In this document: piece after piece, positions 1 through 64,000 of the stretch
How positions within the stretch are numbered: the stretch's first letter is position 1
Layout of the letters: every line of letters begins with the position of its first letter
NCBI GenBank assembly: GCA_903887845.1
Contig: CAISRC010000065.1
Coordinates: 1 to 64,000, forward strand
Source of the DNA: an uncultured Chlorobiaceae bacterium
Lineage (GTDB): Bacteria; Bacteroidota; Chlorobiia; Chlorobiales; Chlorobiaceae
DNA: 64,000 nt
Direction of reading: 5' to 3'
Notes under the pieces: model-generated
The model's input: the letters and a program-made list of their open reading frames with translations, nothing else
Told to the model about the DNA's origin: nothing
The model's database searches: none
Position numbers and translations under genes: made by a program

Positions 1-1
1 A

Positions 2-355
2 TATGAGTTCATAACCAACAACATGAAACTCGCAGCCTCAACGATAGCGGCTATTTACAAGTCACGCTGGCAGATCGAAACGTTCTTCAGGTGGATCAAA
101 CAGAACCTGAAAATCAAGTCATTCCTTGGTACCAGTCAGAACGCCGTATTAACGCAGATTTGGGTGGCCATGTGCTATTATCTGTTGTTGTCTTATATCA
201 AGTTCCAGACGAAATACCGTCATTCATTGCAGGAATTGACCAGAATGATCGCCGCAGTCGTCATGGAGCAGCGCTTGTTGATCGATATTTTATCTCTCAA
301 AGAACATTCTCTTAAAAAGGTGAGGGATCCGGTCCTTCAACTGGCTTTATTTTAA
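2..355 (+). mobile_element. IS4-type transposase, C-terminal part (cut by window edge)
   Basis: The reading frame is open from base 2 and ends with TAA at 353-355, so only the last ~118 residues of a DDE transposase are present. The segment Y-x2-R-x3-E-x6-K (in YKSRWQIETFFRWIK) is the YREK signature of IS4-family transposases and contains the catalytic Glu. It is preceded by an F-I-T-N-N stretch, also typical of the family. The internal ATG at 23 is not a real start. The right end of the element probably lies just after 355, because a Sel1-like frame begins within about 15 bases. Which IS4 subgroup it belongs to cannot be settled without the rest of the element. Confidence 0.85.
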
Positions 356-368
356 CCGGACACTACTG

Positions 369-506
369 ATATTTTATGCCAGTGGTTTTGGTTGCATGCA
401 GAATAAGGTCAAAGCAAAAGAGTGGTTTGGGAAAGCGTGTGATAACGGATACCAAGCAGGATGTGATGCGTACCGGAACTTGAATAAACCAAAGAAACTG
501 CGGTAA
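369..506 (+). pseudogene. Sel1-repeat protein remnant (C-terminal end only)
   Basis: This frame encodes about 45 residues and ends with TAA at 504-506. It contains AKEWFGKACDNG followed by a G-C-x2-Y-R-x-L-N tail, almost the same as the tail of the intact Sel1 gene at 911-1735 (AKEWFGKACDNG, then GCEMYRELN). No start codon or repeat modules remain upstream, and the IS4-type transposase ends immediately before it. The simplest reading is that the 5' part of a second Sel1 paralogue was lost through the insertion or a later deletion. Confidence 0.75.
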
Positions 507-543
507 TTTTAGTTAATTTTGTCTATTAGCTCCCTCAATACTT

Positions 544-708
544 GTGAATGAGACAGAGCCGAATGGTGCAGAAATTTTTGAAGAAGTATTTGCAATAAAT
601 CAGTACGGAGGGCTGTTTGATATTTCAAAAGCAGGAGGTGACATGAAACTTTTTCCAGTCGTTCATCCTCGTCAGGCGGAAAATATCGCTTCCTATTCTG
701 CGAACTGA
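544..708 (+). other. Short unidentified open frame (likely gene fragment)
   Basis: A 54-codon frame beginning GTG and ending TGA at 706-708 lies between two recognisable gene remnants. It contains NETEPNGAEIF near its start and MKLFPVVHPRQAENIA near its end. The composition is protein-like, but I do not recognise it and there is no clear ribosome-binding site. Given the neighbours it is more likely debris than a functional small gene. Confidence 0.2.
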
Positions 709-798
709 GCGGTTCTACTCGAAGGCAGTGCTCAATATGCGGATCGCTTTATGATCTTATTGTGATAAAAGTTGTGATTGTCTGTTCAATGTCACCCT

Positions 799-876
799 GC
801 CAGCAGCAAGCTCGACAAGGCACAGACGCTTGGCGTGAAGGTGGTTTCGGCGGATGAGTTTGAGGAGATGCTATAG
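799..876 (+). pseudogene. NAD-dependent DNA ligase (LigA) BRCT-tail remnant
   Basis: A 25-residue frame ending TAG at 874-876 contains SKLDKAQTLGVKV followed by V-S-x-D-E-F-E-E-M-L. This matches the extreme C-terminus of LigA, where the BRCT domain ends with a G-S-K-L-x-K-A-x-x-L-G motif and an acidic E-F-x-x-L segment. No other part of ligA is visible upstream, so this is a fragment carried here by recombination. The call rests on a short match. Confidence 0.5.
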
Positions 877-910
877 GGTGGATGGAAGTTGAGTATTAAC
901 CATAATCGCT

Positions 911-1735
911 TTGAAAAAAATGATTAAAAAATTTTATTTATCCTTGTTATGTTTGTTGCTGCTTGCGGGTTCTGTACATGCCGAATCACCTGAAGAGATT
1001 CAAAAACTACGAGTTATCGCTGAGCATGGGGATGTTTCAGCCCAGTTCAAACTTGCTATGAGGTATTTGTTGGGATATAAAGTTGAAAAAGATTCCGTTG
1101 AAGGGGTAAAGTGGTTACGATTAGCTGCCGAGCAGGGAAACATAAAAGCTCAAGTTGGTCTTGGGATTATGTACGCTGATGGGAATGGTGTCAAGCAGGA
1201 CTATGCCGAAGCTGTAAAGTGGTATCGGTTAGCGGCAGTGCAAGGAGATGCAGGGGCGCAACTTAATCTTGGAGTAATGTACAGTGAAGGACGAGGTGTA
1301 ATTCAAGATTATAAAGAGGCGTTCAAATGGTATCGGTTGGCTGCTGAGCAAGGAGATGCAGTCGCTCAAAATAATCTTAGTGTGATTTACAGCAAAGGTC
1401 ATGGTCTCAAACAAGATCATGTCGAAGCGTTCAAATGGCTTCGTCTTGCAGCAGCTCAAGGGTATGTAAGAGCTCAAGCCCAACTTGGTTTTGCTTATGA
1501 AGGTGGCCATGGAGTCAGACAGAGTTATGTAGAGGCCCTCAAATGGTATCGTTTGGCGGCGGAACAAGGCGATACAACGGCTCAGTTTTTTATTGGTAAT
1601 TATTATTTAAACGGGTATGGCGTAAAAAAAAATATGGCTTTAGCAAAGGAGTGGTTTGGTAAAGCATGTGATAATGGTTTACAAGAAGGTTGTGAAATGT
1701 ACCGTGAATTAAATACTGGAACAAAAAAACAGTGA
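911..1735 (+). CDS. Exported Sel1-repeat (SLR/TPR-like) protein
   Basis: The protein is 274 aa if started at TTG 911, or 271 aa from ATG 920; neither has a convincing ribosome-binding site. An N-terminal signal peptide (lysines, a Leu-rich core, then VHA-ES) implies export to the periplasm. Residues ~32-250 form about six tandem 36-residue Sel1 repeats with the hallmark pattern A-x-x-Q-x-x-L-G-x-x-Y-x-x-G-x-G-V-x-x-D, then A-x-K-W-x-R-L-A-A. Such alpha-solenoids mediate protein-protein contacts; the partner is unknown. The C-terminus has two Cys residues (ACDNG and GCEMY) that could form a disulfide. A truncated paralogue lies at 369-506. Confidence 0.85.
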   Translation: MKKMIKKFYLSLLCLLLLAGSVHAESPEEIQKLRVIAEHGDVSAQFKLAMRYLLGYKVEKDSVEGVKWLRLAAEQGNIKAQVGLGIMYADGNGVKQDYAEAVKWYRLAAVQGDAGAQLNLGVMYSEGRGVIQDYKEAFKWYRLAAEQGDAVAQNNLSVIYSKGHGLKQDHVEAFKWLRLAAAQGYVRAQAQLGFAYEGGHGVRQSYVEALKWYRLAAEQGDTTAQFFIGNYYLNGYGVKKNMALAKEWFGKACDNGLQEGCEMYRELNTGTKKQ

Positions 1736-1854
1736 TACTTGATGTTATCGAGATTCGTTATATCTCAAAATAGTTCGTGGGATCACGTGGATCAATCAGA
1801 ATAATTTTATCCCAGTCATGTTGAATAGAAACTTTATCGCGAAAAAGCTCTCTT

Positions 1855-2058
1855 TCAAAGTCCTTGAGCGCATAGCCAATACTTGTATTCACCAATGCCC
1901 CGAAACCAGTCGACATTGGAAAGGTTCCCCTGTTCCATTTTGAGCTTGACGGTCGTAATCTTTGCTGCAGCAACAGAATCCAGCCCCATGAACCACTCTT
2001 CATAAGGGCTTGTTCCGTCTTCGCGAAGATACTCTTCGACTTTGTAGTTCATAGCCAT
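1855..2058 (-). pseudogene. RelE/HigB (Gp49-like) toxin, truncated by frame disruption
   Basis: The 67-codon frame begins [15 protein letters not shown] and continues through A-A-A-K-I-T-T and G-N-L-S-N-V-x-W-F-R-G-I-G-E-Y. This is the N-terminal half of Gp49/HigB-type mRNA interferases, which normally run ~95-110 aa and continue with a D-x-G-P-G-Y-R strand. Here that strand is missing and the frame stops eight residues after GIGEYK. An overlapping minus-strand frame continues to a stop at 1758 and encodes an unrelated tail (DWDKIILIDPRDP) that I do not recognise. The junction near 1885-1900 therefore looks like a recombination or indel scar, and the toxin is probably inactive. Confidence 0.55.
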
Positions 2059-2141
2059 AAGGTAACATAAAAGTTACTTTCCGGTAAAAATAAATTTGTG
2101 ATTCTCTTCCCGTTGCATACAATTTCTGGTAGCCTGATTTT

Positions 2142-2324
2142 TCATTTGAATCGTTTTAGGAGTTCGATCTTCGCCTTTTTCCACTCTACAGAATTTTCTT
2201 GACCTGTTGCCAGTCGATCTTCTGTTTCCTGCAACGCCAGCTTGTGCCAGTCAGGAGATTCCAGTGATTCCTCTTCATGCGTCAGATCGTCCCGGATAAC
2301 TTCTGTGACCATCAGTTTTTCCAC
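2142..2324 (-). CDS. Addiction-module antitoxin, N-terminally shortened
   Basis: A 60-aa frame from GTG 2324 contains ESPDWHKLALQETEDRLATG and ends V-E-W-x-x-A-K-x-x-L-x-K-R-F. This resembles the C-terminal region of the small antitoxins annotated as addiction module component proteins, which are usually ~70-80 aa. The frame extends upstream without an ATG to a stop near the GtrA gene, so ~10-15 N-terminal residues may be lost. It lies upstream of, and in the same direction as, the broken toxin at 1855-2058, giving the usual antitoxin-toxin order. The module appears dead or decaying. Confidence 0.55.
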   Translation of the reverse strand: MEKLMVTEVIRDDLTHEEESLESPDWHKLALQETEDRLATGQENSVEWKKAKIELLKRFK

Positions 2325-2395
2325 TCTGGAGAGATGCGTAATTTCAATGGGTTTTTGCCTTCGATATCCGGGCCCTCAATCAAGCTTGTAACTGT

Positions 2396-2812
2396 TTATA
2401 ACTGCTTGCGACGGAAAAGGATGAAGCGGGATGTAAGCAGGTTGATCAGCATGCCGGCAATACTTCCGGCGGCGACACCAAGAACAGGATGCTGGGCGAC
2501 AGTCTCATGGCGTGAAATGAGCAACGAATAGATCGTAAAATTAACGCTTCCGCCTATTGACATCAGGGCAAGATAGAAGCCAAATTCCCTGATTGTCGAA
2601 TGGCCGGATTTTCGGTTGCGGAAAGTGATTGCCCGATTAAACAACCATGTAGCTAACGCAGCGGATAAGAATGAAATCAGGCGAGCGCCGTAGACGCCCA
2701 TAAGTGCTTTAAGAAGATACAGTATTGTTGTATCAACAATGAAGCCCACAATGCCCGCAACTCCAAACCAGAAGAATTGGGCTGAAAAACTCAGAAGCTT
2801 TTCTTTATTCAT
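2396..2812 (-). CDS. GtrA-family membrane protein (polyprenyl-sugar flippase-like)
   Basis: Starting at ATG 2812 gives a 138-aa protein (MNKEKLLSFSAQFFWFG...) with four predicted membrane helices, a G-V-A-G-I-V-G-F-x-V-D segment, an F-N-R-x-x-T-F-R-N loop and a closing S-R-F-x-L-F motif. These are typical of the GtrA/DPMS family. Family members are thought to move lipid-linked sugars across the inner membrane for a GT-C enzyme. The open frame extends further upstream, but that would overlap the glycosyltransferase stop at 2874, and the length from 2812 fits the family. It is the last gene of the minus-strand glycan operon, 61 bases after the GtrB-like gene. Confidence 0.8.
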   Translation of the reverse strand: MNKEKLLSFSAQFFWFGVAGIVGFIVDTTILYLLKALMGVYGARLISFLSAALATWLFNRAITFRNRKSGHSTIREFGFYLALMSIGGSVNFTIYSLLISRHETVAQHPVLGVAAGSIAGMLINLLTSRFILFRRKQL

Positions 2813-2873
2813 CGCAAATACTTGCAGGTTTGGTGGATTGCGTAAAATGAATGCCTTAAATGTAGATGACTCA

Positions 2874-3833
2874 TCATAAAAGAGACTTTCGTTCCTGGCT
2901 GAATAGAGGAATCGCCAAGTATGCAAGGCGTTTCATTTCATGCCGGCCTCGGGTAACGTTATCCAGAATCAGGCCGCACATCAATGAAAGAAGGGCGCAA
3001 ATCATTATGGATGCGGAAAGGATAGCGGTAGGGAAGCGAGGAACCAGACCTGTATGAAAGTACTCGGCAAGGATCGGGATTGAGATGAATACGGAAATAA
3101 CCGCCATCAACGTCGCGCATATACCGTAAAATGAGAATGGACGTTCAGACACGTAAAGTCGAAAAATGGTCTTGAGAATGCGCAATCCGTCACGATAGGT
3201 GGATAATTTGCTTTCAGATCCTTCAGTTCGGGCTCCGTATGGCGTCATGACTTCTCCGTAAGGCATACGGAGTTCCAACGCATGAATGGTGAGCTCGGTC
3301 TCTATTTCAAAGCCTTCAGACAGAGCGGGGAACGATTTCGCGTACCGTCTGGAAAAGGCACGATACCCTGACAGCATATCAGTGAAGCCGCCGCCAAATA
3401 TTTTCAGGGTGCTTTGCGTCAGCATCCGGTTGCCCCATTGGTGCCCCCTCCTGTAGGCGGCACCGGCGACCTCCTCTGTCGTCTGCCGACAGCCAACAAC
3501 CATGTCAAGATGCTCGTCGATCAGCTTGTCTACCAATTTTGTGACAGATGAAGCGTCATACGTGGCATCACCGTCTACCATCACAAAAATATCGGCTTCA
3601 ACATCAGCAAACATTCGTCGGACAACGTTACCTTTTCCTCGGAGTGGAACGTCAATGACATGAACATTTTCTGCTCTTGCCATGGTTGCCGTTCTGTCGC
3701 TTGAATGGTTGTCGAAGACAAAAATATCAATTCCCGGTATCGCCTCGCGGAAGCCCCGGATCACCTGGGTGATGGCAGCCTCTTCGTTATAACAAGGAAC
3801 AACAAGGGCTATTTTCAGGCCTCGATAAGACAT
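2874..3833 (-). CDS. Family 2 glycosyltransferase, GtrB/dolichol-P-mannose synthase-like
   Basis: The 319-aa protein has an N-terminal GT-A domain with VVPCYNEE at residues ~12-19, a D-N-x-S-x-D-R-T loop and the metal-binding MVDGDATYD motif. The C-terminal ~80 residues form two membrane helices. This is the layout of polyprenyl-phosphate glucose/mannose synthases (GtrB, DPM1), which load a sugar onto undecaprenyl phosphate at the inner membrane. It sits between a GT-C enzyme and a GtrA protein, which together form a donor-synthesis, flipping and transfer set. The sugar cannot be deduced. Confidence 0.85.
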   Translation of the reverse strand: MSYRGLKIALVVPCYNEEAAITQVIRGFREAIPGIDIFVFDNHSSDRTATMARAENVHVIDVPLRGKGNVVRRMFADVEADIFVMVDGDATYDASSVTKLVDKLIDEHLDMVVGCRQTTEEVAGAAYRRGHQWGNRMLTQSTLKIFGGGFTDMLSGYRAFSRRYAKSFPALSEGFEIETELTIHALELRMPYGEVMTPYGARTEGSESKLSTYRDGLRILKTIFRLYVSERPFSFYGICATLMAVISVFISIPILAEYFHTGLVPRFPTAILSASIMICALLSLMCGLILDNVTRGRHEMKRLAYLAIPLFSQERKSLL

Positions 3834-3936
3834 AAATCTATTTCGTTTGCAAAAACGTTGAGTAAGTTCTATAACTAAAAATATTTACTGATGGGTAACA
3901 GAACAATCCTCTTCTGAACTGGCTCAATGAGGGGAC

Positions 3937-5460
3937 TCAGTGAGAATCTCTGTGCTCGAACAATACCGTATCGGAAACCGGCTCCCGCAGCAAGAGTCGA
4001 ACGTTGAATTTCCTGATCAAGCCTTGATCCTGTGTATAACCGTAGTAAAGGTCGGCCGGACCGTTGAGTCCGTCCCGATTGAGCGGTAGAAGCGATGATT
4101 CGATTCGCATGGTGTGCCTGTAAAAGTTTGTGCTGGGTTCAAAAACCCAGTTGACGCGCAAATGGAGCGGCACCGAAGGCTTTTCCCGCAGAATTTTATC
4201 ATGGATCGCAACCATGATATCCTTGCTGCAGGCATCGTCTTTCCACTCATAGACGAATTTGATGTTCATCGACAGCAATCCATTCACAACAAGAACCGCA
4301 GGTACAAGCATACCAACCAAAAGACCAATGACGCCGACCCAGCGGGAGGTTCCATGAAACAGATTGCCGGTCATCAATGCGGCAAGCAGGAAAAGAGGAA
4401 GAAGGGCAATTCCGCGTCGTCCCTGAAGCAGTGCTACGTTCAAAATTGCGTGTTGCGCCAGGCTCTCGATAACGATGAGGCCGACCATCGTAACGATCAC
4501 GGTGAGCGCTGCAAAACGTTGGCTATCCGTTCGCCTGAGGCTCCAAAGTACAATGGGCATCGAAAAGAGCGTTAGCATGACCCATGCCTCAAGCAGTAAA
4601 TACTGGTCAGGCAGCCACTCTCTGTCGTATATGGTTCCATAAATGAGGCTGCCAACCGTATCAACCCAGAATCCAGTAGAGCCGCCCATATCAAAGAGCT
4701 TGTTCTCATGAATGATGCTCAGTGGCAGTATCAGGTAAGCAAAGAGTGGAATGGTCACCGCTAAAATTTTCAGCAGCAGTATCAAATGCGAGCGGGAATG
4801 ATGCGTCGAAAGGTCGTGGCGATCTGAAATACCGGCATAAACCAGAAGCACTGAAAGTATGGCCAGAGCGGCCATCAGAACAAGCAGAAAGGAGATGTTT
4901 GCCAACACGGCAAGCGAGAACAACATGACGCTTATAAGGGCAGGCGTTTCCCTTACCTTTCCGGGTGACTCGGCAAGTGAGTCGAGGAGCGCAGCCAGAC
5001 CAAGCATGGTGAAGCCGAGCCCAAGACCATATCCACGTGCGAGCCCGAGGAAATCCAGCACATAGGGATTCATGCCTGCCAAAAGAAGTCCAAGTACTTG
5101 CAGCCACCCCGGGACTATTCGTTTGAGGCAAAGATTCAAGCCTGCAAGATAGAAAATGCAACCGAGAAGACTTGGAAGCCGAAGCGTGAGCTCCGACAGT
5201 CCAAACAACGCCACTGAGATTTTGCAAAGCAGCGTATTCAGGACGTGATTGTTATCCGGAAGCCCCGGTGTCTTGAAAAGCACGATCTGCAACCAGTCAC
5301 CGGTTACGTGCCATACGTAGGTCAGAGCTTCGTCGTGTGTTATGGAGAGCGTGGCTGCCCGCATCGCCACGTAAAAGAAAATGAGAACGGATATTCCAAT
5401 CGAGACGATACTCGGCCTGAATAAGTGTCGATTATTCCTGTTCTGTTGCTGTTTTCTCAT
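3937..5460 (-). CDS. GT-C-fold membrane glycosyltransferase (ArnT/PMT-like)
   Basis: The 507-aa polytopic protein has about ten hydrophobic helices and a C-terminal soluble periplasmic-type tail from residue ~415. Near the N-terminus, after the first helix, is ITHDEALTY, an acidic first-loop motif characteristic of GT-C enzymes that use lipid-linked sugar donors. A second conserved-looking loop has NNHVLNTLL and L-x-R-L-P-S-L. The enzyme probably transfers the sugar supplied by the downstream GtrB/GtrA pair to an extracytoplasmic acceptor. Its start overlaps the end of the deacetylase gene by 29 bases, showing tight operon organisation. Confidence 0.75.
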   Translation of the reverse strand: MRKQQQNRNNRHLFRPSIVSIGISVLIFFYVAMRAATLSITHDEALTYVWHVTGDWLQIVLFKTPGLPDNNHVLNTLLCKISVALFGLSELTLRLPSLLGCIFYLAGLNLCLKRIVPGWLQVLGLLLAGMNPYVLDFLGLARGYGLGLGFTMLGLAALLDSLAESPGKVRETPALISVMLFSLAVLANISFLLVLMAALAILSVLLVYAGISDRHDLSTHHSRSHLILLLKILAVTIPLFAYLILPLSIIHENKLFDMGGSTGFWVDTVGSLIYGTIYDREWLPDQYLLLEAWVMLTLFSMPIVLWSLRRTDSQRFAALTVIVTMVGLIVIESLAQHAILNVALLQGRRGIALLPLFLLAALMTGNLFHGTSRWVGVIGLLVGMLVPAVLVVNGLLSMNIKFVYEWKDDACSKDIMVAIHDKILREKPSVPLHLRVNWVFEPSTNFYRHTMRIESSLLPLNRDGLNGPADLYYGYTQDQGLIRKFNVRLLLREPVSDTVLFEHRDSH

Positions 5461-7120
5461 AAAGAGGCTGATTTAAAAGGAATCCGATGCCATCACTGCC
5501 TTTCTTGAGCTCATCAAGGGTAACAGAAATCGTTGATGAATTGCCTTTTTCAGCACAGTTCCTCACTCTTGCCATGAGGGGGTTCCCGCCTGCTCTGATG
5601 CGAATTGCAAAAAGCTTGAGTTTTACCTTCTCGCTTTCGCCATCTTTGCCGGAGAGCGTAATATCGGGGACAAGAAAGTCGTTGTTGCTGTTGAGCATCG
5701 GAATGTTCTGTCCCGAAATTTCCGGTTGGCGATAATCAATGGCGGCATCACCTGAGACCGTTGAAGACAATTCAACATCCCCTTTTCCTTCCCGTTTCAC
5801 TGTTTTTCTGATCTTCCCTGCAAAATCTGCGATGACTTGGGAACGCCAGATGCACCATAAGGTGTAATCATCATTCATCAGATCCGAAAGTGAGGGAAGG
5901 TGGCCGATATGGTTTCTCTCTTTGAAGGTCTTGAAGATCTCCTTCGAGTAGTCATAGTTGGCATTCGGGTAGGCAAGGTTGTCGAGACAAACGCCATCAA
6001 GGTTGTAAGTCCGCAACAACGTCCTTACGGTCTCAGCAGTGTAGGATGCGACTTCTGGATTGGCTGGCGACATCCAGTCGAGCGAACCTTGACCGTCCTT
6101 GGATGTCATGCCCCAGGCCGGATGCTTCTGGAGAGCTTTGCGGTCGGCAAGTGCAGATATCCATGCATGGACCTTAAATCCATGCGATTTCAGCAGGTCA
6201 AGCGTCTTGCCGAAAATATCCCCGTTATCGCCTGTTCCGTAATACCGATTTCCCTGTTCATCCTTGGCCATGAGGAACACATCGGTCACTGCCATAGCGT
6301 CAAGCCTTGATACAAGCGAATCAGGGTTGAGAACTCCATGACTCAGGTCAAGCCAGACTGCGAAGGAACTTGTGTGAAGACGCTCCACCTCCTCGCGGTA
6401 GTTTTCAAAAGAAAAGAACCGGGCGTTCCGCTTCGACACAAATTTGATAAATCCTTTTATTGCATCGGGATATTTCGCTGCTATTCTTGGATGGAGAAGC
6501 ACCACGAGGGGTTGTTCACCGTTTTCCTTTTCGAGGTACATCTTCTTCAGTGTATCTTCGAATTGGCGCGATGAGTATTTTTTTTCTTCGATCATGTCAT
6601 AGTCTGAGGCGATCAGACTGGCGTCCCTAAAGTTCGAAATGGGTATTTCGTAGACAACGTCCTGATTCGCCCAGGAATCTTTGTCGGAGCTGTCTCCCAG
6701 ATAGCCCAAGGCCTTCAGAGCCCGCATCACCCGTAGATCATATTCGAGGTAAGGAGCGCGGAACCACAAGACAGGCTTCCCGGAAATTGATTCAAGGAGG
6801 TCTTTCGACCCGGCAAGCTCCTCCTTTATCATGTTCTCGTCAAGGGTTTTGAAATGTGGATGGCTGGAAGAGTGTGAACCGATAGTGTTTTCCGGTTTTG
6901 CAAGGGATTCGACGAGTGCCTTATGATCGAGGGCAAAGTTGCCGGTAATAAAGAAAGTTGCCGGAACCGCAATATTGAGCTGCCGAAGTGCGGGTTCGTC
7001 AGCCGCCTCCTCGACGTCAAATGACAGAAGTACCGGCGAGGAACTTGCAGCGACCGGATTCCAACCAAAAAGAAAAAATGCAAAAAACGCGGCAAGAGCA
7101 AATCGCGGCATTAAAATCAT
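5432..7120 (-). CDS. Secreted NodB polysaccharide deacetylase fused to a glycosidase-like domain
   Basis: The 562-aa protein begins with a signal peptide (core LAAFFAFFLFG, cleavage near VAA-SS). Residues ~30-245 are a NodB carbohydrate-esterase domain: a metal-ligand segment SFDVEEA in place of the more common TFDDG, the zinc motif H-S-S-S-H, WFRAPYLEYD and a late L-L-H-P motif. Residues ~255-480 resemble the TIM-barrel of GHL/GH153-type proteins, with V-H-A-W-I-S-A-L, D-W-M-x-P-A-N-P-E-V and D-G-V-C-L-D-N-L. This two-domain order is that of PgaB, which de-N-acetylates and cleaves poly-N-acetylglucosamine. It lies 27 bases after the synthase-like GT2, implying it modifies that exopolymer. 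Confidence 0.8.
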   Translation of the reverse strand: MILMPRFALAAFFAFFLFGWNPVAASSSPVLLSFDVEEAADEPALRQLNIAVPATFFITGNFALDHKALVESLAKPENTIGSHSSSHPHFKTLDENMIKEELAGSKDLLESISGKPVLWFRAPYLEYDLRVMRALKALGYLGDSSDKDSWANQDVVYEIPISNFRDASLIASDYDMIEEKKYSSRQFEDTLKKMYLEKENGEQPLVVLLHPRIAAKYPDAIKGFIKFVSKRNARFFSFENYREEVERLHTSSFAVWLDLSHGVLNPDSLVSRLDAMAVTDVFLMAKDEQGNRYYGTGDNGDIFGKTLDLLKSHGFKVHAWISALADRKALQKHPAWGMTSKDGQGSLDWMSPANPEVASYTAETVRTLLRTYNLDGVCLDNLAYPNANYDYSKEIFKTFKERNHIGHLPSLSDLMNDDYTLWCIWRSQVIADFAGKIRKTVKREGKGDVELSSTVSGDAAIDYRQPEISGQNIPMLNSNNDFLVPDITLSGKDGESEKVKLKLFAIRIRAGGNPLMARVRNCAEKGNSSTISVTLDELKKGSDGIGFLLNQPLYEKTATEQE

Positions 7121-7147
7121 GCGTTTACAGAATAAAATTCATCGTTA

Positions 7148-9256
7148 TCAGATGACAGTCGTCGTTACAGTCGTCAGAGTGTTAGCAACCTTATCGTTGA
7201 GGACGAACCTGTTCTTCGACACGATATGCATGATATCCTCAATACTTTCCTTGAAGCCGATAAAACGCATGATGGCATAGAGCAAAAAGGTTGCGTTCAA
7301 CAGTGAAAAACAGCCGGGGTAGACAAAACCTTTGTAGATACTGTAAAGTCCGCCAGCAAGGAACTGCAGGAATAGAAGGTACGAAGCGATGATATACAGA
7401 GGACTTGCTGCTGTACGACCCTGGATTTTCGGAGTTCGGCCGAACGGGATGTGCTTTCCGGTCAAAGCCTGCTCGAGGGATTTGAAGACCCCTCCGAGAT
7501 TCACGGGGATCAGCAGGAGATTAAGGGCATAGACCCGAAAGACATCGGAAATTCTGTAGCCATTCTGGCTCAGATCGCGGGCATAGAGGATATAGTAAGT
7601 CAACGAGGTCAATGGTAGCCACAGGCTGTTGAATTCCTTGCCAAACGGCAAGACCATCAGCATCAGCAGGCCAACGTTCACGGCTGCAATGGAGACAAGG
7701 TAATGAAGACGGAAAAAGCCTTCTGAAAACCTTGAGAATGAGAGTTCGCCGAACAGGTAGCGAATAAGCTTCGGCATGATAAGCAGACCGCCATTTGCCC
7801 AGCGCCTGCGCTGGATGACAAGAGATCCAAAATCAGGAGGTGTGGCACTGTAGGCAAGCCTTTCCGGGTGGTTATACAGACGCCATTTGTTTTTTGCGAG
7901 ATCGATACTGGATTCAGTATCCTCAATGACGGTTTTATCCTGAATAAATTTTTGAATGTCGTAGCCACGTTCTTTTACGACCTCCTTGATGTCATTGAGA
8001 GCGGCCGCACGGATCAGTGCATTGGCTCCAACCCAGTAAGTCGCGTTGAAGAACGTGAAGCCCTGGTGGATCATGTACTGGATGTCCGTTGTTGCGCCGG
8101 CGATTCTTTCAATCTTATTGACGGCACCGGGGATTGCGCTGTATGGAGTTTGGGCGATGCCGATGTCGCTGTTTTTCGGGGTTTCCATGATGCTTATCAG
8201 ACGGGAGGAGTACTCGGGAACCACAAGGCTGTCAGCATCCAGCGTGATGAAGTAGTCCGTTTCCGGTATTGAGAACAGGGCATCTTTCGCCTCGCACTTG
8301 ACGAGGAGCGTTCCCGCTTGTGTTTTTTCTTCCCTGAAAGATCCGCCGATCAGGCCGATATAGCTGTTCAGGTTCATCGCCTTGTTTGAGGCATGAGACA
8401 GATTCAGATATTTTTTCCGTTCAAAGAAATCGATTTCGACATCGAACAGGATGATCAGGAACCGGTACTCCTGTTCGATTTCCTTCATCGTCAGAGGTTT
8501 GTTGTTGCTTATTTTCTCCGTGAAGATCGATTTCAGTTTTTCATAAATCAAATTAAGGAACAATTCATCGACATGGCTTTCGATTTCATAACTGTCGATC
8601 TTGTCCGAAAAATAACGTTCCAGTGTCTTCCACAGAGCAGAAATACGCTCAAGTTCTTGATCGATGACGGCCGCTCCGCTCATATTGCGTTTCAGGAACT
8701 CTCGTTCTTCCTCAATAAACCTCTGTTTGTGGGTATCGAAATACTCTGTCAGCATTTTTGGAAGGCTCCGGGCTTCGGTGAGCAGCCGGTAATCATGCCC
8801 GGAAGATGCAGTGACTGGCGGGTTGTCAATCAGCAGAACGACGCGGCGTCGGGGATAAATCTGAAACGCTGCAGACAAGAGCGTTTGCATAATAACCCTG
8901 CTCTCTTCCTTATATGAAGGCACAAGGACGGTCAGCCTCGGAGCCATCCCTCCTAAAATCAATTTGAGCTCCTTATCAGGAAAATTCTGGTTTCTTGAAA
9001 ACCTCTTGAAATAGCCGATCCTTGTCAGATGGTATAATATGCCTCCATAAACAAGAAACGAAATCATTGTCAGGAACAGCAGGTGAGTGAAGAACAATGA
9101 CCATGAGCCAGCGAGAAACAGTTTATGCAAAGCATACAACTGTTCATAAAGCACTCCTATAAAGGCCACTACGGTAAAAATCAGAAATCCGGTAGTCAGA
9201 CTGATCTCAAATATATTTTTTTCATCCCTCATTGATTTAGAATAAACCCTTTCCAT
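7148..9256 (-). CDS. Processive family 2 glycosyltransferase (hyaluronan/cellulose synthase-like)
   Basis: This 702-aa inner-membrane protein has two N-terminal helices, a large cytoplasmic GT-A domain and four or five C-terminal helices. Synthase motifs appear in order: VLVPSYKEE, ITLDADSLVV (D-x-D), VIEDTESS (T-E-D-like acid) and the processivity motif QRRRW followed by ANGG. An unusual feature is an insert of roughly 200 residues between the first strand and the D-x-D motif, rich in charged helices (I-D-S-Y-E-I-E-S-H region). It probably polymerises a beta-linked exopolysaccharide and exports it. The next gene encodes the matching secreted deacetylase/hydrolase. Confidence 0.85.
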   Translation of the reverse strand: MERVYSKSMRDEKNIFEISLTTGFLIFTVVAFIGVLYEQLYALHKLFLAGSWSLFFTHLLFLTMISFLVYGGILYHLTRIGYFKRFSRNQNFPDKELKLILGGMAPRLTVLVPSYKEESRVIMQTLLSAAFQIYPRRRVVLLIDNPPVTASSGHDYRLLTEARSLPKMLTEYFDTHKQRFIEEEREFLKRNMSGAAVIDQELERISALWKTLERYFSDKIDSYEIESHVDELFLNLIYEKLKSIFTEKISNNKPLTMKEIEQEYRFLIILFDVEIDFFERKKYLNLSHASNKAMNLNSYIGLIGGSFREEKTQAGTLLVKCEAKDALFSIPETDYFITLDADSLVVPEYSSRLISIMETPKNSDIGIAQTPYSAIPGAVNKIERIAGATTDIQYMIHQGFTFFNATYWVGANALIRAAALNDIKEVVKERGYDIQKFIQDKTVIEDTESSIDLAKNKWRLYNHPERLAYSATPPDFGSLVIQRRRWANGGLLIMPKLIRYLFGELSFSRFSEGFFRLHYLVSIAAVNVGLLMLMVLPFGKEFNSLWLPLTSLTYYILYARDLSQNGYRISDVFRVYALNLLLIPVNLGGVFKSLEQALTGKHIPFGRTPKIQGRTAASPLYIIASYLLFLQFLAGGLYSIYKGFVYPGCFSLLNATFLLYAIMRFIGFKESIEDIMHIVSKNRFVLNDKVANTLTTVTTTVI

Positions 9257-9581
9257 AAGTACTCAATAGATAACCGTAAGTTCTTCGTTAAAAAAAATCC
9301 TGGATTGGCATTATAGGATCATCTGCATGACCGGTTCCTTTGCATGGAAACAATCCTGGTGTCAAGTAAAAGCATTTCAGCAGACAGCCTTTTTCTGACG
9401 ATAATTGCAAATTTGCGGCAAGCATGGAGCTTGCGTTTTCAAGCCCGAATTGTCGCATATTTCCGTTTGGTACCCCTCGATTTGATGTGCAATCGTTGAG
9501 CAATATTTAATACGTTCGCCGCTCGGTTTTCTTTCAACAAATTTGTCGTTTTCTCAGCTCATTTAGAAATACTTCAGCTTT
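9257..9581. other. 325-base spacer inside the glycan operon
   Basis: This gap separates the polytopic protein gene (9582-10484) from the synthase gene on the minus strand. A 71-codon minus-strand frame (9288-9503) is Cys-rich, has no recognisable family and no good ribosome-binding site, so I do not call it a gene. A small hairpin (GCAAGC/GCTTGC, minus strand) lies near 9420-9436. A promoter or leader for the five downstream genes could lie here, but I see no riboswitch signature. Confidence 0.4.
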
Positions 9582-10484
9582 TCAATCCAGAGAAGCAGCT
9601 CTGCTCTCTTCTGATAATCGTACCGGTGACGATTTAATTACCGGTGTTCTTTCGAATCTGTTGTAGGCGAAGGTAATGCCGATCGCAAAAGCCATTGCTC
9701 CGACACCGAGGAGAACATTATAATATGGCGGGGCTGTGAGAGCAAGCCGTACAACGACAGTGGCAACGGCAAAGCCGGAGTTGCGAAACACCGTTTGATA
9801 GCTTGAACTGTAGCGTAAAGAAACCAGCACCAGCAGCACATCGCTGAAGACAAGAACCGTGTAGAATATCGCAAAGAAATCAAAGGTCGACTGGCCATTC
9901 AAATAAAAATAAGCATCGGTGATTCCGATGCCGCTGAAAATGCACAAAAGAAGAAGTGCCACAAGCTTTTTAAACGCAATAAAATTGAGCGTAATACTTT
10001 GGCTTTGGGTCATGACCCGGTTGTACTGAAGTTTGTAATACACACCGATCATGAGAAAAATCAGCAGGCCGCCGCTGGCATTGGAGAGGATGTGCAGCAC
10101 AGGCTCTGGTGCTTCAGTCCACATAAGAGGCTCGTGAAAGTAGATGAATTCATTAAAAGAATGCCGGAGCAGAATGAGCGACAGTATTTCGAACTGCTTG
10201 CCAATCGAAACTGCAACCGAGTTGGAAATGCTGAAAACCAATCCGAGAATTTCAAGGCCAAGCAGCATTGAAAAAGCAACGTTAATCGCGTAATAATGGT
10301 TTGATGGTACAATCGAGGCAAGTTCGTCCGGTAATAATCCATGACGACGAAGTTCTATCAGGGCAAGTGTTCCGAGGAAAGCAATGATCAGAACATTCGC
10401 CGCCGTTCGCTCCGTCCGCTTATACTCCCAAAAATGCTCCAACGAATTAAAGAGGCGGTCAATGCGGCTGAGAAATATTGTCAT
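9582..10484 (-). CDS. Polytopic membrane protein of unknown function
   Basis: The 300-aa protein has about seven or eight hydrophobic segments and short charged ends. I do not recognise the family. Visible features are an N-terminal amphipathic stretch (FLSRIDRLFNSLEHFWEYKRTERT), His/Glu-containing loops (FNEFIYFHEPLMW) and a charged cytoplasmic-type C-tail. It is the first gene, in transcription order, of the minus-strand cluster of glycan genes and may be an accessory membrane component, but that rests on position only. Confidence 0.55.
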   Translation of the reverse strand: MTIFLSRIDRLFNSLEHFWEYKRTERTAANVLIIAFLGTLALIELRRHGLLPDELASIVPSNHYYAINVAFSMLLGLEILGLVFSISNSVAVSIGKQFEILSLILLRHSFNEFIYFHEPLMWTEAPEPVLHILSNASGGLLIFLMIGVYYKLQYNRVMTQSQSITLNFIAFKKLVALLLLCIFSGIGITDAYFYLNGQSTFDFFAIFYTVLVFSDVLLVLVSLRYSSSYQTVFRNSGFAVATVVVRLALTAPPYYNVLLGVGAMAFAIGITFAYNRFERTPVIKSSPVRLSEESRAASLD

Positions 10485-10520
10485 AATTTGTTGTTGTGTT
10501 TGAAAAATCAGCTTCTTTTT

Positions 10521-10874
10521 TTAAGAAAAGCGAAAAATTGACGTGCCAATATACCACAATGCTCCATCCCTTTTTTTATACATCTCTTTGTTTGCAAACA
10601 TGTAACAGATTGGAGGCATGACAAGCTTTATGCAGGGTTGAAGTGCCTTGTGAGCCATTGCTGTTTTCTGAATCAACTCCGGAGAAGCTTTTGCCTCAGT
10701 GATAGGGCCACTGGTTGAGGTTCCCGCTGTGATAGCACTGGTCAATGTGGCGTTCAGTTTCAGAGAAAAATACTTCACTGCAGCTTCAATATGAAAGGAA
10801 TTAATGCGCTGTGCTGTGCAGATGTGTGGTGAAAGCTTATCTTCTGAAGAACAGACGATGTTAAACTCTACCAT
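10521..10874 (-). CDS. Doubtful hypothetical protein
   Basis: This 117-codon frame lies between two real genes and points away from the M16 peptidase gene. The product has no recognised domain; a Thr/Ser/Ala-rich centre ([18 protein letters not shown]) is followed by a Cys- and Met-rich stretch and a basic tail. The upstream region lacks a clear Shine-Dalgarno sequence. No plus-strand gene competes for this space, so a real small gene remains possible. Confidence 0.3.
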
Positions 10875-10885
10875 TAAATTTTATC

Positions 10886-13831
10886 ATGCGGGATTATTTT
10901 CAGGTATTCAGGAACAGAAGTATTCCGATGCTCACCATCGGTATACTCTTTTTGCATATAATGTCCTGTACGCCCATGGTCAAAGAAAACAAACAGTATT
11001 CATACGTCACTGTTCCAGGAGATTCTCTCCATACAAGAATCTATACGCTGAAAAACGGACTTACCGTTTACATGAGTCCATACAAGGACGAGCCGAGAAT
11101 CTTCACATCCATAGCTGTCCGTGCAGGCAGCAAGAATGACCCTGCCGAAACAACCGGCCTTGCACACTATCTTGAACACATGCTTTTCAAGGGAACTGAT
11201 TCCCTTGGCTCGCTTGACTATTCAAAAGAACGCGTTGAACTCGACAAGATCACTGAGCTTTACGAGCAGTATCGTTCGACCTCCGACATCAAAAAAAGAG
11301 CGGCAATCTACAAGGATATCGACAGCATTTCCAATGCTGCAGCCCGCTTTGCCATTCCCAACGAATACAGCAAACTCCTGAACTCCATCGGAGCCCACGG
11401 CACCAATGCTCATACCGGTGTGGAGGAGACCGTCTATGTCAATGATATTCCCTCCAACAAGCTCGATCAGTGGTTGACCATCGAAGCTGAACGGTTTCGC
11501 AATCCGGTCATGAGGCTCTTTCATACAGAACTTGAAACCGTCTATGAAGAGAAGAACATGGGCATGGACAGTGATAAACGCAAAATATGGGAAAACCTCT
11601 TTGCCGGACTGTTCAAAAAACACACGTACGGGACCCAGACCACCATCGGCAAGATCGAGCACCTCAAAAACCCCTCGATTAAAAATGTGATTGACTATTA
11701 CCACTCCTACTATGTGCCAAACAACATGGCGCTCTGCATTGCAGGAGATTTCGATCCCGATGCCACAATCAAACTTATCGATGAAAAGTTTTCAGCTCTT
11801 CAGCCAAGGGAGGTACCCCACTTTACGCCTGCCGTTGAAGAGGCCATTACAAAGCCAGTCGTCATAAAGGCAAAGGGCCCGGAAGCAGAAGAGATCGTTA
11901 TCGGATTCCGCTTTAACGGCGTCAACAGCACCGATGCTGATTACCTGACACTGATCGACAAAATCCTGTTCAACCAGAGGGCCGGCCTGATCGACCTCAA
12001 CCTGAACCAGCAGCAGAAAGTGCTGGATGCTGGTTCAATGCTGGTCATGATGAAAGATTATACCGTTCATACTCTCAGCGCAAAGCCGAGGAATGGACAG
12101 AGCCTTGCCCAGGTCAGAACGCTCTTGCTTGACCAGCTCGAATTACTCAAGGCGGGAAAGTTTCCTGACTGGCTGATCGAGGCAGCAATCAATGACCTGA
12201 AAATAGAGGAGCTGAAACGATACGAAAGCAATCAGGGCCGAGTCGACGCTTATGTCGATACATTTATCTGGGGCATGCCGTGGCCGAATCAGGTTCGCCA
12301 ATTCGAACGACTTGGGAAGATCACAAAGGAAGAACTTGTGGCGTTTGCAAAAAAACACTACAGCACGAATTATGTCGCAGTCTATAAAGAGCATGGTACT
12401 GCAATGAGTGAGAATAAAATACAGAAGCCACCGATCACACCGATCAAGATGAACAGGAATACCTCGTCAACTTTTGCAACAAAAATTTTAGCCAGGAAAT
12501 CAGAAAAAATAGAGCCATCCTTTGTCGACTACAGCAAGGATATCACCTTTCTCGATGTCAACCCTTCGGTCAAGCTGCACTATCTGCAAAACCTGGACAA
12601 CGAGCTTTTCTCTCTTTATTACGTTTTTGATATAGGAAAAAACAACAGCCGGAAAATTGATCTTGCGCTTGATTATCTCTCCTATTTAGGTACTTCGAAG
12701 CTCACTCCCACAGAGTTCAGCCAGGCCCTGTACAAGATCGGAGCAAATTTCTCAGTCTTCACCTCCGAGAATTACCTTTACCTGCAACTTTCCGGCCTCG
12801 GCAAAAACGCGCCGGCTGCCATCAGATTGCTTGAAAATCTGTTGACCGATGCCAGGCCTGACCCGGATGCTCTTGAAAAACTCAAGGCAAGCATCCTGAA
12901 AAATCGAACCGACGACAAACTTTCGAAGGAAAAGATTCTCTTCGAGGCCATGACCAATTATGGCAAATACGGTCCGCAGTCTCCATTCACTAATGTACTC
13001 AGCAATGAAGAACTGAAAAAAGTGAGTCCGAAGGAGCTGCTCGATGAAGTACATAACCTTCTGCAATATCGGCACCGGGTACTCTACTTTGGCCCAGCTT
13101 CTTCGACAGAGGTGCTGAGCGAGCTGCATTCGGTGCGCCACTACCCGGAATCATTCATCACCCCGCCGCTCTCCAATCCTTTTCTGGAACTGGAACAGCC
13201 TGAGAATCTGGTCTATATCGTGGATCACGAAATGACCCAGGCAGAGGTGATTATGCTGACCAGGGATGAAGTGTACGATCCGTCGATGGTGCCTCTTATC
13301 ACCCTTTTCAATGACTATTATGGAGGAGGAATGTCCTCCGTAGTTTTTCAGGAACTGAGAGAGGCCAAAGCCCTTGCTTATTCGGTTTTTTCGGTCTACA
13401 AAGCCCCGAAGCAGAAAGGAAAGCACAACTATATTATCAGCTATATCGGCACACAGGCAGACAAGCTGCCAGAAGCACTTGAAGGGATCAATAACCTGAT
13501 GATTGATCTGCCGAAATCACCAGGACTGTTTGCCGCGACCCGTAACGGTATTATGCAGAAGATTTCCAGCGATCGTCTGACAAAAACAAAAATCCTGTTC
13601 AATTATGAAGATGCAGTCAGACTTGGACACAGCTATGACATCCGAAAAGACATTTATCGGGATGTTCCAGCAATGAGCCTTGACGATGTCGAAAAATTTC
13701 ACAGGAAACATTTTGGAGAGAGGCACCATGTCATGCTTGTACTGGGCAAAAAAGGCAATCTTGACATAAATACCCTTAAAAAATATGGAACCGTCAAAGA
13801 GCTGACGCTCAAGGATGTTTTCGGTTATTGA
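10886..13831 (+). CDS. M16 family zinc metallopeptidase (insulinase/pitrilysin-like), probable lipoprotein
   Basis: The 981-aa protein has the inverted zinc motif H-x-x-E-H at residues 94-98 ([11 protein letters not shown]), with the third ligand probably in E-T-V-Y-E-E-K-N about 75 residues later. This marks an active M16 N-domain. The second half (from ~residue 520) repeats the M16 fold without the zinc motif, as in pitrilysin-type enzymes. The N-terminus has a hydrophobic segment ending IMSC at Cys28, a plausible though imperfect lipobox, so the protein probably sits in the periplasm anchored to a membrane. The likely role is degradation of peptides or signal sequences. It appears monocistronic, with ~560 bases of non-coding DNA downstream. 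Confidence 0.88.
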
Positions 13832-14394
13832 ACCGGTCTGACAGGGTCGTTATCAGGCCAAGAATCATAACGTTATTGAAAACCTGATGAACCAGGAGTA
13901 AGCTTTCCCTCGATTACTCTCCAACCGAACACTTGCCATAGTGTTCAAGCTGTTTGATCGAAACCAGTTGTGCAGGCAGAGATTACACGGCAGACAACTG
14001 ATTCCAACGGTTGTTAAGAAGAAGCACCAGCATTATGATGACTGCCAGGGAACTCCGAGCCTCAGCTCGGCAGAAAAGAGGATAATGTGCCGAGCTGAGG
14101 CTCGGAGTTCCCTGGTATAGGCTCAAAGATGTGGATACATCTTCACCGAATAACCGGAAATTTTCAAGACTATAACTATTGCGCTGCTGTCTAACACTAC
14201 CTCGTTCTAAATTATTCCAGGAATTCAGATAGAAGGTATGAAGGACTGGGCGAAAGCAGATTATCTGAAATTTATGCGCAGGAAAGAAAAAATAATGTCG
14301 TCAAAATATTCGGGGGTAGTGATATACGATATCGATATAAAACAGAAGAAACAGGTATAAGTGCATGCCATGTTTCTTTAAAAGGAGAAAGCCG
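13832..14394. other. 563-base non-coding stretch with a palindromic element
   Basis: No convincing gene is seen here. The main structure is the perfect inverted repeat at 14045-14115 (listed separately). Around 14230-14340 there is a low-complexity, A/T-rich segment with short frames and an ATACGATATCGATAT palindromic patch, which may hold the promoter for the exported protein at 14395. Confidence 0.5.
14045..14115. repeat. Perfect 28-bp inverted repeat (REP/MITE-like hairpin)
   Basis: Arms 14045-14072 and 14088-14115 are exact reverse complements over all 28 bases and are separated by a 15-base loop (14073-14087). Each arm itself contains a smaller palindrome (CCGAGC-CTCA-GCTCGG), so alternative cruciform folds are possible. 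There is no T-run after the right arm, so it is not a standard intrinsic terminator. It resembles the small mobile palindromes found in multiple copies in bacterial intergenic regions; no second copy was noticed in this window. Confidence 0.85.
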
Positions 14395-14952
14395 GTGAAA
14401 AAAATTATCTGTTTAGTTGCGGGAATTGCAGGAATACTTCTTTCCACAGCGCCCTCTGTTGTTCAGGCAGACCGAAGAAGTCATGTTCATGGATGGGGAG
14501 GACGGCCATCTTTGAGATTGAGAGCCTCATATTGGGGTTGGGAACGTCCGTATTTAGGATGGGAACGTCCGTATTGGGGATGGAATGGAGGGTATTTGGT
14601 TATTGATACACCTCCGAGTTTTATCGTTCTCCCGGAATACGGTTTTTCAGTGTCTATAGGAACTCCTTATGAAATAATCTACTACGACAATCTCTACTAC
14701 ATCTATAACAACAATGACTGGTATTCGTCTTCTTTTTACCGCGGGCCGTGGGTTGTCATCCAGGAAAGTAATCTTCCGGATATCATAAGAAAACATCGCA
14801 TTGAGGATATAAGGAAAAGCCGCGATGTTGAGTTTCGCAATAATGCCCATCTTGATAACCGGAATCATCATGGAGATATAAACAGCAGTAAAAATCTAAA
14901 CGATAATCATAGTGATAGTCGTTCAAATGATAGCGGGAAAAATGATAAGTGA
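14395..14952 (+). CDS. Exported aromatic-rich protein with W/Y repeats
   Basis: The start is GTG 14395, chosen because AAAGGAG lies 8-9 bases upstream and the protein then begins at once with a signal peptide (MKKIICLVAGIAGILL, cleavage near VQA-DR). An upstream in-frame ATG at 14365 would put the Shine-Dalgarno inside the gene. The mature N-terminus has a near-perfect repeat of Y-x-G-W-E-R-P (three copies, residues ~45-65), followed by a Tyr/Asn-rich section and the segment G-P-W-V-V-I-Q, L-P-D-I-I-R-K-H. The tail is very hydrophilic (Asn/Asp/Ser/His). Function is unknown; it is probably periplasmic or cell-surface. Confidence 0.65.
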   Translation: MKKIICLVAGIAGILLSTAPSVVQADRRSHVHGWGGRPSLRLRASYWGWERPYLGWERPYWGWNGGYLVIDTPPSFIVLPEYGFSVSIGTPYEIIYYDNLYYIYNNNDWYSSSFYRGPWVVIQESNLPDIIRKHRIEDIRKSRDVEFRNNAHLDNRNHHGDINSSKNLNDNHSDSRSNDSGKNDK

Positions 14953-15008
14953 CTTATTCGTGCCAATATGAACAGTACTGGAGATGTATCTAAACCGCAA
15001 AAAACGGA

Positions 15009-15764
15009 ATGAATAAACTGATAAAAGCGATGAAAAAGACACTGATGACATTATTGGTTGCTGGCGCTGGCTTATGGGCACGACCAGCTTTCGCTGAAAA
15101 TGTTGGCGCTGGAAGAAAAGCAATACCGGATTCAGCTATAGAAACCGGCAATGGCGTGTGGTCACCATCACCTTCAGGTGTATATACTCCCCGAAGCAGA
15201 TGGATAGCACCAGCATCAACAACTTCAGGCGCATACGTTAGTGCCAATATTGGTGATGCAGAAATAGATAATGTTGATTATTTCGGCAACTATAACGATT
15301 TCCGATACTCAAGCTCAGGCTTCACCATGCTTGGAGCTGTCGGGTATGGCTTCAAAAACAATTTTCGACTTGAGGGAGAAGTTGGCTATCAGACGGATGA
15401 CAGTAATAATGAATATAGAATACATGCAAATCGGAATATTGACGTTCTTTCTGTTCTGGCCAATGGCTACTATGATATCCCGGTTTTTGGTGCTGCTCAA
15501 CCATATATAACTGCCGGCGTAGGTTTAGCTAACGTCAATGCCAACGGCCTTTCCTTACCGGACGGACTGCCTGACTTGCCCTCGATCAAGGAAACGGCAT
15601 TTGCTTACCAGGTCGGCTTTGGATTTACCATCCCTCTCAGTAATACCATCAAGCTTGATGCCCGTTACCGCTACTTTGCAACAAATGTCACTGTGGATAC
15701 CGTCTTTGAAAACAACAGAGTATCAAGCAACAGTGTGCTTCTTGGTCTAAAAGTTGGCATCTGA
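15009..15764 (+). CDS. Outer-membrane beta-barrel protein (OmpA/opacity-like)
   Basis: The 251-aa protein has a signal peptide ending AFA-EN (~residue 29). After a linker come alternating amphipathic strands: GYGFKNNFRLEGEVGYQ, a Y-I-T-A-G-V-G-L-A strand, IKLDARYRYF and a C-terminal strand ending LLGLKVGI. This is the pattern of 8-stranded barrels in the OMP_b-brl/opacity family. A second possible start is ATG 15030. Neither start has a strong ribosome-binding site. It follows the exported protein gene by 56 bases in the same direction and may be co-transcribed. A structural or adhesion-type role is inferred only from the fold. Confidence 0.75.
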   Translation: MNKLIKAMKKTLMTLLVAGAGLWARPAFAENVGAGRKAIPDSAIETGNGVWSPSPSGVYTPRSRWIAPASTTSGAYVSANIGDAEIDNVDYFGNYNDFRYSSSGFTMLGAVGYGFKNNFRLEGEVGYQTDDSNNEYRIHANRNIDVLSVLANGYYDIPVFGAAQPYITAGVGLANVNANGLSLPDGLPDLPSIKETAFAYQVGFGFTIPLSNTIKLDARYRYFATNVTVDTVFENNRVSSNSVLLGLKVGI

Positions 15765-15852
15765 TCGGTCAAGTAAAAGTTACCTTTGCAAGGAAATACA
15801 TAAATACACGAGCAAGTTTTGAAAAAATATCTTCAAACATAAAGATCAGATC

Positions 15853-16212
15853 ATGAAAAAGATTCTAATCGTTATAGCCTTATCAACGCTCATCTTCCAG
15901 TCCGCCCATGCTGAATTTAAAACCGGAAATGGACTTGTAACGGTATGGAGAGAATATGCAAAAGCCAATGCAGGGAATTCATACAATGATAATGATGACG
16001 GGTTTTATACTGGTTATGTTGCAGGTATTTGCGATGCAAATATGCAGACTCATTTTGATATACCTGAAGGAGCAACGATAGGCCAGGCCTGCGATGTTGT
16101 TGGTAAATGGCTCGACAGACACCCTGAAGAGTGGAATAAACCGGCAAAGCAATTAGTAATCAAGGCATTGAAAGAAGCCTTTCCGAAGCAAAAACAACCA
16201 CTTGAAAAATGA
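15853..16212 (+). CDS. Small exported Rap1a/Tai-like protein
   Basis: The 119-aa protein has a signal peptide (MKKILIVIALSTLIFQSAHA-E). The mature part follows the Rap1a/Tai layout: T-G-N-x-L near the start, a G-Y-V-A-G-I-C-D segment, I-P-E-G-A-T-I-G-Q-A-C-D-V-V, then W-L-D-R-H-P-E-E-W, a closing helix and AFPKQ. The two Cys residues could pair. Characterised members neutralise type VI secretion effectors in the periplasm, but many homologues stand alone. No effector or type VI gene is present here. It follows the barrel protein gene by ~90 bases. Confidence 0.65.
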   Translation: MKKILIVIALSTLIFQSAHAEFKTGNGLVTVWREYAKANAGNSYNDNDDGFYTGYVAGICDANMQTHFDIPEGATIGQACDVVGKWLDRHPEEWNKPAKQLVIKALKEAFPKQKQPLEK

Positions 16213-16308
16213 GGACAAAATGCCCTTTTTTTGTGAGGTGATACACATGACCTGACAATAGTTCTTGATTTTTTGCAAGTTCTTGCCTTGTCCACATACC
16301 TCTCACGA

Positions 16309-16337
16309 CTGTTAATAGAGGTTACCTTTATTAACAG
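16309..16337. repeat. 9-bp inverted repeat
   Basis: CTGTTAATA at 16309-16317 and TATTAACAG at 16329-16337 are exact reverse complements with an 11-base spacer. It lies 100 bases after the Rap1a-like gene. There is no T-run, so it could be an operator for an unknown regulator or a chance palindrome. Confidence 0.35.
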
Positions 16338-16480
16338 AACATTGTGATGGTATCCGTAAAAGGTTCAAGCCTATACAATCTTTGATGGCAGAAATATGAA
16401 AAAAACAAACATTGTGCATCCAGTGGACAAAATCACCTCCACATCCCTTGCAGCATTCTTTTGTTTATGATAGCTTTTAA

Positions 16481-16613
16481 CCATGTATAAATCGTAAACA
16501 CAAGAGGGGCGGTCATCTGTTTCAGAACCGCTATAAATCGATACTCTGTGAGGAGAAGCCTGCTTTTTTTTCAGTTGGTAAGTTTATATTCATCTCAATC
16601 CCTTAAGGGCTGG
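16481..16613 (+). pseudogene. Y1 (IS200/RAYT-type) transposase remnant
   Basis: One frame from 16481 reads INRKHKRGGHLFQNRYKS followed by I-L-C-E-E. This is the hallmark block of REP-associated and IS200-like Y1 transposases (N-R-R-H-x-R-x-G-H-L-F-Q-N-R-Y-K-S). After a frame shift near 16570 the sequence continues Q-L-V-S-L-Y-S-S-Q-S-L-K-G-W, matching the family's E-L-V-R-Y-I-H-L-N-P-L-R-A-G block. Stops upstream and the frame break show this is a dead fragment. The rest of the 16213-16730 gap holds no other recognisable gene. Confidence 0.7.
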
Positions 16614-16730
16614 ACTGGCTCGTTCACTGAGGATCTCAGTTGTTACGCCAGTGAGGGGAGAAGCAATTCAGCGACGAGGGGATTTTTGTACACTGAGTCA
16701 TCTGCGTCCCTCAAAACGGATCTTTAAAAA

Positions 16731-17297
16731 ATGATATTACCGATTAATATTTATAGCGATGATGTTCTTCGACGGAAAGCCAGGCCGTTGAAGGGAGTTG
16801 ATGGTGCGATTGTGGAGCTTGTGGAGTCGATGTTTGAGTCGATGCGCAATGCTGCGGGTATTGGTCTGGCTGCGCCACAGGTGGGGCATTCTCTGCGGCT
16901 GCTTGTGCTTGATGTGTCTTGTGTGAGCAATTATGAGGATGAAAAGCCGATGGTTGTTATTAATCCTCATATTCTTGCGGTCAGGGGTTCCAATGAAATG
17001 GAGGAGGGTTGCTTGAGTGTTCCTGGTGTTCAGGGTGATGTGGTTCGTCCTGCTTCTCTTACGTTAAAATACCGCGATGAGCATTTCGAGGAGCGTATTG
17101 GTGATTTTTCAGGTATGGTTGCAAGGGTGCTTCAGCATGAGATTGATCATCTCAACGGGACGCTCTTTGTTGACCGTCTGGAAAAGCGCGATCGGCGAAA
17201 AATCCAGAAAGAGCTGGAGGCTCTTTCCTCTGGTGTTGTCAATGCGGCCTATCCGGTCGTTACGCGTGATGTTGTTATGATATCTAAACCTTCTTGA
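16731..17297 (+). CDS. def: Peptide deformylase
   Basis: The 188-aa enzyme removes the formyl group from the N-terminal methionine of nascent proteins. All three metal-site motifs are intact: [10 protein letters not shown] (~residues 43-52), EGCLSVPG with the metal-binding Cys, and QHEIDHLNG with the two His and the catalytic Glu. It lies directly ahead of fmt, so the enzymes that remove and add the formyl group share an operon, as in many bacteria. The ATG at 16731 starts a standard N-terminus ([15 protein letters not shown]). Confidence 0.97.
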
Positions 17298-17302
17298 GTG
17301 CC

Positions 17303-18247
17303 ATGCGGATTATTTTTATGGGAACCCCTGAGTTTGCTGTTCCCTCGTTGCAGGCTATTGCTGCTGAAAACAGTGCGTTCGAGCTTGTGCTTGTTGTTAC
17401 GGGAAAGGACAAACCTCGTAAAAATAAGCATTCCAATCCTGAACCATCAGCGGTAAAAAGGGCAGCTCTTGCTCTCGGGCTTCTGGTGTATGAAATTGAT
17501 GATGTCACTGATCCGGATTTTGCTGCAGTTGTTGCTGCGCAACGCCCTGATGTCATTGTTGTTGCCGCTTTCCGTATTCTGCCTCCTGCGGTGTATGAAC
17601 AGGCCTCTCTTGGTGCATTCAATCTGCATGCTTCGCTTCTTCCTGCCTATCGGGGTGCGGCTCCCATCAATTGGTCTATTATCAAGGGAGAAAAGGACAC
17701 CGGTGTCACCACATTTTTTCTGCAGCAGCGGGTTGATACCGGCAATATCATTCTTCAGGAAAAAACACCGATAGCCCCCGATGAAAATGCGGCGGATCTT
17801 ACTCGTCGCTTGTCGGAGATTGGAGCCCGGGTTGTTGTTCAGACGCTGCATCAAATAGCCGATGGCGGTGTCAACGTTTCCGGGCAGAATGAGGCCCTTG
17901 CTTCAAGGGCTCCCAAGCTCACGCGGGATAACACGCGAATCAACTGGTCGCAGCCGGTGACGGCTATCAATGATTTGATCAGGGGTCTGGCCTTGAAACC
18001 TGCGGCATGGACAACATTCCAGGGGAAAACCATGAAAATATTCAGCGCATGTCCAGCGGCGCTTTCAATCGAGATTCCATCAGCCTCTCCGGGAACCATG
18101 CTTGCGGATAAGAGCAGACTCTATGCAAGCGGAAGCGACGGCTGGATTGAGCTGTTGTCGCTGCAGCTTGAAGGGCGCAAACCCATGGAGGCATCTGAAT
18201 TTCTCAGAGGCTTCCGTCATGACGCAGAGGTTCTGTTTTTTGTGTAA
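17303..18247 (+). CDS. fmt: Methionyl-tRNA formyltransferase
   Basis: The 314-aa protein formylates Met-tRNA(fMet) using 10-formyl-tetrahydrofolate. Landmarks are [13 protein letters not shown] at the N-terminus, the formyl-transfer motif [16 protein letters not shown] at ~residues 110-125, and a C-terminal OB-like domain. ATG 17303 is preferred over an in-frame TTG at 17294 because the family starts at M-R-I-I-F-M-G-T. It begins 5 bases after the def stop. Confidence 0.97.
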
Positions 18248-18325
18248 CAGCTCTGCAATGTCACAATCGTAATAATTGCTTATATTCCTCACCTTGAATT
18301 TTCACAAGAATCAAACGCCCTTTTT

Positions 18326-20143
18326 ATGGCCTTGTCCAGTACAGAAGTCAGCCGCATCAGAAACTTCTGCATTATCGCGCATATCGATCATGGAAAATCC
18401 ACGCTGGCCGACCGCCTGCTCGAAATAACGCATACGCTTGATCGTACACAGATGGCCTCTGCACAGGTTCTTGATGATATGGACCTTGAGCGGGAGCGGG
18501 GCATTACCATCAAAAGCCATGCCATCCAGATGAAATACAAGGCTGCCGACGGGTTGCAATACACCTTGAACCTTATTGATACTCCCGGCCATGTCGACTT
18601 CAGCTATGAGGTTTCACGCTCTCTTGCTGCCTGTGAAGGGGCCCTCCTTATTGTTGATGCGACACAGGGTGTAGAGGCCCAGACTATTGCCAATCTCTAT
18701 CTGGCCATTGATGCCGGTCTTGATATTATTCCTGTTATCAATAAAATCGATCTTCCCTCTTCGGATGTTGAAGGTGTTGCCCGTCAGGTCATGGATCTTA
18801 TGGGAGTCAAACGTGAGGAGATTCTTCAGGTGTCGGCAAAAGCCGGTATCGGGGTGAGTGAGCTGATGGAGGCCATTGTTGCGCGTATTCCTCATCCTGC
18901 CGACAATAATCATCTACCCCTGCGGGCACTGATTTTTGATTCTGTTTTTGATTCGTATCGCGGTGCGGTAGTATACCTCCGTATTGTTGAGGGTTCACTG
19001 AGAAAGGGTGACAGGGTCAAGTTTTTTGCCAGCGACAAGATTTTTCTTGCCGATGAGATTGGCACCATGAGCATGAAGCGGCAGCCGAAAGATTTGCTTG
19101 AATCGGGAGATGTCGGTTATCTGATTTGCTCTATAAAGGATGTCAAGGATGCCAAGGTCGGCGATACGGTAACGCTTGTCGATAATCCCGCAAGCGAACG
19201 ACTTGCGGGTTATAAGGATGTCAAGCCGATGGTGTTCAGCGGCCTCTATCCGATCAATTCGAATGAATTTGAGGATCTTCGCGAGTCGCTTGAAAAGCTT
19301 GCACTGAATGATGCCTCGCTGGTTTATACTCCTGAAACGTCAGTTGCGCTTGGTTTCGGCTTCCGATGCGGATTTCTCGGATTGCTCCACATGGAGATTA
19401 TCCAGGAGCGTCTTGAGCGGGAGTACGGGGTCAATATCATCACCACGGTTCCGAATGTAGAGTACCGGGTTGTGATGACCAACGGGGAAATTGTTATAGT
19501 CGACAATCCATCAAAAATGCCTGAAACGGGTCGCATCAGCCTGGTTAAAGAGCCCTATGTGACCATGCAGATCATTACGCTTGCCGACTATATCGGCAAT
19601 ATCATGAAACTCGGTATAGAGCGCCGGGGCGAGTATAAAAATACCGATTATCTTGATGTCACCAGGGTGATCATGCATTTTGAGTTTCCGCTGGCAGAAA
19701 TCGTTTTTGATTTTCACGACAGGCTTAAATCCATTTCAAAAGGTTACGCCTCAATGGATTACGAGTATATTGGCTATCGTGAGTCTGATCTGGTCAAACT
19801 TGATGTGCTGCTGAATGGCGACACGGTTGATGCTCTCTCTATTGTGGTGCACCGTTCGAAGGCGTACGACTGGGGGAAGAAGCTTTGCCTGAAACTGAAA
19901 GGGATTATCCCGAAACAGATGTATGAAGTGGCGATTCAGGCGGCAATCGGCAGCAAAGTGATTTCTCGCGAAACCATCTCGGCAATGCGCAAAAACGTGC
20001 TGGCCAAGTGCTATGGCGGTGATATAAGCCGAAAGCGCAAGCTGCTTGAAAAACAGAAAGAGGGTAAAAAGAGAATGAAGCAGGTTGGCAGGGTAGAGGT
20101 TCCGCAGGAGGCGTTCCTTGCATTATTGAACATTGATGAATAG
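18326..20143 (+). CDS. lepA: Elongation factor 4 (LepA), back-translocating GTPase
   Basis: The 605-aa protein is full length for LepA. It has the G1 motif AHIDHGKST (~residues 18-26), G3 DTPGHVDF, G4 NKIDLP, and the LepA-specific C-terminal domain with basic [16 protein letters not shown]. LepA acts on stalled or mistranslocated ribosomes. It lies between fmt and the signal peptidase gene in the same direction; the lepA-lepB pairing is widely conserved. Confidence 0.97.
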
Positions 20144-20194
20144 TGTTCAAGCCTGATTCTGTGAAATTTTTTTAACGCATAAATTGCTACAGTA

Positions 20195-21025
20195 TTGAAT
20201 ACTCAGAAAAGTAAACCGGGAAAAAAACATTTTCAGGAGTGGTTTGAAGCCCTGGTTATAGCGCTGATATTTACTATCGTACTTCGGGTTTTTGTGGTGG
20301 AAACGTACCGCATTCCAACAGGATCGATGGAGAATACGCTGCTTGCCGGTGATTTTCTTTTTGTCAACAAATATATTTATGGTCCGAAAATACCCTTTAC
20401 CGAGATTCGTCTGCCGGGAGTTGAAAAGGTTAGACATGGCGATATTATTGTCTTCAAATATCCCAAGGATCGGTCACTGAACTATATCAAGCGTTGTGTA
20501 GGCTTGAGCGGCGATACGCTTGAGATTCATGACCAGCAACTCATGATTAACAAGAAACCGGTACCCCTTCCAGAACATGCACAGTTTATCGGCAGTCGTG
20601 TACCTGCAGGAGAGGGAGATTACATGATTTTTCCGCAGTTTTCCAATTACAACAAGGATAATTACGGACCGATACGTATCCCCCGAAATGGTGATGTTGT
20701 TCAATTGACCGCAGCAACATTTCCCCTTTACAGCTCCCTTATTGCCGATGAGGGGCACGAAGTGAGTTTACAGGGTCGACAGGTATTTATTGACGGTTCT
20801 CCGACTCAGCAATACACTGTTCGTGGAAACTATTACTTTGCAATGGGCGATAACCGCGATAACAGTCTCGACAGTCGTTTCTGGGGATTTGTTCCAGAAA
20901 AAGATCTGGTCGGCAAGGCGTTGATGGTCTACTGGTCATGGGATCCCGATCTATCGTTGTGGAAGGATACTCTTAACAAACTTGCTTCTATCCGATGGAA
21001 TCGGCCAGGCTTGATGGTTCACTGA
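20195..21025 (+). CDS. lepB: Signal peptidase I
   Basis: The 276-aa inner-membrane serine protease cleaves Sec/Tat signal peptides. It has one N-terminal membrane helix (~residues 18-36), the catalytic Ser44 in PTGSMENTLL, the general-base Lys99 in YIKRCVGLSGD and the late box GDNRDNSLDSRFWG. TTG 20195 is used as start because no ATG or GTG precedes the membrane helix; the first internal ATG would remove the catalytic Ser region. The stop overlaps the convergent gene at 21019 by 7 bases. Confidence 0.95.
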   Translation: MNTQKSKPGKKHFQEWFEALVIALIFTIVLRVFVVETYRIPTGSMENTLLAGDFLFVNKYIYGPKIPFTEIRLPGVEKVRHGDIIVFKYPKDRSLNYIKRCVGLSGDTLEIHDQQLMINKKPVPLPEHAQFIGSRVPAGEGDYMIFPQFSNYNKDNYGPIRIPRNGDVVQLTAATFPLYSSLIADEGHEVSLQGRQVFIDGSPTQQYTVRGNYYFAMGDNRDNSLDSRFWGFVPEKDLVGKALMVYWSWDPDLSLWKDTLNKLASIRWNRPGLMVH

Positions 21026-21417
21026 ACGATACGATCATCAGCCAGAATTTTTTTGCAGATCACGTTGGTTGACAAGTTCCGATCGGCATGGCTGAAAAGA
21101 AGTTTTTCAAGGTTGGGGCAGGGTATTTCGAGTGTCGGGATCGTAATGGTGTGAGCCGGATGTTGCAGATTGCTTTCCGCTGCTCCTGCTGGCGTGAGTT
21201 CGATATCATTGAGTGTGACAGAATCAAGAATCAATCCCGATTTCAGCGATTTGATGCTTACCTGCCAGGTATTTCCAGTTGCCTGACCAACGGATTGTGC
21301 AATGTTCTTTTTGAAATCGGCATTCAGAAAGATATTGGTAGAGAGATAGACGAGAAGATATCCTGCAGGAAAGAGTACTCCCGGGGAGAGTAAAAGCGCC
21401 TTAAGCCAGTTTATCAT
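21019..21417 (-). CDS. Hypothetical membrane-anchored protein
   Basis: ATG 21417 gives a 132-aa protein with one N-terminal hydrophobic helix (LLLSPGVLFPAGYLLVYLS) and a soluble part rich in beta propensity (LKSGLILDSVTLNDIELTP). That segment recalls the N-terminal repeats of AsmA-like proteins, which also follow a single anchor helix, but the protein is far too short to be one. An upstream ATG gives 163 aa with an unlikely charged leader. Convergent with lepB and divergent from trpE. Function unknown. Confidence 0.55.
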   Translation of the reverse strand: MINWLKALLLSPGVLFPAGYLLVYLSTNIFLNADFKKNIAQSVGQATGNTWQVSIKSLKSGLILDSVTLNDIELTPAGAAESNLQHPAHTITIPTLEIPCPNLEKLLFSHADRNLSTNVICKKILADDRIVQ

Positions 21418-21562
21418 GAAATGCTTTTCTGGAAATCGGGGCACCATTATTTCTTTTTCATTTCGGCCGTTTCCGGAGTGTCCCACCGGAGTTCTTTTTT
21501 TACGATACAAAATTTTTTTCTTTATTACCGTGTATCAATAATTAATTCAGTTTTCTCTTCTT

Positions 21563-23059
21563 ATGCCAGTACATCAACGGCATGCGCCCTATCTTCTCAA
21601 ACCGCTTTTCAGGGAGATACATGCCGACACCGAAACCCCGGTTTCAGTCTATCTGAAGCTGAAACGCCCATTTTCCTGCCTGCTTGAGTCGGTTGAGGGC
21701 GAAGAGCATCTTGCCCGCTTTTCCTATATCGCCATAGATCCCGTTGCCATCCTGAAAGGATCGGTTGACGGGCTGGCTGAGCTTGAGATCCGGGATGAAA
21801 AATTCTGTGATCTCCGTGAGATAGCCGGTGGAGAGAAAAATCTTCGTTTGAAGATTGACCTCTGTCTTGCAGCATTCGATACTGAAGAGATACCAAGGAA
21901 AAAGAACGGAACGCCACAGATGATCACCTCTGGTGTTTTCGGCTATTTCGGGTACGATGCCATGCATCTTGTTGAAAGGATTCCAAAGCCTGAACTGGCA
22001 GATCCGGCTGGTATGCCTGATATTTTTCTTCTCTTCTGTGATACGCTTGTGGTTTTCGACAATGTCATGCGCAAGGTTTTTATTGTTTCCAATTATCTTG
22101 ATGAGACCGACAAGCTGACGGCGTTGAAAAAGATAGATCTTATTGCCGAACAGATGTTCCGGCCGCTGGGGCGTGAAGAGATTTCGTTCCGGGCCGAACA
22201 GCCCGAGCTGGTTGTTTCAAATACTTCAAAAGAAGAGTATCTGCAAAAAGTGATCAAGGCAAAAGATTACATTGTTGCCGGAGATATTTTTCAGGTACAA
22301 ATTTCACAGCGTCTCTGCCGTCCTCTCCATACTCGACCTTTTGATGTTTACAGGATGCTCAGAACCATCAATCCTTCGCCCTACTTATACTATTTTGACA
22401 TGAAGGAGTTTGAGATTGTCGGTTCATCTCCTGAATTACTGGTCAAGGTTGAGCGCGACAGCAACGGGCGACGTATGGTTGATACCCGCCCGATTGCAGG
22501 AACAAGGCATCGCGGCAGCAGTTTTGAAGAGGATGAGCGCAATGCCCGCGAGTTGCTTGCCGATGAGAAAGAGCTGGCGGAGCATCTCATGCTGATCGAT
22601 TTGAGCAGAAACGATATCGGCAGAATTGCCAAAATCGGCACTGTCGATACAAATGAGATGATGGTTATTGAAAAATATTCTCATGTGATGCATATTGTCA
22701 GTAATGTGCGGGGCGAACTTCGGGACGATCTTGGCACCATGGATGCATTCTGGTCCTGTTTCCCGGCTGGTACTCTCACCGGAGCGCCAAAGGTTCGTGC
22801 CATGGAGATCATTTACGAGCTTGAAAAGGAAAAACGGGGTTTGTACGGTGGTGCCGTTGGTTTCCTTGATTTCAAGGGAAATCTAACGACGGCAATTGCC
22901 ATCCGGACAATGGTTATCGAGAATGAAACAATCTATTTTCAGGCTGCCGGAGGTATTGTGGCTGATTCAAAGCCGGAAGCAGAATATGAAGAGACGATGA
23001 ATAAAATGAAGGCCGGCATTACGGCTGTTGAATCTATTGATGCTTTAGCGAACGATTAA
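21563..23059 (+). CDS. trpE: Anthranilate synthase component I
   Basis: The 498-aa enzyme converts chorismate and ammonia or glutamine into anthranilate, the first step of tryptophan synthesis. The regulatory motif L-L-E-S (residues 40-43) that binds feedback tryptophan is present. The chorismate-binding domain has PSPYLYYF, the TRPIAGTRHRG block, H-L-M-L-I-D-L-S-R-N-D, PAGTLTGAPKVRAME and the closing G-G-A-V-G-F and Q-A-A-G-G-I-V motifs. The glutaminase TrpG is not adjacent. Confidence 0.96.
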   Translation: MPVHQRHAPYLLKPLFREIHADTETPVSVYLKLKRPFSCLLESVEGEEHLARFSYIAIDPVAILKGSVDGLAELEIRDEKFCDLREIAGGEKNLRLKIDLCLAAFDTEEIPRKKNGTPQMITSGVFGYFGYDAMHLVERIPKPELADPAGMPDIFLLFCDTLVVFDNVMRKVFIVSNYLDETDKLTALKKIDLIAEQMFRPLGREEISFRAEQPELVVSNTSKEEYLQKVIKAKDYIVAGDIFQVQISQRLCRPLHTRPFDVYRMLRTINPSPYLYYFDMKEFEIVGSSPELLVKVERDSNGRRMVDTRPIAGTRHRGSSFEEDERNARELLADEKELAEHLMLIDLSRNDIGRIAKIGTVDTNEMMVIEKYSHVMHIVSNVRGELRDDLGTMDAFWSCFPAGTLTGAPKVRAMEIIYELEKEKRGLYGGAVGFLDFKGNLTTAIAIRTMVIENETIYFQAAGGIVADSKPEAEYEETMNKMKAGITAVESIDALAND

Positions 23060-23076
23060 AACGATTAATCCAATCC

Positions 23077-24600
23077 ATGATGAAAAAGAAACCATCATTT
23101 ATGAAATACCTGCTTCTGGTTTTTGCAGGTGTGACCGTAGGTGCTCTTATTTTTTCCAACCTGGAATTTAACTTCTCCTTTAACGGGACAAGTCTTTCCA
23201 GCAAGCCGAATTTTGCCACGGCAACGAGCAATATCGAAAACTATCCGATTCAGTCGCTGAAGAGCTTTAACGAGGCATTTGTGCAGATTGCCGAGTCGGC
23301 AACGCCTTCTGTGGTGACGATTTTTACTGAAAAAACCGTTAATCAGCGTATATTTTCTCCCTTCAGCTTTTTTGGAAGTCCTTTTGATGACATGTTTGGA
23401 ATGCAGGGGGGGGGAGCACTCAATAATGGCCGCAAAGAGGTTCAGCGGGGTCTCGGATCAGGGGTTATTGTGACTGCCGATGGTTATATTCTTACCAATA
23501 ATCATGTGATCGATGGCGCAGATGTTGTGTATGTCAGAACCTCGGATAACCGGAAACTTGATGCGAAGGTCATTGGTTCGGATCCAAAGACCGATATTGC
23601 CGTCATCAAAGTTAATGTAAAAGGGCTTAAACCAATTGTTATCGGCGACAGTGACAAACTCAGGGTTGGAGAATGGGTTATCGCAATCGGCAGCCCTCTT
23701 GGTGAAAATCTTGCGAGAACGGTTACCCAGGGGATTGTAAGCGCCAAAGGCCGTGCAAATGTCGGGCTTGCCGATTATGAAGATTTCATACAGACCGATG
23801 CAGCAATTAATCCCGGTAATTCCGGTGGCCCTCTTGTCAACATCAACGGAGAGCTTGTCGGTGTCAATACGGCCATAGCAAGCCGCACGGGCGGGTTCGA
23901 GGGGATAGGTTTTGCTGTGCCATCGAATATGGCCAAAGCGGTATTGACCTCCCTTATTACCACCGGAAAGGTGACCAGATCCTATCTGGGTGTGACGCTT
24001 CAGGATATTGATGATAATCTTGCAAAAGCCATGCATCTGAAGGCAGGTGAAGGGGCGTTGGTTGGAACAGTTGTAGAGGGAAGTCCTGCGGCAAAAAGCG
24101 GACTGAAAACTGGCGATGTTATCATTGACTATAATGGGGTAAAGGTTGCGAGCAGTGTTTCTTTTCGGAATGCCATTGCCAGCCAGGCTCCAGGATCAAC
24201 GGTAAATCTCAGGGTATTCAGGGATGGAAGTGTTAAAAATTTCACTGTTCGTCTTGAAGAGCAGGTGGCAACAAAGGTTGCAGATGCATCCCGGACAGAA
24301 GCAGGGGAGACGGTTAGCACTGTGCTTGGTTTCAGGGCGGAGGAGCTTACTGCTGAGATAGCTCAGAAACTGAAACTCAAGTCATCTGCTGGCAAGGTTG
24401 TTATTACGGCCATGGCACCTTCCTCCAATGCCTATCGTGCAGGTTTGCGCCCGGGCGATCTTATTCTTTCTGTGAACAAACAGGAGGTTCCTTCATTGGC
24501 AGGTTACGGCACCCTTGTTAAAAACATCAAAAAGGGTGATCTGTTGTTTTTGCTTGTTGATCGTGGAGGAAGCAAAATATATTTTGCGTTTAATGTGTAA
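23077..24600 (+). CDS. HtrA/DegQ-type periplasmic serine protease
   Basis: The 507-aa protein has an N-terminal membrane/signal helix (~residues 9-27), a trypsin-like domain and two PDZ domains. The catalytic triad is His143 (LTNNHVIDGA), Asp173 (KTDIAVIKV) and Ser249 (INPGNSGGPL). A Gly/Met/Phe-rich loop around residues 95-115 corresponds to the LA loop of DegP. The PDZ units begin near residue 310 and 410. It degrades or chaperones misfolded envelope proteins. Start at ATG 23077 or the adjacent 23080. It follows trpE by 17 bases and is closed by the terminator at 24642-24681. Confidence 0.95.
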   Translation: MMKKKPSFMKYLLLVFAGVTVGALIFSNLEFNFSFNGTSLSSKPNFATATSNIENYPIQSLKSFNEAFVQIAESATPSVVTIFTEKTVNQRIFSPFSFFGSPFDDMFGMQGGGALNNGRKEVQRGLGSGVIVTADGYILTNNHVIDGADVVYVRTSDNRKLDAKVIGSDPKTDIAVIKVNVKGLKPIVIGDSDKLRVGEWVIAIGSPLGENLARTVTQGIVSAKGRANVGLADYEDFIQTDAAINPGNSGGPLVNINGELVGVNTAIASRTGGFEGIGFAVPSNMAKAVLTSLITTGKVTRSYLGVTLQDIDDNLAKAMHLKAGEGALVGTVVEGSPAAKSGLKTGDVIIDYNGVKVASSVSFRNAIASQAPGSTVNLRVFRDGSVKNFTVRLEEQVATKVADASRTEAGETVSTVLGFRAEELTAEIAQKLKLKSSAGKVVITAMAPSSNAYRAGLRPGDLILSVNKQEVPSLAGYGTLVKNIKKGDLLFLLVDRGGSKIYFAFNV

Positions 24601-24641
24601 AGTTTTTTTGCCTGAAGGATTAAGAGTTGTACATTGATTTG

Positions 24642-24681
24642 AAGTAAAGTCAGCGGTGCGTAACTGACTTTACTTTTTTTT
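24642..24681 (+). terminator. Rho-independent terminator after the DegQ-type gene
   Basis: A 12-bp perfect stem (24642-24653 pairing with 24664-24675) with a 10-base loop is followed by a run of eight T. It lies 42 bases past the stop. Confidence 0.85.
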
Positions 24682-24759
24682 GTTCGCAATCCCGTCCGTT
24701 TTCATGCATCGTTTTTATGGTGTTATTTTCTTTTATTTTCAACAAAAACAGTACAAGAG

Positions 24760-25239
24760 ATGACTGACAGAATTTACCTGACAAGCGATGGATACAACCG
24801 GCTGAAAGAGGAGTTGTATGTGCTGGTTCATCAAACCAGAAGGGAAGTTCTGGAAAAAATAGCCGAAGCAAGGGCTCATGGTGATCTCAGTGAAAATGCA
24901 GAATATGATGCGGCACGAGAAGAGCAGTCACATACAGAAGCGCGCATTGCCGATCTCGAAAACAAGCTTGCATCAGCAACGATTCTTGATCCCAAACAGA
25001 TAAAGACCGACAAGGTTTATATTCTTACTTCTGTAAAACTATGTAATCTCGATGATCCAAATGAGATTATTGAGTACACTCTGGTCTCTTCAGAAGAAGC
25101 CGATACCGATACGGGCAAGATTTCCGTTCGCTCTCCTGTAGGAAGGGCGCTTATTGGAAAGGCTGTCGGTGAAAAAGTTAAGGTAGTTGTGCCGAAAGGT
25201 GAACTTCATTATGAGATATTGGAGATTTTCGTTAAATAA
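24760..25239 (+). CDS. greA: Transcription elongation factor GreA
   Basis: The 159-aa length is standard. The N-terminal coiled coil contains [20 protein letters not shown], with the acidic D-x-S-E-N-A-E-Y tip that enters the RNA polymerase secondary channel and stimulates cleavage of backtracked RNA. The C-terminal FKBP-like domain has [14 protein letters not shown]. It begins the greA - small protein - tpiA cluster. Confidence 0.97.
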
Positions 25240-25262
25240 GGGCAAATTAAACCAGCTATCCC

Positions 25263-25487
25263 ATGGGGAAACGTCAAATCATCTATCGTCAGGAGAGTAT
25301 CGGCGGCAATCAGGAGTTGCTGAATCGTGAAATTAACCTGGTGACCAAAGAGGCAAGAGTGTGGCATGGCAGAGTCATCTCTGTCGGCAGTAACGAAGTT
25401 GAAGTCAAGGATGCTCGTTCAGGAAAACACCGGTTCACTGTGGATCAGATCGACCGGATCTATTATGATGTAAAAACAGAATATTAA
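25263..25487 (+). CDS. Small conserved-looking protein, Sm/SH3-like barrel suspected
   Basis: The 74-aa protein is tightly packed between greA (23 bases before) and tpiA (3 bases after), which supports a real gene. It reads as a short helix (NQELLNREIN) followed by about five beta strands: RVWHGRVISVG, NEVEVKDARSG, KHRFTVDQIDRIYYD. The helix-plus-five-strand layout, including a strand-4/5 pair ending V-D-Q-I-D-R-I, resembles LSm/Hfq or other small SH3-like barrels. I do not recognise a named family and no RNA-binding motif is clear. Confidence 0.7.
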   Translation: MGKRQIIYRQESIGGNQELLNREINLVTKEARVWHGRVISVGSNEVEVKDARSGKHRFTVDQIDRIYYDVKTEY

Positions 25488-25490
25488 GAG

Positions 25491-26246
25491 ATGCGTAGAA
25501 AAATTGTTGTCGGCAACTGGAAAATGAACAATACCATTGCTGAGTCGGAGACCCTTGCCGCAGAAGTGCTTGCCGCGCTTGGTGAAAACTTTTCAGGCTG
25601 CGAAGTTGGCATAGCGCCGACTTTTCTGGCACTGGAAGCTGCGGGAAGGATTATTGAAGGGAGTGAAGTGCAGCTTGTTGCCCAGAACTGTCATTACGAA
25701 AATGATGGAGCCTATACCGGCGAAGTATCAGCCAGAATGCTCAATGCCGCAGGTTGTTCCTCAGTTATTATCGGCCACTCCGAGCGTCGCCAGTACTTCG
25801 GCGAAACCAATGCTACCGTCAATCTTAGAACCAAAAAGGCATTGTCAGAAGGGCTTAACGTTATTCTCTGTGTCGGTGAAACACTTGCCGAGCGCGAAAG
25901 CGGAGTAACCGAAGCCATTATCTCATCACAGGTACGCGAAGGGTTGGCTGGTATCAGCGATATCAGTGCAATTGTTGTTGCTTATGAGCCTGTCTGGGCT
26001 ATCGGTACCGGAAAAACAGCCTCCTCTCTGCAGGCTGAAGAGGTGCATCTCCAGATCCGCACACTTGTTACTGAACTCTATGGTGATGCTGCCGCCCAGG
26101 GACTTCGGATTCAGTACGGTGGAAGTGTCAAGCCTTCCAATGCCGTAGAACTTTTTGCTATGCCAAACATTGACGGCGGCCTGATTGGCGGAGCCAGCCT
26201 TAACGCAGCCGATTTCGTTGCTATCGTCAAAGCCGCATCGCTTTAA
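25491..26246 (+). CDS. tpiA: Triosephosphate isomerase
   Basis: The 251-aa TIM-barrel enzyme interconverts dihydroxyacetone phosphate and glyceraldehyde 3-phosphate. The catalytic residues are Lys11 (GNWKMN), His96 (IIGHSERR) and Glu166 ([11 protein letters not shown]); the phosphate-binding YGGSVK and GGLIGGASL loops are present. The gene starts 3 bases after the small upstream gene, implying translational coupling. Confidence 0.97.
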
Positions 26247-26263
26247 ATTTCCCTCATTCGATC

Positions 26264-26305
26264 AATTGAGAGTGGGCAACAAACAACAACTGTTCACTCT
26301 CAATT
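26264..26305. repeat. 11-bp inverted repeat between convergent genes
   Basis: AATTGAGAGTG (26264-26274) and CACTCTCAATT (26295-26305) are exact reverse complements with a 20-base spacer, placed between the ends of tpiA and thiC. It may act as a weak bidirectional terminator or transcript end; no T-run is present. Confidence 0.45.
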
Positions 26306-26317
26306 CATCGTCCATGG

Positions 26318-28026
<1,709 letters not shown>

Positions 28027-28130
28027 ATCTTTTCTTGCGTCAGCATTACCTGCATCAAGTTATAAGGGTCTACTCTGAGCCTCCTCTTTTCCCCGCAGAT
28101 GTGGCGGAAAAAATTAAGCACCCCCAAGAT
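28027..28130 (-). promoter_or_regulatory. TPP (THI-box) riboswitch upstream of thiC
   Basis: Read on the minus strand, the segment has the TPP aptamer elements in order. A P1 stem pairs ATCTT (28126-28130) with AAGAT (28027-28031). Next come GGGGTGC, a strong P3 stem (TTTTTCCGC with GCGGGGAAAA), the GGCT-xAGA thi-box segment, ACCCTT, AACTTGAT, GGTAATGC and a closing GACGCAAGAA. The position ~75 bases before the thiC start is as expected. One highly conserved position differs: the CTGAGA element reads CTCAGA. Confidence 0.85.
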
Positions 28131-28301
28131 GAGAATCTGATTGAACAATAGTTAAAATCAGAGGATTATACAAATGAGTTATCATCGGCTATGTACTCAC
28201 TTTTCTGAACTGGTCCGGTCGCAATGTTTTTTTTGTCTTGTTCCAGCTTTTTCGGCCAGATCAGGCAGGAAAAGAATCATTCCCCCTTCAGTTGATGGGC
28301 A

Positions 28302-28714
28302 TCAGTAAAGAAGCTCCGGTAGCGCCTTGTGTTGCACAATCAGGAAAAAAGTTACTGCCACAGCGCCGGTGATGGCGCACATGATGGCAATTTGGTACCG
28401 GACGGCGATGACAGGTTCTGAGCCCGAAAGAATCTGGCCGGTCATCATGCCGGGCAAGGCGACAATTCCTGTGGCGGCCATAGTGTTGATGGTTGGTCTC
28501 AGCGAGGCACTATAGGCGTTTCGGACAGCCTGTTTTGCGGATTGCCGTGAAGTGGCTCCCAGGCAGAGGGCAGTTTCAATCTCTTCGAGGCCCAGAGAAG
28601 CTGTTGTTCATGGCCAATCTGCTGCAAGCGTACAAGGCCCAGAGAGAGCAGAATCAGCCCATAAGCATAGACCAACTGGATCACATCCAGCGGAATGATG
28701 TGCGGGTTATTCAT
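28302..28714 (-). pseudogene. FetB-type (UPF0014) exporter permease, internally deleted
   Basis: From ATG 28714 the frame encodes a FetB-like N-terminus (first membrane helix within IQLVYAYGLILLSLGLVRL, then a cytoplasmic G-H-E-Q-Q-L-L-W-A-S) but shifts frame near 28590. The other frame then carries the family's second half: IETALCLGATSRQSA, ATGIVALPGMMTGQILSG and AIMCAITGAVA, up to TGA at 28302. About 100 residues of the central membrane domain are missing, so an internal deletion joined two distant parts out of frame. The ATPase gene upstream is intact and overlaps by 4 bases. Confidence 0.8.
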
Positions 28715-29499
28715 GATGATGCGTTCTTGTTTCTTTCAGGTTCTGCCAGAAAACTTCTGAATGCTTTGGTTTGCGGTTTCGCCAGCATTTGCGCGCCAGC
28801 GCCCTCTTCAATAATTTTGCCATGCTCCAGGTAGATCAGGTGATCGACGATATGTTCGGCAAGATAAAGATCATGGGTCACCACAATAATGGCCAGACGT
28901 TCGGAACGACAGATGTTGCTCAGCATGGTGGCCAGACGTGCTGTGGAAGGACGATCCAGAGCACTTGTCGGCTCATCAAGTAACAGAACCTCCGGGTGGC
29001 TGATGAGAGCTCGTGCCAGATTGACCCTTTGCTGTTCACCACCGGAAAGTGAGCGGGCATCACGCGTCAACATCTCAGGAGAGAGTTGAACGAGATCAAG
29101 AACCCGGGAAATTTCATTGCTGCCTGCTGAAGGGGGAGTAAAGTTCCGGAAAACAAACGGTCGTTGCAGGTTCTCAAGAAGTGTTCCTTCAAACATGAAA
29201 GGCTTTTGCAGAACCATCGCAACTTTCTGACGCAGCAGAAGCGGGTCTATCCCTGAAATGTTTTCACCATTCAGAAAAATCCTGCCCTCAGAGGGTTCAT
29301 CAAGGCGGTTGACAAGTCGAATCAGGGTGCTCTTGCCGCTTCCGGACGGTCCGATTACTCCGGTTATCTCTCCTTCACGGGCGGAAAAAGATATTCGGTC
29401 AAGAATGACGGTATTCTGGCCTGCCGGGTTCACTTTTGTGACCACGACATCAACTATTTCAACGAGTATATCGTTAACGGATTGTTTTCGTTGATTCAT
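28711..29499 (-). CDS. ABC transporter ATPase, FetA-like
   Basis: ATG 29499 gives 262 aa; an extra 28 in-frame codons upstream look like untranslated DNA. Motifs: Walker A GPSGSGKST, Q-loop VLQKPFMFEGT, signature LSGGEQQR, Walker B LLLDEPTSALD and H-loop VVTHD. The gene pairs with a FetB/UPF0014 permease gene, so the intact system would resemble the E. coli FetAB metal-export transporter implicated in iron homeostasis. With the permease broken, this ATPase has probably lost its partner here, yet its own frame is intact, suggesting the loss is recent. Confidence 0.85.
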   Translation of the reverse strand: MNQRKQSVNDILVEIVDVVVTKVNPAGQNTVILDRISFSAREGEITGVIGPSGSGKSTLIRLVNRLDEPSEGRIFLNGENISGIDPLLLRQKVAMVLQKPFMFEGTLLENLQRPFVFRNFTPPSAGSNEISRVLDLVQLSPEMLTRDARSLSGGEQQRVNLARALISHPEVLLLDEPTSALDRPSTARLATMLSNICRSERLAIIVVTHDLYLAEHIVDHLIYLEHGKIIEEGAGAQMLAKPQTKAFRSFLAEPERNKNASS

Positions 29500-29807
29500 G
29501 TTAGTGCCAGAAATGAGAATAAAACCGTTTCCTGAATAATATAGAGCCGAATACACTGTCCGGCAAATCTCTCTTTCTGTCAACGACAGGGAGTGAGTTT
29601 CAGGATGTTTTTCGATTATCGCAATGAGTTATCACCTATCCTGAATAGAGGGGAGAAATGAATAAATCCGTAACTTCAGGAAATTGTCGTTTATAACGCT
29701 TGAATATAGCCGTACGATTTTGTGTGTGTTCGACGCGGATGGCAGTATTGGTTCTGGAAGAAAACCGGATGAATCAACACTTATAAAACTTACAAGAGGA
29801 AACAACA
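29500..29807. other. 308-base divergent intergenic region
   Basis: It separates fetA-like (minus) from the nitroreductase gene (plus), so it should hold two outward promoters. An AGAGGA ribosome-binding site precedes the plus-strand gene. I see no palindrome that would name a regulator. Confidence 0.4.
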
Positions 29808-30665
29808 ATGATAGATTATATGGTTAACAGGCAGACATGTGCCCTTTGCGGTGCGTGTATGGCCGACTGCCTGGCACGGATTATCAGCCTGGGTGAGGAT
29901 GGTTATCCTGCCGTTGCTCAAAATAAGGAGGGAAGCTGCTTCCACTGCCAGCATTGCTTTGCCATCTGCCCTACAGGATCGGTCTCCATTCTCGGTCTGC
30001 ACGCTTCCGAGAGTCGTCCGCTGAAGGGTGCATTTCCTGATCCGGTTGCTCTTGAGACGCTCATCAGGGGACGTCGTTCAGTGCGCCGTTTTAAGCCTGA
30101 CAACCTTGATCCGGCTCTCATTCAAAGGCTGCTTGATGTTGCATGGCAGGCTCCGACAGGTGAGAACTCCCGCCAGGTTCGTTTAACGGTGCTCGACAGC
30201 CACGACAAGGTTGTGCAACTGCGCGAAGAGGTGATTGCCGGTTTGAAACGGCTGGTGAACGCCAATGCTTTACCGGAAGGAGCTGGGATTTTTGCCAACT
30301 TTGTGTCGTTCTGGGAAAAGCATCGTGCGGACATTATCTTCCGTGATGCACCACATCTGCTCATTGCATCGGCACCACAGCAGGTGGCCTCTCCCTTGCA
30401 GGATTGTATGATTGCGCTTTCCAGCTTCGACCTTTTTGCCCAGGCCAATGGCGTCGGCACTCTCTGGAACGGTCTTGCAAAGTTCGCGATGAACGATATC
30501 CTTCCGGAGACACGTCATCGTCTTGGTATTCCGGATGATCATCTGTTTGGTTATGCCATGGTGTTCGGCAAACCGGCACTGCATTACGCTCGCACGGTGA
30601 AGCATGGCCCGGCTTTGATTTACCATGCAATGGAGGGAAGTTCTCAGAAGGCTTCTGAAAATTGA
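29808..30665 (+). CDS. Ferredoxin-nitroreductase fusion protein
   Basis: The 285-aa protein has an N-terminal 2x[4Fe-4S] ferredoxin domain: Cys11, 14, 17, 21 (C-x2-C-x2-C-x3-C) and Cys44, 47, 50, 54, the latter followed by P-T-G. From residue ~75 is an FMN-dependent nitroreductase domain starting with the FMN-binding RGRRSVRRF. The clusters would deliver low-potential electrons to the flavin. Such fusions are frequent in anaerobes; the natural substrate is unknown. The ribosome-binding site is AGAGGA 7 bases before ATG. It is followed 17 bases later by the M24 peptidase gene. Confidence 0.88.
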   Translation: MIDYMVNRQTCALCGACMADCLARIISLGEDGYPAVAQNKEGSCFHCQHCFAICPTGSVSILGLHASESRPLKGAFPDPVALETLIRGRRSVRRFKPDNLDPALIQRLLDVAWQAPTGENSRQVRLTVLDSHDKVVQLREEVIAGLKRLVNANALPEGAGIFANFVSFWEKHRADIIFRDAPHLLIASAPQQVASPLQDCMIALSSFDLFAQANGVGTLWNGLAKFAMNDILPETRHRLGIPDDHLFGYAMVFGKPALHYARTVKHGPALIYHAMEGSSQKASEN

Positions 30666-30682
30666 ATTAATACAATAAAACC

Positions 30683-31855
30683 ATGCTGACAAAAACCGAA
30701 TCACAACAACGCGTACTCCGGTTGCAGGGAATGCTCCGAAACAAGGGCGTGCAGGCCGCACTGCTCATACTCCCGATTGATGTCTACTATTTTGCAGGAA
30801 CCCGCCAGAATGCCATACTCTGGATTCCAGCGGATGGTCTGCCGATGCTTCTGGTACGCAAAAGTCTCTCGCGGGCAAGGGAGGAGAGCCCGATTGAGGA
30901 TATTCGCCCTTTTCCCTCAAGCAAGGAGTTTGCTTCGGTGTTCAATGAGGATCAAGTTGCTCTTGGCATGACCTTTGACGCTGTTCCAGTCCAGCAGCAC
31001 AGCTTTTATACGCGGGCGCTGCCGGGGCGCAGTTTTGTGGATATTTCGATGATTGTTCGTGAAGTCATGTCAGTAAAGTCGCCTTTTGAACTTGAGCAAC
31101 TGAGGTACAGCGCAGGCAAGCTTGCATCGGTGTTTGCCGAGGTGCCGAAATTCCTGAAAGCGGGTATGCGTGAGCTTGATGTGTCTGCTGAAATGGAATA
31201 TCGTCTCCGCAAGGCGGGGCATGAGGGGTATGTAAGGATGCGGGCGTTTAACCAGGAGCTTTTCTTTGGCCTGGCTGTTTCCACTGGAGGGGCAAACGGC
31301 GGATTTTTTGACGGTCCGGTGACAGGCAAGGGGCTGTCAAGTGCCTCACCGCATGGGGCCTCGAACGACGAAATTCCCGTAAATAAACCGATTCTTCTGG
31401 ATTACGCCGGGGTTTTCAATGGTTACATTACCGATATGACCCGCATGTTTGTAATCGGAACGCTTGATCCTGAATTGCAGCGGGCATTTGATATTGCTAT
31501 CGATATTCAGGAGATGGTTCGTCAGGCCATGAAGCCCGGTGCAATCTGCGAAGAGCTTTTTCTTGCAGCCGCATCAATGGCTGAACAGGCTGGACTTGGC
31601 TCCTGTTTTATGGGAATGCCGGGTGAACAGGCGAAATTTGTGGGTCATGGCGTTGGCCTTGAACTCGATCAGCTTCCGGTACTTGCAAAAGGGTTTGCGG
31701 TGCCATTGCTGGCAAATCAGGTTATTGCAGTCGAGCCAAAGTTTGTCATTCCCGGCAAAGGGGTGATCGGTATCGAAAATACCTTTGTCGTTACTGATGA
31801 GGGTGGCCAACGGTTGAGTGATCTGCCGGACGGGATTGTGGTTCTGGAGGCGTAA
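30683..31855 (+). CDS. M24 family aminopeptidase (Xaa-Pro peptidase-like)
   Basis: The 390-aa protein has a creatinase-type N-terminal domain (~residues 1-130) and a pita-bread metallopeptidase domain. The five metal ligands are visible in order: Asp in ILLDYAGVF, Asp in YITDMTRMF, His in VGHGVGLELDQLP, Glu in AVEPKFVIPG and Glu in IGIENTFVV. It probably removes N-terminal residues before proline, or is a related dipeptidase. It shares direction and close spacing with the nitroreductase gene. Confidence 0.9.
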   Translation: MLTKTESQQRVLRLQGMLRNKGVQAALLILPIDVYYFAGTRQNAILWIPADGLPMLLVRKSLSRAREESPIEDIRPFPSSKEFASVFNEDQVALGMTFDAVPVQQHSFYTRALPGRSFVDISMIVREVMSVKSPFELEQLRYSAGKLASVFAEVPKFLKAGMRELDVSAEMEYRLRKAGHEGYVRMRAFNQELFFGLAVSTGGANGGFFDGPVTGKGLSSASPHGASNDEIPVNKPILLDYAGVFNGYITDMTRMFVIGTLDPELQRAFDIAIDIQEMVRQAMKPGAICEELFLAAASMAEQAGLGSCFMGMPGEQAKFVGHGVGLELDQLPVLAKGFAVPLLANQVIAVEPKFVIPGKGVIGIENTFVVTDEGGQRLSDLPDGIVVLEA

Positions 31856-31887
31856 GAGCGATATGTACAGTAATTTTTTTTCATTGC

Positions 31888-31894
31888 AGGAGGT
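31888..31894 (+). promoter_or_regulatory. Shine-Dalgarno site that fixes the hsdR TTG start
   Basis: AGGAGGT ends 6 bases before TTG 31901. No ATG or GTG lies at a suitable distance, so this perfect anti-16S match decides the non-ATG start of hsdR. Confidence 0.8.
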
Positions 31895-31900
31895 AACCGC

Positions 31901-34900
31901 TTGACCACCATCGGGAACTCTGAACGCGAGACACAGAACCGCGTGCTTGCCCTGTTCACCAAAGAGCTTGCCTACCGCTCTCTCGGCAACTGGAAGGATC
32001 GCGAGGGGAACAGCAATATTGAGGAGCCTCTGCTCTCAGCCTACCTTTTGCGGAACGGCTACACTCCGGCGCAGAGTACCAAAGCCATCCATGAACTGCG
32101 TATTGAGGCAAATAATCCCAACCGTACGCTTTACGACAACAACCGCAAGGTCTACAGCCTCCTTCACTACGGTGTTCCGGTAAAAGCGGCGGCGGGTGAG
32201 AATAGTGAAACCGTCAAGCTGATCAACACCGACCACCCGGAGCTGAACGACTTTGCCGTTGCCGAAGAGGTGACGGTGTATGGGCAGCACGACAAACGGC
32301 CCGATATTGTGCTCTACCTCAACGGGATAGCGGTTGGCGTGCTGGAGTTGAAAAACAGCAGGGTATCGCTTGGTGACGGCATCCGCCAAAGCCTTGTCAA
32401 TCAGCGCCCCGAGTTTATTGCCCCGTTCTTTTCAACAGTGCAGTTCATTTTTGCCGGAAACGATTCGGAAGGACTGAAGTATGGTACGGTCAGTACGGAG
32501 GAGAAGTATTTTCTGCAATGGAAGGAGGATGAGGAGGATAACTCTCGTTTCAAGCTCGACAAGTATCTGCTCAAGATCTGCCGGAAATCCCGACTGGTTG
32601 AGCTGCTGCACGATTTTGTGCTCTTTGATGGCGGGGTAAAGAAGCTGCCACGGGTACATCAGTATTTTGGTGTCAAGGCGGCGCAGCGCTCTGCCGAGGA
32701 GTTCAGGGGTGGCATTATCTGGCACACGCAGGGGAGTGGCAAGAGCATGGTGATGGTGCTGCTGGCCCGCTGGATTCTGGAGAACAAGCCTGCCGCCCGT
32801 GTGGTTATTGTGACTGATCGCGATGAACTCGACAAGCAGATTGCCGGAGTTTTCACCGATGCGGGAGAAACAATCAGGCGCACCACCAGCGGCAGTGACC
32901 TGATGAAGCAGCTCAGCCAGCCAGCCCCGCGTCTGCTCTGCTCACTGGTACACAAGTTTGGCAGAAAAGGGGTGGATAATTTTGAGGAGTTTATCCGGGA
33001 GCTTGAATCACAGCCCGGCCATACGGTGGGGGATGTTTTTGTCTTTGTTGATGAGTGCCACCGGACGCAGAGCGGCAAGCTTCATCGAACCATGAAGGCT
33101 TTGATGCCTCATGCGGTTTTTGTCGGTTTTACCGGCACGCCTCTCTTGAAAAAGGATGCGGCCACCACCCTTGAAGTGTTCGGGAGCTACATTCACACCT
33201 ACAAGTTCAACGAGGCTGTTGAGGACAGGGTGGTGCTTGATCTGGTGTATGAGGCGCGGGATATTGACCAGCAACTTGGCTCGAAGGAGAAAATCGACGC
33301 ATGGTTTGATGCCAAAACGAGGGGGTTGAATGAGTGGCAGAAGGGCGCTCTTCGCGAGCAGTGGGGAACCATGCAGCATCTGCTCAGCTCCCGGTCACGG
33401 ATGAACCGGGTGGTCAACGATATTGTGTTTGATTTCAGTGTCAAGCCTCGTCTCAGTAACCATCGCGGTAACGCCATTCTGGTGGCTTCAAGTATCTACG
33501 AGGCCTGCAAGTACTTTGAGCTGTTTCAAAAGTCGGTGTTTAAAGGCAAGTGCGCGGTGATTACCTCCTACAATCCGCAGACGAGAGATATTACAACGGA
33601 AGATACCGGAGCCAACACCGAGACGGACAAGGAGTCGATCTACAATACCTACATGACGCTTCTGCAGGGTGTAGAGACCGTGCCGGGCAAGTCAAAAACA
33701 GAGAGTTACGAAGACAATGCCAAACGGCTCTTCAGGGAGCAACCGGCAACGATGAAGCTGCTGATTGTGGTCGATAAACTGCTGACAGGTTTTGATGCGC
33801 CGAGCTGCACCTGCCTCTATATCGATAAAAGTATGCAGGATCATGCTCTCTTTCAGGCCATCTGCCGCACCAATCGCCTCGATGGGGACGACAAGGAGTT
33901 CGGCTACATTGTCGATTATAAAGATCTTTTCAAAAAGATGAATGATGCTCTGAAGGTCTATACGGTTTATAGTTCAGAGCTGGATAAGAGCGATGGTGCA
34001 GGAGAGTCTGATATTCTGATGAAAGACCGGCTGGCAAAGGGGCGGGAGCGTCTCGACAATGCGCTTGAGGTGCTTGCACTGATCTGCGAACCGGTTGAGC
34101 CTCCGAAGGGCGAGCTTCAGCATATCCATTTTTTCTGCGGCAACAGTGAACTTCCCGAGGAGCTTGCTGCAAGAGAGGCGTTCCGCTCTGCCCTCTACAA
34201 GGCAACAGCCATGCTGGTAAGGGCCTATAGCGGCATTGCCGACGAGCTTGATGCCGCAGGCTACAGCGCCACTGAGGTGCAGCGAATCAAAAAAGCTCTC
34301 GACCGCTCGGTCAAGTTGCGAGAAATCATCCGCCATGCCAGCGGTGAAAGCATCGACCTGAAGGCCTATGAGGCGGATATGCGCCATCTCATCGATACCT
34401 ATATCGAAGCCGATGAGCCGAGAAAGATCTCTCCGTTTGATGCTCTGCCGCTTTTGGAGCTGATCGTGAAATCCGGCATTGCAGAGGCGATCAACAACCT
34501 GCCCGAGGGGATAAAGAGCCACAGGGATGCGATTGCCGAGACGATCGAGAACAATGTTCGAAGCAAAATCATCAAAGATCACCTGAACGATCCGGCATTT
34601 TATGAGAGCATGTCGCTTTTGCTTGACGAACTCATTGCTTCGCGCCGACGGAAAGCCATTGACTACGAGGCGTATCTCAAGGAGATGGCCGAACTGGCTA
34701 ACCGCGTAGCATCCGGCCATGCTGAAGAGACACCTGCGCAATTGAATACTCCCGGTCGCCGCGCATTATACAACAACCTGAAGCTCGACCGGATTGGCAA
34801 TGTTGACCTTGACCTGTCCGACGAGCCGACCGGCTATAAAGGGCGGCAGGATGAGAAATTGCGTCTGGCGATGATGCTGGATGAAACAGTCAAACGAGTC

Positions 34901-35029
34901 AGACCAAATGGATGGCGTGGGGTCAAACCGAAAGAGAACATTATCAAAGGGGCGCTTTTTGAAGTGCTGCAGGACGCTGACGAGGTGGAGCGGCTCTTTC
35001 TCGTTATTGAACGGCAACGAGAGTATTGA
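31901..35029 (+). CDS. hsdR: Type I restriction enzyme, R subunit
   Basis: The 1042-aa subunit cleaves unmodified DNA after ATP-driven translocation. The N-terminal nuclease has the PD-(D/E)xK signature: Asp135 in RPDIVLYL and Glu149-x-Lys151 in VLELKN. The SF2 motor has Walker A HTQGSGKS (Lys281), the DEAD-like box VFVDECHR, motif III VGFTGTPL and later RecA-2 motifs (VDKLLTGFDAPSC, QAICRTNR). The C-terminal ~250 residues are helical, for docking to HsdM/HsdS. It is separated from hsdM by ~1.8 kb containing a metallopeptidase gene and a toxin-antitoxin pair. Confidence 0.96.
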   Translation: MTTIGNSERETQNRVLALFTKELAYRSLGNWKDREGNSNIEEPLLSAYLLRNGYTPAQSTKAIHELRIEANNPNRTLYDNNRKVYSLLHYGVPVKAAAGENSETVKLINTDHPELNDFAVAEEVTVYGQHDKRPDIVLYLNGIAVGVLELKNSRVSLGDGIRQSLVNQRPEFIAPFFSTVQFIFAGNDSEGLKYGTVSTEEKYFLQWKEDEEDNSRFKLDKYLLKICRKSRLVELLHDFVLFDGGVKKLPRVHQYFGVKAAQRSAEEFRGGIIWHTQGSGKSMVMVLLARWILENKPAARVVIVTDRDELDKQIAGVFTDAGETIRRTTSGSDLMKQLSQPAPRLLCSLVHKFGRKGVDNFEEFIRELESQPGHTVGDVFVFVDECHRTQSGKLHRTMKALMPHAVFVGFTGTPLLKKDAATTLEVFGSYIHTYKFNEAVEDRVVLDLVYEARDIDQQLGSKEKIDAWFDAKTRGLNEWQKGALREQWGTMQHLLSSRSRMNRVVNDIVFDFSVKPRLSNHRGNAILVASSIYEACKYFELFQKSVFKGKCAVITSYNPQTRDITTEDTGANTETDKESIYNTYMTLLQGVETVPGKSKTESYEDNAKRLFREQPATMKLLIVVDKLLTGFDAPSCTCLYIDKSMQDHALFQAICRTNRLDGDDKEFGYIVDYKDLFKKMNDALKVYTVYSSELDKSDGAGESDILMKDRLAKGRERLDNALEVLALICEPVEPPKGELQHIHFFCGNSELPEELAAREAFRSALYKATAMLVRAYSGIADELDAAGYSATEVQRIKKALDRSVKLREIIRHASGESIDLKAYEADMRHLIDTYIEADEPRKISPFDALPLLELIVKSGIAEAINNLPEGIKSHRDAIAETIENNVRSKIIKDHLNDPAFYESMSLLLDELIASRRRKAIDYEAYLKEMAELANRVASGHAEETPAQLNTPGRRALYNNLKLDRIGNVDLDLSDEPTGYKGRQDEKLRLAMMLDETVKRVRPNGWRGVKPKENIIKGALFEVLQDADEVERLFLVIERQREY

Positions 35030-35745
35030 TGGTGACCAGAGTTCTTATCGGAGATATTCCTGTTGATGTGGTGCTGAAGGATATCAGAAACATCCATCTG
35101 AGCGTCTATCCTCCAGCAGGCAGGGTTCGTATTTCAGCCCCATCCGGCATGAATATTGAGACCATCCGCCTTTATGCCATTTCACGGCTGGGCTGGATAA
35201 AAAAGCAGCAGCGCAAGTTGCGCGGGCAGGAGCGCGAAACTCCACGCGAATACCTGAATCGGGAGAGCCATTATCTCTGGGGAAAGCGCTACCTGCTGAA
35301 AATTGTTGAGAGGGAGGTGCCCTCGGCTGTTGACGTGCAGCACAGCTCCATTCATTTGTATATCCGCCCTGATGCCAGTCAGGAGAAAAAACAGTCAGTG
35401 CTTGATGCATGGTATCGGAAACAGTTGAAAGCTGCCATCCCTGATCTCATTGCTTTATGGGAGAACAGGGTCGGGGTGCGGGTCAATGAGTTTGGCATCA
35501 AGAAAATGAAGACGAAATGGGGCACCTGCAACCCTGATGCCCGGCGAATATGGGTGAACCTCGAACTCGCCAAAAAGCCGAAAGAGTGCCTCGAATACAT
35601 TGTTGTGCATGAAATGGTTCACCTTCTGGAGCATCACCACAACGAACGATTTATGGCACTCATGGATGACATGCTGCCAAAATGGCGCTCACTGCGGGAC
35701 GATCTCAATCGCCTGCCGGTCAAGCATGAGGAGTGGGAGTATTGA
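35029..35745 (+). CDS. YgjP-type zinc metallopeptidase (DUF45)
   Basis: The 238-aa protein starts with ATG 35029, which overlaps the hsdR stop by one base (TGATG), so translation is coupled. The zinc motif H-E-M-V-H (about residue 194) is followed by L-L-E-H-H-H-N-E-R-F, as in the YgjP/SprT-like wing of metallopeptidases. Upstream are the family's KKMKTKWGTC and R-I-W-V-N-L-E-L-A segments. Genes of this family are often found next to hsdR in type I restriction loci; the role there is not established. Confidence 0.88.
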   Translation: MVTRVLIGDIPVDVVLKDIRNIHLSVYPPAGRVRISAPSGMNIETIRLYAISRLGWIKKQQRKLRGQERETPREYLNRESHYLWGKRYLLKIVEREVPSAVDVQHSSIHLYIRPDASQEKKQSVLDAWYRKQLKAAIPDLIALWENRVGVRVNEFGIKKMKTKWGTCNPDARRIWVNLELAKKPKECLEYIVVHEMVHLLEHHHNERFMALMDDMLPKWRSLRDDLNRLPVKHEEWEY

Positions 35746-35984
35746 GCGGAGTGCCAGATACCCATTCTTTCCGAAAAGTTTTTAGGGGGGACTACTGGTA
35801 AAACGGATACACAAGCAACAGGTACATCAGTTGGCGCCATAAATTACTCTGGTTTGCTCTGTAACTATCCGTAACCTTATAGTAAAATAGTCGGAAATAT
35901 TTGTGATTGAAACTCTTTTGCAATATAGGACTTGGTTCTATATATTCGATAAAACAAAGTATTCTCACTGATCGAGGCGAAACT

Positions 35985-36365
35985 GTGCAAATTTTCAAAA
36001 ACAAGTGGTTCTCAAAATTCGCCAGAGAGGAGGGAATCCTTGATAAAGAGTTGTGCGAGGCGGTACGAGATGCCAACCGAGGACTAATCGATGCGGATTA
36101 TGGGGGAGGCGTCATCAAGCAAAGGATTGCGCGACCTAATGAGGGGAAATCTGGCGGGTTCCGCTCAATTATCCTTTATCGTCAGGATGAGAAGGCGTTT
36201 TTCGTTTTTGGCTTTCCAAAAAAAGATAAGGACAACATAAAAATAGACGAGGTACGATGGTTCAAAAAGATGGCAAAAAGTACTTTTGCTCTTTCAGAGG
36301 ATCAGCTTGAAAAACTCATTAAAGCTGGAGATTTCCGGCCCGTAAAATACCATGAACAAGATTAA
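35985..36365 (+). CDS. RelE/HigB-like toxin (PF06296 type)
   Basis: The 126-aa protein is started at GTG 35985, where the family N-terminus begins (MQIFKNKWFSKFAREEGI) and a GAGG lies ~7 bases upstream; the longer frame from 35907 adds 26 atypical residues. Diagnostic segments are A-x-R-G-L-I-D-A-D-Y-G-G-G-V-I-K-Q-R and the strand GGFRSIILYR. These cytoplasmic toxins are likely mRNA interferases. It overlaps the XRE-type antitoxin by 14 bases, giving the toxin-first order of HigBA-type modules. Confidence 0.88.
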   Translation: MQIFKNKWFSKFAREEGILDKELCEAVRDANRGLIDADYGGGVIKQRIARPNEGKSGGFRSIILYRQDEKAFFVFGFPKKDKDNIKIDEVRWFKKMAKSTFALSEDQLEKLIKAGDFRPVKYHEQD

Positions 36366-36675
36366 AACATACAAGAGTGACGCTTATGCAGCAATCCATG
36401 AAACCATGGCAGGCATGTATGATGCTGGTGTTATCGACAAAAAGACAATGCGCGAGTTTGACGAAGCTTGCCTGACACCGGTTCATGCGTTCAGTGCTAC
36501 TGATATCAAAGCCTTGCGAGAGCGTGAGGAGGTGAGCCAGAGAGTTTTTGCCCTGTACATGAATGTGAGCAAAGATTCGGTCAGTCAATGGGAACGGGGG
36601 ATCAAGAAGCCTGCTGGTCCAACACTGAAACTCCTTTCTCTGGTGAAGCAGAAAGGGCTCTCGGCTATCACGTGA
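36352..36675 (+). CDS. XRE-family antitoxin (HigA-like)
   Basis: The 107-aa protein has a C-terminal helix-turn-helix (residues ~52-95: ALREREEVSQRVFALYMNV, then S-V-S-Q-W-E-R-G) of the kind that binds the operator of its own module. The N-terminal ~45 residues should contact the toxin. It overlaps the toxin gene by 14 bases. The pair sits between the hsdR-metallopeptidase unit and hsdM and may stabilise the restriction locus. Confidence 0.88.
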   Translation: MNKIKTYKSDAYAAIHETMAGMYDAGVIDKKTMREFDEACLTPVHAFSATDIKALREREEVSQRVFALYMNVSKDSVSQWERGIKKPAGPTLKLLSLVKQKGLSAIT

Positions 36676-36833
36676 CCGCAAAATTGAGGCCTTCCCCGGC
36701 GTAACGTTTCGCCTGGTTTAGTATCGGCAGAATTTGCTCAATGACGGCAATTCCAGGTGAAATCCACCTCTATCCTGAAATTCTCTTCTGCCATAAAGAT
36801 ATCGGTAAATGATAAAAGTACTTGCGATAACCC

Positions 36834-39236
36834 ATGCCCCTCAAAAAATCTGAACTCTACTCCTCCCTGTGGCAAAGCTGTGACGAACTGCGCGGCGGTA
36901 TGGATGCCAGCCAGTATAAGGACTATGTGCTCGTCCTGCTTTTTGTCAAATATATCAGCGACAAATATGCCGGTGTGCTCTATGCTCCCATAACCATTCC
37001 CGAGGGCGCAAGCTTCAGGGATATGGTTGCCCTCAAAGGCAAAACCGACATCGGCGACCAGATCAACAAAAAGATTCTTGGGCCGCTGGCGAGCGCCAAC
37101 AAGCTCTCCGATATGCCGGACTTCAACGACGACACCAAGCTTGGCAGCGGCAAGGACAAGGTCGATACGCTCACCAACCTCATCGCCATTTTTGAGAATC
37201 CGGCACTTGATTTCTCCAAAAATCGGGCAGAGGGCGACGATATTCTCGGCGATGCCTATGAGTATCTGATGCGCCACTTTGCCACAGAGAGCGGCAAAAG
37301 CAAAGGGCAGTTCTACACCCCTGCCGAGGTGAGCCGCATCATGGCCAGAATTGTCGGTATTCACGATGCCCCCACAACCAATAACACCACGGTGTACGAT
37401 CCCACCTGCGGCTCGGGGTCGCTCCTCCTGAAGGTGGGTGATGAAGCAACCGCCCGGGTAACGCTCTATGGTCAGGAAAAGGATGCCGCCACCTCCGGCC
37501 TTGCCCGTATGAACATGATTCTTCACAACAATCCCACAGCGGAAATCAAGCAGGGGAACACGCTGGCCAATCCCCTCTTTTTTGATGCCGATCTGGGCGA
37601 TCTCAAAACTTTTGACTATGTCGTCGCCAATCCGCCCTTCAGCGACAAGAGCTGGAGCAAGGGGATTGAGCCCCTGAATGATACGTATGGCCGGTTCCGG
37701 CATTTCGGTGTTCCCCCTGCCAAACAGGGAGACTACGCCTACCTGCTCCACATTATCCGCTCACTCAAAAGCACCGGCAAGGGAGCCTGCATTCTGCCCC
37801 ACGGCGTTCTCTTTCGGGGTAATGCCGAGGGCGATATTCGTCGCAAACTTATCAGGATGGGCTACATCAAGGGTATCATCGGTCTTCCGGCCAACCTCTT
37901 TTACGGCACTGGTATTCCCGCCTGCATTATTGTCATTGACAAAAAAGATGCTCATGCCCGCAAAGGCATCTTCATGATTGATGCCAGCGCAGGGTACATG
38001 AAGGATGGTCCCAAGAACCGTCTACGCGACATGGATCTCCACAAGATTGTTGATGTTTTTACCCGGCAGCTTGAGATCCCGAAATACTCCCGGATGGTCA
38101 GCATTGAGGAGATTGAGAAAAACGAGTTCAACCTCAACCTTCCACGCTACATCGACAACCAGGTGGCAGAGGATATTCAAGATATCGAAGGCCACCTTCG
38201 CGGAGGAATCCCCAGCACCGATGTTGATGGCCTTCAGCCCTACTGGGAGGTCTGCCCGGAGCTTCGCCAAACCCTTTTCAAGGCCAATCGTCCCGGTTAC
38301 CTTGATCTTGCTATCCCGAAGGGCAGCATCAAGAGTACCATCTACAACCACCCGGAGTTCGTCACCTTCATCGAGAGCATGAACAGCCTCTTTGCCGAGT
38401 GGCAGGAGAGCGCCGCCCTCAGACTCAAAAACCTTCAGCCCGCGTTTCATCCCAAGGCGCTGATTCAGGAACTCTCCGAAGAGCTGCTCACGCACTACAC
38501 CGGCAAGCCGCTGATCGACAACTATCACGTTTACCAGCACCTGATGGATTACTGGACGGAGACCATGCAGGATGACTGCTATCTCATTGCCGCAGATGGA
38601 TGGAGAGCTGAAACCTCTCGCCTTCTGGTGAAGAACAGCAAAGGCAAAGAGGTTGACAAAGGCTGGGCCTGCGATCTTGTGCCCAGGCAGCTTGTCATCG
38701 CTCGATACTTTGCCGAAGAGCAGGAAGCCATCACCCGGCTTGAGGCTAAACTGGAAAGCCTCAAGGCACGCATAGCAGAACTTGAAGAGGAGCACGGCGG
38801 GGAGGAGGGCGTTTTTTCAGGACTGGACAAGGTGAACAAGGCAAGTGTTACGGCGCGGTTGAAGGAGATTAAAGGGGAGAGGGAGAGCAAAGAGGAGGCC
38901 GATCTGCTCCGCGAGTGGCTGAAGCTTTCAGGCGACGAAGCCGACCTGAAGAAGTCGCACAAAGAGGTGGAGGCCAACCTTGACCAGCTCGCCTATGCCA
39001 AATATCCCTCACTGAGCGAAGAGGATGTGAAAACGCTGGTTGTTGATGATAAATGGCTCGCTACAATTGCTGCCGCCATTCACGGTGAGATGGATCGCAT
39101 CAGCCAGACCCTGACCCGCCGGGTGAAAGAGCTTGCCGAACGCTATGAAACGCCTCTACCCGAGGTGAACAGCAAGGTCGCCAAGCTGGAGGCGAAGGTG
39201 AATGAGCATCTTAAACGAATGGGGATGGAGCTATGA
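36834..39236 (+). CDS. hsdM: Type I N6-adenine methyltransferase, M subunit (extended)
   Basis: The 800-aa protein carries an HsdM N-terminal bundle, the SAM-binding motif VYDPTCGSGSLLL and the catalytic NPPF (DYVVANPPFSDKSW), followed by G-A-C-I-L-P-H-G-V-L-F. HsdM is usually ~500-530 aa; here ~280 extra residues follow, including a long charged coiled coil (about residues 625-740). The extension is in frame and the gene ends with the ATGA overlap to the KilA-N gene, so it is not a sequence error. It methylates adenine in the target chosen by HsdS. Confidence 0.94.
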   Translation: MPLKKSELYSSLWQSCDELRGGMDASQYKDYVLVLLFVKYISDKYAGVLYAPITIPEGASFRDMVALKGKTDIGDQINKKILGPLASANKLSDMPDFNDDTKLGSGKDKVDTLTNLIAIFENPALDFSKNRAEGDDILGDAYEYLMRHFATESGKSKGQFYTPAEVSRIMARIVGIHDAPTTNNTTVYDPTCGSGSLLLKVGDEATARVTLYGQEKDAATSGLARMNMILHNNPTAEIKQGNTLANPLFFDADLGDLKTFDYVVANPPFSDKSWSKGIEPLNDTYGRFRHFGVPPAKQGDYAYLLHIIRSLKSTGKGACILPHGVLFRGNAEGDIRRKLIRMGYIKGIIGLPANLFYGTGIPACIIVIDKKDAHARKGIFMIDASAGYMKDGPKNRLRDMDLHKIVDVFTRQLEIPKYSRMVSIEEIEKNEFNLNLPRYIDNQVAEDIQDIEGHLRGGIPSTDVDGLQPYWEVCPELRQTLFKANRPGYLDLAIPKGSIKSTIYNHPEFVTFIESMNSLFAEWQESAALRLKNLQPAFHPKALIQELSEELLTHYTGKPLIDNYHVYQHLMDYWTETMQDDCYLIAADGWRAETSRLLVKNSKGKEVDKGWACDLVPRQLVIARYFAEEQEAITRLEAKLESLKARIAELEEEHGGEEGVFSGLDKVNKASVTARLKEIKGERESKEEADLLREWLKLSGDEADLKKSHKEVEANLDQLAYAKYPSLSEEDVKTLVVDDKWLATIAAAIHGEMDRISQTLTRRVKELAERYETPLPEVNSKVAKLEAKVNEHLKRMGMEL

Positions 39237-40087
39237 GTAAATCAACAAAATCAATTATTGAAGTACAGGGTGTAGCCATTACCGTGCTTTCACAAAGTAA
39301 TGAAGATTACATCTCTTTAACGGATATTGCCCGGTATCGAAATGCACGGGAACCGTTTGCCATCATCAATAACTGGATGCGCAGCCGAAGTACGATTGAA
39401 TTTCTCGGACTTTGGGAAATATTGAGCAATCCAAGTTTTAAACCTCTCGAATTCGAGAGGTTTAAATCTGAAGCGGGAAGCAATTACTTTGTTCTCTCGC
39501 CTCAACGCTGGATAGAAGCTACTAATGCTCTTGGAGTTACTTCGAAATCAGGCCGTTATGGTGGTACCTATGCCCATAAAGATATTGCCTTTGAATTCGC
39601 TTCGTGGATTTCAGTTGAATTCAAGCTCTACCTTATCAAGGAGTTCCAGCATCTCAAGGATGACGAAAACCGACGTCTTTCTCTCTCATGGAACCTTAAC
39701 CGTACACTCTCAAAACTGAACTACCGGATTCATACTGATGCCATCCGCGACCATCTTATCCCAGCGGAAATAACACCTGCGCAGGCAGCCAACACCTACG
39801 CTAATGAGGCTGACATCCTCAATGTTTCCCTCTTTGGCCTGACCGCGAAAGAGTGGCGTGATGCCAATCCCAAACTTGACGGCAACATGCGCGACCATGC
39901 CACTGTGGAGCAGTTGCTCGTACTTGCCAACATTGAAGGGATGAATGCGGAGTTTATTCGCATGAACCTTGTGCAGGGCGACCGACTGAAACGGCTCAAT
40001 CAGATCGCCATTCGTCAGATGCAAACCCTTACCGCAGTGCCTGTTCGTTTACTCCCGGCAGGCACCGGAATGGAGGGGCATGCATGA
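39233..40087 (+). CDS. KilA-N domain DNA-binding protein
   Basis: The 284-aa protein overlaps hsdM (ATGA) and hsdS (ATGA) by 4 bases on each side, so it is made together with them. Residues ~20-150 form a KilA-N domain: ISLTDIARYRN, a W-M-R-S-R segment, then GGTYAHKDIAFEFASWIS and E-F-x-L-Y-L-I-K-E-F. The C-terminal half is helical and of unknown function. KilA-N domains come from phages and large DNA viruses. Its place inside the methylase-specificity operon is seen in other type I loci, but the function is undefined. Confidence 0.85.
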   Translation: MSKSTKSIIEVQGVAITVLSQSNEDYISLTDIARYRNAREPFAIINNWMRSRSTIEFLGLWEILSNPSFKPLEFERFKSEAGSNYFVLSPQRWIEATNALGVTSKSGRYGGTYAHKDIAFEFASWISVEFKLYLIKEFQHLKDDENRRLSLSWNLNRTLSKLNYRIHTDAIRDHLIPAEITPAQAANTYANEADILNVSLFGLTAKEWRDANPKLDGNMRDHATVEQLLVLANIEGMNAEFIRMNLVQGDRLKRLNQIAIRQMQTLTAVPVRLLPAGTGMEGHA

Positions 40088-41280
40088 GTGCTGAGGTGAA
40101 AAACGGCTATAAGCTGACTGAGGTCGGGGTTATTCCTGAGGATTGGGATGTTATGACACTTGGCACCGTATCTGAGATGTCTTCTGGTACTACGCCTTCT
40201 CGTACTTTAATGGATCGATATTATAAAAATGGTTCCATTGCGTGGGTCAAGACTTTAGATTTGAACAATTCAGATATTTGTGAAACCGATGAATGCGTCA
40301 CAGATTTAGCTCTTAAAGAAACATGTTTAAGAGTTAATCCAACAGGGACGGTGCTTGTTGCGATGTATGGAGGTTTTAATCAGATCGGAAGAACCGGATT
40401 ACTGAGGCTTCCTGCTGCTGTAAACCAAGCCATTACAGCGATTCATCCCTTTAAAGGCGTATTGCTTTCGGATTATTTGATCCGTAACATTAATTATAGG
40501 ATTGAATATTGGAAACGAGTGGCAAGCAGCAGCCGAAAAGATCCAAATATCACAAGTAAGGATATCAGGGATTTTCCTGTCGCTTGTCCGAAGTTATATG
40601 AGCAAGAATCCATTGCTGAGGCATTGGGCGATGCGGATGCCCTCATTGAATCTCTTGAGCAGCTTATCGCCAAAAAACGCCAGATCAAACAAGGTGCCAT
40701 GCAGGAACTGCTCACCGGCAAAAAGCGCCTGCCGGGTTTCAGCGGTGAGTGGGTAGAAAAAACGCTTGGTGAAATTGCAACTATAAAGACTGGAAGTAGC
40801 AATAATCAGGATAAGAATGAAGATGGTGAGTATCCATTCTTTGTTCGTTCTAATCATGTAGAGAGAATCAACAGTTATTCGCATGACTGTGAGGCCATCC
40901 TTATTCCTGGTGAAGGGGGGATCGGAAGCATTTTCCATTACATCAACGGACGTTTTGACGTTCATCAAAGGGTCTATGCCATCACCAAGTTTGTAGAAAC
41001 CGTTTCAGGGCTATTTGTTTTTTACTACATGGTTAAAAATTTTGGTGCGCATGCAATGCAGAATTCCGTAAAAGCAACGGTCGATTCACTCAGACTACCG
41101 ACATTTCAGAACTTTGAAATGTTGATTCCTGTAACCTACCAAGAACAAGCTGCCATTGCATCTGTCCTTTCCGACATGGACTCTGAAATTGAATCATTAG
41201 GAATAAAGCTGGTCAAAGCTCGCCAGTTCAAGCAGGGCATGATGCACAACCTCTTAACGGGAAAAACGAGGCTGGCGTAA
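40084..41280 (+). CDS. hsdS: Type I restriction specificity subunit
   Basis: The 398-aa protein has two target-recognition domains. Each starts with the typical entry motif (V-I-P-E-D-W-D-V and F-S-G-E-W-V-E-K-T-L-G-E-I) and is followed by a conserved helix with similar repeated sequence: LIAKKRQIKQGAMQELLTGK at ~residues 197-216 and a matching V-K-A-R-Q-F-K-Q-G-M-M-H-N-L-L-T-G-K at the end. The repeated helices set the spacing between the two half-sites. The target sequence cannot be read from the protein. Confidence 0.94.
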   Translation: MSAEVKNGYKLTEVGVIPEDWDVMTLGTVSEMSSGTTPSRTLMDRYYKNGSIAWVKTLDLNNSDICETDECVTDLALKETCLRVNPTGTVLVAMYGGFNQIGRTGLLRLPAAVNQAITAIHPFKGVLLSDYLIRNINYRIEYWKRVASSSRKDPNITSKDIRDFPVACPKLYEQESIAEALGDADALIESLEQLIAKKRQIKQGAMQELLTGKKRLPGFSGEWVEKTLGEIATIKTGSSNNQDKNEDGEYPFFVRSNHVERINSYSHDCEAILIPGEGGIGSIFHYINGRFDVHQRVYAITKFVETVSGLFVFYYMVKNFGAHAMQNSVKATVDSLRLPTFQNFEMLIPVTYQEQAAIASVLSDMDSEIESLGIKLVKARQFKQGMMHNLLTGKTRLA

Positions 41281-41417
41281 CAGATAGTTCTTCATTTTTT
41301 CTGAAAGCCATTATAACTTTTCTGATATCAGCTATGGCTTTAGAAATTATTGACGTTATACGTTGTCCTTGCCAAAAATATAGTAAATAACATTGGAAAA
41401 ATTTTGGAGAATATATA

Positions 41418-43253
41418 ATGCTAGATCTTTCAGCGTTACGTACCGCATTAGATGCGAACACTGGTTTTGTCGTTGACTCTCAAGTATTGGACTATGTTTT
41501 AGAAAGCATTAACAAAGATTTGGCTCCCATAGAGAATGATGCTGATGCTTGGCGCAAATTTTCAATGCTATGGCCACCACGACTTGTTCATGCTTATCGA
41601 AATCGCCATCTGATTCCTTTTTTTGGGTCTGGTGTTTCTATCGCAGCAGGTCTTCCTTCTTGGAATTCTCTTCTTGTGGATAATTTTGGATTATCGTCTG
41701 AGTTTATTGAAGACAAGGAGCTACAAAATGATCCTTTGACACTTGCTGAATTGGCGGCACAACATGTTGGTATTGATAAGCTTCAAAATACATTGCATAC
41801 TCGTTACGGATCAGTTAAAAAGCCGACAAGCACGCATGTGTTGCTGTGCAGTTTGCGCTGTCCGATATATATTACAACCAACTATGATGTCCTTTTTGAG
41901 GAGGCTTGGAAATTGCTCAATACCGGTATAAAACTTCATGTAGTCACGAATGATCTTTGGGTTGATGGTCTACCGAACAGCGTAGCGCAAATCAGGAATT
42001 CGAATGACCAAGCCTTGTTAATCAAGATTCATGGATCTACGGATAGGCCTGATGAGCAACTTGTACTTACACGAAGGGATTATCGGCACCATTACAGGAG
42101 TAATACAAAGCTATTCTCTTTACTTGGTGATTTACTTTCAAAGGAACATGTTCTATTTTTGGGATTTAGCCATCGAGATCCTGAGGTATCCCGACTTGTT
42201 GAAAATGCTATATTCGAATATGAGAAGGAGCAACTTAAGCCAACTGTAAGTAGGTCAAATGACAGGCCTCATTTTTATAGTCTCCAGTTCAATATGATGT
42301 CTCACAGCCCAGAAGTATACGCTGCTCGAGGGTTAGTTGCGTTACTTCCCCCTACACTTAAGCGTACTGCGGTTGACTCAAGAAGTACGGCACTATCGTT
42401 ATCAATGGCCGAACTGGTTTTAGCTGGAGATCAAGATACGCATAGCAAAATTCGACTGGACGATAAGCTCAGAGAATTTGCGGATCAAGTGGGACATCCG
42501 TTAGAAATGGCTCTATCTGTGTTGGAGGGATTCAAAAACAGTGCACTGACAAAACTAAGTGATTCAACATCTTCTGATGCATGGATGGATAAACTTCTCG
42601 TTGATCTTAAAGAATTAGCCAGCCAAGGAGTTTGGTTACTCAATGATGCAGGGGTGGTTCAGTCTTATCGAGTAGCAGCGGGCCAAGACAGCTCAAAAAG
42701 GGGGACGAAGAAGTCCTTTTCCGAGCGCCCGTATTTTCGTCAAGCGAAGACATATCGAAAGCCATTTGTGTCCGACACAACAATGTCTACATTCAATAGA
42801 AATAGTACATTTTTTATTTGTTTCCCTTTAATGAGCGCTAATGGTTTTGCTGGTTTACTTTTTGCAGCCTGCCAGTCAGGTACTTGGCAAGTGCCATTCC
42901 ATATTGCAAAAGAGTGTTGGAAAGATGATCTGTCTTTTGTTCTGATTGACTCAAACGGTATTGTGATAGTACCCCCGAATGATGAGTTTTCTTCATCGGG
43001 TAATACAGGTCCAGAGGGAGCAAATGAAGATCCTTTGAGTAACATCGGTTACTCATTCGAGAATATTCTATCGCTGTCACGCCGTGATTTTTTGGTGTCA
43101 CATGTTGCCCGTAATATTGTACCACTCAGTCAAGACGATGATATTGCAACAGTATCATCAGACCTAAGGATATACTCTGCTATTACCGAGGTAAGATCTA
43201 CAAGATGGAAGCTTTGTCTATCACGAACAATAGTTAATCTTGACATATTTTAA
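41418..43253 (+). CDS. SIR2-like NADase fused to a Cache-like sensor domain
   Basis: The 611-aa protein follows hsdS by 137 bases, with GGAG upstream of its ATG. Residues ~60-260 are a SIR2 Rossmann domain: FFGSGVSIAAGLPSW (70-74 NAD loop), TTNYDVLFEEA with Asn155, IKIHGS with the catalytic His205, and FLGFSHRDPEV. Residues ~395-605 look like a Cache (PAS-like) sensor, possibly double: L-L-N-D-A-G-V-V, S-E-R-P-Y-F-R-Q-A, KPFVSD, then FVLIDSNGIVIVP and a closing W-K-L-C-L-S. There is no membrane helix or signal peptide, which is unusual for Cache. Defence SIR2 proteins deplete NAD+ on infection; here the Cache part may be the trigger. That role is inferred from fold and location. Confidence 0.8.
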   Translation: MLDLSALRTALDANTGFVVDSQVLDYVLESINKDLAPIENDADAWRKFSMLWPPRLVHAYRNRHLIPFFGSGVSIAAGLPSWNSLLVDNFGLSSEFIEDKELQNDPLTLAELAAQHVGIDKLQNTLHTRYGSVKKPTSTHVLLCSLRCPIYITTNYDVLFEEAWKLLNTGIKLHVVTNDLWVDGLPNSVAQIRNSNDQALLIKIHGSTDRPDEQLVLTRRDYRHHYRSNTKLFSLLGDLLSKEHVLFLGFSHRDPEVSRLVENAIFEYEKEQLKPTVSRSNDRPHFYSLQFNMMSHSPEVYAARGLVALLPPTLKRTAVDSRSTALSLSMAELVLAGDQDTHSKIRLDDKLREFADQVGHPLEMALSVLEGFKNSALTKLSDSTSSDAWMDKLLVDLKELASQGVWLLNDAGVVQSYRVAAGQDSSKRGTKKSFSERPYFRQAKTYRKPFVSDTTMSTFNRNSTFFICFPLMSANGFAGLLFAACQSGTWQVPFHIAKECWKDDLSFVLIDSNGIVIVPPNDEFSSSGNTGPEGANEDPLSNIGYSFENILSLSRRDFLVSHVARNIVPLSQDDDIATVSSDLRIYSAITEVRSTRWKLCLSRTIVNLDIF

Positions 43254-43286
43254 CAATGGATATCTCATCATCCCAAAATCCAGAAG

Positions 43287-44456
43287 TTGATTCAGCGGGC
43301 GGGCAGTGAGTTGATACGGAGGCGGTTTGTGACCAGTGCCGAACTGCTTGTTGGTGTTTATGCTGCGTTGGTACAGACACTTGAAGATTTGGAGCTGCTG
43401 CGTACCGGCCCGTTTGATGCGGCGGTATGCCCTGATGCATCGCTTGCTGACCTTGATGATGAGGCGATGGTTCGCTTTATCCGCAGGGCGCGACTGTTGC
43501 GCGGGTTTCCCCTTCAAGAAGATGCCTCCGCTTTTGAGCTGTTGACTCATCTCAATTTGCTGAACAAGGGTCGGCCTTCTCATGCTGCGGTGCTGTTGTT
43601 CGGCTTTTATCCCCAGCGTTTTCTTATCTCTTCGGAGATCAAGTGTGCCCATTTTCATGGTACAAGGGTTGCCAAGCCGATACCATCATATCAGGTATAC
43701 AAGGGGCGGGCCTTTGAGCTTGTCGATCAGGCGGTTGACTTTGTTCTCTCGAAAATCGACCTTGCTGTTGGCACCCGAGCCGAAAGTGCGGAGGTTCCTG
43801 TCACCTACGAAATCCCTCCTGAAGTGGTGCGGGAGGCAATTGTCAATGCTGTTGCGCATCGGGATTATACCAGTACCGGCAGTGTTCAGGTCATGTTGTT
43901 TGCTGATCGACTGGAGGTGTGGAACCCCGGTACTCTTTCGCCATCACTGACCCTTGAAAAGCTCAGAAAACCTCACGGATCGTTTCCTGCCAACCCGCTT
44001 ATGGCGGAGTCACTCTATCTTGCCAAATATATTGAACGTATGGGCACGGGAACAGGTGACATGATCACCTTTTGCAGCAATGCAGGTCTGCGTGAACCGG
44101 AGTTCAGCCTGACGGACGGGTTTGTAGTCACTATCTGGAGAAAGGAGAGTGCGCTGGCTGGAGCAGTAGCAGAAAATATTTTGTTGCCCACCGGGGAAGT
44201 CGCCGGGGTTTATGTTTCATCTAAATATGTTATTGGTAAAACGCCGGTCAAAACGCCGGTCAAAACGTCGGTCAAAACGCCCGATCGGATTCTTGAACTG
44301 CTTGCGGCAAACCCTGATCTGACATTGGCTGAGGTGGCTAAAGCAATCGATAAATCTTTGAGAGCAGTGGAGCGAGCAAGTGCAAAATTAGTGAAAGAGG
44401 GGCGCTTGTGCTATGTTGGTCCAACAAAGGGCGGCCATTGGGAGGTATTGAGCTGA
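43287..44456 (+). CDS. ATP-binding wHTH regulator (AlbA_2/HATPase family), N-terminus apparently missing
   Basis: The 389-codon frame from TTG 43287 carries the middle and C-terminal parts of the large AlbA_2-HATPase regulator family: F-D-A-x-V-x-x-x-A-S-L-A-D-L-D, GRPSHAAVLLFG, the ATPase motif VVREAIVNAVAHRDY and VWNPG. A linker of K-T-P-V repeats and a winged helix (EVAKAIDKSLRAVERASAKL) follow. The ~120-residue AlbA_2 DNA-binding domain normally present before this is absent, and the start lacks a ribosome-binding site. The frame is the same as that of the SIR2-Cache gene, with only its TAA stop and 11 codons between them. It may be a truncated gene, or translated by re-initiation. Confidence 0.65.
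   Translation: MIQRAGSELIRRRFVTSAELLVGVYAALVQTLEDLELLRTGPFDAAVCPDASLADLDDEAMVRFIRRARLLRGFPLQEDASAFELLTHLNLLNKGRPSHAAVLLFGFYPQRFLISSEIKCAHFHGTRVAKPIPSYQVYKGRAFELVDQAVDFVLSKIDLAVGTRAESAEVPVTYEIPPEVVREAIVNAVAHRDYTSTGSVQVMLFADRLEVWNPGTLSPSLTLEKLRKPHGSFPANPLMAESLYLAKYIERMGTGTGDMITFCSNAGLREPEFSLTDGFVVTIWRKESALAGAVAENILLPTGEVAGVYVSSKYVIGKTPVKTPVKTSVKTPDRILELLAANPDLTLAEVAKAIDKSLRAVERASAKLVKEGRLCYVGPTKGGHWEVLS
44238..44281 (+). repeat. 12-bp in-frame tandem repeat
   Basis: AAAACGCCGGTC occurs three times (44238-44249, 44250-44261, 44262-44273, the third with one mismatch), followed by a partial fourth. It encodes the K-T-P-V/K-T-S-V linker of the ATP-binding regulator. Such a unit can change in number without breaking the frame. 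Confidence 0.85.
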
Positions 44457-44529
44457 ATCCGGTTTTTTTACTGACAGCGTTGGATCTGCTTGAAGGCAGT
44501 GAAGAATCATCTCCGAACCTTTCTGCTGA

Positions 44530-44961
44530 TTATTCCCAGGGGTCAAGAAGTGTTGCGCCAGAACCATTCATGTCGGCGGTGTTTCGCGTAACCACGATCA
44601 AGTCGTTTGTTATGGCCGTCGCAGCAATGAGTGCATCGATGACGGGGAGTGAACGACCAATTTTCTCAGATTCACCAGGCATTGTGCCCCAACAACGTGC
44701 AACTTCAGTGGTAATGCCAAAAATCCGGCCATTGAACCGTTCCATTAATTCGTCAGCCAGCCACGCCTGCAATTGCATTTTTTTTCGGCCTTCCGCCAGC
44801 TTTGAAATTCCTTTTTCAACTTCACCAAGCGTGATGACACACAGATACAGGTTCTCTTCATCCTGACCATCAATCCACTCCATAACTTTCGGTAATGGCT
44901 CCGTTTTGATCAGTTCAGAGATCACACATGTATCCAACAGGTAACCTTTCCCTGACTTCAC
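44530..44961 (-). CDS. vapC: VapC-type PIN-domain toxin
   Basis: The 143-aa ribonuclease has the PIN acidic residues: Asp in YLLDTCVISEL (~residue 10), Glu in LGEVEKGI, Asp in PVIDALIAATA and a late Asp in N-T-A-D-M. It starts 4 bases inside the end of the antitoxin gene (ATG overlapping the upstream stop), a standard VapBC arrangement. It probably cleaves a tRNA or rRNA when freed from the antitoxin. Confidence 0.92.
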   Translation of the reverse strand: MKSGKGYLLDTCVISELIKTEPLPKVMEWIDGQDEENLYLCVITLGEVEKGISKLAEGRKKMQLQAWLADELMERFNGRIFGITTEVARCWGTMPGESEKIGRSLPVIDALIAATAITNDLIVVTRNTADMNGSGATLLDPWE

Positions 44962-45218
44962 AGAACCACCTCACTTCTGCCAGAATCTTTTGATCGTTTG
45001 AGTTCTATCCCTGAATTTCGGAGCGGTGAGTTATGAAAAAAACTTGAGAGGGCCTCACCCGGCTTGCGAACATTCATTGCCTTGTTGTATTCGTCAAAAG
45101 AGATAACCACTGCTGAAGGCTTGCCATGCAGGGTAATAGCCTGTGGACCCTCGTTGAGGGCGTTGCGGACCACTTCGCTCAAATGATTTTTTGCATGTTG
45201 CAGTTGCCATGTTTTCAT
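44958..45218 (-). CDS. Phd/YefM-type antitoxin
   Basis: ATG 45218 is chosen because GAGAAGAGG lies immediately upstream and the protein then begins M-K-T-W-Q-L-Q-H-A-K-N-H-L-S-E-V, the Phd/YefM DNA-binding fold. The 86-aa product continues T-L-H-G-K-P-S-A-V-V-I-S-F-D-E-Y and ends in a basic-acidic tail that should wrap the toxin. An extra 28 codons upstream in the frame are not needed. Confidence 0.9.
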   Translation of the reverse strand: MKTWQLQHAKNHLSEVVRNALNEGPQAITLHGKPSAVVISFDEYNKAMNVRKPGEALSSFFHNSPLRNSGIELKRSKDSGRSEVVL

Positions 45219-45414
45219 CCTCTTCTCCCCATCGGATATTGTATGATCGTTCTGGCTGTTATAGACAGAATACAGGAAAAACTGGCAGGTTTTTGACAAC
45301 ATTTTATTCTCGCCAGCTCCTTTTGCGATGCAGGCAACTCTGAACGCAAAATTCGGGAGCGCGTTATACCCTGTTGATGGAGTGTGACAAAATCAATATA
45401 TCCTGGAAGAAAAC

Positions 45415-45564
45415 AATTGCTCGGTTATTGCAAAGTTGCAAGTTCATCGTGCTGTTCAGATGTGTGTGGATATTGGAACACACCTTGTTGTCCGCAGTGA
45501 GTTTCCCCCTCCCTCTACCATGGGAAAAACGTTTGATGTTTTATGTGAAGCCGGATTTGGCTGA
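45415..45564 (+). pseudogene. HEPN/DUF86 (HepT-like) toxin remnant
   Basis: A 49-codon frame ending TGA at 45562-45564 contains AKLQVHRAVQMCVDIGTHLV and then F-P-P-P-S-T-M-G-K-T-F-D-V-L-C-E-A-G. This matches the central helices of DUF86/HepT proteins (Q-x-A-V-Q-R-A-I-Q-x-x-I-D-I-x-x-H, then P-P-x-x-Y-x-x-A-F). The catalytic R-x4-H-x-Y segment that should follow is not found and no nucleotidyltransferase partner is present. Upstream, a stop interrupts the frame at ~45388. The remainder of 45219-45776 holds only unassignable fragments. Confidence 0.5.
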
Positions 45565-45776
45565 TTATTGCAGAACTTCACAGTGAACACACTTTGCTGA
45601 ACCAATCCGGCGAAGGCTTCCGGTCTTTTTAACGGAAGTTGATTTGTGTTTCTACCGAACTGGAGCTGAGCTTGAGTCACTCGAAATTCCTTATGCCAGC
45701 GGGAAACGCTATATTGTTCTCCATTATTCCCCTTGACTATGGAACTTGAACAGTATCACGTAACCCAACCCCTCTC

Positions 45777-48014
45777 ATGAACGAGAGCCCCACCCTCTCT
45801 CCCGGCCAGGAGCGCATAACAGGCGTGGTTGATAAGGTAAGTTTTTTCAGCGAGTCGTCGGGGTTCACCGTTCTGCGCCTCAAGATACAGGAGGATCGTG
45901 ATCTGGTAACCGTGGTGGGCTGTGTTGCGGCTGTCAATACGGGTCAACATATCGAAGCTGTCGGTTGCTGGCAGAATGACAAAACGTGGGGAATCCAGTT
46001 CAAGGCAACACATCTCGTCGTTATCCCGCCCGATACGCTTGAGGGAATTACCAAATATCTCTCCTCCGGCATGGTCAAGGGGATTGGCCCGCATCTGGCA
46101 AAAGTACTGGTGAAGGCTTACGGGATGGAGGTTTTTACGGTTATTGAGGAACATTCTGAACAACTGCTTGGGCTTCCCGGTATTGGCAGGAAAAAGTTGC
46201 TGCAGATTGTTGCTGGCTGGTCGGAGCAGAAGGCGATCAAAAAGATCATGCTCTTTCTTCATTCGCACGGAGTGAGCACGTCGAGAATCGCGAGGATTTT
46301 TAGGGTCTATGGTGATGATGCCGTGGCTATGGTGAGTGCCAACCCCTATCGCCTGATCCATGATATTCCCGGAATCGGGTTTAAAAGCGCCGACCAGATT
46401 GCCAGGAACATCGGCATTCCCATGGATTCACCGTTGCGTGCGCGGGCGGGCATCGGGTATACGCTTCAGGAACTCTCCCTTGAGGGGCACTGCAAGGTGC
46501 CTGAACCAATGCTGCTTGATGCCTTCAGGAGGCTGTTGACCATGCCTGAATCGGTTCTGGAAGAGGCGCTCCGGCAGGAACTCTCCATTGGCACCATCGT
46601 TGCGGTTGAGGAGGAGGGCCAAAAAAGTTACTATATGGTCTCACTTTATCGTGCCGAGACAGGGGTGGCCAAAAGCATTCGCCGTATCATGAAGGGGCCG
46701 CTTCCCTGGAAAAACCTTGATCCGGAAAAAGTGATTCCACAAGCGGAAAAGCAGTCATCCATTGAGTTGTCGGAGTCGCAGCGGAGTGCTGTGGCGCTTG
46801 CGCTGTCGAGCAAGTTTATCGTCATTACCGGCGGTCCCGGTGTCGGCAAGACCACAATTATTAACACGATTCTCAAGATTCTTGGTACGGAGAAGCTCAA
46901 TGTTCTCCTTTGCGCTCCGACGGGAAGGGCAGCCAAGCGGCTTTCGGAGGCGACAGGCATGGAGGCAAAAACCATCCATCGACTGCTTGAGTTCGACCCG
47001 TTTCTGCGCGACTTCAGGCGCGGCCAATCGAATCCGCTTGAAGCTGATCTGGTTATTGTGGATGAGGCCTCGATGATTGACGTGGTGCTGATGAATCGTC
47101 TGCTTGCGGCCATCTCCAGCCGTTCAGCTCTGATGTTTGCCGGTGACGTCGACCAGCTTCCTCCGGTTGGTCCGGGATTTGTGCTGGCTGATATGATCAA
47201 CTCCGGCGCAGTTTCCGTGGTGCGTCTGACCGAGATTTTCCGTCAGGCTGAAAGCTCAATGATTATTGTCAATGCTCACCGGATCAACCGTGGAGAGTTC
47301 ACGGTTCCATCCCATATCGCAGGCGCTGAGCTCTCTGATTTTTACGTCGTCGCCTCCGAAAGTACTGCGGATATTCAGCGCAGGCTTCTTTTGATTGTGG
47401 CCGACCGTATTCCTGAGCGCTTCGGTATGGATCGGCTGAACGATATTCAGGTGCTGACTCCCATGAACAAGGGACCACTTGGTACGAGGGCCTTGAATGC
47501 TCTGCTGCAGGAGCGGCTGAACCCGCAAGCCCGCCGAAAAATTGTGCGGTTTGAAGTCACGTATGCTGAGGGTGACAAGGTGATTCAGTTGGTCAATAAT
47601 TACGAGAAGGAGGTCTTCAACGGCGATATCGGGCGGATTGCTGTTGTTGACGAAGAGGAGAGGATGCTCAGGGTGCTGTATGACGGACGGGAGGTGATCT
47701 ATGAGTCAGGCGAGCTGGAGGAGATTGCGCTTGCCTATGCCATCACCATTCACAAAAGCCAGGGTTCGGAGTACCCGGCGGTGGTGATACCTCTCTCCAT
47801 GCAGCACTTTACGATGCTTGAACGGAACCTCATTTACACGGCAGTCACCAGAGCAAAAAAACTGGTGATGATTATCGGCGATCCCAAGGCGCTTTCAACG
47901 GCCGTCGGGAACAAACGCTCTTCGCAGAGGATGACAGGCCTTGCCGCAATGATTTCGGGTGAAGGGGAGGATTTGTTATATTCCGGCCATGTTTCTCAAG
48001 ACCTGAGAAACTAA
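45777..48014 (+). CDS. recD2: RecD2-type 5'-3' DNA helicase
   Basis: The 745-aa SF1B helicase has the RecD2-specific N-terminus (GVVDKVSFFSESSGFTVLRL), tandem helix-hairpin-helix elements (GLPGIGRKKL and I-P-G-I-G-F-K-S-A-D), Walker A GGPGVGKTT and Walker B VIVDEASMID. Later motifs are M-F-A-G-D-V-D-Q-L-P-P-V-G-P-G and YAITIHKSQGSEYPAVV near the end. Unlike RecD it does not require RecBC; proposed roles are in recombination, repair and replication-fork processing. Confidence 0.95.
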   Translation: MNESPTLSPGQERITGVVDKVSFFSESSGFTVLRLKIQEDRDLVTVVGCVAAVNTGQHIEAVGCWQNDKTWGIQFKATHLVVIPPDTLEGITKYLSSGMVKGIGPHLAKVLVKAYGMEVFTVIEEHSEQLLGLPGIGRKKLLQIVAGWSEQKAIKKIMLFLHSHGVSTSRIARIFRVYGDDAVAMVSANPYRLIHDIPGIGFKSADQIARNIGIPMDSPLRARAGIGYTLQELSLEGHCKVPEPMLLDAFRRLLTMPESVLEEALRQELSIGTIVAVEEEGQKSYYMVSLYRAETGVAKSIRRIMKGPLPWKNLDPEKVIPQAEKQSSIELSESQRSAVALALSSKFIVITGGPGVGKTTIINTILKILGTEKLNVLLCAPTGRAAKRLSEATGMEAKTIHRLLEFDPFLRDFRRGQSNPLEADLVIVDEASMIDVVLMNRLLAAISSRSALMFAGDVDQLPPVGPGFVLADMINSGAVSVVRLTEIFRQAESSMIIVNAHRINRGEFTVPSHIAGAELSDFYVVASESTADIQRRLLLIVADRIPERFGMDRLNDIQVLTPMNKGPLGTRALNALLQERLNPQARRKIVRFEVTYAEGDKVIQLVNNYEKEVFNGDIGRIAVVDEEERMLRVLYDGREVIYESGELEEIALAYAITIHKSQGSEYPAVVIPLSMQHFTMLERNLIYTAVTRAKKLVMIIGDPKALSTAVGNKRSSQRMTGLAAMISGEGEDLLYSGHVSQDLRN

Positions 48015-48043
48015 GCCGGGGATAACCATTATATTGCTGCTTT

Positions 48044-49390
48044 ATGAAGAGAATCAATCTGATCCGCCTCTCCCTGTTCCAGATGGGGTTCGGCATCATG
48101 CTCGGCTTTCTGCTCGATACTCTTAACCGGGTTATGACCACGGAGCTTCGTATCTCTGCCACCATTGTTTTTGGTCTGATAAGTCTCAAGGAACTACTGG
48201 CGATTTTCGGCGTCAAAGTTTGGGCGGGCAATCTTTCGGATCGGTCCCAGATTTTCGGACTCAAGCGTACCCCCTATATTCTGCTTGGCCTGATCTGCTG
48301 CGTGTTCTCCTTCATGCTTGCTCCAGGTGCGGCTTATGAAGTAAGGGTTGGCGGAATCTCCTTTGCTGAGCTGCTTCCGGCCATGATGCGCGACATCGGC
48401 CTGTTAAAGCTCTCCTTCATCTTTCTTGTTTTCGGGTTTGGCCTGCAGGTGGCGACCACCGCTTACTATGCCCTCCTTGCCGATACGGTAGGGGAGGAAA
48501 ATATCGGCAAGGTTACCGGTGCAAGCTGGACGTTGATGGTGCTTACCACGATTATCTCCACCCGTATTGTCGGCTCCTTTTTGGATGTCTTTACCCCTGA
48601 GCGGCTCATAAAGGTGGCCGAGGTAGGCGGTTTGATTGCGCTTGGTATCGGACTGGTTGCCGTGCTTGGTGTCGAGAAGCGAAACGCTGAAACAAAAGCG
48701 GGCGAGAGCAAGCACTCGCTCTCCTTTTCTCAGTCGATCCAGCTTCTCTCCTCATCGCCCAAAACCCTGCTTTTTGCCTCTTACATCTTTATTTCAATTT
48801 TTGCACTTTTTGCCAACGAGATTGTTATGGATCCTTTTGGCGCGCATGTATTCGGGATGCCGGTGGGTACGACAACAAAGCTTTTCCGGCCGACCATGGG
48901 TGGTACCCAGCTTATTTTCATGCTTATCACCGGCTTTTTGCTTGGCCGGATAGGCCAGAAACGGGGCGCCTTTATCGGCAATATGTTCTGTATCGTTGGC
49001 TTCGGCATGTTGATTGTTGCGGGCATCTTGCTCGATGTGCAGTTTCTGCGCATAGCCCTTGTGGTGACCGGCATCGGCCTGGGCGCCTCCAGCGTCGCCA
49101 ATATCTCCATGATGATGTCTATGACGGCTGGCCGTAGCGGCGTTTACATCGGTCTCTGGGGTACGGCACAAAGCCTTGCCATCTTTATCGGCCATCTTGG
49201 TGCAGGCGTTATCATTGATCTTGTCTATCATTTTTCCGGGCACTATGTCTGGGCTTATGCGGCTATTTTTGTCATAGAAATTATTGCATTTACCATTGCA
49301 AGCCTGGTCCTGCCGCACATATCAAAAGAGGCCTTCGAGGCCGAAAGCAAGGCAAAGATGGCGGAACTTGCCCTTGCCTCAAAAGGATGA
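48044..49390 (+). CDS. PucC/BCH2-family MFS protein (photosynthetic complex assembly)
   Basis: The 448-aa protein has 12 predicted membrane helices. The N-terminus RLSLFQMGFGIMLGFLLDTLNRVM and the loop W-A-G-N-L-S-D-R-S-Q-I-F-G-L-K-R-T-P-Y-I match PucC/LhaA/BCH2 proteins. In purple bacteria these help insert or deliver bacteriochlorophyll to light-harvesting proteins; green sulfur bacteria carry homologues whose exact task is less clear. This gene is the main marker of a phototroph in the window. It starts 30 bases after recD2 and ends 4 bases before the radical SAM gene. Confidence 0.88.
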   Translation: MKRINLIRLSLFQMGFGIMLGFLLDTLNRVMTTELRISATIVFGLISLKELLAIFGVKVWAGNLSDRSQIFGLKRTPYILLGLICCVFSFMLAPGAAYEVRVGGISFAELLPAMMRDIGLLKLSFIFLVFGFGLQVATTAYYALLADTVGEENIGKVTGASWTLMVLTTIISTRIVGSFLDVFTPERLIKVAEVGGLIALGIGLVAVLGVEKRNAETKAGESKHSLSFSQSIQLLSSSPKTLLFASYIFISIFALFANEIVMDPFGAHVFGMPVGTTTKLFRPTMGGTQLIFMLITGFLLGRIGQKRGAFIGNMFCIVGFGMLIVAGILLDVQFLRIALVVTGIGLGASSVANISMMMSMTAGRSGVYIGLWGTAQSLAIFIGHLGAGVIIDLVYHFSGHYVWAYAAIFVIEIIAFTIASLVLPHISKEAFEAESKAKMAELALASKG

Positions 49391-49394
49391 TGTT

Positions 49395-50354
49395 ATGAAA
49401 TATGTTTTTGGACCGGTCTCCTCAAAACGGCTGGGACAGTCGCTCGGGGTTGACCTGCTTCCTCCGAAAAGCTGTACCTGGAACTGCATCTATTGCCAGT
49501 TGGGAAAGACGAGGAAATTTGTTGCCGAGCGACAGGAGTTTTTTCCCCGAGAGGAGATTCTTGATGAGATCCGTCAGGCGCTTGCGATTAACAACAGTCT
49601 TGACTGGATTACCTTTGTCGGTTCCGGTGAGACTATGCTGTATAAAGGGATCGGATGGCTTGTCGCTGAGGTGAAAAAGCTTACAAACACTCCTGTTGCT
49701 GTTATCACCAACGGTTCTCTTCTCTCGTTACCGGAAGTCCGTGAAGAGCTTCTTCAGGCTGACGCGGTACTTCCATCGCTCAATGCCGGTTCGGAAGCAC
49801 TTCATGACCAAATTTGCCAGCCAGCTTCGGGGTTGACGTTTCAGCAGCATGTCGAGGGGCTTGTGACCTTTCGGGGTGAGTATAAAGGGCGTCTCTGGAT
49901 TGAGGTGATGCTGCTTGGCGGAATAAACGATACCGATGCAGCTCTCAATGATCTTGCGAATGTTCTTGCAAAGATCAACCCTGACATGGTGCATCTTGTC
50001 CTTCCCACCCGGCCAGCCCCTGAGCAGGAGATTCGACTTCCCTCCGATGAGCGCCTTGAACAGGCCATAGCCATTCTCTCAAAGGTTACGGTCGTTGTCA
50101 GTCCCCTCAAGGGAAATATGGATCTTCGTAATGCCCCTGACATGCTTGAGGCGATTACCGCCATTGTCTCCCGCCATCCTGTGCAGCAGCGTGAATTGCA
50201 GAAAGCCGTTGCGGACTGTTTTCACGGAGAAGCTCAGAAGGCTGATGAGGTTATGACCAGTCTTTTCGCATCCGGACGATTCAGGCTGATTGAGCATAAT
50301 GGTGAGCCCTACTGGGTGATCCAGAAGGGAGAGAACAGTGGTTTCAAGAGTTGA
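49395..50354 (+). CDS. Radical SAM protein of unknown substrate
   Basis: ATG 49395 gives a 319-aa protein; the open frame extends upstream but overlaps the MFS gene. The [4Fe-4S]-SAM motif is C-x3-C-x2-C (KSCTWNCIYCQLGK), followed by F-V-G-S-G-E-T-M and V-I-T-N-G-S-L-L. It belongs to the wide group typified by MK-Y-V/I-F-G-P-V-x-S-R-R-L-G starts, seen in many anaerobes. The last ~80 residues resemble a winged helix (RELQKAVADCF). Its end overlaps the convergent histidine kinase gene by 11 bases. Confidence 0.85.
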   Translation: MKYVFGPVSSKRLGQSLGVDLLPPKSCTWNCIYCQLGKTRKFVAERQEFFPREEILDEIRQALAINNSLDWITFVGSGETMLYKGIGWLVAEVKKLTNTPVAVITNGSLLSLPEVREELLQADAVLPSLNAGSEALHDQICQPASGLTFQQHVEGLVTFRGEYKGRLWIEVMLLGGINDTDAALNDLANVLAKINPDMVHLVLPTRPAPEQEIRLPSDERLEQAIAILSKVTVVVSPLKGNMDLRNAPDMLEAITAIVSRHPVQQRELQKAVADCFHGEAQKADEVMTSLFASGRFRLIEHNGEPYWVIQKGENSGFKS

Positions 50355-51834
50355 AACCACGTACGGGAAACGTCAGGGAAAAACTTGTTCCACTCTTTTC
50401 TTTGCTTTCTAATGATATCTTTATCTGCTGCAGGTCGGCAAGTTTTTTGACAATGGAGAGCCCAAGCCCCAACCCTCCTGTACTTGAGTTTCTCGATTCA
50501 TCGACCCGGTAAAACCGGTCAAAAACAGCCTGCAGTTTTTCCTGGGGGATTCCAATCCCCTGATCGCTGATGCGGCAGACAATCGCATTGGTGGTGCGTT
50601 CTGTGACTATTGCGATTAAAGAACCGGATGGAGAGTACTTGATGGCATTAGAGAGAATATTCTCTAAAATCATGTCAAGCATTCCCGGATCGGCTGCAAC
50701 CATTGCATTTTCTGCATGATCAACGGTTAGAGAAATATCTTTGGTGAGTGCCGCTGGACGAACTCTGTCAATGACGGTATCAAGGTGCCGTGAAAGAGCT
50801 ATGGTTTCAATATGCGGTTTTATCTTGATGCTCTCATAACGCGCAAGCAGGAGCAACTGGTCGATCATTCGTCCCATACGGTTTAATTCTGTCAGGCAGA
50901 ACTGAATCTTTGTTTCGTATTGTTCTCTTTCTCTCGGTTTGCGAATCAGTACTTCAAGAGTTCCTTTGAGCACTGCAATTGGCGTTTTAAGCTCGTGAGA
51001 AGCATCAGCGGTAAAGTTTTTTTCACGCATGAATGCGTCCTCCAGCCTGTCGAGAAGAGCATTCATTGTTGCCGACAAACGGTATAATTCGTCATGATGA
51101 TAGGGCAGAGGAATGCGCTGGTCGAGATTTTCCTGTGACATTTTTTCAGCAGTGGCAATAACCTTTTCAATCGGTTGTATGCTTTTGCCTGCAATCAAGC
51201 GAGTGAGGATAAAAAGAGTCAGAATGATAACGGGAAATGAAAAGAAAAAAATTTTCTGCAAATCGTGCAGCACGATCAATGCATTTTTCAGAGGCATGGC
51301 AACCAGAAGGTAGCCTTCTGTTACCCCTTGTTGATTGGTGAGAGGCACCTGTGCCTGACGAACCATAGTTCCGCCGAAATTGCTGTTGAAATAGGCGGTG
51401 CCAGAATGGGTTGGATTAAATGCCAGGACGCACCAGGAGAGGCTTGCTGATTTATTCATGACCTCTCCGGTACTGTTCACCAGTTGAATAAAGTCAGTAT
51501 CAACAGGAAACTTTTTTTTCTTCTGAGACTTGTCGTCATGGTCGTTGTCGTTGTGAGCGTCGTCAATGTCCCTGATCTTTGCAAATCCCTGGAAATTATG
51601 GATTGAAATATTTGAGTCTGCAAGGATTTCTGAAATCTCACTTTTGATTTCATCATCGAATTGCTTGTAGACGACTTTTTCAACCATAAAGTAGATCGTC
51701 GTAAAAACTATGGCTATTAAAAATGCTGTTGCTATTGTATAGTAGAATGCAATCCTGTTGCGCAAACTCATAACCGACCATCCTTTCGTCGGTGGCTGGC
51801 CTTTCAGTAGAGCATTTTGTGTTTTCTTTTTCAT
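50344..51834 (-). CDS. Two-component sensor histidine kinase
   Basis: The 496-aa kinase has two membrane helices (~residues 28-52 and ~195-215) around a periplasmic domain, then HAMP, the phosphorylated His in ADASHELKTP, the N-box NILSNAIKYSPSG, G1 DQGIGIP and G2 GLGLGLSIV. The periplasmic part contains an Asp/His-rich stretch followed by lysines (D-D-A-H-N-D-N-D-H-D-D-K), which could bind metal ions. It overlaps the response regulator gene by 4 bases. The class resembles CusS/QseC-type kinases. Confidence 0.92.
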   Translation of the reverse strand: MKKKTQNALLKGQPPTKGWSVMSLRNRIAFYYTIATAFLIAIVFTTIYFMVEKVVYKQFDDEIKSEISEILADSNISIHNFQGFAKIRDIDDAHNDNDHDDKSQKKKKFPVDTDFIQLVNSTGEVMNKSASLSWCVLAFNPTHSGTAYFNSNFGGTMVRQAQVPLTNQQGVTEGYLLVAMPLKNALIVLHDLQKIFFFSFPVIILTLFILTRLIAGKSIQPIEKVIATAEKMSQENLDQRIPLPYHHDELYRLSATMNALLDRLEDAFMREKNFTADASHELKTPIAVLKGTLEVLIRKPREREQYETKIQFCLTELNRMGRMIDQLLLLARYESIKIKPHIETIALSRHLDTVIDRVRPAALTKDISLTVDHAENAMVAADPGMLDMILENILSNAIKYSPSGSLIAIVTERTTNAIVCRISDQGIGIPQEKLQAVFDRFYRVDESRNSSTGGLGLGLSIVKKLADLQQIKISLESKEKSGTSFSLTFPVRGFNS

Positions 51835-52508
51835 GACACGCCGGGTTCACGAACGATATAACCTACTCCACGGATAGTTTGAATGATGTTTCCAGCTCCT
51901 GCGGCTTCAAGTTTTCTGCGCAAAAAGGTGATATAAACATCAATCACAGAGGTGTCGGAGTCAAAATGGATATCCCATACATGCTCGATAATGCGGCTTC
52001 TGGTACACACCCGGTCTTTATTGCGGATCAGGTATTCAAGCAGTGCAAATTCTTTTGGAGTGAGGGTAATTTCGTTTGAGCCACAGAACACCTGGTGGGT
52101 TACCGGGTTGATGGTGAGAATTCCCGCACTGAGCGAATCGTCATTCTGGTTTTTATTTCTGAGCTGGACTCTGATACGTGCCAGCAACTCTTCAAATTCA
52201 AAGGGTTTTTTTATGTAGTCATTAGCCCCGGCATCCAGGCCGAAGACGACATCTTCCAGGGTATCTTTGGCAGTCAGAAAAAGTATCGGTACAGGGTTGC
52301 CTGCTTTGCGCACCTGCCTGCAGACCTCTATGCCGCTCAGGGCGGGAATCATCCAGTCAATGATGAGCAGATCATACTCGTTGATCAAGGCCATATCAAG
52401 TCCGGTTTTCCCGTCGTAAGCGATATCAACGGCAAAATACTCTTCTTCAAGGCCATCCTTGAGAAAGCCGGCTATGCCCGGCTCATCTTCAATAATGAGA
52501 AGCCTCAT
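51831..52508 (-). CDS. OmpR/PhoB-family response regulator
   Basis: The 225-aa regulator has a receiver domain with the acidic pocket E-D-E (residues 7-9), phospho-acceptor Asp51 in LLIIDWMIP, T-A-K with Lys, and a C-terminal winged helix (LTPKEFALLEYLIRN, then R-S-R-I-I-E-H-V-W). It is transcribed after the DUF4405 gene (19-base gap) and before the kinase gene, so all three probably form one operon and the DUF4405 protein may belong to the response. Confidence 0.94.
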   Translation of the reverse strand: MRLLIIEDEPGIAGFLKDGLEEEYFAVDIAYDGKTGLDMALINEYDLLIIDWMIPALSGIEVCRQVRKAGNPVPILFLTAKDTLEDVVFGLDAGANDYIKKPFEFEELLARIRVQLRNKNQNDDSLSAGILTINPVTHQVFCGSNEITLTPKEFALLEYLIRNKDRVCTRSRIIEHVWDIHFDSDTSVIDVYITFLRRKLEAAGAGNIIQTIRGVGYIVREPGVS

Positions 52509-52527
52509 GAAATTTGTTTGTTAAAGG

Positions 52528-53055
52528 TTAATCTTTATCGCCACCTTTTGTCTCTGTACCCTTGGAGAGAGCTAAAATCTCGCCAAGAAGCTCTTTTGGG
52601 TTTTTCTTGTTACTCTTTGCGATCTGTTCAACGGTTGCTGATGGATCATGAACAACAATTCCTTTTTTCGCAAGCCCTTCAACAAGAAGCGCCGGAGTGG
52701 TTTTTACAACTTGAGCAACAGTTTCAAGCGAAGATGATGCAAGAGCATACGCGGCTATTTTTCCTGGATTTTCTTCACGCTCACCAAATATGGGCAATAC
52801 TGAAGCAATGGTGACGAAGAGTGCAGCACCAATGATTCCAAGAGCAGGCTTTTTTGAGAAGTATCCGGTAAATTGTTTCCAGTTTGCAACAACATGGAGA
52901 GTAACGCCGGTAACAAGAAGCCAGCTCAGCCACCTATGTGCTGGTTCAACCAGTCCGATTTCAATATCAAAAAAAATCAGGAGACCGGTGACTGCAGAAA
53001 TGGTGAATGCTCCAACGGCCAGCGGGGTCGCCCAGGATTTGATAGTTGTGTTCAT
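52528..53055 (-). CDS. DUF4405-like membrane protein with possible heme ligands
   Basis: The 175-aa protein has three membrane helices in the first ~95 residues. Helix 2 carries His40 and His54 (H-R-W-L-S-W-L-L-V-T-G-V-T-L-H), spaced 14 apart like the paired ligands of diheme b-type cytochromes; this is the DUF4405 pattern. After residue ~100 comes a soluble helical tail (SATVEQIAKSNKKNPKELL) of unknown role. It is the first gene of the operon with the response regulator and kinase, so it may act in redox or metal signalling. Confidence 0.75.
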   Translation of the reverse strand: MNTTIKSWATPLAVGAFTISAVTGLLIFFDIEIGLVEPAHRWLSWLLVTGVTLHVVANWKQFTGYFSKKPALGIIGAALFVTIASVLPIFGEREENPGKIAAYALASSSLETVAQVVKTTPALLVEGLAKKGIVVHDPSATVEQIAKSNKKNPKELLGEILALSKGTETKGGDKD

Positions 53056-53212
53056 AGTGTAGTTGATCTACTTGAATTTAGTATTTTCAAAGGTGTATTC
53101 GCATTAACTTGTATTGAAGTTACTATGCCGATTCTTAAAGGAGTCGAAGGGGGAGCTTAAAAATTGCTTAAAATAATGAGCAATCAACATCAATCATTTA
53201 ACACAGTGACCG

Positions 53213-54091
53213 ATGCATTTTGACCATGAAGCTCTGCGGATTAAAGAAGGTGAACAGGTAAATCTCAAAAAGTACCCGACACTTGTTGATCCTGTTTACA
53301 GTTCCAAAGAAGAGTATAAATTGATGCTTGCTGATCATGTTGAGCAGTTGAGCAAGCTGCAGCAGGTGCATTATGCCGATAACCGTTATTCGCTGATGCT
53401 GGTTTTTCAGGCAATGGATGCTGCCGGCAAGGACGGCATTATAAGGCACGTGATGTCCGGAGTGAATCCCCAGGGGTGCCAGGTCTTCAGTTTCAAGCAT
53501 CCTTCTGCCGAAGAGCTTGACCACGATTTTCTCTGGAGAAGCTACCGTTGTCTGCCGGAGCGAGGACGTATCGGCATATTTAACCGTTCCTATTATGAGG
53601 AGGTGCTTATTGTGCGGGTGCATTCGGAGATACTTGAAATGCAGGGTATTCCTCATGAGCTGATCAATAAGGAGAGCGTCTGGGACCACCGATATCAGTC
53701 GATTGTCGATATGGAAAAGCATCTCCATCGCAACGGAACCAGGATTATCAAATTTTTTCTTCACCTCTCAAAAGAGGAGCAGCGGAAACGATTTCTTGAT
53801 CGAATCGACGCTCCTGCAAAAAACTGGAAATTCAGTGTCTCTGATATTGAGGAGAGAAAGTACTGGAAAGAGTATATGCTTGCTTATGAGGTCTGTTTCA
53901 GCGCAACAAGCAGCAAACATGCGCCATGGTATGTTGTTCCGGCTGATGACAAGCAAAATGCGCGGCTGATTGTTTCACAAATTATTGTTCACACCCTGCA
54001 AAGCCTCGGCTTGTCATATCCTGAAGCAAGCCCGCAACGCGTGAAGGAGTTGGCGGATATCCGCAAGCATTTGATGGAAGAGGGTGGTTGA
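53213..54091 (+). CDS. ppk2: Polyphosphate kinase 2 family protein
   Basis: The 292-aa protein has the PPK2 P-loop variant [11 protein letters not shown] (residues 66-75), the lid motif with Arg residues, [14 protein letters not shown], and [19 protein letters not shown]2 enzymes transfer phosphate between polyphosphate and nucleotides. The length and [14 protein letters not shown] pattern suit the short class I/III enzymes. ADP versus AMP preference cannot be read reliably here. Confidence 0.9.
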
Positions 54092-54118
54092 AAACTTCGT
54101 TGTTCCCGGACTCTCTTT

Positions 54119-54874
54119 TCAAATTCGGACGGGAATACCTCTTTCCCGCAGGAACTCCTTGGCCTCAAGAATGGAGTGTTGCCTGAAATGAAAAATGGAA
54201 GCGGCAAGCGCAGCATCGGCGTGACCTTTAGTAAATCCCTCATAGAGATGCTCAAGGTTTCCTGCGCCTCCGGATGCGATGACTGGAATATGCACTGATG
54301 TTGAAACCTTGCAGAGAATATCGTTATCGTAACCCTCTTGTGTGCCGTCCCGATCCATGCTGGTCAAAAGAAGTTCCCCGGCGCCGAGTTCCTGAACTTT
54401 CTGTGCCCATTCAATGGCTTCAAAGTGGGTTGGATTTTTCCCTGAATGGGTATGAACAATGTAGTCGTTTCCGATTTTCTTGATGTCGATGGCAACAACA
54501 ACAGCCTGAGATCCATATTTTTCTGCAATGCGGGTGATCAGGAACGGGTCGTTGACGGCGGCAGTATTGACTGACACTTTATCGGCGCCGTGGAGAAAAA
54601 CCTCTTTGGCGCGTTCAACGGAACTGATTCCGCCCCCGACAGTGAGAGGAATAAAGATCTCGCCGGAAACTTTCAACACCTCTTCAAGTGTCGTTTTGCG
54701 GGATTCAAGCGATGCTGAAATATCAAGAAAAACAAGCTCGTCAGCCAGCTCGTTATTGTAGAAGCGTGCCTGTTCAAGGATGGAGCCCGCATCTCTCAAT
54801 CCTTCAAAGTTAATTCCTTTTACCACCCTGCCGTCACGTACATCGAGACAGGGTATGATCCGCTTGGCTAACAT
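54119..54874 (-). CDS. hisF: Imidazole glycerol phosphate synthase cyclase subunit
   Basis: The 251-aa TIM barrel makes imidazole glycerol phosphate and AICAR from PRFAR with ammonia from HisH. The catalytic aspartates are in CLDVRDGRVVKG (Asp11) and VAIDIKK (~Asp130); phosphate loops VGGGI and ASGGAGN are present. HisH is not adjacent. The gene is convergent with ppk2. Confidence 0.96.
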   Translation of the reverse strand: MLAKRIIPCLDVRDGRVVKGINFEGLRDAGSILEQARFYNNELADELVFLDISASLESRKTTLEEVLKVSGEIFIPLTVGGGISSVERAKEVFLHGADKVSVNTAAVNDPFLITRIAEKYGSQAVVVAIDIKKIGNDYIVHTHSGKNPTHFEAIEWAQKVQELGAGELLLTSMDRDGTQEGYDNDILCKVSTSVHIPVIASGGAGNLEHLYEGFTKGHADAALAASIFHFRQHSILEAKEFLRERGIPVRI

Positions 54875-55064
54875 GACTGAAACAACTGAAATTCATTGTA
54901 AAAAACCTTGATGACAAGAAATCAATAAAGTTTGAACTCTACAACAATATTTTCAGGTATTACCATCTTCGGCTCTCTTTGGTGAGCTTTTATTAGATTG
55001 TCTGATGTTAAAAAAATCGCTATTATAGAGCTTGTTTTTTAATAACTCTAAGCCCGGTTACACT

Positions 55065-55598
55065 ATGAATTTTAATCCCTGGCACGACGTTGAGATAGGA
55101 GAAGGTCAGCCGAATATCGTTACTGCCATTATCGAGATTTCGAAGGGCAGTAGAACAAAATACGAGCTTGACAAAAAAACCGGAATGCTGAAGCTTGACC
55201 GGGTGCTTTTTTCCGCTGTTTTTTATCCGGCAAATTATGGCTTTATCCCGAAAACTCTCGGCGATGACCACGATCCGCTTGACATTCTTGTGATTTCCCA
55301 GTGTGACATTGTGCCAATGTGCATGGTGAGGGCAAGGGTAATCGGCGTTATGCGCATGATTGATCATGGAGAGGGAGATGACAAGATTATTGCCGTCGCT
55401 GAAGATGATGTCAGTATGAATAATATTCAAAATATTGACCAGTTGCCTCCGTACTTTGCGTCAGAGCTGAAGCACTTCTTTGAAGAGTACAAGGCCCTTG
55501 AGGAGAAAACTGTTCTTGTTGAAGAGTTTCAGAGCGCTGAAATTGCCCGACAGAGCATTGGCCATGCCATTGATAACTACAAAAAAGTTTATTCATAA
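55065..55598 (+). CDS. ppa: Inorganic pyrophosphatase (family I)
   Basis: ATG 55065 gives a 177-aa protein of standard length ([14 protein letters not shown]). It has [17 protein letters not shown], the active-site D-D-H-D-P-L-D-I-L ([11 protein letters not shown]) and the substrate loop Y-P-A-N-Y-G-F-I-P. It hydrolyses pyrophosphate to drive biosynthesis. It is followed by a bidirectional terminator. Confidence 0.96.
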
Positions 55599-55630
55599 AT
55601 AATGGGTTCCGGCCCCTGCGTTCAGGTTTA

Positions 55631-55670
55631 AAAAAAGCGGTCACTGATTTCAATCAATGACCGCTTTTTT
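55631..55670. terminator. Bidirectional intrinsic terminator between ppa and the aminotransferase gene
   Basis: A 13-bp perfect stem (55631-55643 with 55658-55670) has A6 on the left and T6 on the right, so it can end transcripts from both convergent genes. Confidence 0.9.
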
Positions 55671-55708
55671 CATTATACCACGGTGGTGATTTTCGGCCTC
55701 GGATGGGT

Positions 55709-56821
55709 TTACTCGAGCAGAACCGAGCAGATTTGCTCAATCTCCTCATTTTTCAGGTATGGATGCATCGGAAGCGAAAAGATTCGGCTGCTCAAATCTT
55801 CAGATACAGGAAAATCGCCAACGTTATAGTTGAGGAATGAATAGGCTTTCTGAAGATGGAGCGGAATTTTGTAGTAAATCATCGATGGAATTCCCGCTTG
55901 CTGCAGGGCCTGTATGAGCTTTTCACGCTCCGACGTTGAGTCGGCAAGGAGCGAGTATTGTGCCCAGGCCGAGCGATAGTTCTTCGGAATCCTCGGAACC
56001 ACAAACTTCTCCTGCAACAGGTTGCTGTAGGAGTCGGCAATGCGCTGGCGCGCGTCAAGTTCATCATCAAAAATGGTGAGCTTTTCAAGCAGAACCGCCG
56101 CCTGGATGGAATCAAGCCTTCCGTTGATGCCGATACGGACATTGCTGTATTTGTCGACACCGCTTCCATGAACCCGTATTGACCTCAACAGGCTATCAAG
56201 CTCATCATCATCGGTGAAAATTGCTCCGCCATCACCATAACAGCCAAGTGGTTTTGCCGGGAAAAACGACGTGGCCCCGACTAGTCCGAAACTTCCCGCT
56301 TTGTGTCCACGGAAACTGCTGCCGAAGCTCTGGGCGGCATCCTCAAGAATCCAGAGTCTGTAATCGTCAGCGACAGTCGAGAGTCGTTCATAATCAGCAG
56401 GCAGACCGAACAGATCAACGGGAATGATTGCTTTTGGTTTTAATCCGCGCTGCACGGCTTCATCGACAGCGTGACCGACAAGCTCTGGATCGATGTTGAA
56501 CGTATCGGGACAAACATCAACAAATACAGGGGTGGCACCCGTGAGGCTGATCACTTCAGCCGTTGCGACAAAAGTAAACGGTGTGGTCATCACGGCGTCT
56601 CCAGGGCCGATGCCTTTGGCAAGCAGAGGCATGAGCAGCGCATCAGTTCCGGAGGAGCAGGAGACACAGTGCCGTGAGCCGACATACGAGGCAAGGCGTG
56701 ATTCAAGTTCGGTCACCTCCGGCCCCATGATAAACTGGCCATTGTCGAGAATGCCCTCTATTCGTTGAAGAAGTGCGGTGCGTATACGCTCTTTTTGAGA
56801 AAGCAGGTCAATAAATTGCAT
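55709..56821 (-). CDS. DegT/DnrJ/EryC1/StrS-family sugar aminotransferase
   Basis: The 370-aa PLP enzyme aminates nucleotide-linked keto-sugars. Landmarks are GTDALLMPLLA near residue 60, DAAQSFGSSFRGHKAG with the PLP-contacting Asp, the Lys in SFFPAKPLGCYGDGGA that forms the Schiff base, and G-I-N-G-R-L-D-S-I-Q-A-A-V-L. It probably contributes an amino-sugar to lipopolysaccharide or another glycan. It stands alone. Confidence 0.92.
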   Translation of the reverse strand: MQFIDLLSQKERIRTALLQRIEGILDNGQFIMGPEVTELESRLASYVGSRHCVSCSSGTDALLMPLLAKGIGPGDAVMTTPFTFVATAEVISLTGATPVFVDVCPDTFNIDPELVGHAVDEAVQRGLKPKAIIPVDLFGLPADYERLSTVADDYRLWILEDAAQSFGSSFRGHKAGSFGLVGATSFFPAKPLGCYGDGGAIFTDDDELDSLLRSIRVHGSGVDKYSNVRIGINGRLDSIQAAVLLEKLTIFDDELDARQRIADSYSNLLQEKFVVPRIPKNYRSAWAQYSLLADSTSEREKLIQALQQAGIPSMIYYKIPLHLQKAYSFLNYNVGDFPVSEDLSSRIFSLPMHPYLKNEEIEQICSVLLE

Positions 56822-56997
56822 AAGGTGTCTTCATTGAAATCTGTAAAAACTGTTTTTCAAAATACAGATTCTTTCGGGATAGTTATATGGTGTAATTCTA
56901 TTATTCTGCAAGTTTGACATTTTGCTCTCTTCCTCATTTTTATGTAACTATAGGCTAAACAAGCAACAGTAATCTCAAGATAATCTGATCAACAACA

Positions 56998-58419
56998 ATG
57001 AGTTCCTTCTACTTTCTCGGTATCGGCGGAACGGCTATGGCTTCAGTTGCCGTAGCACTCTCCCATGCAGGTCATGCCGTTACCGGTTCTGATACACAGC
57101 TCTATCCTCCGATGAGCACTTATCTTGACGAGCACAATATCCGGTACTTCAAAGGTTTTTCCGAGAAGAACCTCCAGAGAGCTTCACCTGACGCTGTCAT
57201 TGTCGGCAATGCGATAAGCCGTGGAAATCCTGAACTCGAATATGCCCTTGACCACCACGTTGAACTTATTTCCATGCCGGATCTGGTAAGGCATCACCTT
57301 ATCGGACAAAATACCTCAATTGTGGTTGCCGGCACGCATGGTAAAACGACAACAACTTCTCTCGTTACATGGCTGCTTGAAGATGGTGGCCTTAAACCGG
57401 GATTTCTGGTTGGCGGCATTCCTGAAAACTTCTCCATTGGCTGCCGGGCTTCGGGACGCATAGAAGAGGGCTTTTTTGTGACGGAAGGCGATGAATACGA
57501 TACCGCTTTTTTCGATAAAAGAAGCAAATTTCTGCTCTATCGCCCTGACATCGCCATTATTAATAATATCGAATTTGACCACGCCGATATTTTTGATTCT
57601 CTTGAAGATATCAAGCGCAGTTTCAGGCTTTTTGTCAACCTGATTCCCCGAAGTGGCACACTTCTTGTAAATGGAGATGATCCCGTGGCTGTCGATATTG
57701 CCTCTCGTGCTTTCTGCAAAGTTGAACGGTTCGGGTTGAGTACGGAGTCGGAGTGGAGCGCCCTCAACATAAGAGTAGAGAGCGAAGCCTCAACATTCGA
57801 CCTTTTCTATCAGGGGACATGCCTTGGCCCCATCCGAGTCCCGCTTTTCGGCAATTACAATATCCTGAACACCCTTGCGGCTATTGCAGCAGCAACTCGA
57901 ACGGGTCTGCCCCTTGATGCCATAACACGAGCCATGCCTCGTTTCAAGCGACCCAAAAGACGTATGGAAATTGTCGGAACCTACTGCCGGAACATCACCC
58001 TTATTGAGGATTTTGCTCATCACCCGACGGCAATCAGGGTGACGCTTGAAGCTCTCGGGCAGCTTTATGCCGGGCGGCGAATTATCACCTGTTTTGAGCC
58101 GCGTTCAAATACCACGACGCGGAACATTTTTCAGCAGGAGCTTTCAGAATGTTTTGGGCCAGCCTCAATTGTGGTTATGGGAAAGGTTCACCGGCCGGAG
58201 CGTTATGCGCCTGAACAATCGCTTAATACCACTCAACTCAAACAGGAGCTTGAACAACAGGGGAAAATGGTTTTTCTTGCCGGTCAGGACTCTGCAAAGT
58301 ATCCTGCAGATATTGTTGAATTTTTGCAACCTGAACTGAGAGAAGGAGATGTCGTTGTTGTGCTCAGCAATGGCAGTTTCGGCGGGTTGAAAAACTTGTT
58401 GATGGAGAGTCTGGGGTGA
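56998..58419 (+). CDS. mpl: UDP-N-acetylmuramate:L-Ala-gamma-D-Glu-meso-DAP ligase
   Basis: The 473-aa Mur-ligase homologue reuses peptidoglycan tripeptide. It has the N-terminal LGIGGTAMAS, the ATP-binding GTHGKTTTT (112-120), E-G-D-E-Y-D-T-A-F-F, and the DFAHHPTAI motif common to MurC and Mpl. The T-E-G-D-E-Y-D-T-A-F-F-D-K-R-S-K motif and overall length support Mpl over MurC. Confidence 0.9.
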   Translation: MSSFYFLGIGGTAMASVAVALSHAGHAVTGSDTQLYPPMSTYLDEHNIRYFKGFSEKNLQRASPDAVIVGNAISRGNPELEYALDHHVELISMPDLVRHHLIGQNTSIVVAGTHGKTTTTSLVTWLLEDGGLKPGFLVGGIPENFSIGCRASGRIEEGFFVTEGDEYDTAFFDKRSKFLLYRPDIAIINNIEFDHADIFDSLEDIKRSFRLFVNLIPRSGTLLVNGDDPVAVDIASRAFCKVERFGLSTESEWSALNIRVESEASTFDLFYQGTCLGPIRVPLFGNYNILNTLAAIAAATRTGLPLDAITRAMPRFKRPKRRMEIVGTYCRNITLIEDFAHHPTAIRVTLEALGQLYAGRRIITCFEPRSNTTTRNIFQQELSECFGPASIVVMGKVHRPERYAPEQSLNTTQLKQELEQQGKMVFLAGQDSAKYPADIVEFLQPELREGDVVVVLSNGSFGGLKNLLMESLG

Positions 58420-58548
58420 ATGCGGGCGCCTGATTGAACGAGATTATTACGCAAAATAAAGCGGATTGAATTACTGAAAAAAATATTAGCGCTGTACAAA
58501 AGAATTCCGGTTTCAAATTATCTTTATAAGTAGTATTTTGAGCGATAA

Positions 58549-59619
<1,071 letters not shown>

Positions 59620-59645
59620 AAACCACTCTTCTGAGAGGTAATTGT

Positions 59646-59677
59646 AAAAAGGCGCTCTCATAGGGCGCCTTTTTTTT
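59646..59677 (+). terminator. Rho-independent terminator after gap
   Basis: A 10-bp stem (59646-59655 with 59665-59674) and a 9-base loop are followed by further T residues, 26 bases after the stop. Confidence 0.88.
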
Positions 59678-59763
59678 ATACTTTACTTTTCTACTAAGTC
59701 AAGTCCAGTCCAGTGTTTCAACGCAACTATGCTTTTTTCCTATAACACACACAGCTACTACCC

Positions 59764-60216
59764 ATGAAAGCCATAATTCTCTACGACAGCAAGACTTCAG
59801 GTGGATCAACCGACAGACTCATTGATGCTATCGGTCGGACACTTGCAGAAACAGGAGCTTACGTTGAAAAAGCAAAATGCAAGAGTACCGGCGACTACAG
59901 TTTTGTCAAGGATTTTGACGTCGTTATCATGGGCGCCCCGATTTACTATCTCGTGGTATCGTCCGAACTTCTTGGTGCCCTGATGCAAAGCAACCTTAAA
60001 AGCTCTCTTCAAGGGAAAAAAATTGCACTTTTCCTTTCTTGCGGCAGTCCGGAACTGATGGCAAATCTCCTCTATCTTCCACAGTTGAAACTTAACCTGA
60101 TCGGCAGCACCATTATTGCTGAAAAAATTTTTGCTCCTGATCAGATTTCAGATCCTGCCGTCATAGCAAAATATGTCGATGAGCTGAACAATGCCTATAA
60201 TAAAGATGGGCAGTAG
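59764..60216 (+). CDS. Flavodoxin-like protein
   Basis: The 150-aa protein has a flavodoxin fold. The N-terminal strand-loop AIILYDSKTSGGSTDRL corresponds to the FMN phosphate loop (usually T/S-x-T-G-x-T). Later segments DVVIMGAPIYY and IALFLSCGSP match the flanking flavin loops; the shape is closer to flavodoxin_5/HemG-type proteins than to classical flavodoxin. It probably binds FMN and carries out electron transfer or quinone reduction. No partner is adjacent. Confidence 0.7.
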   Translation: MKAIILYDSKTSGGSTDRLIDAIGRTLAETGAYVEKAKCKSTGDYSFVKDFDVVIMGAPIYYLVVSSELLGALMQSNLKSSLQGKKIALFLSCGSPELMANLLYLPQLKLNLIGSTIIAEKIFAPDQISDPAVIAKYVDELNNAYNKDGQ

Positions 60217-60420
60217 TCTAATAAATTAAGCCTGAAAGCTCTTCTGATATAAAAAATGCGCTCTGGTGAGGAAAATGCCATAATTTATATACTTCATGCT
60301 GTAAAAAGCTGAAAAAGTCTATATTGAGTCGTTTTCCAATACCTTGTCTGCTTGTACCTTTGGGAATGAAGGTAAATGTTCACCGAAGCAGTTCAGTACG
60401 ACAAGCTAATTTTATATCAC

Positions 60421-60443
60421 GATCAGATCATGTGATCAGATCA
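60421..60443. repeat. Direct repeat upstream of the malic enzyme gene
   Basis: GATCAGATCA occurs at 60421-60430 and again at 60434-60443, 13 bases apart, and ends 13 bases before the GTG start. The block is also partly palindromic. It may be an operator, or part of the leader. Confidence 0.35.
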
Positions 60444-60456
60444 CGACAGGGAGTCA

Positions 60457-61671
60457 GTGTTGACACAGAAGGATTATTCAAAAAAATCAATAGAGTTACA
60501 TCTCAGAACAAGGGGTAAGATTGAAATAAAGTCGAAGGTTGATTTAATGACCACAAACGACTTGTCGTTGGCTTATACGCCTGGTGTGGCTGCTGTTTGC
60601 ATGGAAATAGGCCTGGACAAGCAAAAATCCTATACCTTGACCAATCGGGCCAACCAGGTTGCGATTGTTACGGATGGAACGGCGATTCTTGGTCTTGGCG
60701 ACCTTGGCCCGGAAGCGGCGATGCCGGTCATGGAAGGCAAATCCATAATTTTTAAGGAGTTTGCTGATATTGACGCAATTCCGCTCTGCATCAATTCTAC
60801 TGATGTTGAAGATATTGTGAAATTCTGCAAGCTTATAGAGCCAAGTTTTGCAGGCATAAACCTTGAAGATATTTCAGCACCGCGCTGTTTTGAAATTTTT
60901 GAACGACTTGAAAAAGAGTTGTCAATTCCAGTTTTTCATGACGATCAGGATGGAACGGCTATTGTTACTTTGGCGGCTATCATCAATGCCTGTCGTGTAA
61001 CCGGACGGAAGCTGAAAGAGTTATCCGTTGTCATTAACGGGGCCGGGGCTGCGGGTATTGCCATCGCAAGGCTCTTGATTCATGCGAAGGTCAAGGAGGT
61101 GGTTCTGGTTGATACGCAGGGTGCAATTTACGATGGCCGTCCTGGCATGAATGCGATGAAACAGGACATCGCAGAAATCAGTAACAAGGCGAAGCATCGT
61201 GGTGATTTGCAGAGTACATTGATTGGCGCAGATGTTTTTGTCGGTGTCTCTATCGGCAATATTGTGACTCCCGCAATGATTGAAGGAATGAACAGTTCAC
61301 CGTTTGTCTTTGCCATGGCCAATCCGGAACCGGAAATCATGCCTGAGCTTGCCTACAAGGCTGGCGCCAGCATTGTGGGAACAGGTCGGTCAGATATGCC
61401 AAACCAGGTGAATAATGCGCTTGTGTTTCCCGGATTGTTCCGGGGCCTTTTTACAAGCGGCATAAAAAAAGTTACTCCGGAAATCAAAATGGCTGTGGCG
61501 ACCTCAATTGCCTACTCCATTGAACCGACACACGGCCACCTGATGCCGACCACCTTTAATAAAGATGTTGTGCGCAATATCGTCAACGTTATTGCTAAAA
61601 CGGAAGGGGAGTCTGGCTGCACCGGTGATGAATGTGAGCTGGAAGAGCTTCTGGCTGGATTGGTCAACTGA
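60457..61671 (+). CDS. NAD(P)-dependent malic enzyme
   Basis: The 404-aa protein decarboxylates malate to pyruvate. The start is GTG 60457, with an AGGGAG-like ribosome-binding site. It has SLAYTPGVA, TDGTAILGLGDLGP, the metal-site F-H-D-D-Q-D-G-T-A-I-V, the Rossmann loop INGAGAAGIA and A-M-A-N-P-E-P-E-I. The length fits the short bacterial malic enzymes without the phosphotransacetylase-like extension. The C-terminus has an acidic Cys-containing tail (G-C-T-G-D-E-C-E-L-E-E). Confidence 0.94.
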   Translation: MLTQKDYSKKSIELHLRTRGKIEIKSKVDLMTTNDLSLAYTPGVAAVCMEIGLDKQKSYTLTNRANQVAIVTDGTAILGLGDLGPEAAMPVMEGKSIIFKEFADIDAIPLCINSTDVEDIVKFCKLIEPSFAGINLEDISAPRCFEIFERLEKELSIPVFHDDQDGTAIVTLAAIINACRVTGRKLKELSVVINGAGAAGIAIARLLIHAKVKEVVLVDTQGAIYDGRPGMNAMKQDIAEISNKAKHRGDLQSTLIGADVFVGVSIGNIVTPAMIEGMNSSPFVFAMANPEPEIMPELAYKAGASIVGTGRSDMPNQVNNALVFPGLFRGLFTSGIKKVTPEIKMAVATSIAYSIEPTHGHLMPTTFNKDVVRNIVNVIAKTEGESGCTGDECELEELLAGLVN

Positions 61672-61721
61672 ATACAGAAGCAAAAGAAAACAACAGGAAG
61701 ATACCAAAACCGATGCATAAG

Positions 61722-61760
61722 AAACTGTCGGGCAACGGTCCTATCGTTGCCCGACAGTTT
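61722..61760. terminator. Strong bidirectional hairpin between malic enzyme and caspase-like genes
   Basis: A 16-bp perfect stem (61722-61737 with 61745-61760) with a 7-base loop lies between two convergent genes. A and T runs flank it weakly (AAA left, TTT right), so it can terminate in both directions. Confidence 0.85.
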
Positions 61761-61763
61761 TGG

Positions 61764-62591
61764 CTATTTGGGGGAAATTCCCCGCTGAGTGGCAGGGCAC
61801 TCAAGCTGTGCAACCTGTGAATAATGATTGGTTGAGAGATCCGTATTTACCTTCTTGAGGAGATCGTTCCGCGAGATCTTGTTTTTTGCAGCGTCGGTTT
61901 CCGTGGCCCAGTAATAAGTGAAGGCGCCATGATAGTTGCCGCCGATATAGGCATCGGCGCTGGTCTGGTTGTCCCGACAGGCGCCCCAGAGTATGACGTT
62001 CTTGGCTGCCTTATCCAGCACACGGGTACGCAAACCTCGGACCATTAGGGGCATTACCTTATCGCATGCCTCTTTGGATGGCGGCGCGATATAGCGTGGA
62101 CGGCGATCTGGCATGAGGTCCATGGCCTTGAGGCCAGTGCCCGAATGACAGGTGTCCAGATACACTTCTACAAGAACGTTGTCCGGCACCTGCGCAAAGA
62201 GATCATGCAGTTCGTCGTCAAGGATGACGTGATTCGGATCCCATTGGCCGCTTTTTGCCGCCAGGTCATGGGGGCAAAAAGCCTCGTCATAATGATCGGG
62301 CTCATCACCGTTCTTGTCGGGCACCTGGGTGCCGTGACTCGACAGGCTGAACACCAGATAGCTGTACTTGCCGGTCTTGGCTCCATTGACCATGGCAGTC
62401 AACTCAGCCATTATAGCCTGCTTGGTGGCTTGGGCATCGGCCAGGATTTTGATATCTCCTGCAACAAAGCCAAGATATTTTGTGAGGATGCCGACCATCT
62501 GGTTGGCATCGTTGACACATCCGTGCAAGGTGCTGCCGGGATAGTTCTTGAAAAGATTGATCCCAACGCAAAGCGCTTTACGGTTTGACAT
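61764..62591 (-). CDS. Caspase-like cysteine protease (bacterial metacaspase, C14)
   Basis: The 275-aa protein begins like a p20 caspase domain (KALCVGINLF, then H-G-C-V-N-D-A). The catalytic His86 is in LSSHGTQV and the catalytic Cys148 in YLDTCHSGTG; the acidic D-D-E-L segment between them resembles the calcium-binding part of metacaspases. No signal peptide, repeat or effector domain is attached, unlike many bacterial caspase fusions. It sits alone next to an attC-like site. Bacterial caspase-like proteins take part in regulated proteolysis and some in phage defence; a role here is not shown. Confidence 0.88.
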   Translation of the reverse strand: MSNRKALCVGINLFKNYPGSTLHGCVNDANQMVGILTKYLGFVAGDIKILADAQATKQAIMAELTAMVNGAKTGKYSYLVFSLSSHGTQVPDKNGDEPDHYDEAFCPHDLAAKSGQWDPNHVILDDELHDLFAQVPDNVLVEVYLDTCHSGTGLKAMDLMPDRRPRYIAPPSKEACDKVMPLMVRGLRTRVLDKAAKNVILWGACRDNQTSADAYIGGNYHGAFTYYWATETDAAKNKISRNDLLKKVNTDLSTNHYSQVAQLECPATQRGISPK

Positions 62592-63187
62592 TTTAGTCTC
62601 CTGAGATAAGTGAATAAGTAAAAACTATCGCGTTTATTACAGTAATGGTGGTTTTGAAGCTTAATCAATAGCAACCTGTATTATGCAATCATATATATCA
62701 CCTCCTTGCTCTCTTTCCTGTTGCCAGCGATCAAAGAAGCACAAGCGGGGGATCGGGCCTTGCTCGTGAAACAACCGTTCCTGTCCGCTGTCGGGTTGAC
62801 TGCCTTGTTAGGCCTCGGCTTCAATTTTCCCGATGACATTATGACGATGCCTTGCTACTTCATATATTATTCGAATAAAATCCAAGCAGTTACAGAAGAC
62901 GGGATGCTCTTGTTTACAAATTTTTTTTTATTCTTTCTGTCCTTATAATAATCACTCTATTTATCTGTAAAAACAAGGGCTTTTATCAGTATTCGGCCTG
63001 TTTTATTGCGATATAACTAATATGGTTATATTTTTGCCCGGGAAATTATGTCGGTTCGCAATCAAGCAGTCTCGTTTTTGAAGTCTTTACTGGAGAACGC
63101 GTCACCAAATGGATTGAGAATTCCCCCGCCGGTAATTCCTTCAATCGTTTAACTGTCGCTAAGTGACCGTTGGTTCTTTGTTTTGAG
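62592..63187. other. About 600 bases without a convincing gene
   Basis: An 80-codon plus-strand frame (62706-62948, TTG start) lacks a ribosome-binding site and family resemblance. A 34-codon frame (63048-63152, ATG) encodes MSVRNQAVSFLKSLLENAS and a Pro-rich tail and could be a micro-peptide; support is weak. A GTTAGGC heptamer at 62807-62813 matches the attC core but has no partner nearby. The promoter of the caspase-like gene should lie at 62592-62700. Confidence 0.35.
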
Positions 63188-63282
63188 GTCTAACGCTTCC
63201 TTTCAACGCCCCGAGCCACCCCACGAAGCATAAAAACGCCAAATTGCTTCGTGGAGCGGGTACGCTGAAAAACGGGTTAGGC
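63188..63282. other. Integron attC-like recombination site
   Basis: The 95-base segment begins with GTCTAAC (RYYYAAC core) at 63188-63194 and ends with GTTAGGC (GTTRRRY core) at 63276-63282. The two halves are imperfect reverse complements along almost their whole length, with a perfect 10-bp central stem (63221-63230 with 63245-63254) and a second pairing (TTTCAACG region with CGCTGAAAA). This single-strand hairpin with bulges is the design used by integron integrases. The ends are nearly symmetric, so orientation is uncertain; one reading places it 59 bases after the amylase stop. No integrase gene is in the window. Confidence 0.65.
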
Positions 63283-63341
63283 GCTGATGGCATAAATTAA
63301 TCGATTAGGGTTCAACATGCCCCTTCAGAATTGATTCGATC

Positions 63342-64000
63342 TCATTCACCGATCAAGGCATCAGGCACTTTGATAGTCACTGGTTTCTTGTAAACAGGAA
63401 TTGAAAAGGCTTTCGCAATGGATGCCTGTTTTACCCTGGGATTTCCGGGGATCTTGTCCCAAACCTTCCATCCATTCCCTGCAGCATATTCCCGGTAATC
63501 CTTGTAATTAGAGTCGGATGGCTGCCAATCTGCGTCGCTCCCACCCACTCGTACGTATAGTTCACCACCATTTTTGCCTGTGACACACGCCGCATAGACT
63601 CCGCGTTGTTGGGCATTTTGCTGGGTATAAACGGTACTTCCAGCATTCACTCCTGCGACTTTACGGGCATTGATTAATGCCTTAATTTTCGCTCTGAGAT
63701 CGGTGCCCCAGTCAAAATAATGCTTCCAGTAAACGCAGGGTACCCCAGGATGTGTCAGGGTATAGGCATATCCTTGCTCCACTTCCCAATTATTGAGAAA
63801 ACTGTCGCGCTCGTTGTGAGGCTGGGGTGAACCATCTTCGTTTGTTCGATAACCGGTATCGTGATTTTCAAGGAAGGTGACGGCTTTGTTTTTCCATGGT
63901 ACGCCATCAGTGTTGTCGCCGACCATGCCAATCCCGTTCCCGGATCCGTACAGCGCGGCGTAGTTGCCCTTATTGTCTTTCAAGGTGAAATAAGTAGTGA
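63342..64000 (-). CDS. GH13 alpha-amylase, C-terminal part (cut by window edge)
   Basis: The frame is open to the window edge, so the gene begins beyond 64000; the in-frame TTG at 63983 is not its start. The visible ~219 residues contain the conserved AVTFLENHDTG (catalytic-site H-D), then YAYTLTHPGVPCVYWKHYFDWG and LINARKVAGV, closely patterned on maltotetraose-type and plant-like GH13 amylases. A C-terminal beta domain follows (ELYVRVGGSDADW). The catalytic Asp and Glu lie outside the window. It probably hydrolyses starch or glycogen-type glucans. Confidence 0.88.
   Translation of the reverse strand, partial: TTYFTLKDNKGNYAALYGSGNGIGMVGDNTDGVPWKNKAVTFLENHDTGYRTNEDGSPQPHNERDSFLNNWEVEQGYAYTLTHPGVPCVYWKHYFDWGTDLRAKIKALINARKVAGVNAGSTVYTQQNAQQRGVYAACVTGKNGGELYVRVGGSDADWQPSDSNYKDYREYAAGNGWKVWDKIPGNPRVKQASIAKAFSIPVYKKPVTIKVPDALIGE

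Follow-up and report, generated by a model that had tools for sequence, protein, structure and literature searches.

The window (the whole stretch of DNA analyzed, 64,000 nucleotides from an uncultured Chlorobiaceae bacterium) contains a type I restriction locus on the forward strand, in which hsdR (31901–35029, TTG start, TIGR00348 8.9e-151), hsdM (36834–39236) and hsdS (40084–41280) were identified, as expected from the restriction neighborhood described in the original prediction. A KilA-N protein is encoded between hsdM and hsdS (39233–40087, forward strand; Pfam KilA-N 3.5e-20, PADLOC PDC-S22 6e-131); several relatives have kept it, whereas others lack it or carry a degraded copy. Genes for a YgjP-like metallopeptidase and a RelE-type toxin (35907–36365, upstream of hsdM) lie between hsdR and hsdM. 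Directly after hsdS, on the same strand and separated from it by 137 nt, is the SIR2-Cache gene (41418–43253), followed by a 5′-truncated DUF4062-HATPase_c_4-HTH gene (43287–44456, forward strand), from which the N-terminal DUF4062 domain is gone. hsdS and the truncated gene are the left and right flanks of what is termed here the cargo slot. Beyond the DUF4062 remnant is a PIN-domain (VapC-like) gene (44530–44961, reverse strand), and a PUCC gene was among the Pfam matches, which together with the genome size hints at a phototrophic host, perhaps a green sulfur bacterium.

The SIR2-Cache gene starts with ATG and encodes 611 amino acids with no internal stop, at exactly the coordinates and on the strand first proposed. 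A GGAG ribosome-binding site was read from the sequence at 41406–41409, forward strand, 8 nt before the ATG at 41418. A scan for promoters and terminators around the gene returned nothing above chance. Hydropathy analysis revealed no segment resembling a membrane helix or signal peptide, and thus none of the flanking transmembrane helices or signal peptides of extracellular Cache sensors; hydrophobicity peaks at residues 465–483 (mean 1.74), where Cache strands are predicted. On this basis a membrane location was ruled out. The architecture that had been described is thereby supported: a soluble protein, with a SIR2 domain first and a Cache region second.

The SIR2 and Cache halves of the protein

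The SIR2 domain (SIR2_2/ThsA-type, residues ~56–275, 41583–42242, forward strand) was identified with Pfam (SIR2_2, E = 3.8e-24, residues 150–270), PADLOC (top model ThsA, 3.4e-27, residues 59–270), phmmer (closest solved relative Thoeris ThsA 7uxt, 1.8e-19) and Foldseek. The intact SIR2 site that had been claimed was confirmed in the sequence and in a phmmer alignment with B. cereus ThsA (6lhx): the NAD-binding GSGVS motif spans residues 70–74 (41625–41639), and Asn155 (codon 41880–41882, within TTNYD, residues 153–157) and His205 (codon 42030–42032, within KIHG, residues 203–206) align with the catalytic residues Asn112 and His152, respectively, all on the forward strand. Mutation of either Asn112 or His152 abolishes NAD+ cleavage by ThsA (PMC7272460). 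In a 13-sequence alignment, Asn155, Asp157, His205, Gly206, Ser251 and Asp254 were invariant. Of the features of SIR2 defense NADases, a Rossmann SIR2 fold, the GxG(V/L)S, TTNYD and K-HG motifs and both the catalytic Asn and the catalytic His were present. The full-length protein was modeled with SIR2 relatives only, viral contigs supplying relatives for alignment depth; the model had a mean pLDDT of 51 and was confident in the SIR2 half alone (mostly 65–84, residues 51–275). The 50 PDB matches listed by Foldseek for this model were all anti-phage SIR2 NADases (KomC/KomBC, ThsA and DSR2). These results bear on a reading in which the protein is not a defense protein at all but a metabolite-responsive sirtuin-like or ADP-ribosylating regulator, for which it can be said that Cache domains sense carboxylates in nutrient signaling (PMC5062169). 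This reading is extremely unlikely, given matches that are SIR2_2/ThsA-type and not deacetylase-like, fold matches that, among those listed, are all anti-phage NADases, and the location of the gene in a defense slot with sporadic occurrence, described below.

The C-terminal half was assigned to a double-Cache (dCache_1-like) region at residues ~340–605 (42435–43232, forward strand). The Cache identity originally proposed was upheld by HMM, BLASTP and Foldseek comparisons, but the extent given for it, residues 395–605, was too short, the better boundaries including a long N-terminal helix. Pfam dCache_1 (PF02743) scored 17.1 bits with the whole protein and 20.8 bits (E = 3e-4) with the isolated C-terminus, both below the cut-off of 45, and the sole non-SIR2 match of the protein among NCBIfam models was KinD (0.0042). 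An HMM built from four other dCache sensors scored 38.7 bits with the C-terminus (E = 9e-11; best of 2000 shuffles, 10.3), with some selection bias because the four sensors had been picked by motif similarity to it, and BLASTP against two of these sensors gave 46 and 42 bits. SLOG, the sensor domain of ThsA, was ruled out as the identity of the C-terminus, which had no SLOG match and matched Cache domains instead.

Because MAFFT, given both halves jointly, aligned Cache rows to the SIR2 part, the C-terminus was modeled alone, from a five-row alignment including dCache rows. Mean pLDDT was 47, with values of about 57–83 across residues ~385–485, and the elements came in a Cache-like order: long helices at the N-terminus, then two modules of strands. 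A match to a non-Cache fold would have counted against the original assignment; the 50 PDB matches listed by Foldseek, among them KinD (6.7e-7), Mlp24, YkuI, DctB and PctA, were to Cache-type sensors or Cache-containing proteins, as judged by their titles. Since the dCache rows of the alignment may steer the model, these matches are taken as corroboration and not as proof. The C-terminus thus has the fold, in a low-confidence model, and the sequence motif of the Cache superfamily.

Arg437 (codon 42726–42728, forward strand, within SERPYF) aligned with Arg131 of the pyruvate-binding sensor domain of KinD (PDB 4jgo versus the R131A mutant 4jgq). The KinD-pyruvate entry is 4jgp, and Arg437 aligns with the very arginine that was replaced in the R131A entries. 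As this arginine is kept, a carboxylate-type ligand is suggested for the Cache half. A different possibility is that a phage protein docks directly on the Cache half, or that this half merely dimerizes the NADase, as in the activation of DSR2, a SIR2-type protein, by phage tail tube; the PADLOC Dsr1 model matched the protein weakly (E = 1.4e-8). We consider a protein trigger unlikely: the KinD pocket arginine is retained, the large C-terminal sensor of DSR2 is absent, and it is chiefly small ligands that Cache domains sense (PMC4822843). Cache families are mainly extracellular, with the exceptions of YkuI_C and Diacid_rec (PMC4822843), and intracellular ligand sensing by a Cache domain is therefore unusual.

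The cargo slot in related genomes

Many members of the genus carry orthologous hsdM genes (87%–98% identity). The slot was compared using fifteen stretches from relatives, and its cargo is described in ten related genomes. In blastn comparisons with L056–L061, in which the DUF4062 gene is present, homology to the relatives restarts at 43269, 16 nt past the SIR2-Cache stop codon, which places the right boundary of the acquired segment at 43253–43269. The DUF4062-HATPase_c_4-HTH gene is intact in G035 (544 amino acids) and G060 (505 amino acids; L057:15024–16541, N-terminal DUF4062 6.4e-21), and the copy in the window lacks the first ~117 residues. In L061 (G065) and L059 (G083), C-terminal pieces of the DUF4062 gene recur, interleaved with PIN-domain genes, a pattern that suggests repeated recombination at the right end of the slot.

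The position occupied here by the SIR2-Cache gene, which is this genome's cargo in the slot, holds an OLD/Gabija-like ATPase in G035, G084 and G052, a PDC-S06 ATPase with GmrSD in G060, GmrSD with an NsnB-like ATPase in G085, an FRG protein in G083, OLD, 8xMP and TIR in G065, an OLD-like protein in G079, a 5′-nucleotidase (PADLOC PDC-S08) in G061 and a dCTP-deaminase-type protein in G024; in G052, G061, G024 and G079, where the right flank is different or degraded, the slot was set by position after hsdS. Across the genus (L056–L061, L067–L070) the slot is hypervariable and includes several uncharacterized genes, those with no Pfam match including L058:13167–14039, L059:10810–11643, L069:10146–11222 and L070:12666–14099. 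The position of hsdR also varies: it is upstream of hsdM in the window and in G035 and G085, and downstream of the slot in G060, G052 and G061, from which the slot can be said to lie inside the restriction locus. As the slot carries defense cargo in relatives, the defense context originally proposed is supported more strongly than before, and a defense role for the SIR2-Cache gene is well supported from context. The slot after hsdS is a practical place to look for more defense genes in the genus.

In all ten relatives the cargo is co-directional with hsdS. Together with its lying inside the locus in G060, G052 and G061, and with the 137 nt that separate the SIR2-Cache gene from hsdS on the same strand, this arrangement would fit a protein held in check by the Hsd complex and freed when a phage inhibits restriction. 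PrrC, an anticodon nuclease, is kept with type I restriction systems in this manner. Such a guard of restriction is nevertheless quite unlikely, since the slot cargo families are mutually unrelated and several match stand-alone systems, which makes a shared Hsd-binding mechanism improbable.

Searches for relatives and origin of the gene

Searches for a further SIR2-Cache protein found none in the family or in 98 genomes of the class, in 395 genomes of the phylum searched with the C-terminus as query, in 245 genomes of another class, or in the plasmids, phages and viral contigs searched, and the viral contigs contained no Cache relatives of the C-terminus. Beyond the phylum the homologue searches were weak, being either motif-limited or confined to plasmids and phages. 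A weak, motif-limited scan of 84,980 species genomes with two degenerate peptide patterns likewise yielded no SIR2-Cache protein. All four of its matches were ordinary dCache sensors of the membrane, two of them chemoreceptors and the others a diguanylate cyclase and a histidine-kinase-type protein; of the four, L019 was assigned by its matching like L018. The probes used (A1–A3) are search probes and not biological alignments; A3 consists of the real C-terminus and two artificial rows of conservative substitutions, added to loosen the peptide patterns. The further SIR2-Cache homologues near defense genes that the original prediction called for were thus not found in these searches, and that the fusion is a single sequence is the main weakness of the case made here.

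Third-position GC content (GC3) was nearly equal in the two halves (SIR2, 33.3%; Cache, 33.0%), as against 66.9% in hsdM, 64.2% in hsdR, 51.0% in the DUF4062 remnant and 41.6% in hsdS. From this uniformity both halves look acquired as one unit, and the gene probably arrived as a ready-made fusion. A recent acquisition is suggested by the low GC3 and by the loss of the 5′ end of the neighboring DUF4062 gene. A genome-wide search found no other dCache_1 match in the host, so the sensor half does not derive from a recognizable host sensor.

The gene could instead be a decayed or non-functional chimera, a recombination product present in a single genome, perhaps with its 3′ end cut off and the Cache half a relic. 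It is unique in 98 genomes of the class, and since the right junction truncated the neighbor and lies 16 nt past the stop codon, a longer ancestral gene is possible. We nevertheless consider decay very unlikely, as there are 611 open codons and a ribosome-binding site, GC3 is even in both halves, the catalytic residues are intact, and the end of the protein coincides with the last Cache strand.

Proposed mechanism and comparison with known systems

The reading that we favor, at a probability of roughly 55%, is that the SIR2-Cache protein, cargo of a type I restriction-modification locus, acts against phage as a one-protein effector, a ThsA-type NADase gated by a cytosolic double Cache that replaces SLOG. 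The SIR2 half would be a ThsA-type NAD+ hydrolase and the C-terminal half a cytosolic double-Cache sensor standing where ThsA has SLOG. The NADase would be kept inactive until an infection-responsive small molecule binds the Cache pocket; given Arg437, a carboxylate-type host metabolite is the most plausible ligand. Binding would change the quaternary state of the protein, upon which the SIR2 domains would cleave NAD+, and the loss of NAD+ would halt the growth of the infected cell before phage release. The computations show the two domains, the NADase residues, the soluble topology, the defense-cargo slot and the foreign base composition of the gene; that the protein is an active NADase, that it binds a ligand, which ligand this is and how phage are affected are what we infer from them. 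Gating of NAD+ cleavage by the Cache half is expected by analogy with ThsA, in which a C-terminal sensor controls an N-terminal SIR2 NADase, and ligand-gated depletion of NAD+ is thus predicted on the strength of that analogy.

We suggest more tentatively that this may be a single-gene device, in which the intracellular Cache gates the NADase directly and a metabolite of host or phage, and not a dedicated second messenger, serves as the alarm. If so, sensing of an ordinary metabolite could drive abortive infection, and a known self-sacrifice defense would have a new trigger, acting through a sensor normally found outside cells. What wakes the NADase is the usual open question for SIR2 defense proteins. 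In a one-protein system with a recognizable predicted small-molecule pocket, the trigger would be accessible to ligand screening.

SIR2 effectors combined with a sensor are already known; a Cache domain as that sensor is, as far as the literature searched shows, not described. A search for SIR2 or sirtuin together with Cache domain retrieved no relevant paper, an absence that is not proof of novelty. Like Thoeris ThsA, the SIR2-Cache protein is soluble, begins with a SIR2 NADase domain in which the catalytic Asn and His are conserved, and ends in a predicted small-molecule sensor; it differs in that the sensor is SLOG in ThsA and Cache here, with no SLOG match in the C-terminus. In Thoeris, the TIR protein ThsB makes a cyclic ADP-ribose signal. 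No thsB-like TIR gene is adjacent here, the neighbors being hsdS and the DUF4062-ATPase gene. On these two counts, SLOG and TIR, the protein falls outside Thoeris. TIR_2 matches in the host genome are on other contigs only (C110 and C136); one of them (L103, G000:C110:60597–60938) contains one in-frame TAG and is possibly broken. Approximately 30% of ThsA homologues have no SLOG but an N-terminal multi-transmembrane domain (PMC7272460), which the SIR2-Cache protein does not have.

The effectors of KomC, DSR2, SIR2-APAZ and Avs5 have a homologous SIR2 NADase domain, but their triggers are partner proteins, Argonaute, STAND or large protein sensors, and to our knowledge none has a Cache domain. 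DSR1 and DSR2 are moreover ~1000–1200 amino acids long, compared with 611 here, and the NCBIfam Dsr2 model scored 17 bits against a cut-off of 1400. On the sensor side, KinD and other dCache_1 sensors share the Cache fold and an RxYF-type motif with a pocket arginine, but theirs are extracytoplasmic, flanked on either side by a membrane helix, and their outputs are kinases, cyclases or chemoreceptors. Although a double Cache in the cytosol is unusual, there is a precedent in YkuI (EAL-YkuI_C; Foldseek match 2bas, weak Pfam YkuI_C match to the SIR2-Cache protein at E = 0.16), in which a cytosolic Cache is likewise fused C-terminally to an enzyme, with the difference that in YkuI the enzyme is an EAL domain of the c-di-GMP phosphodiesterase type and the Cache is single.
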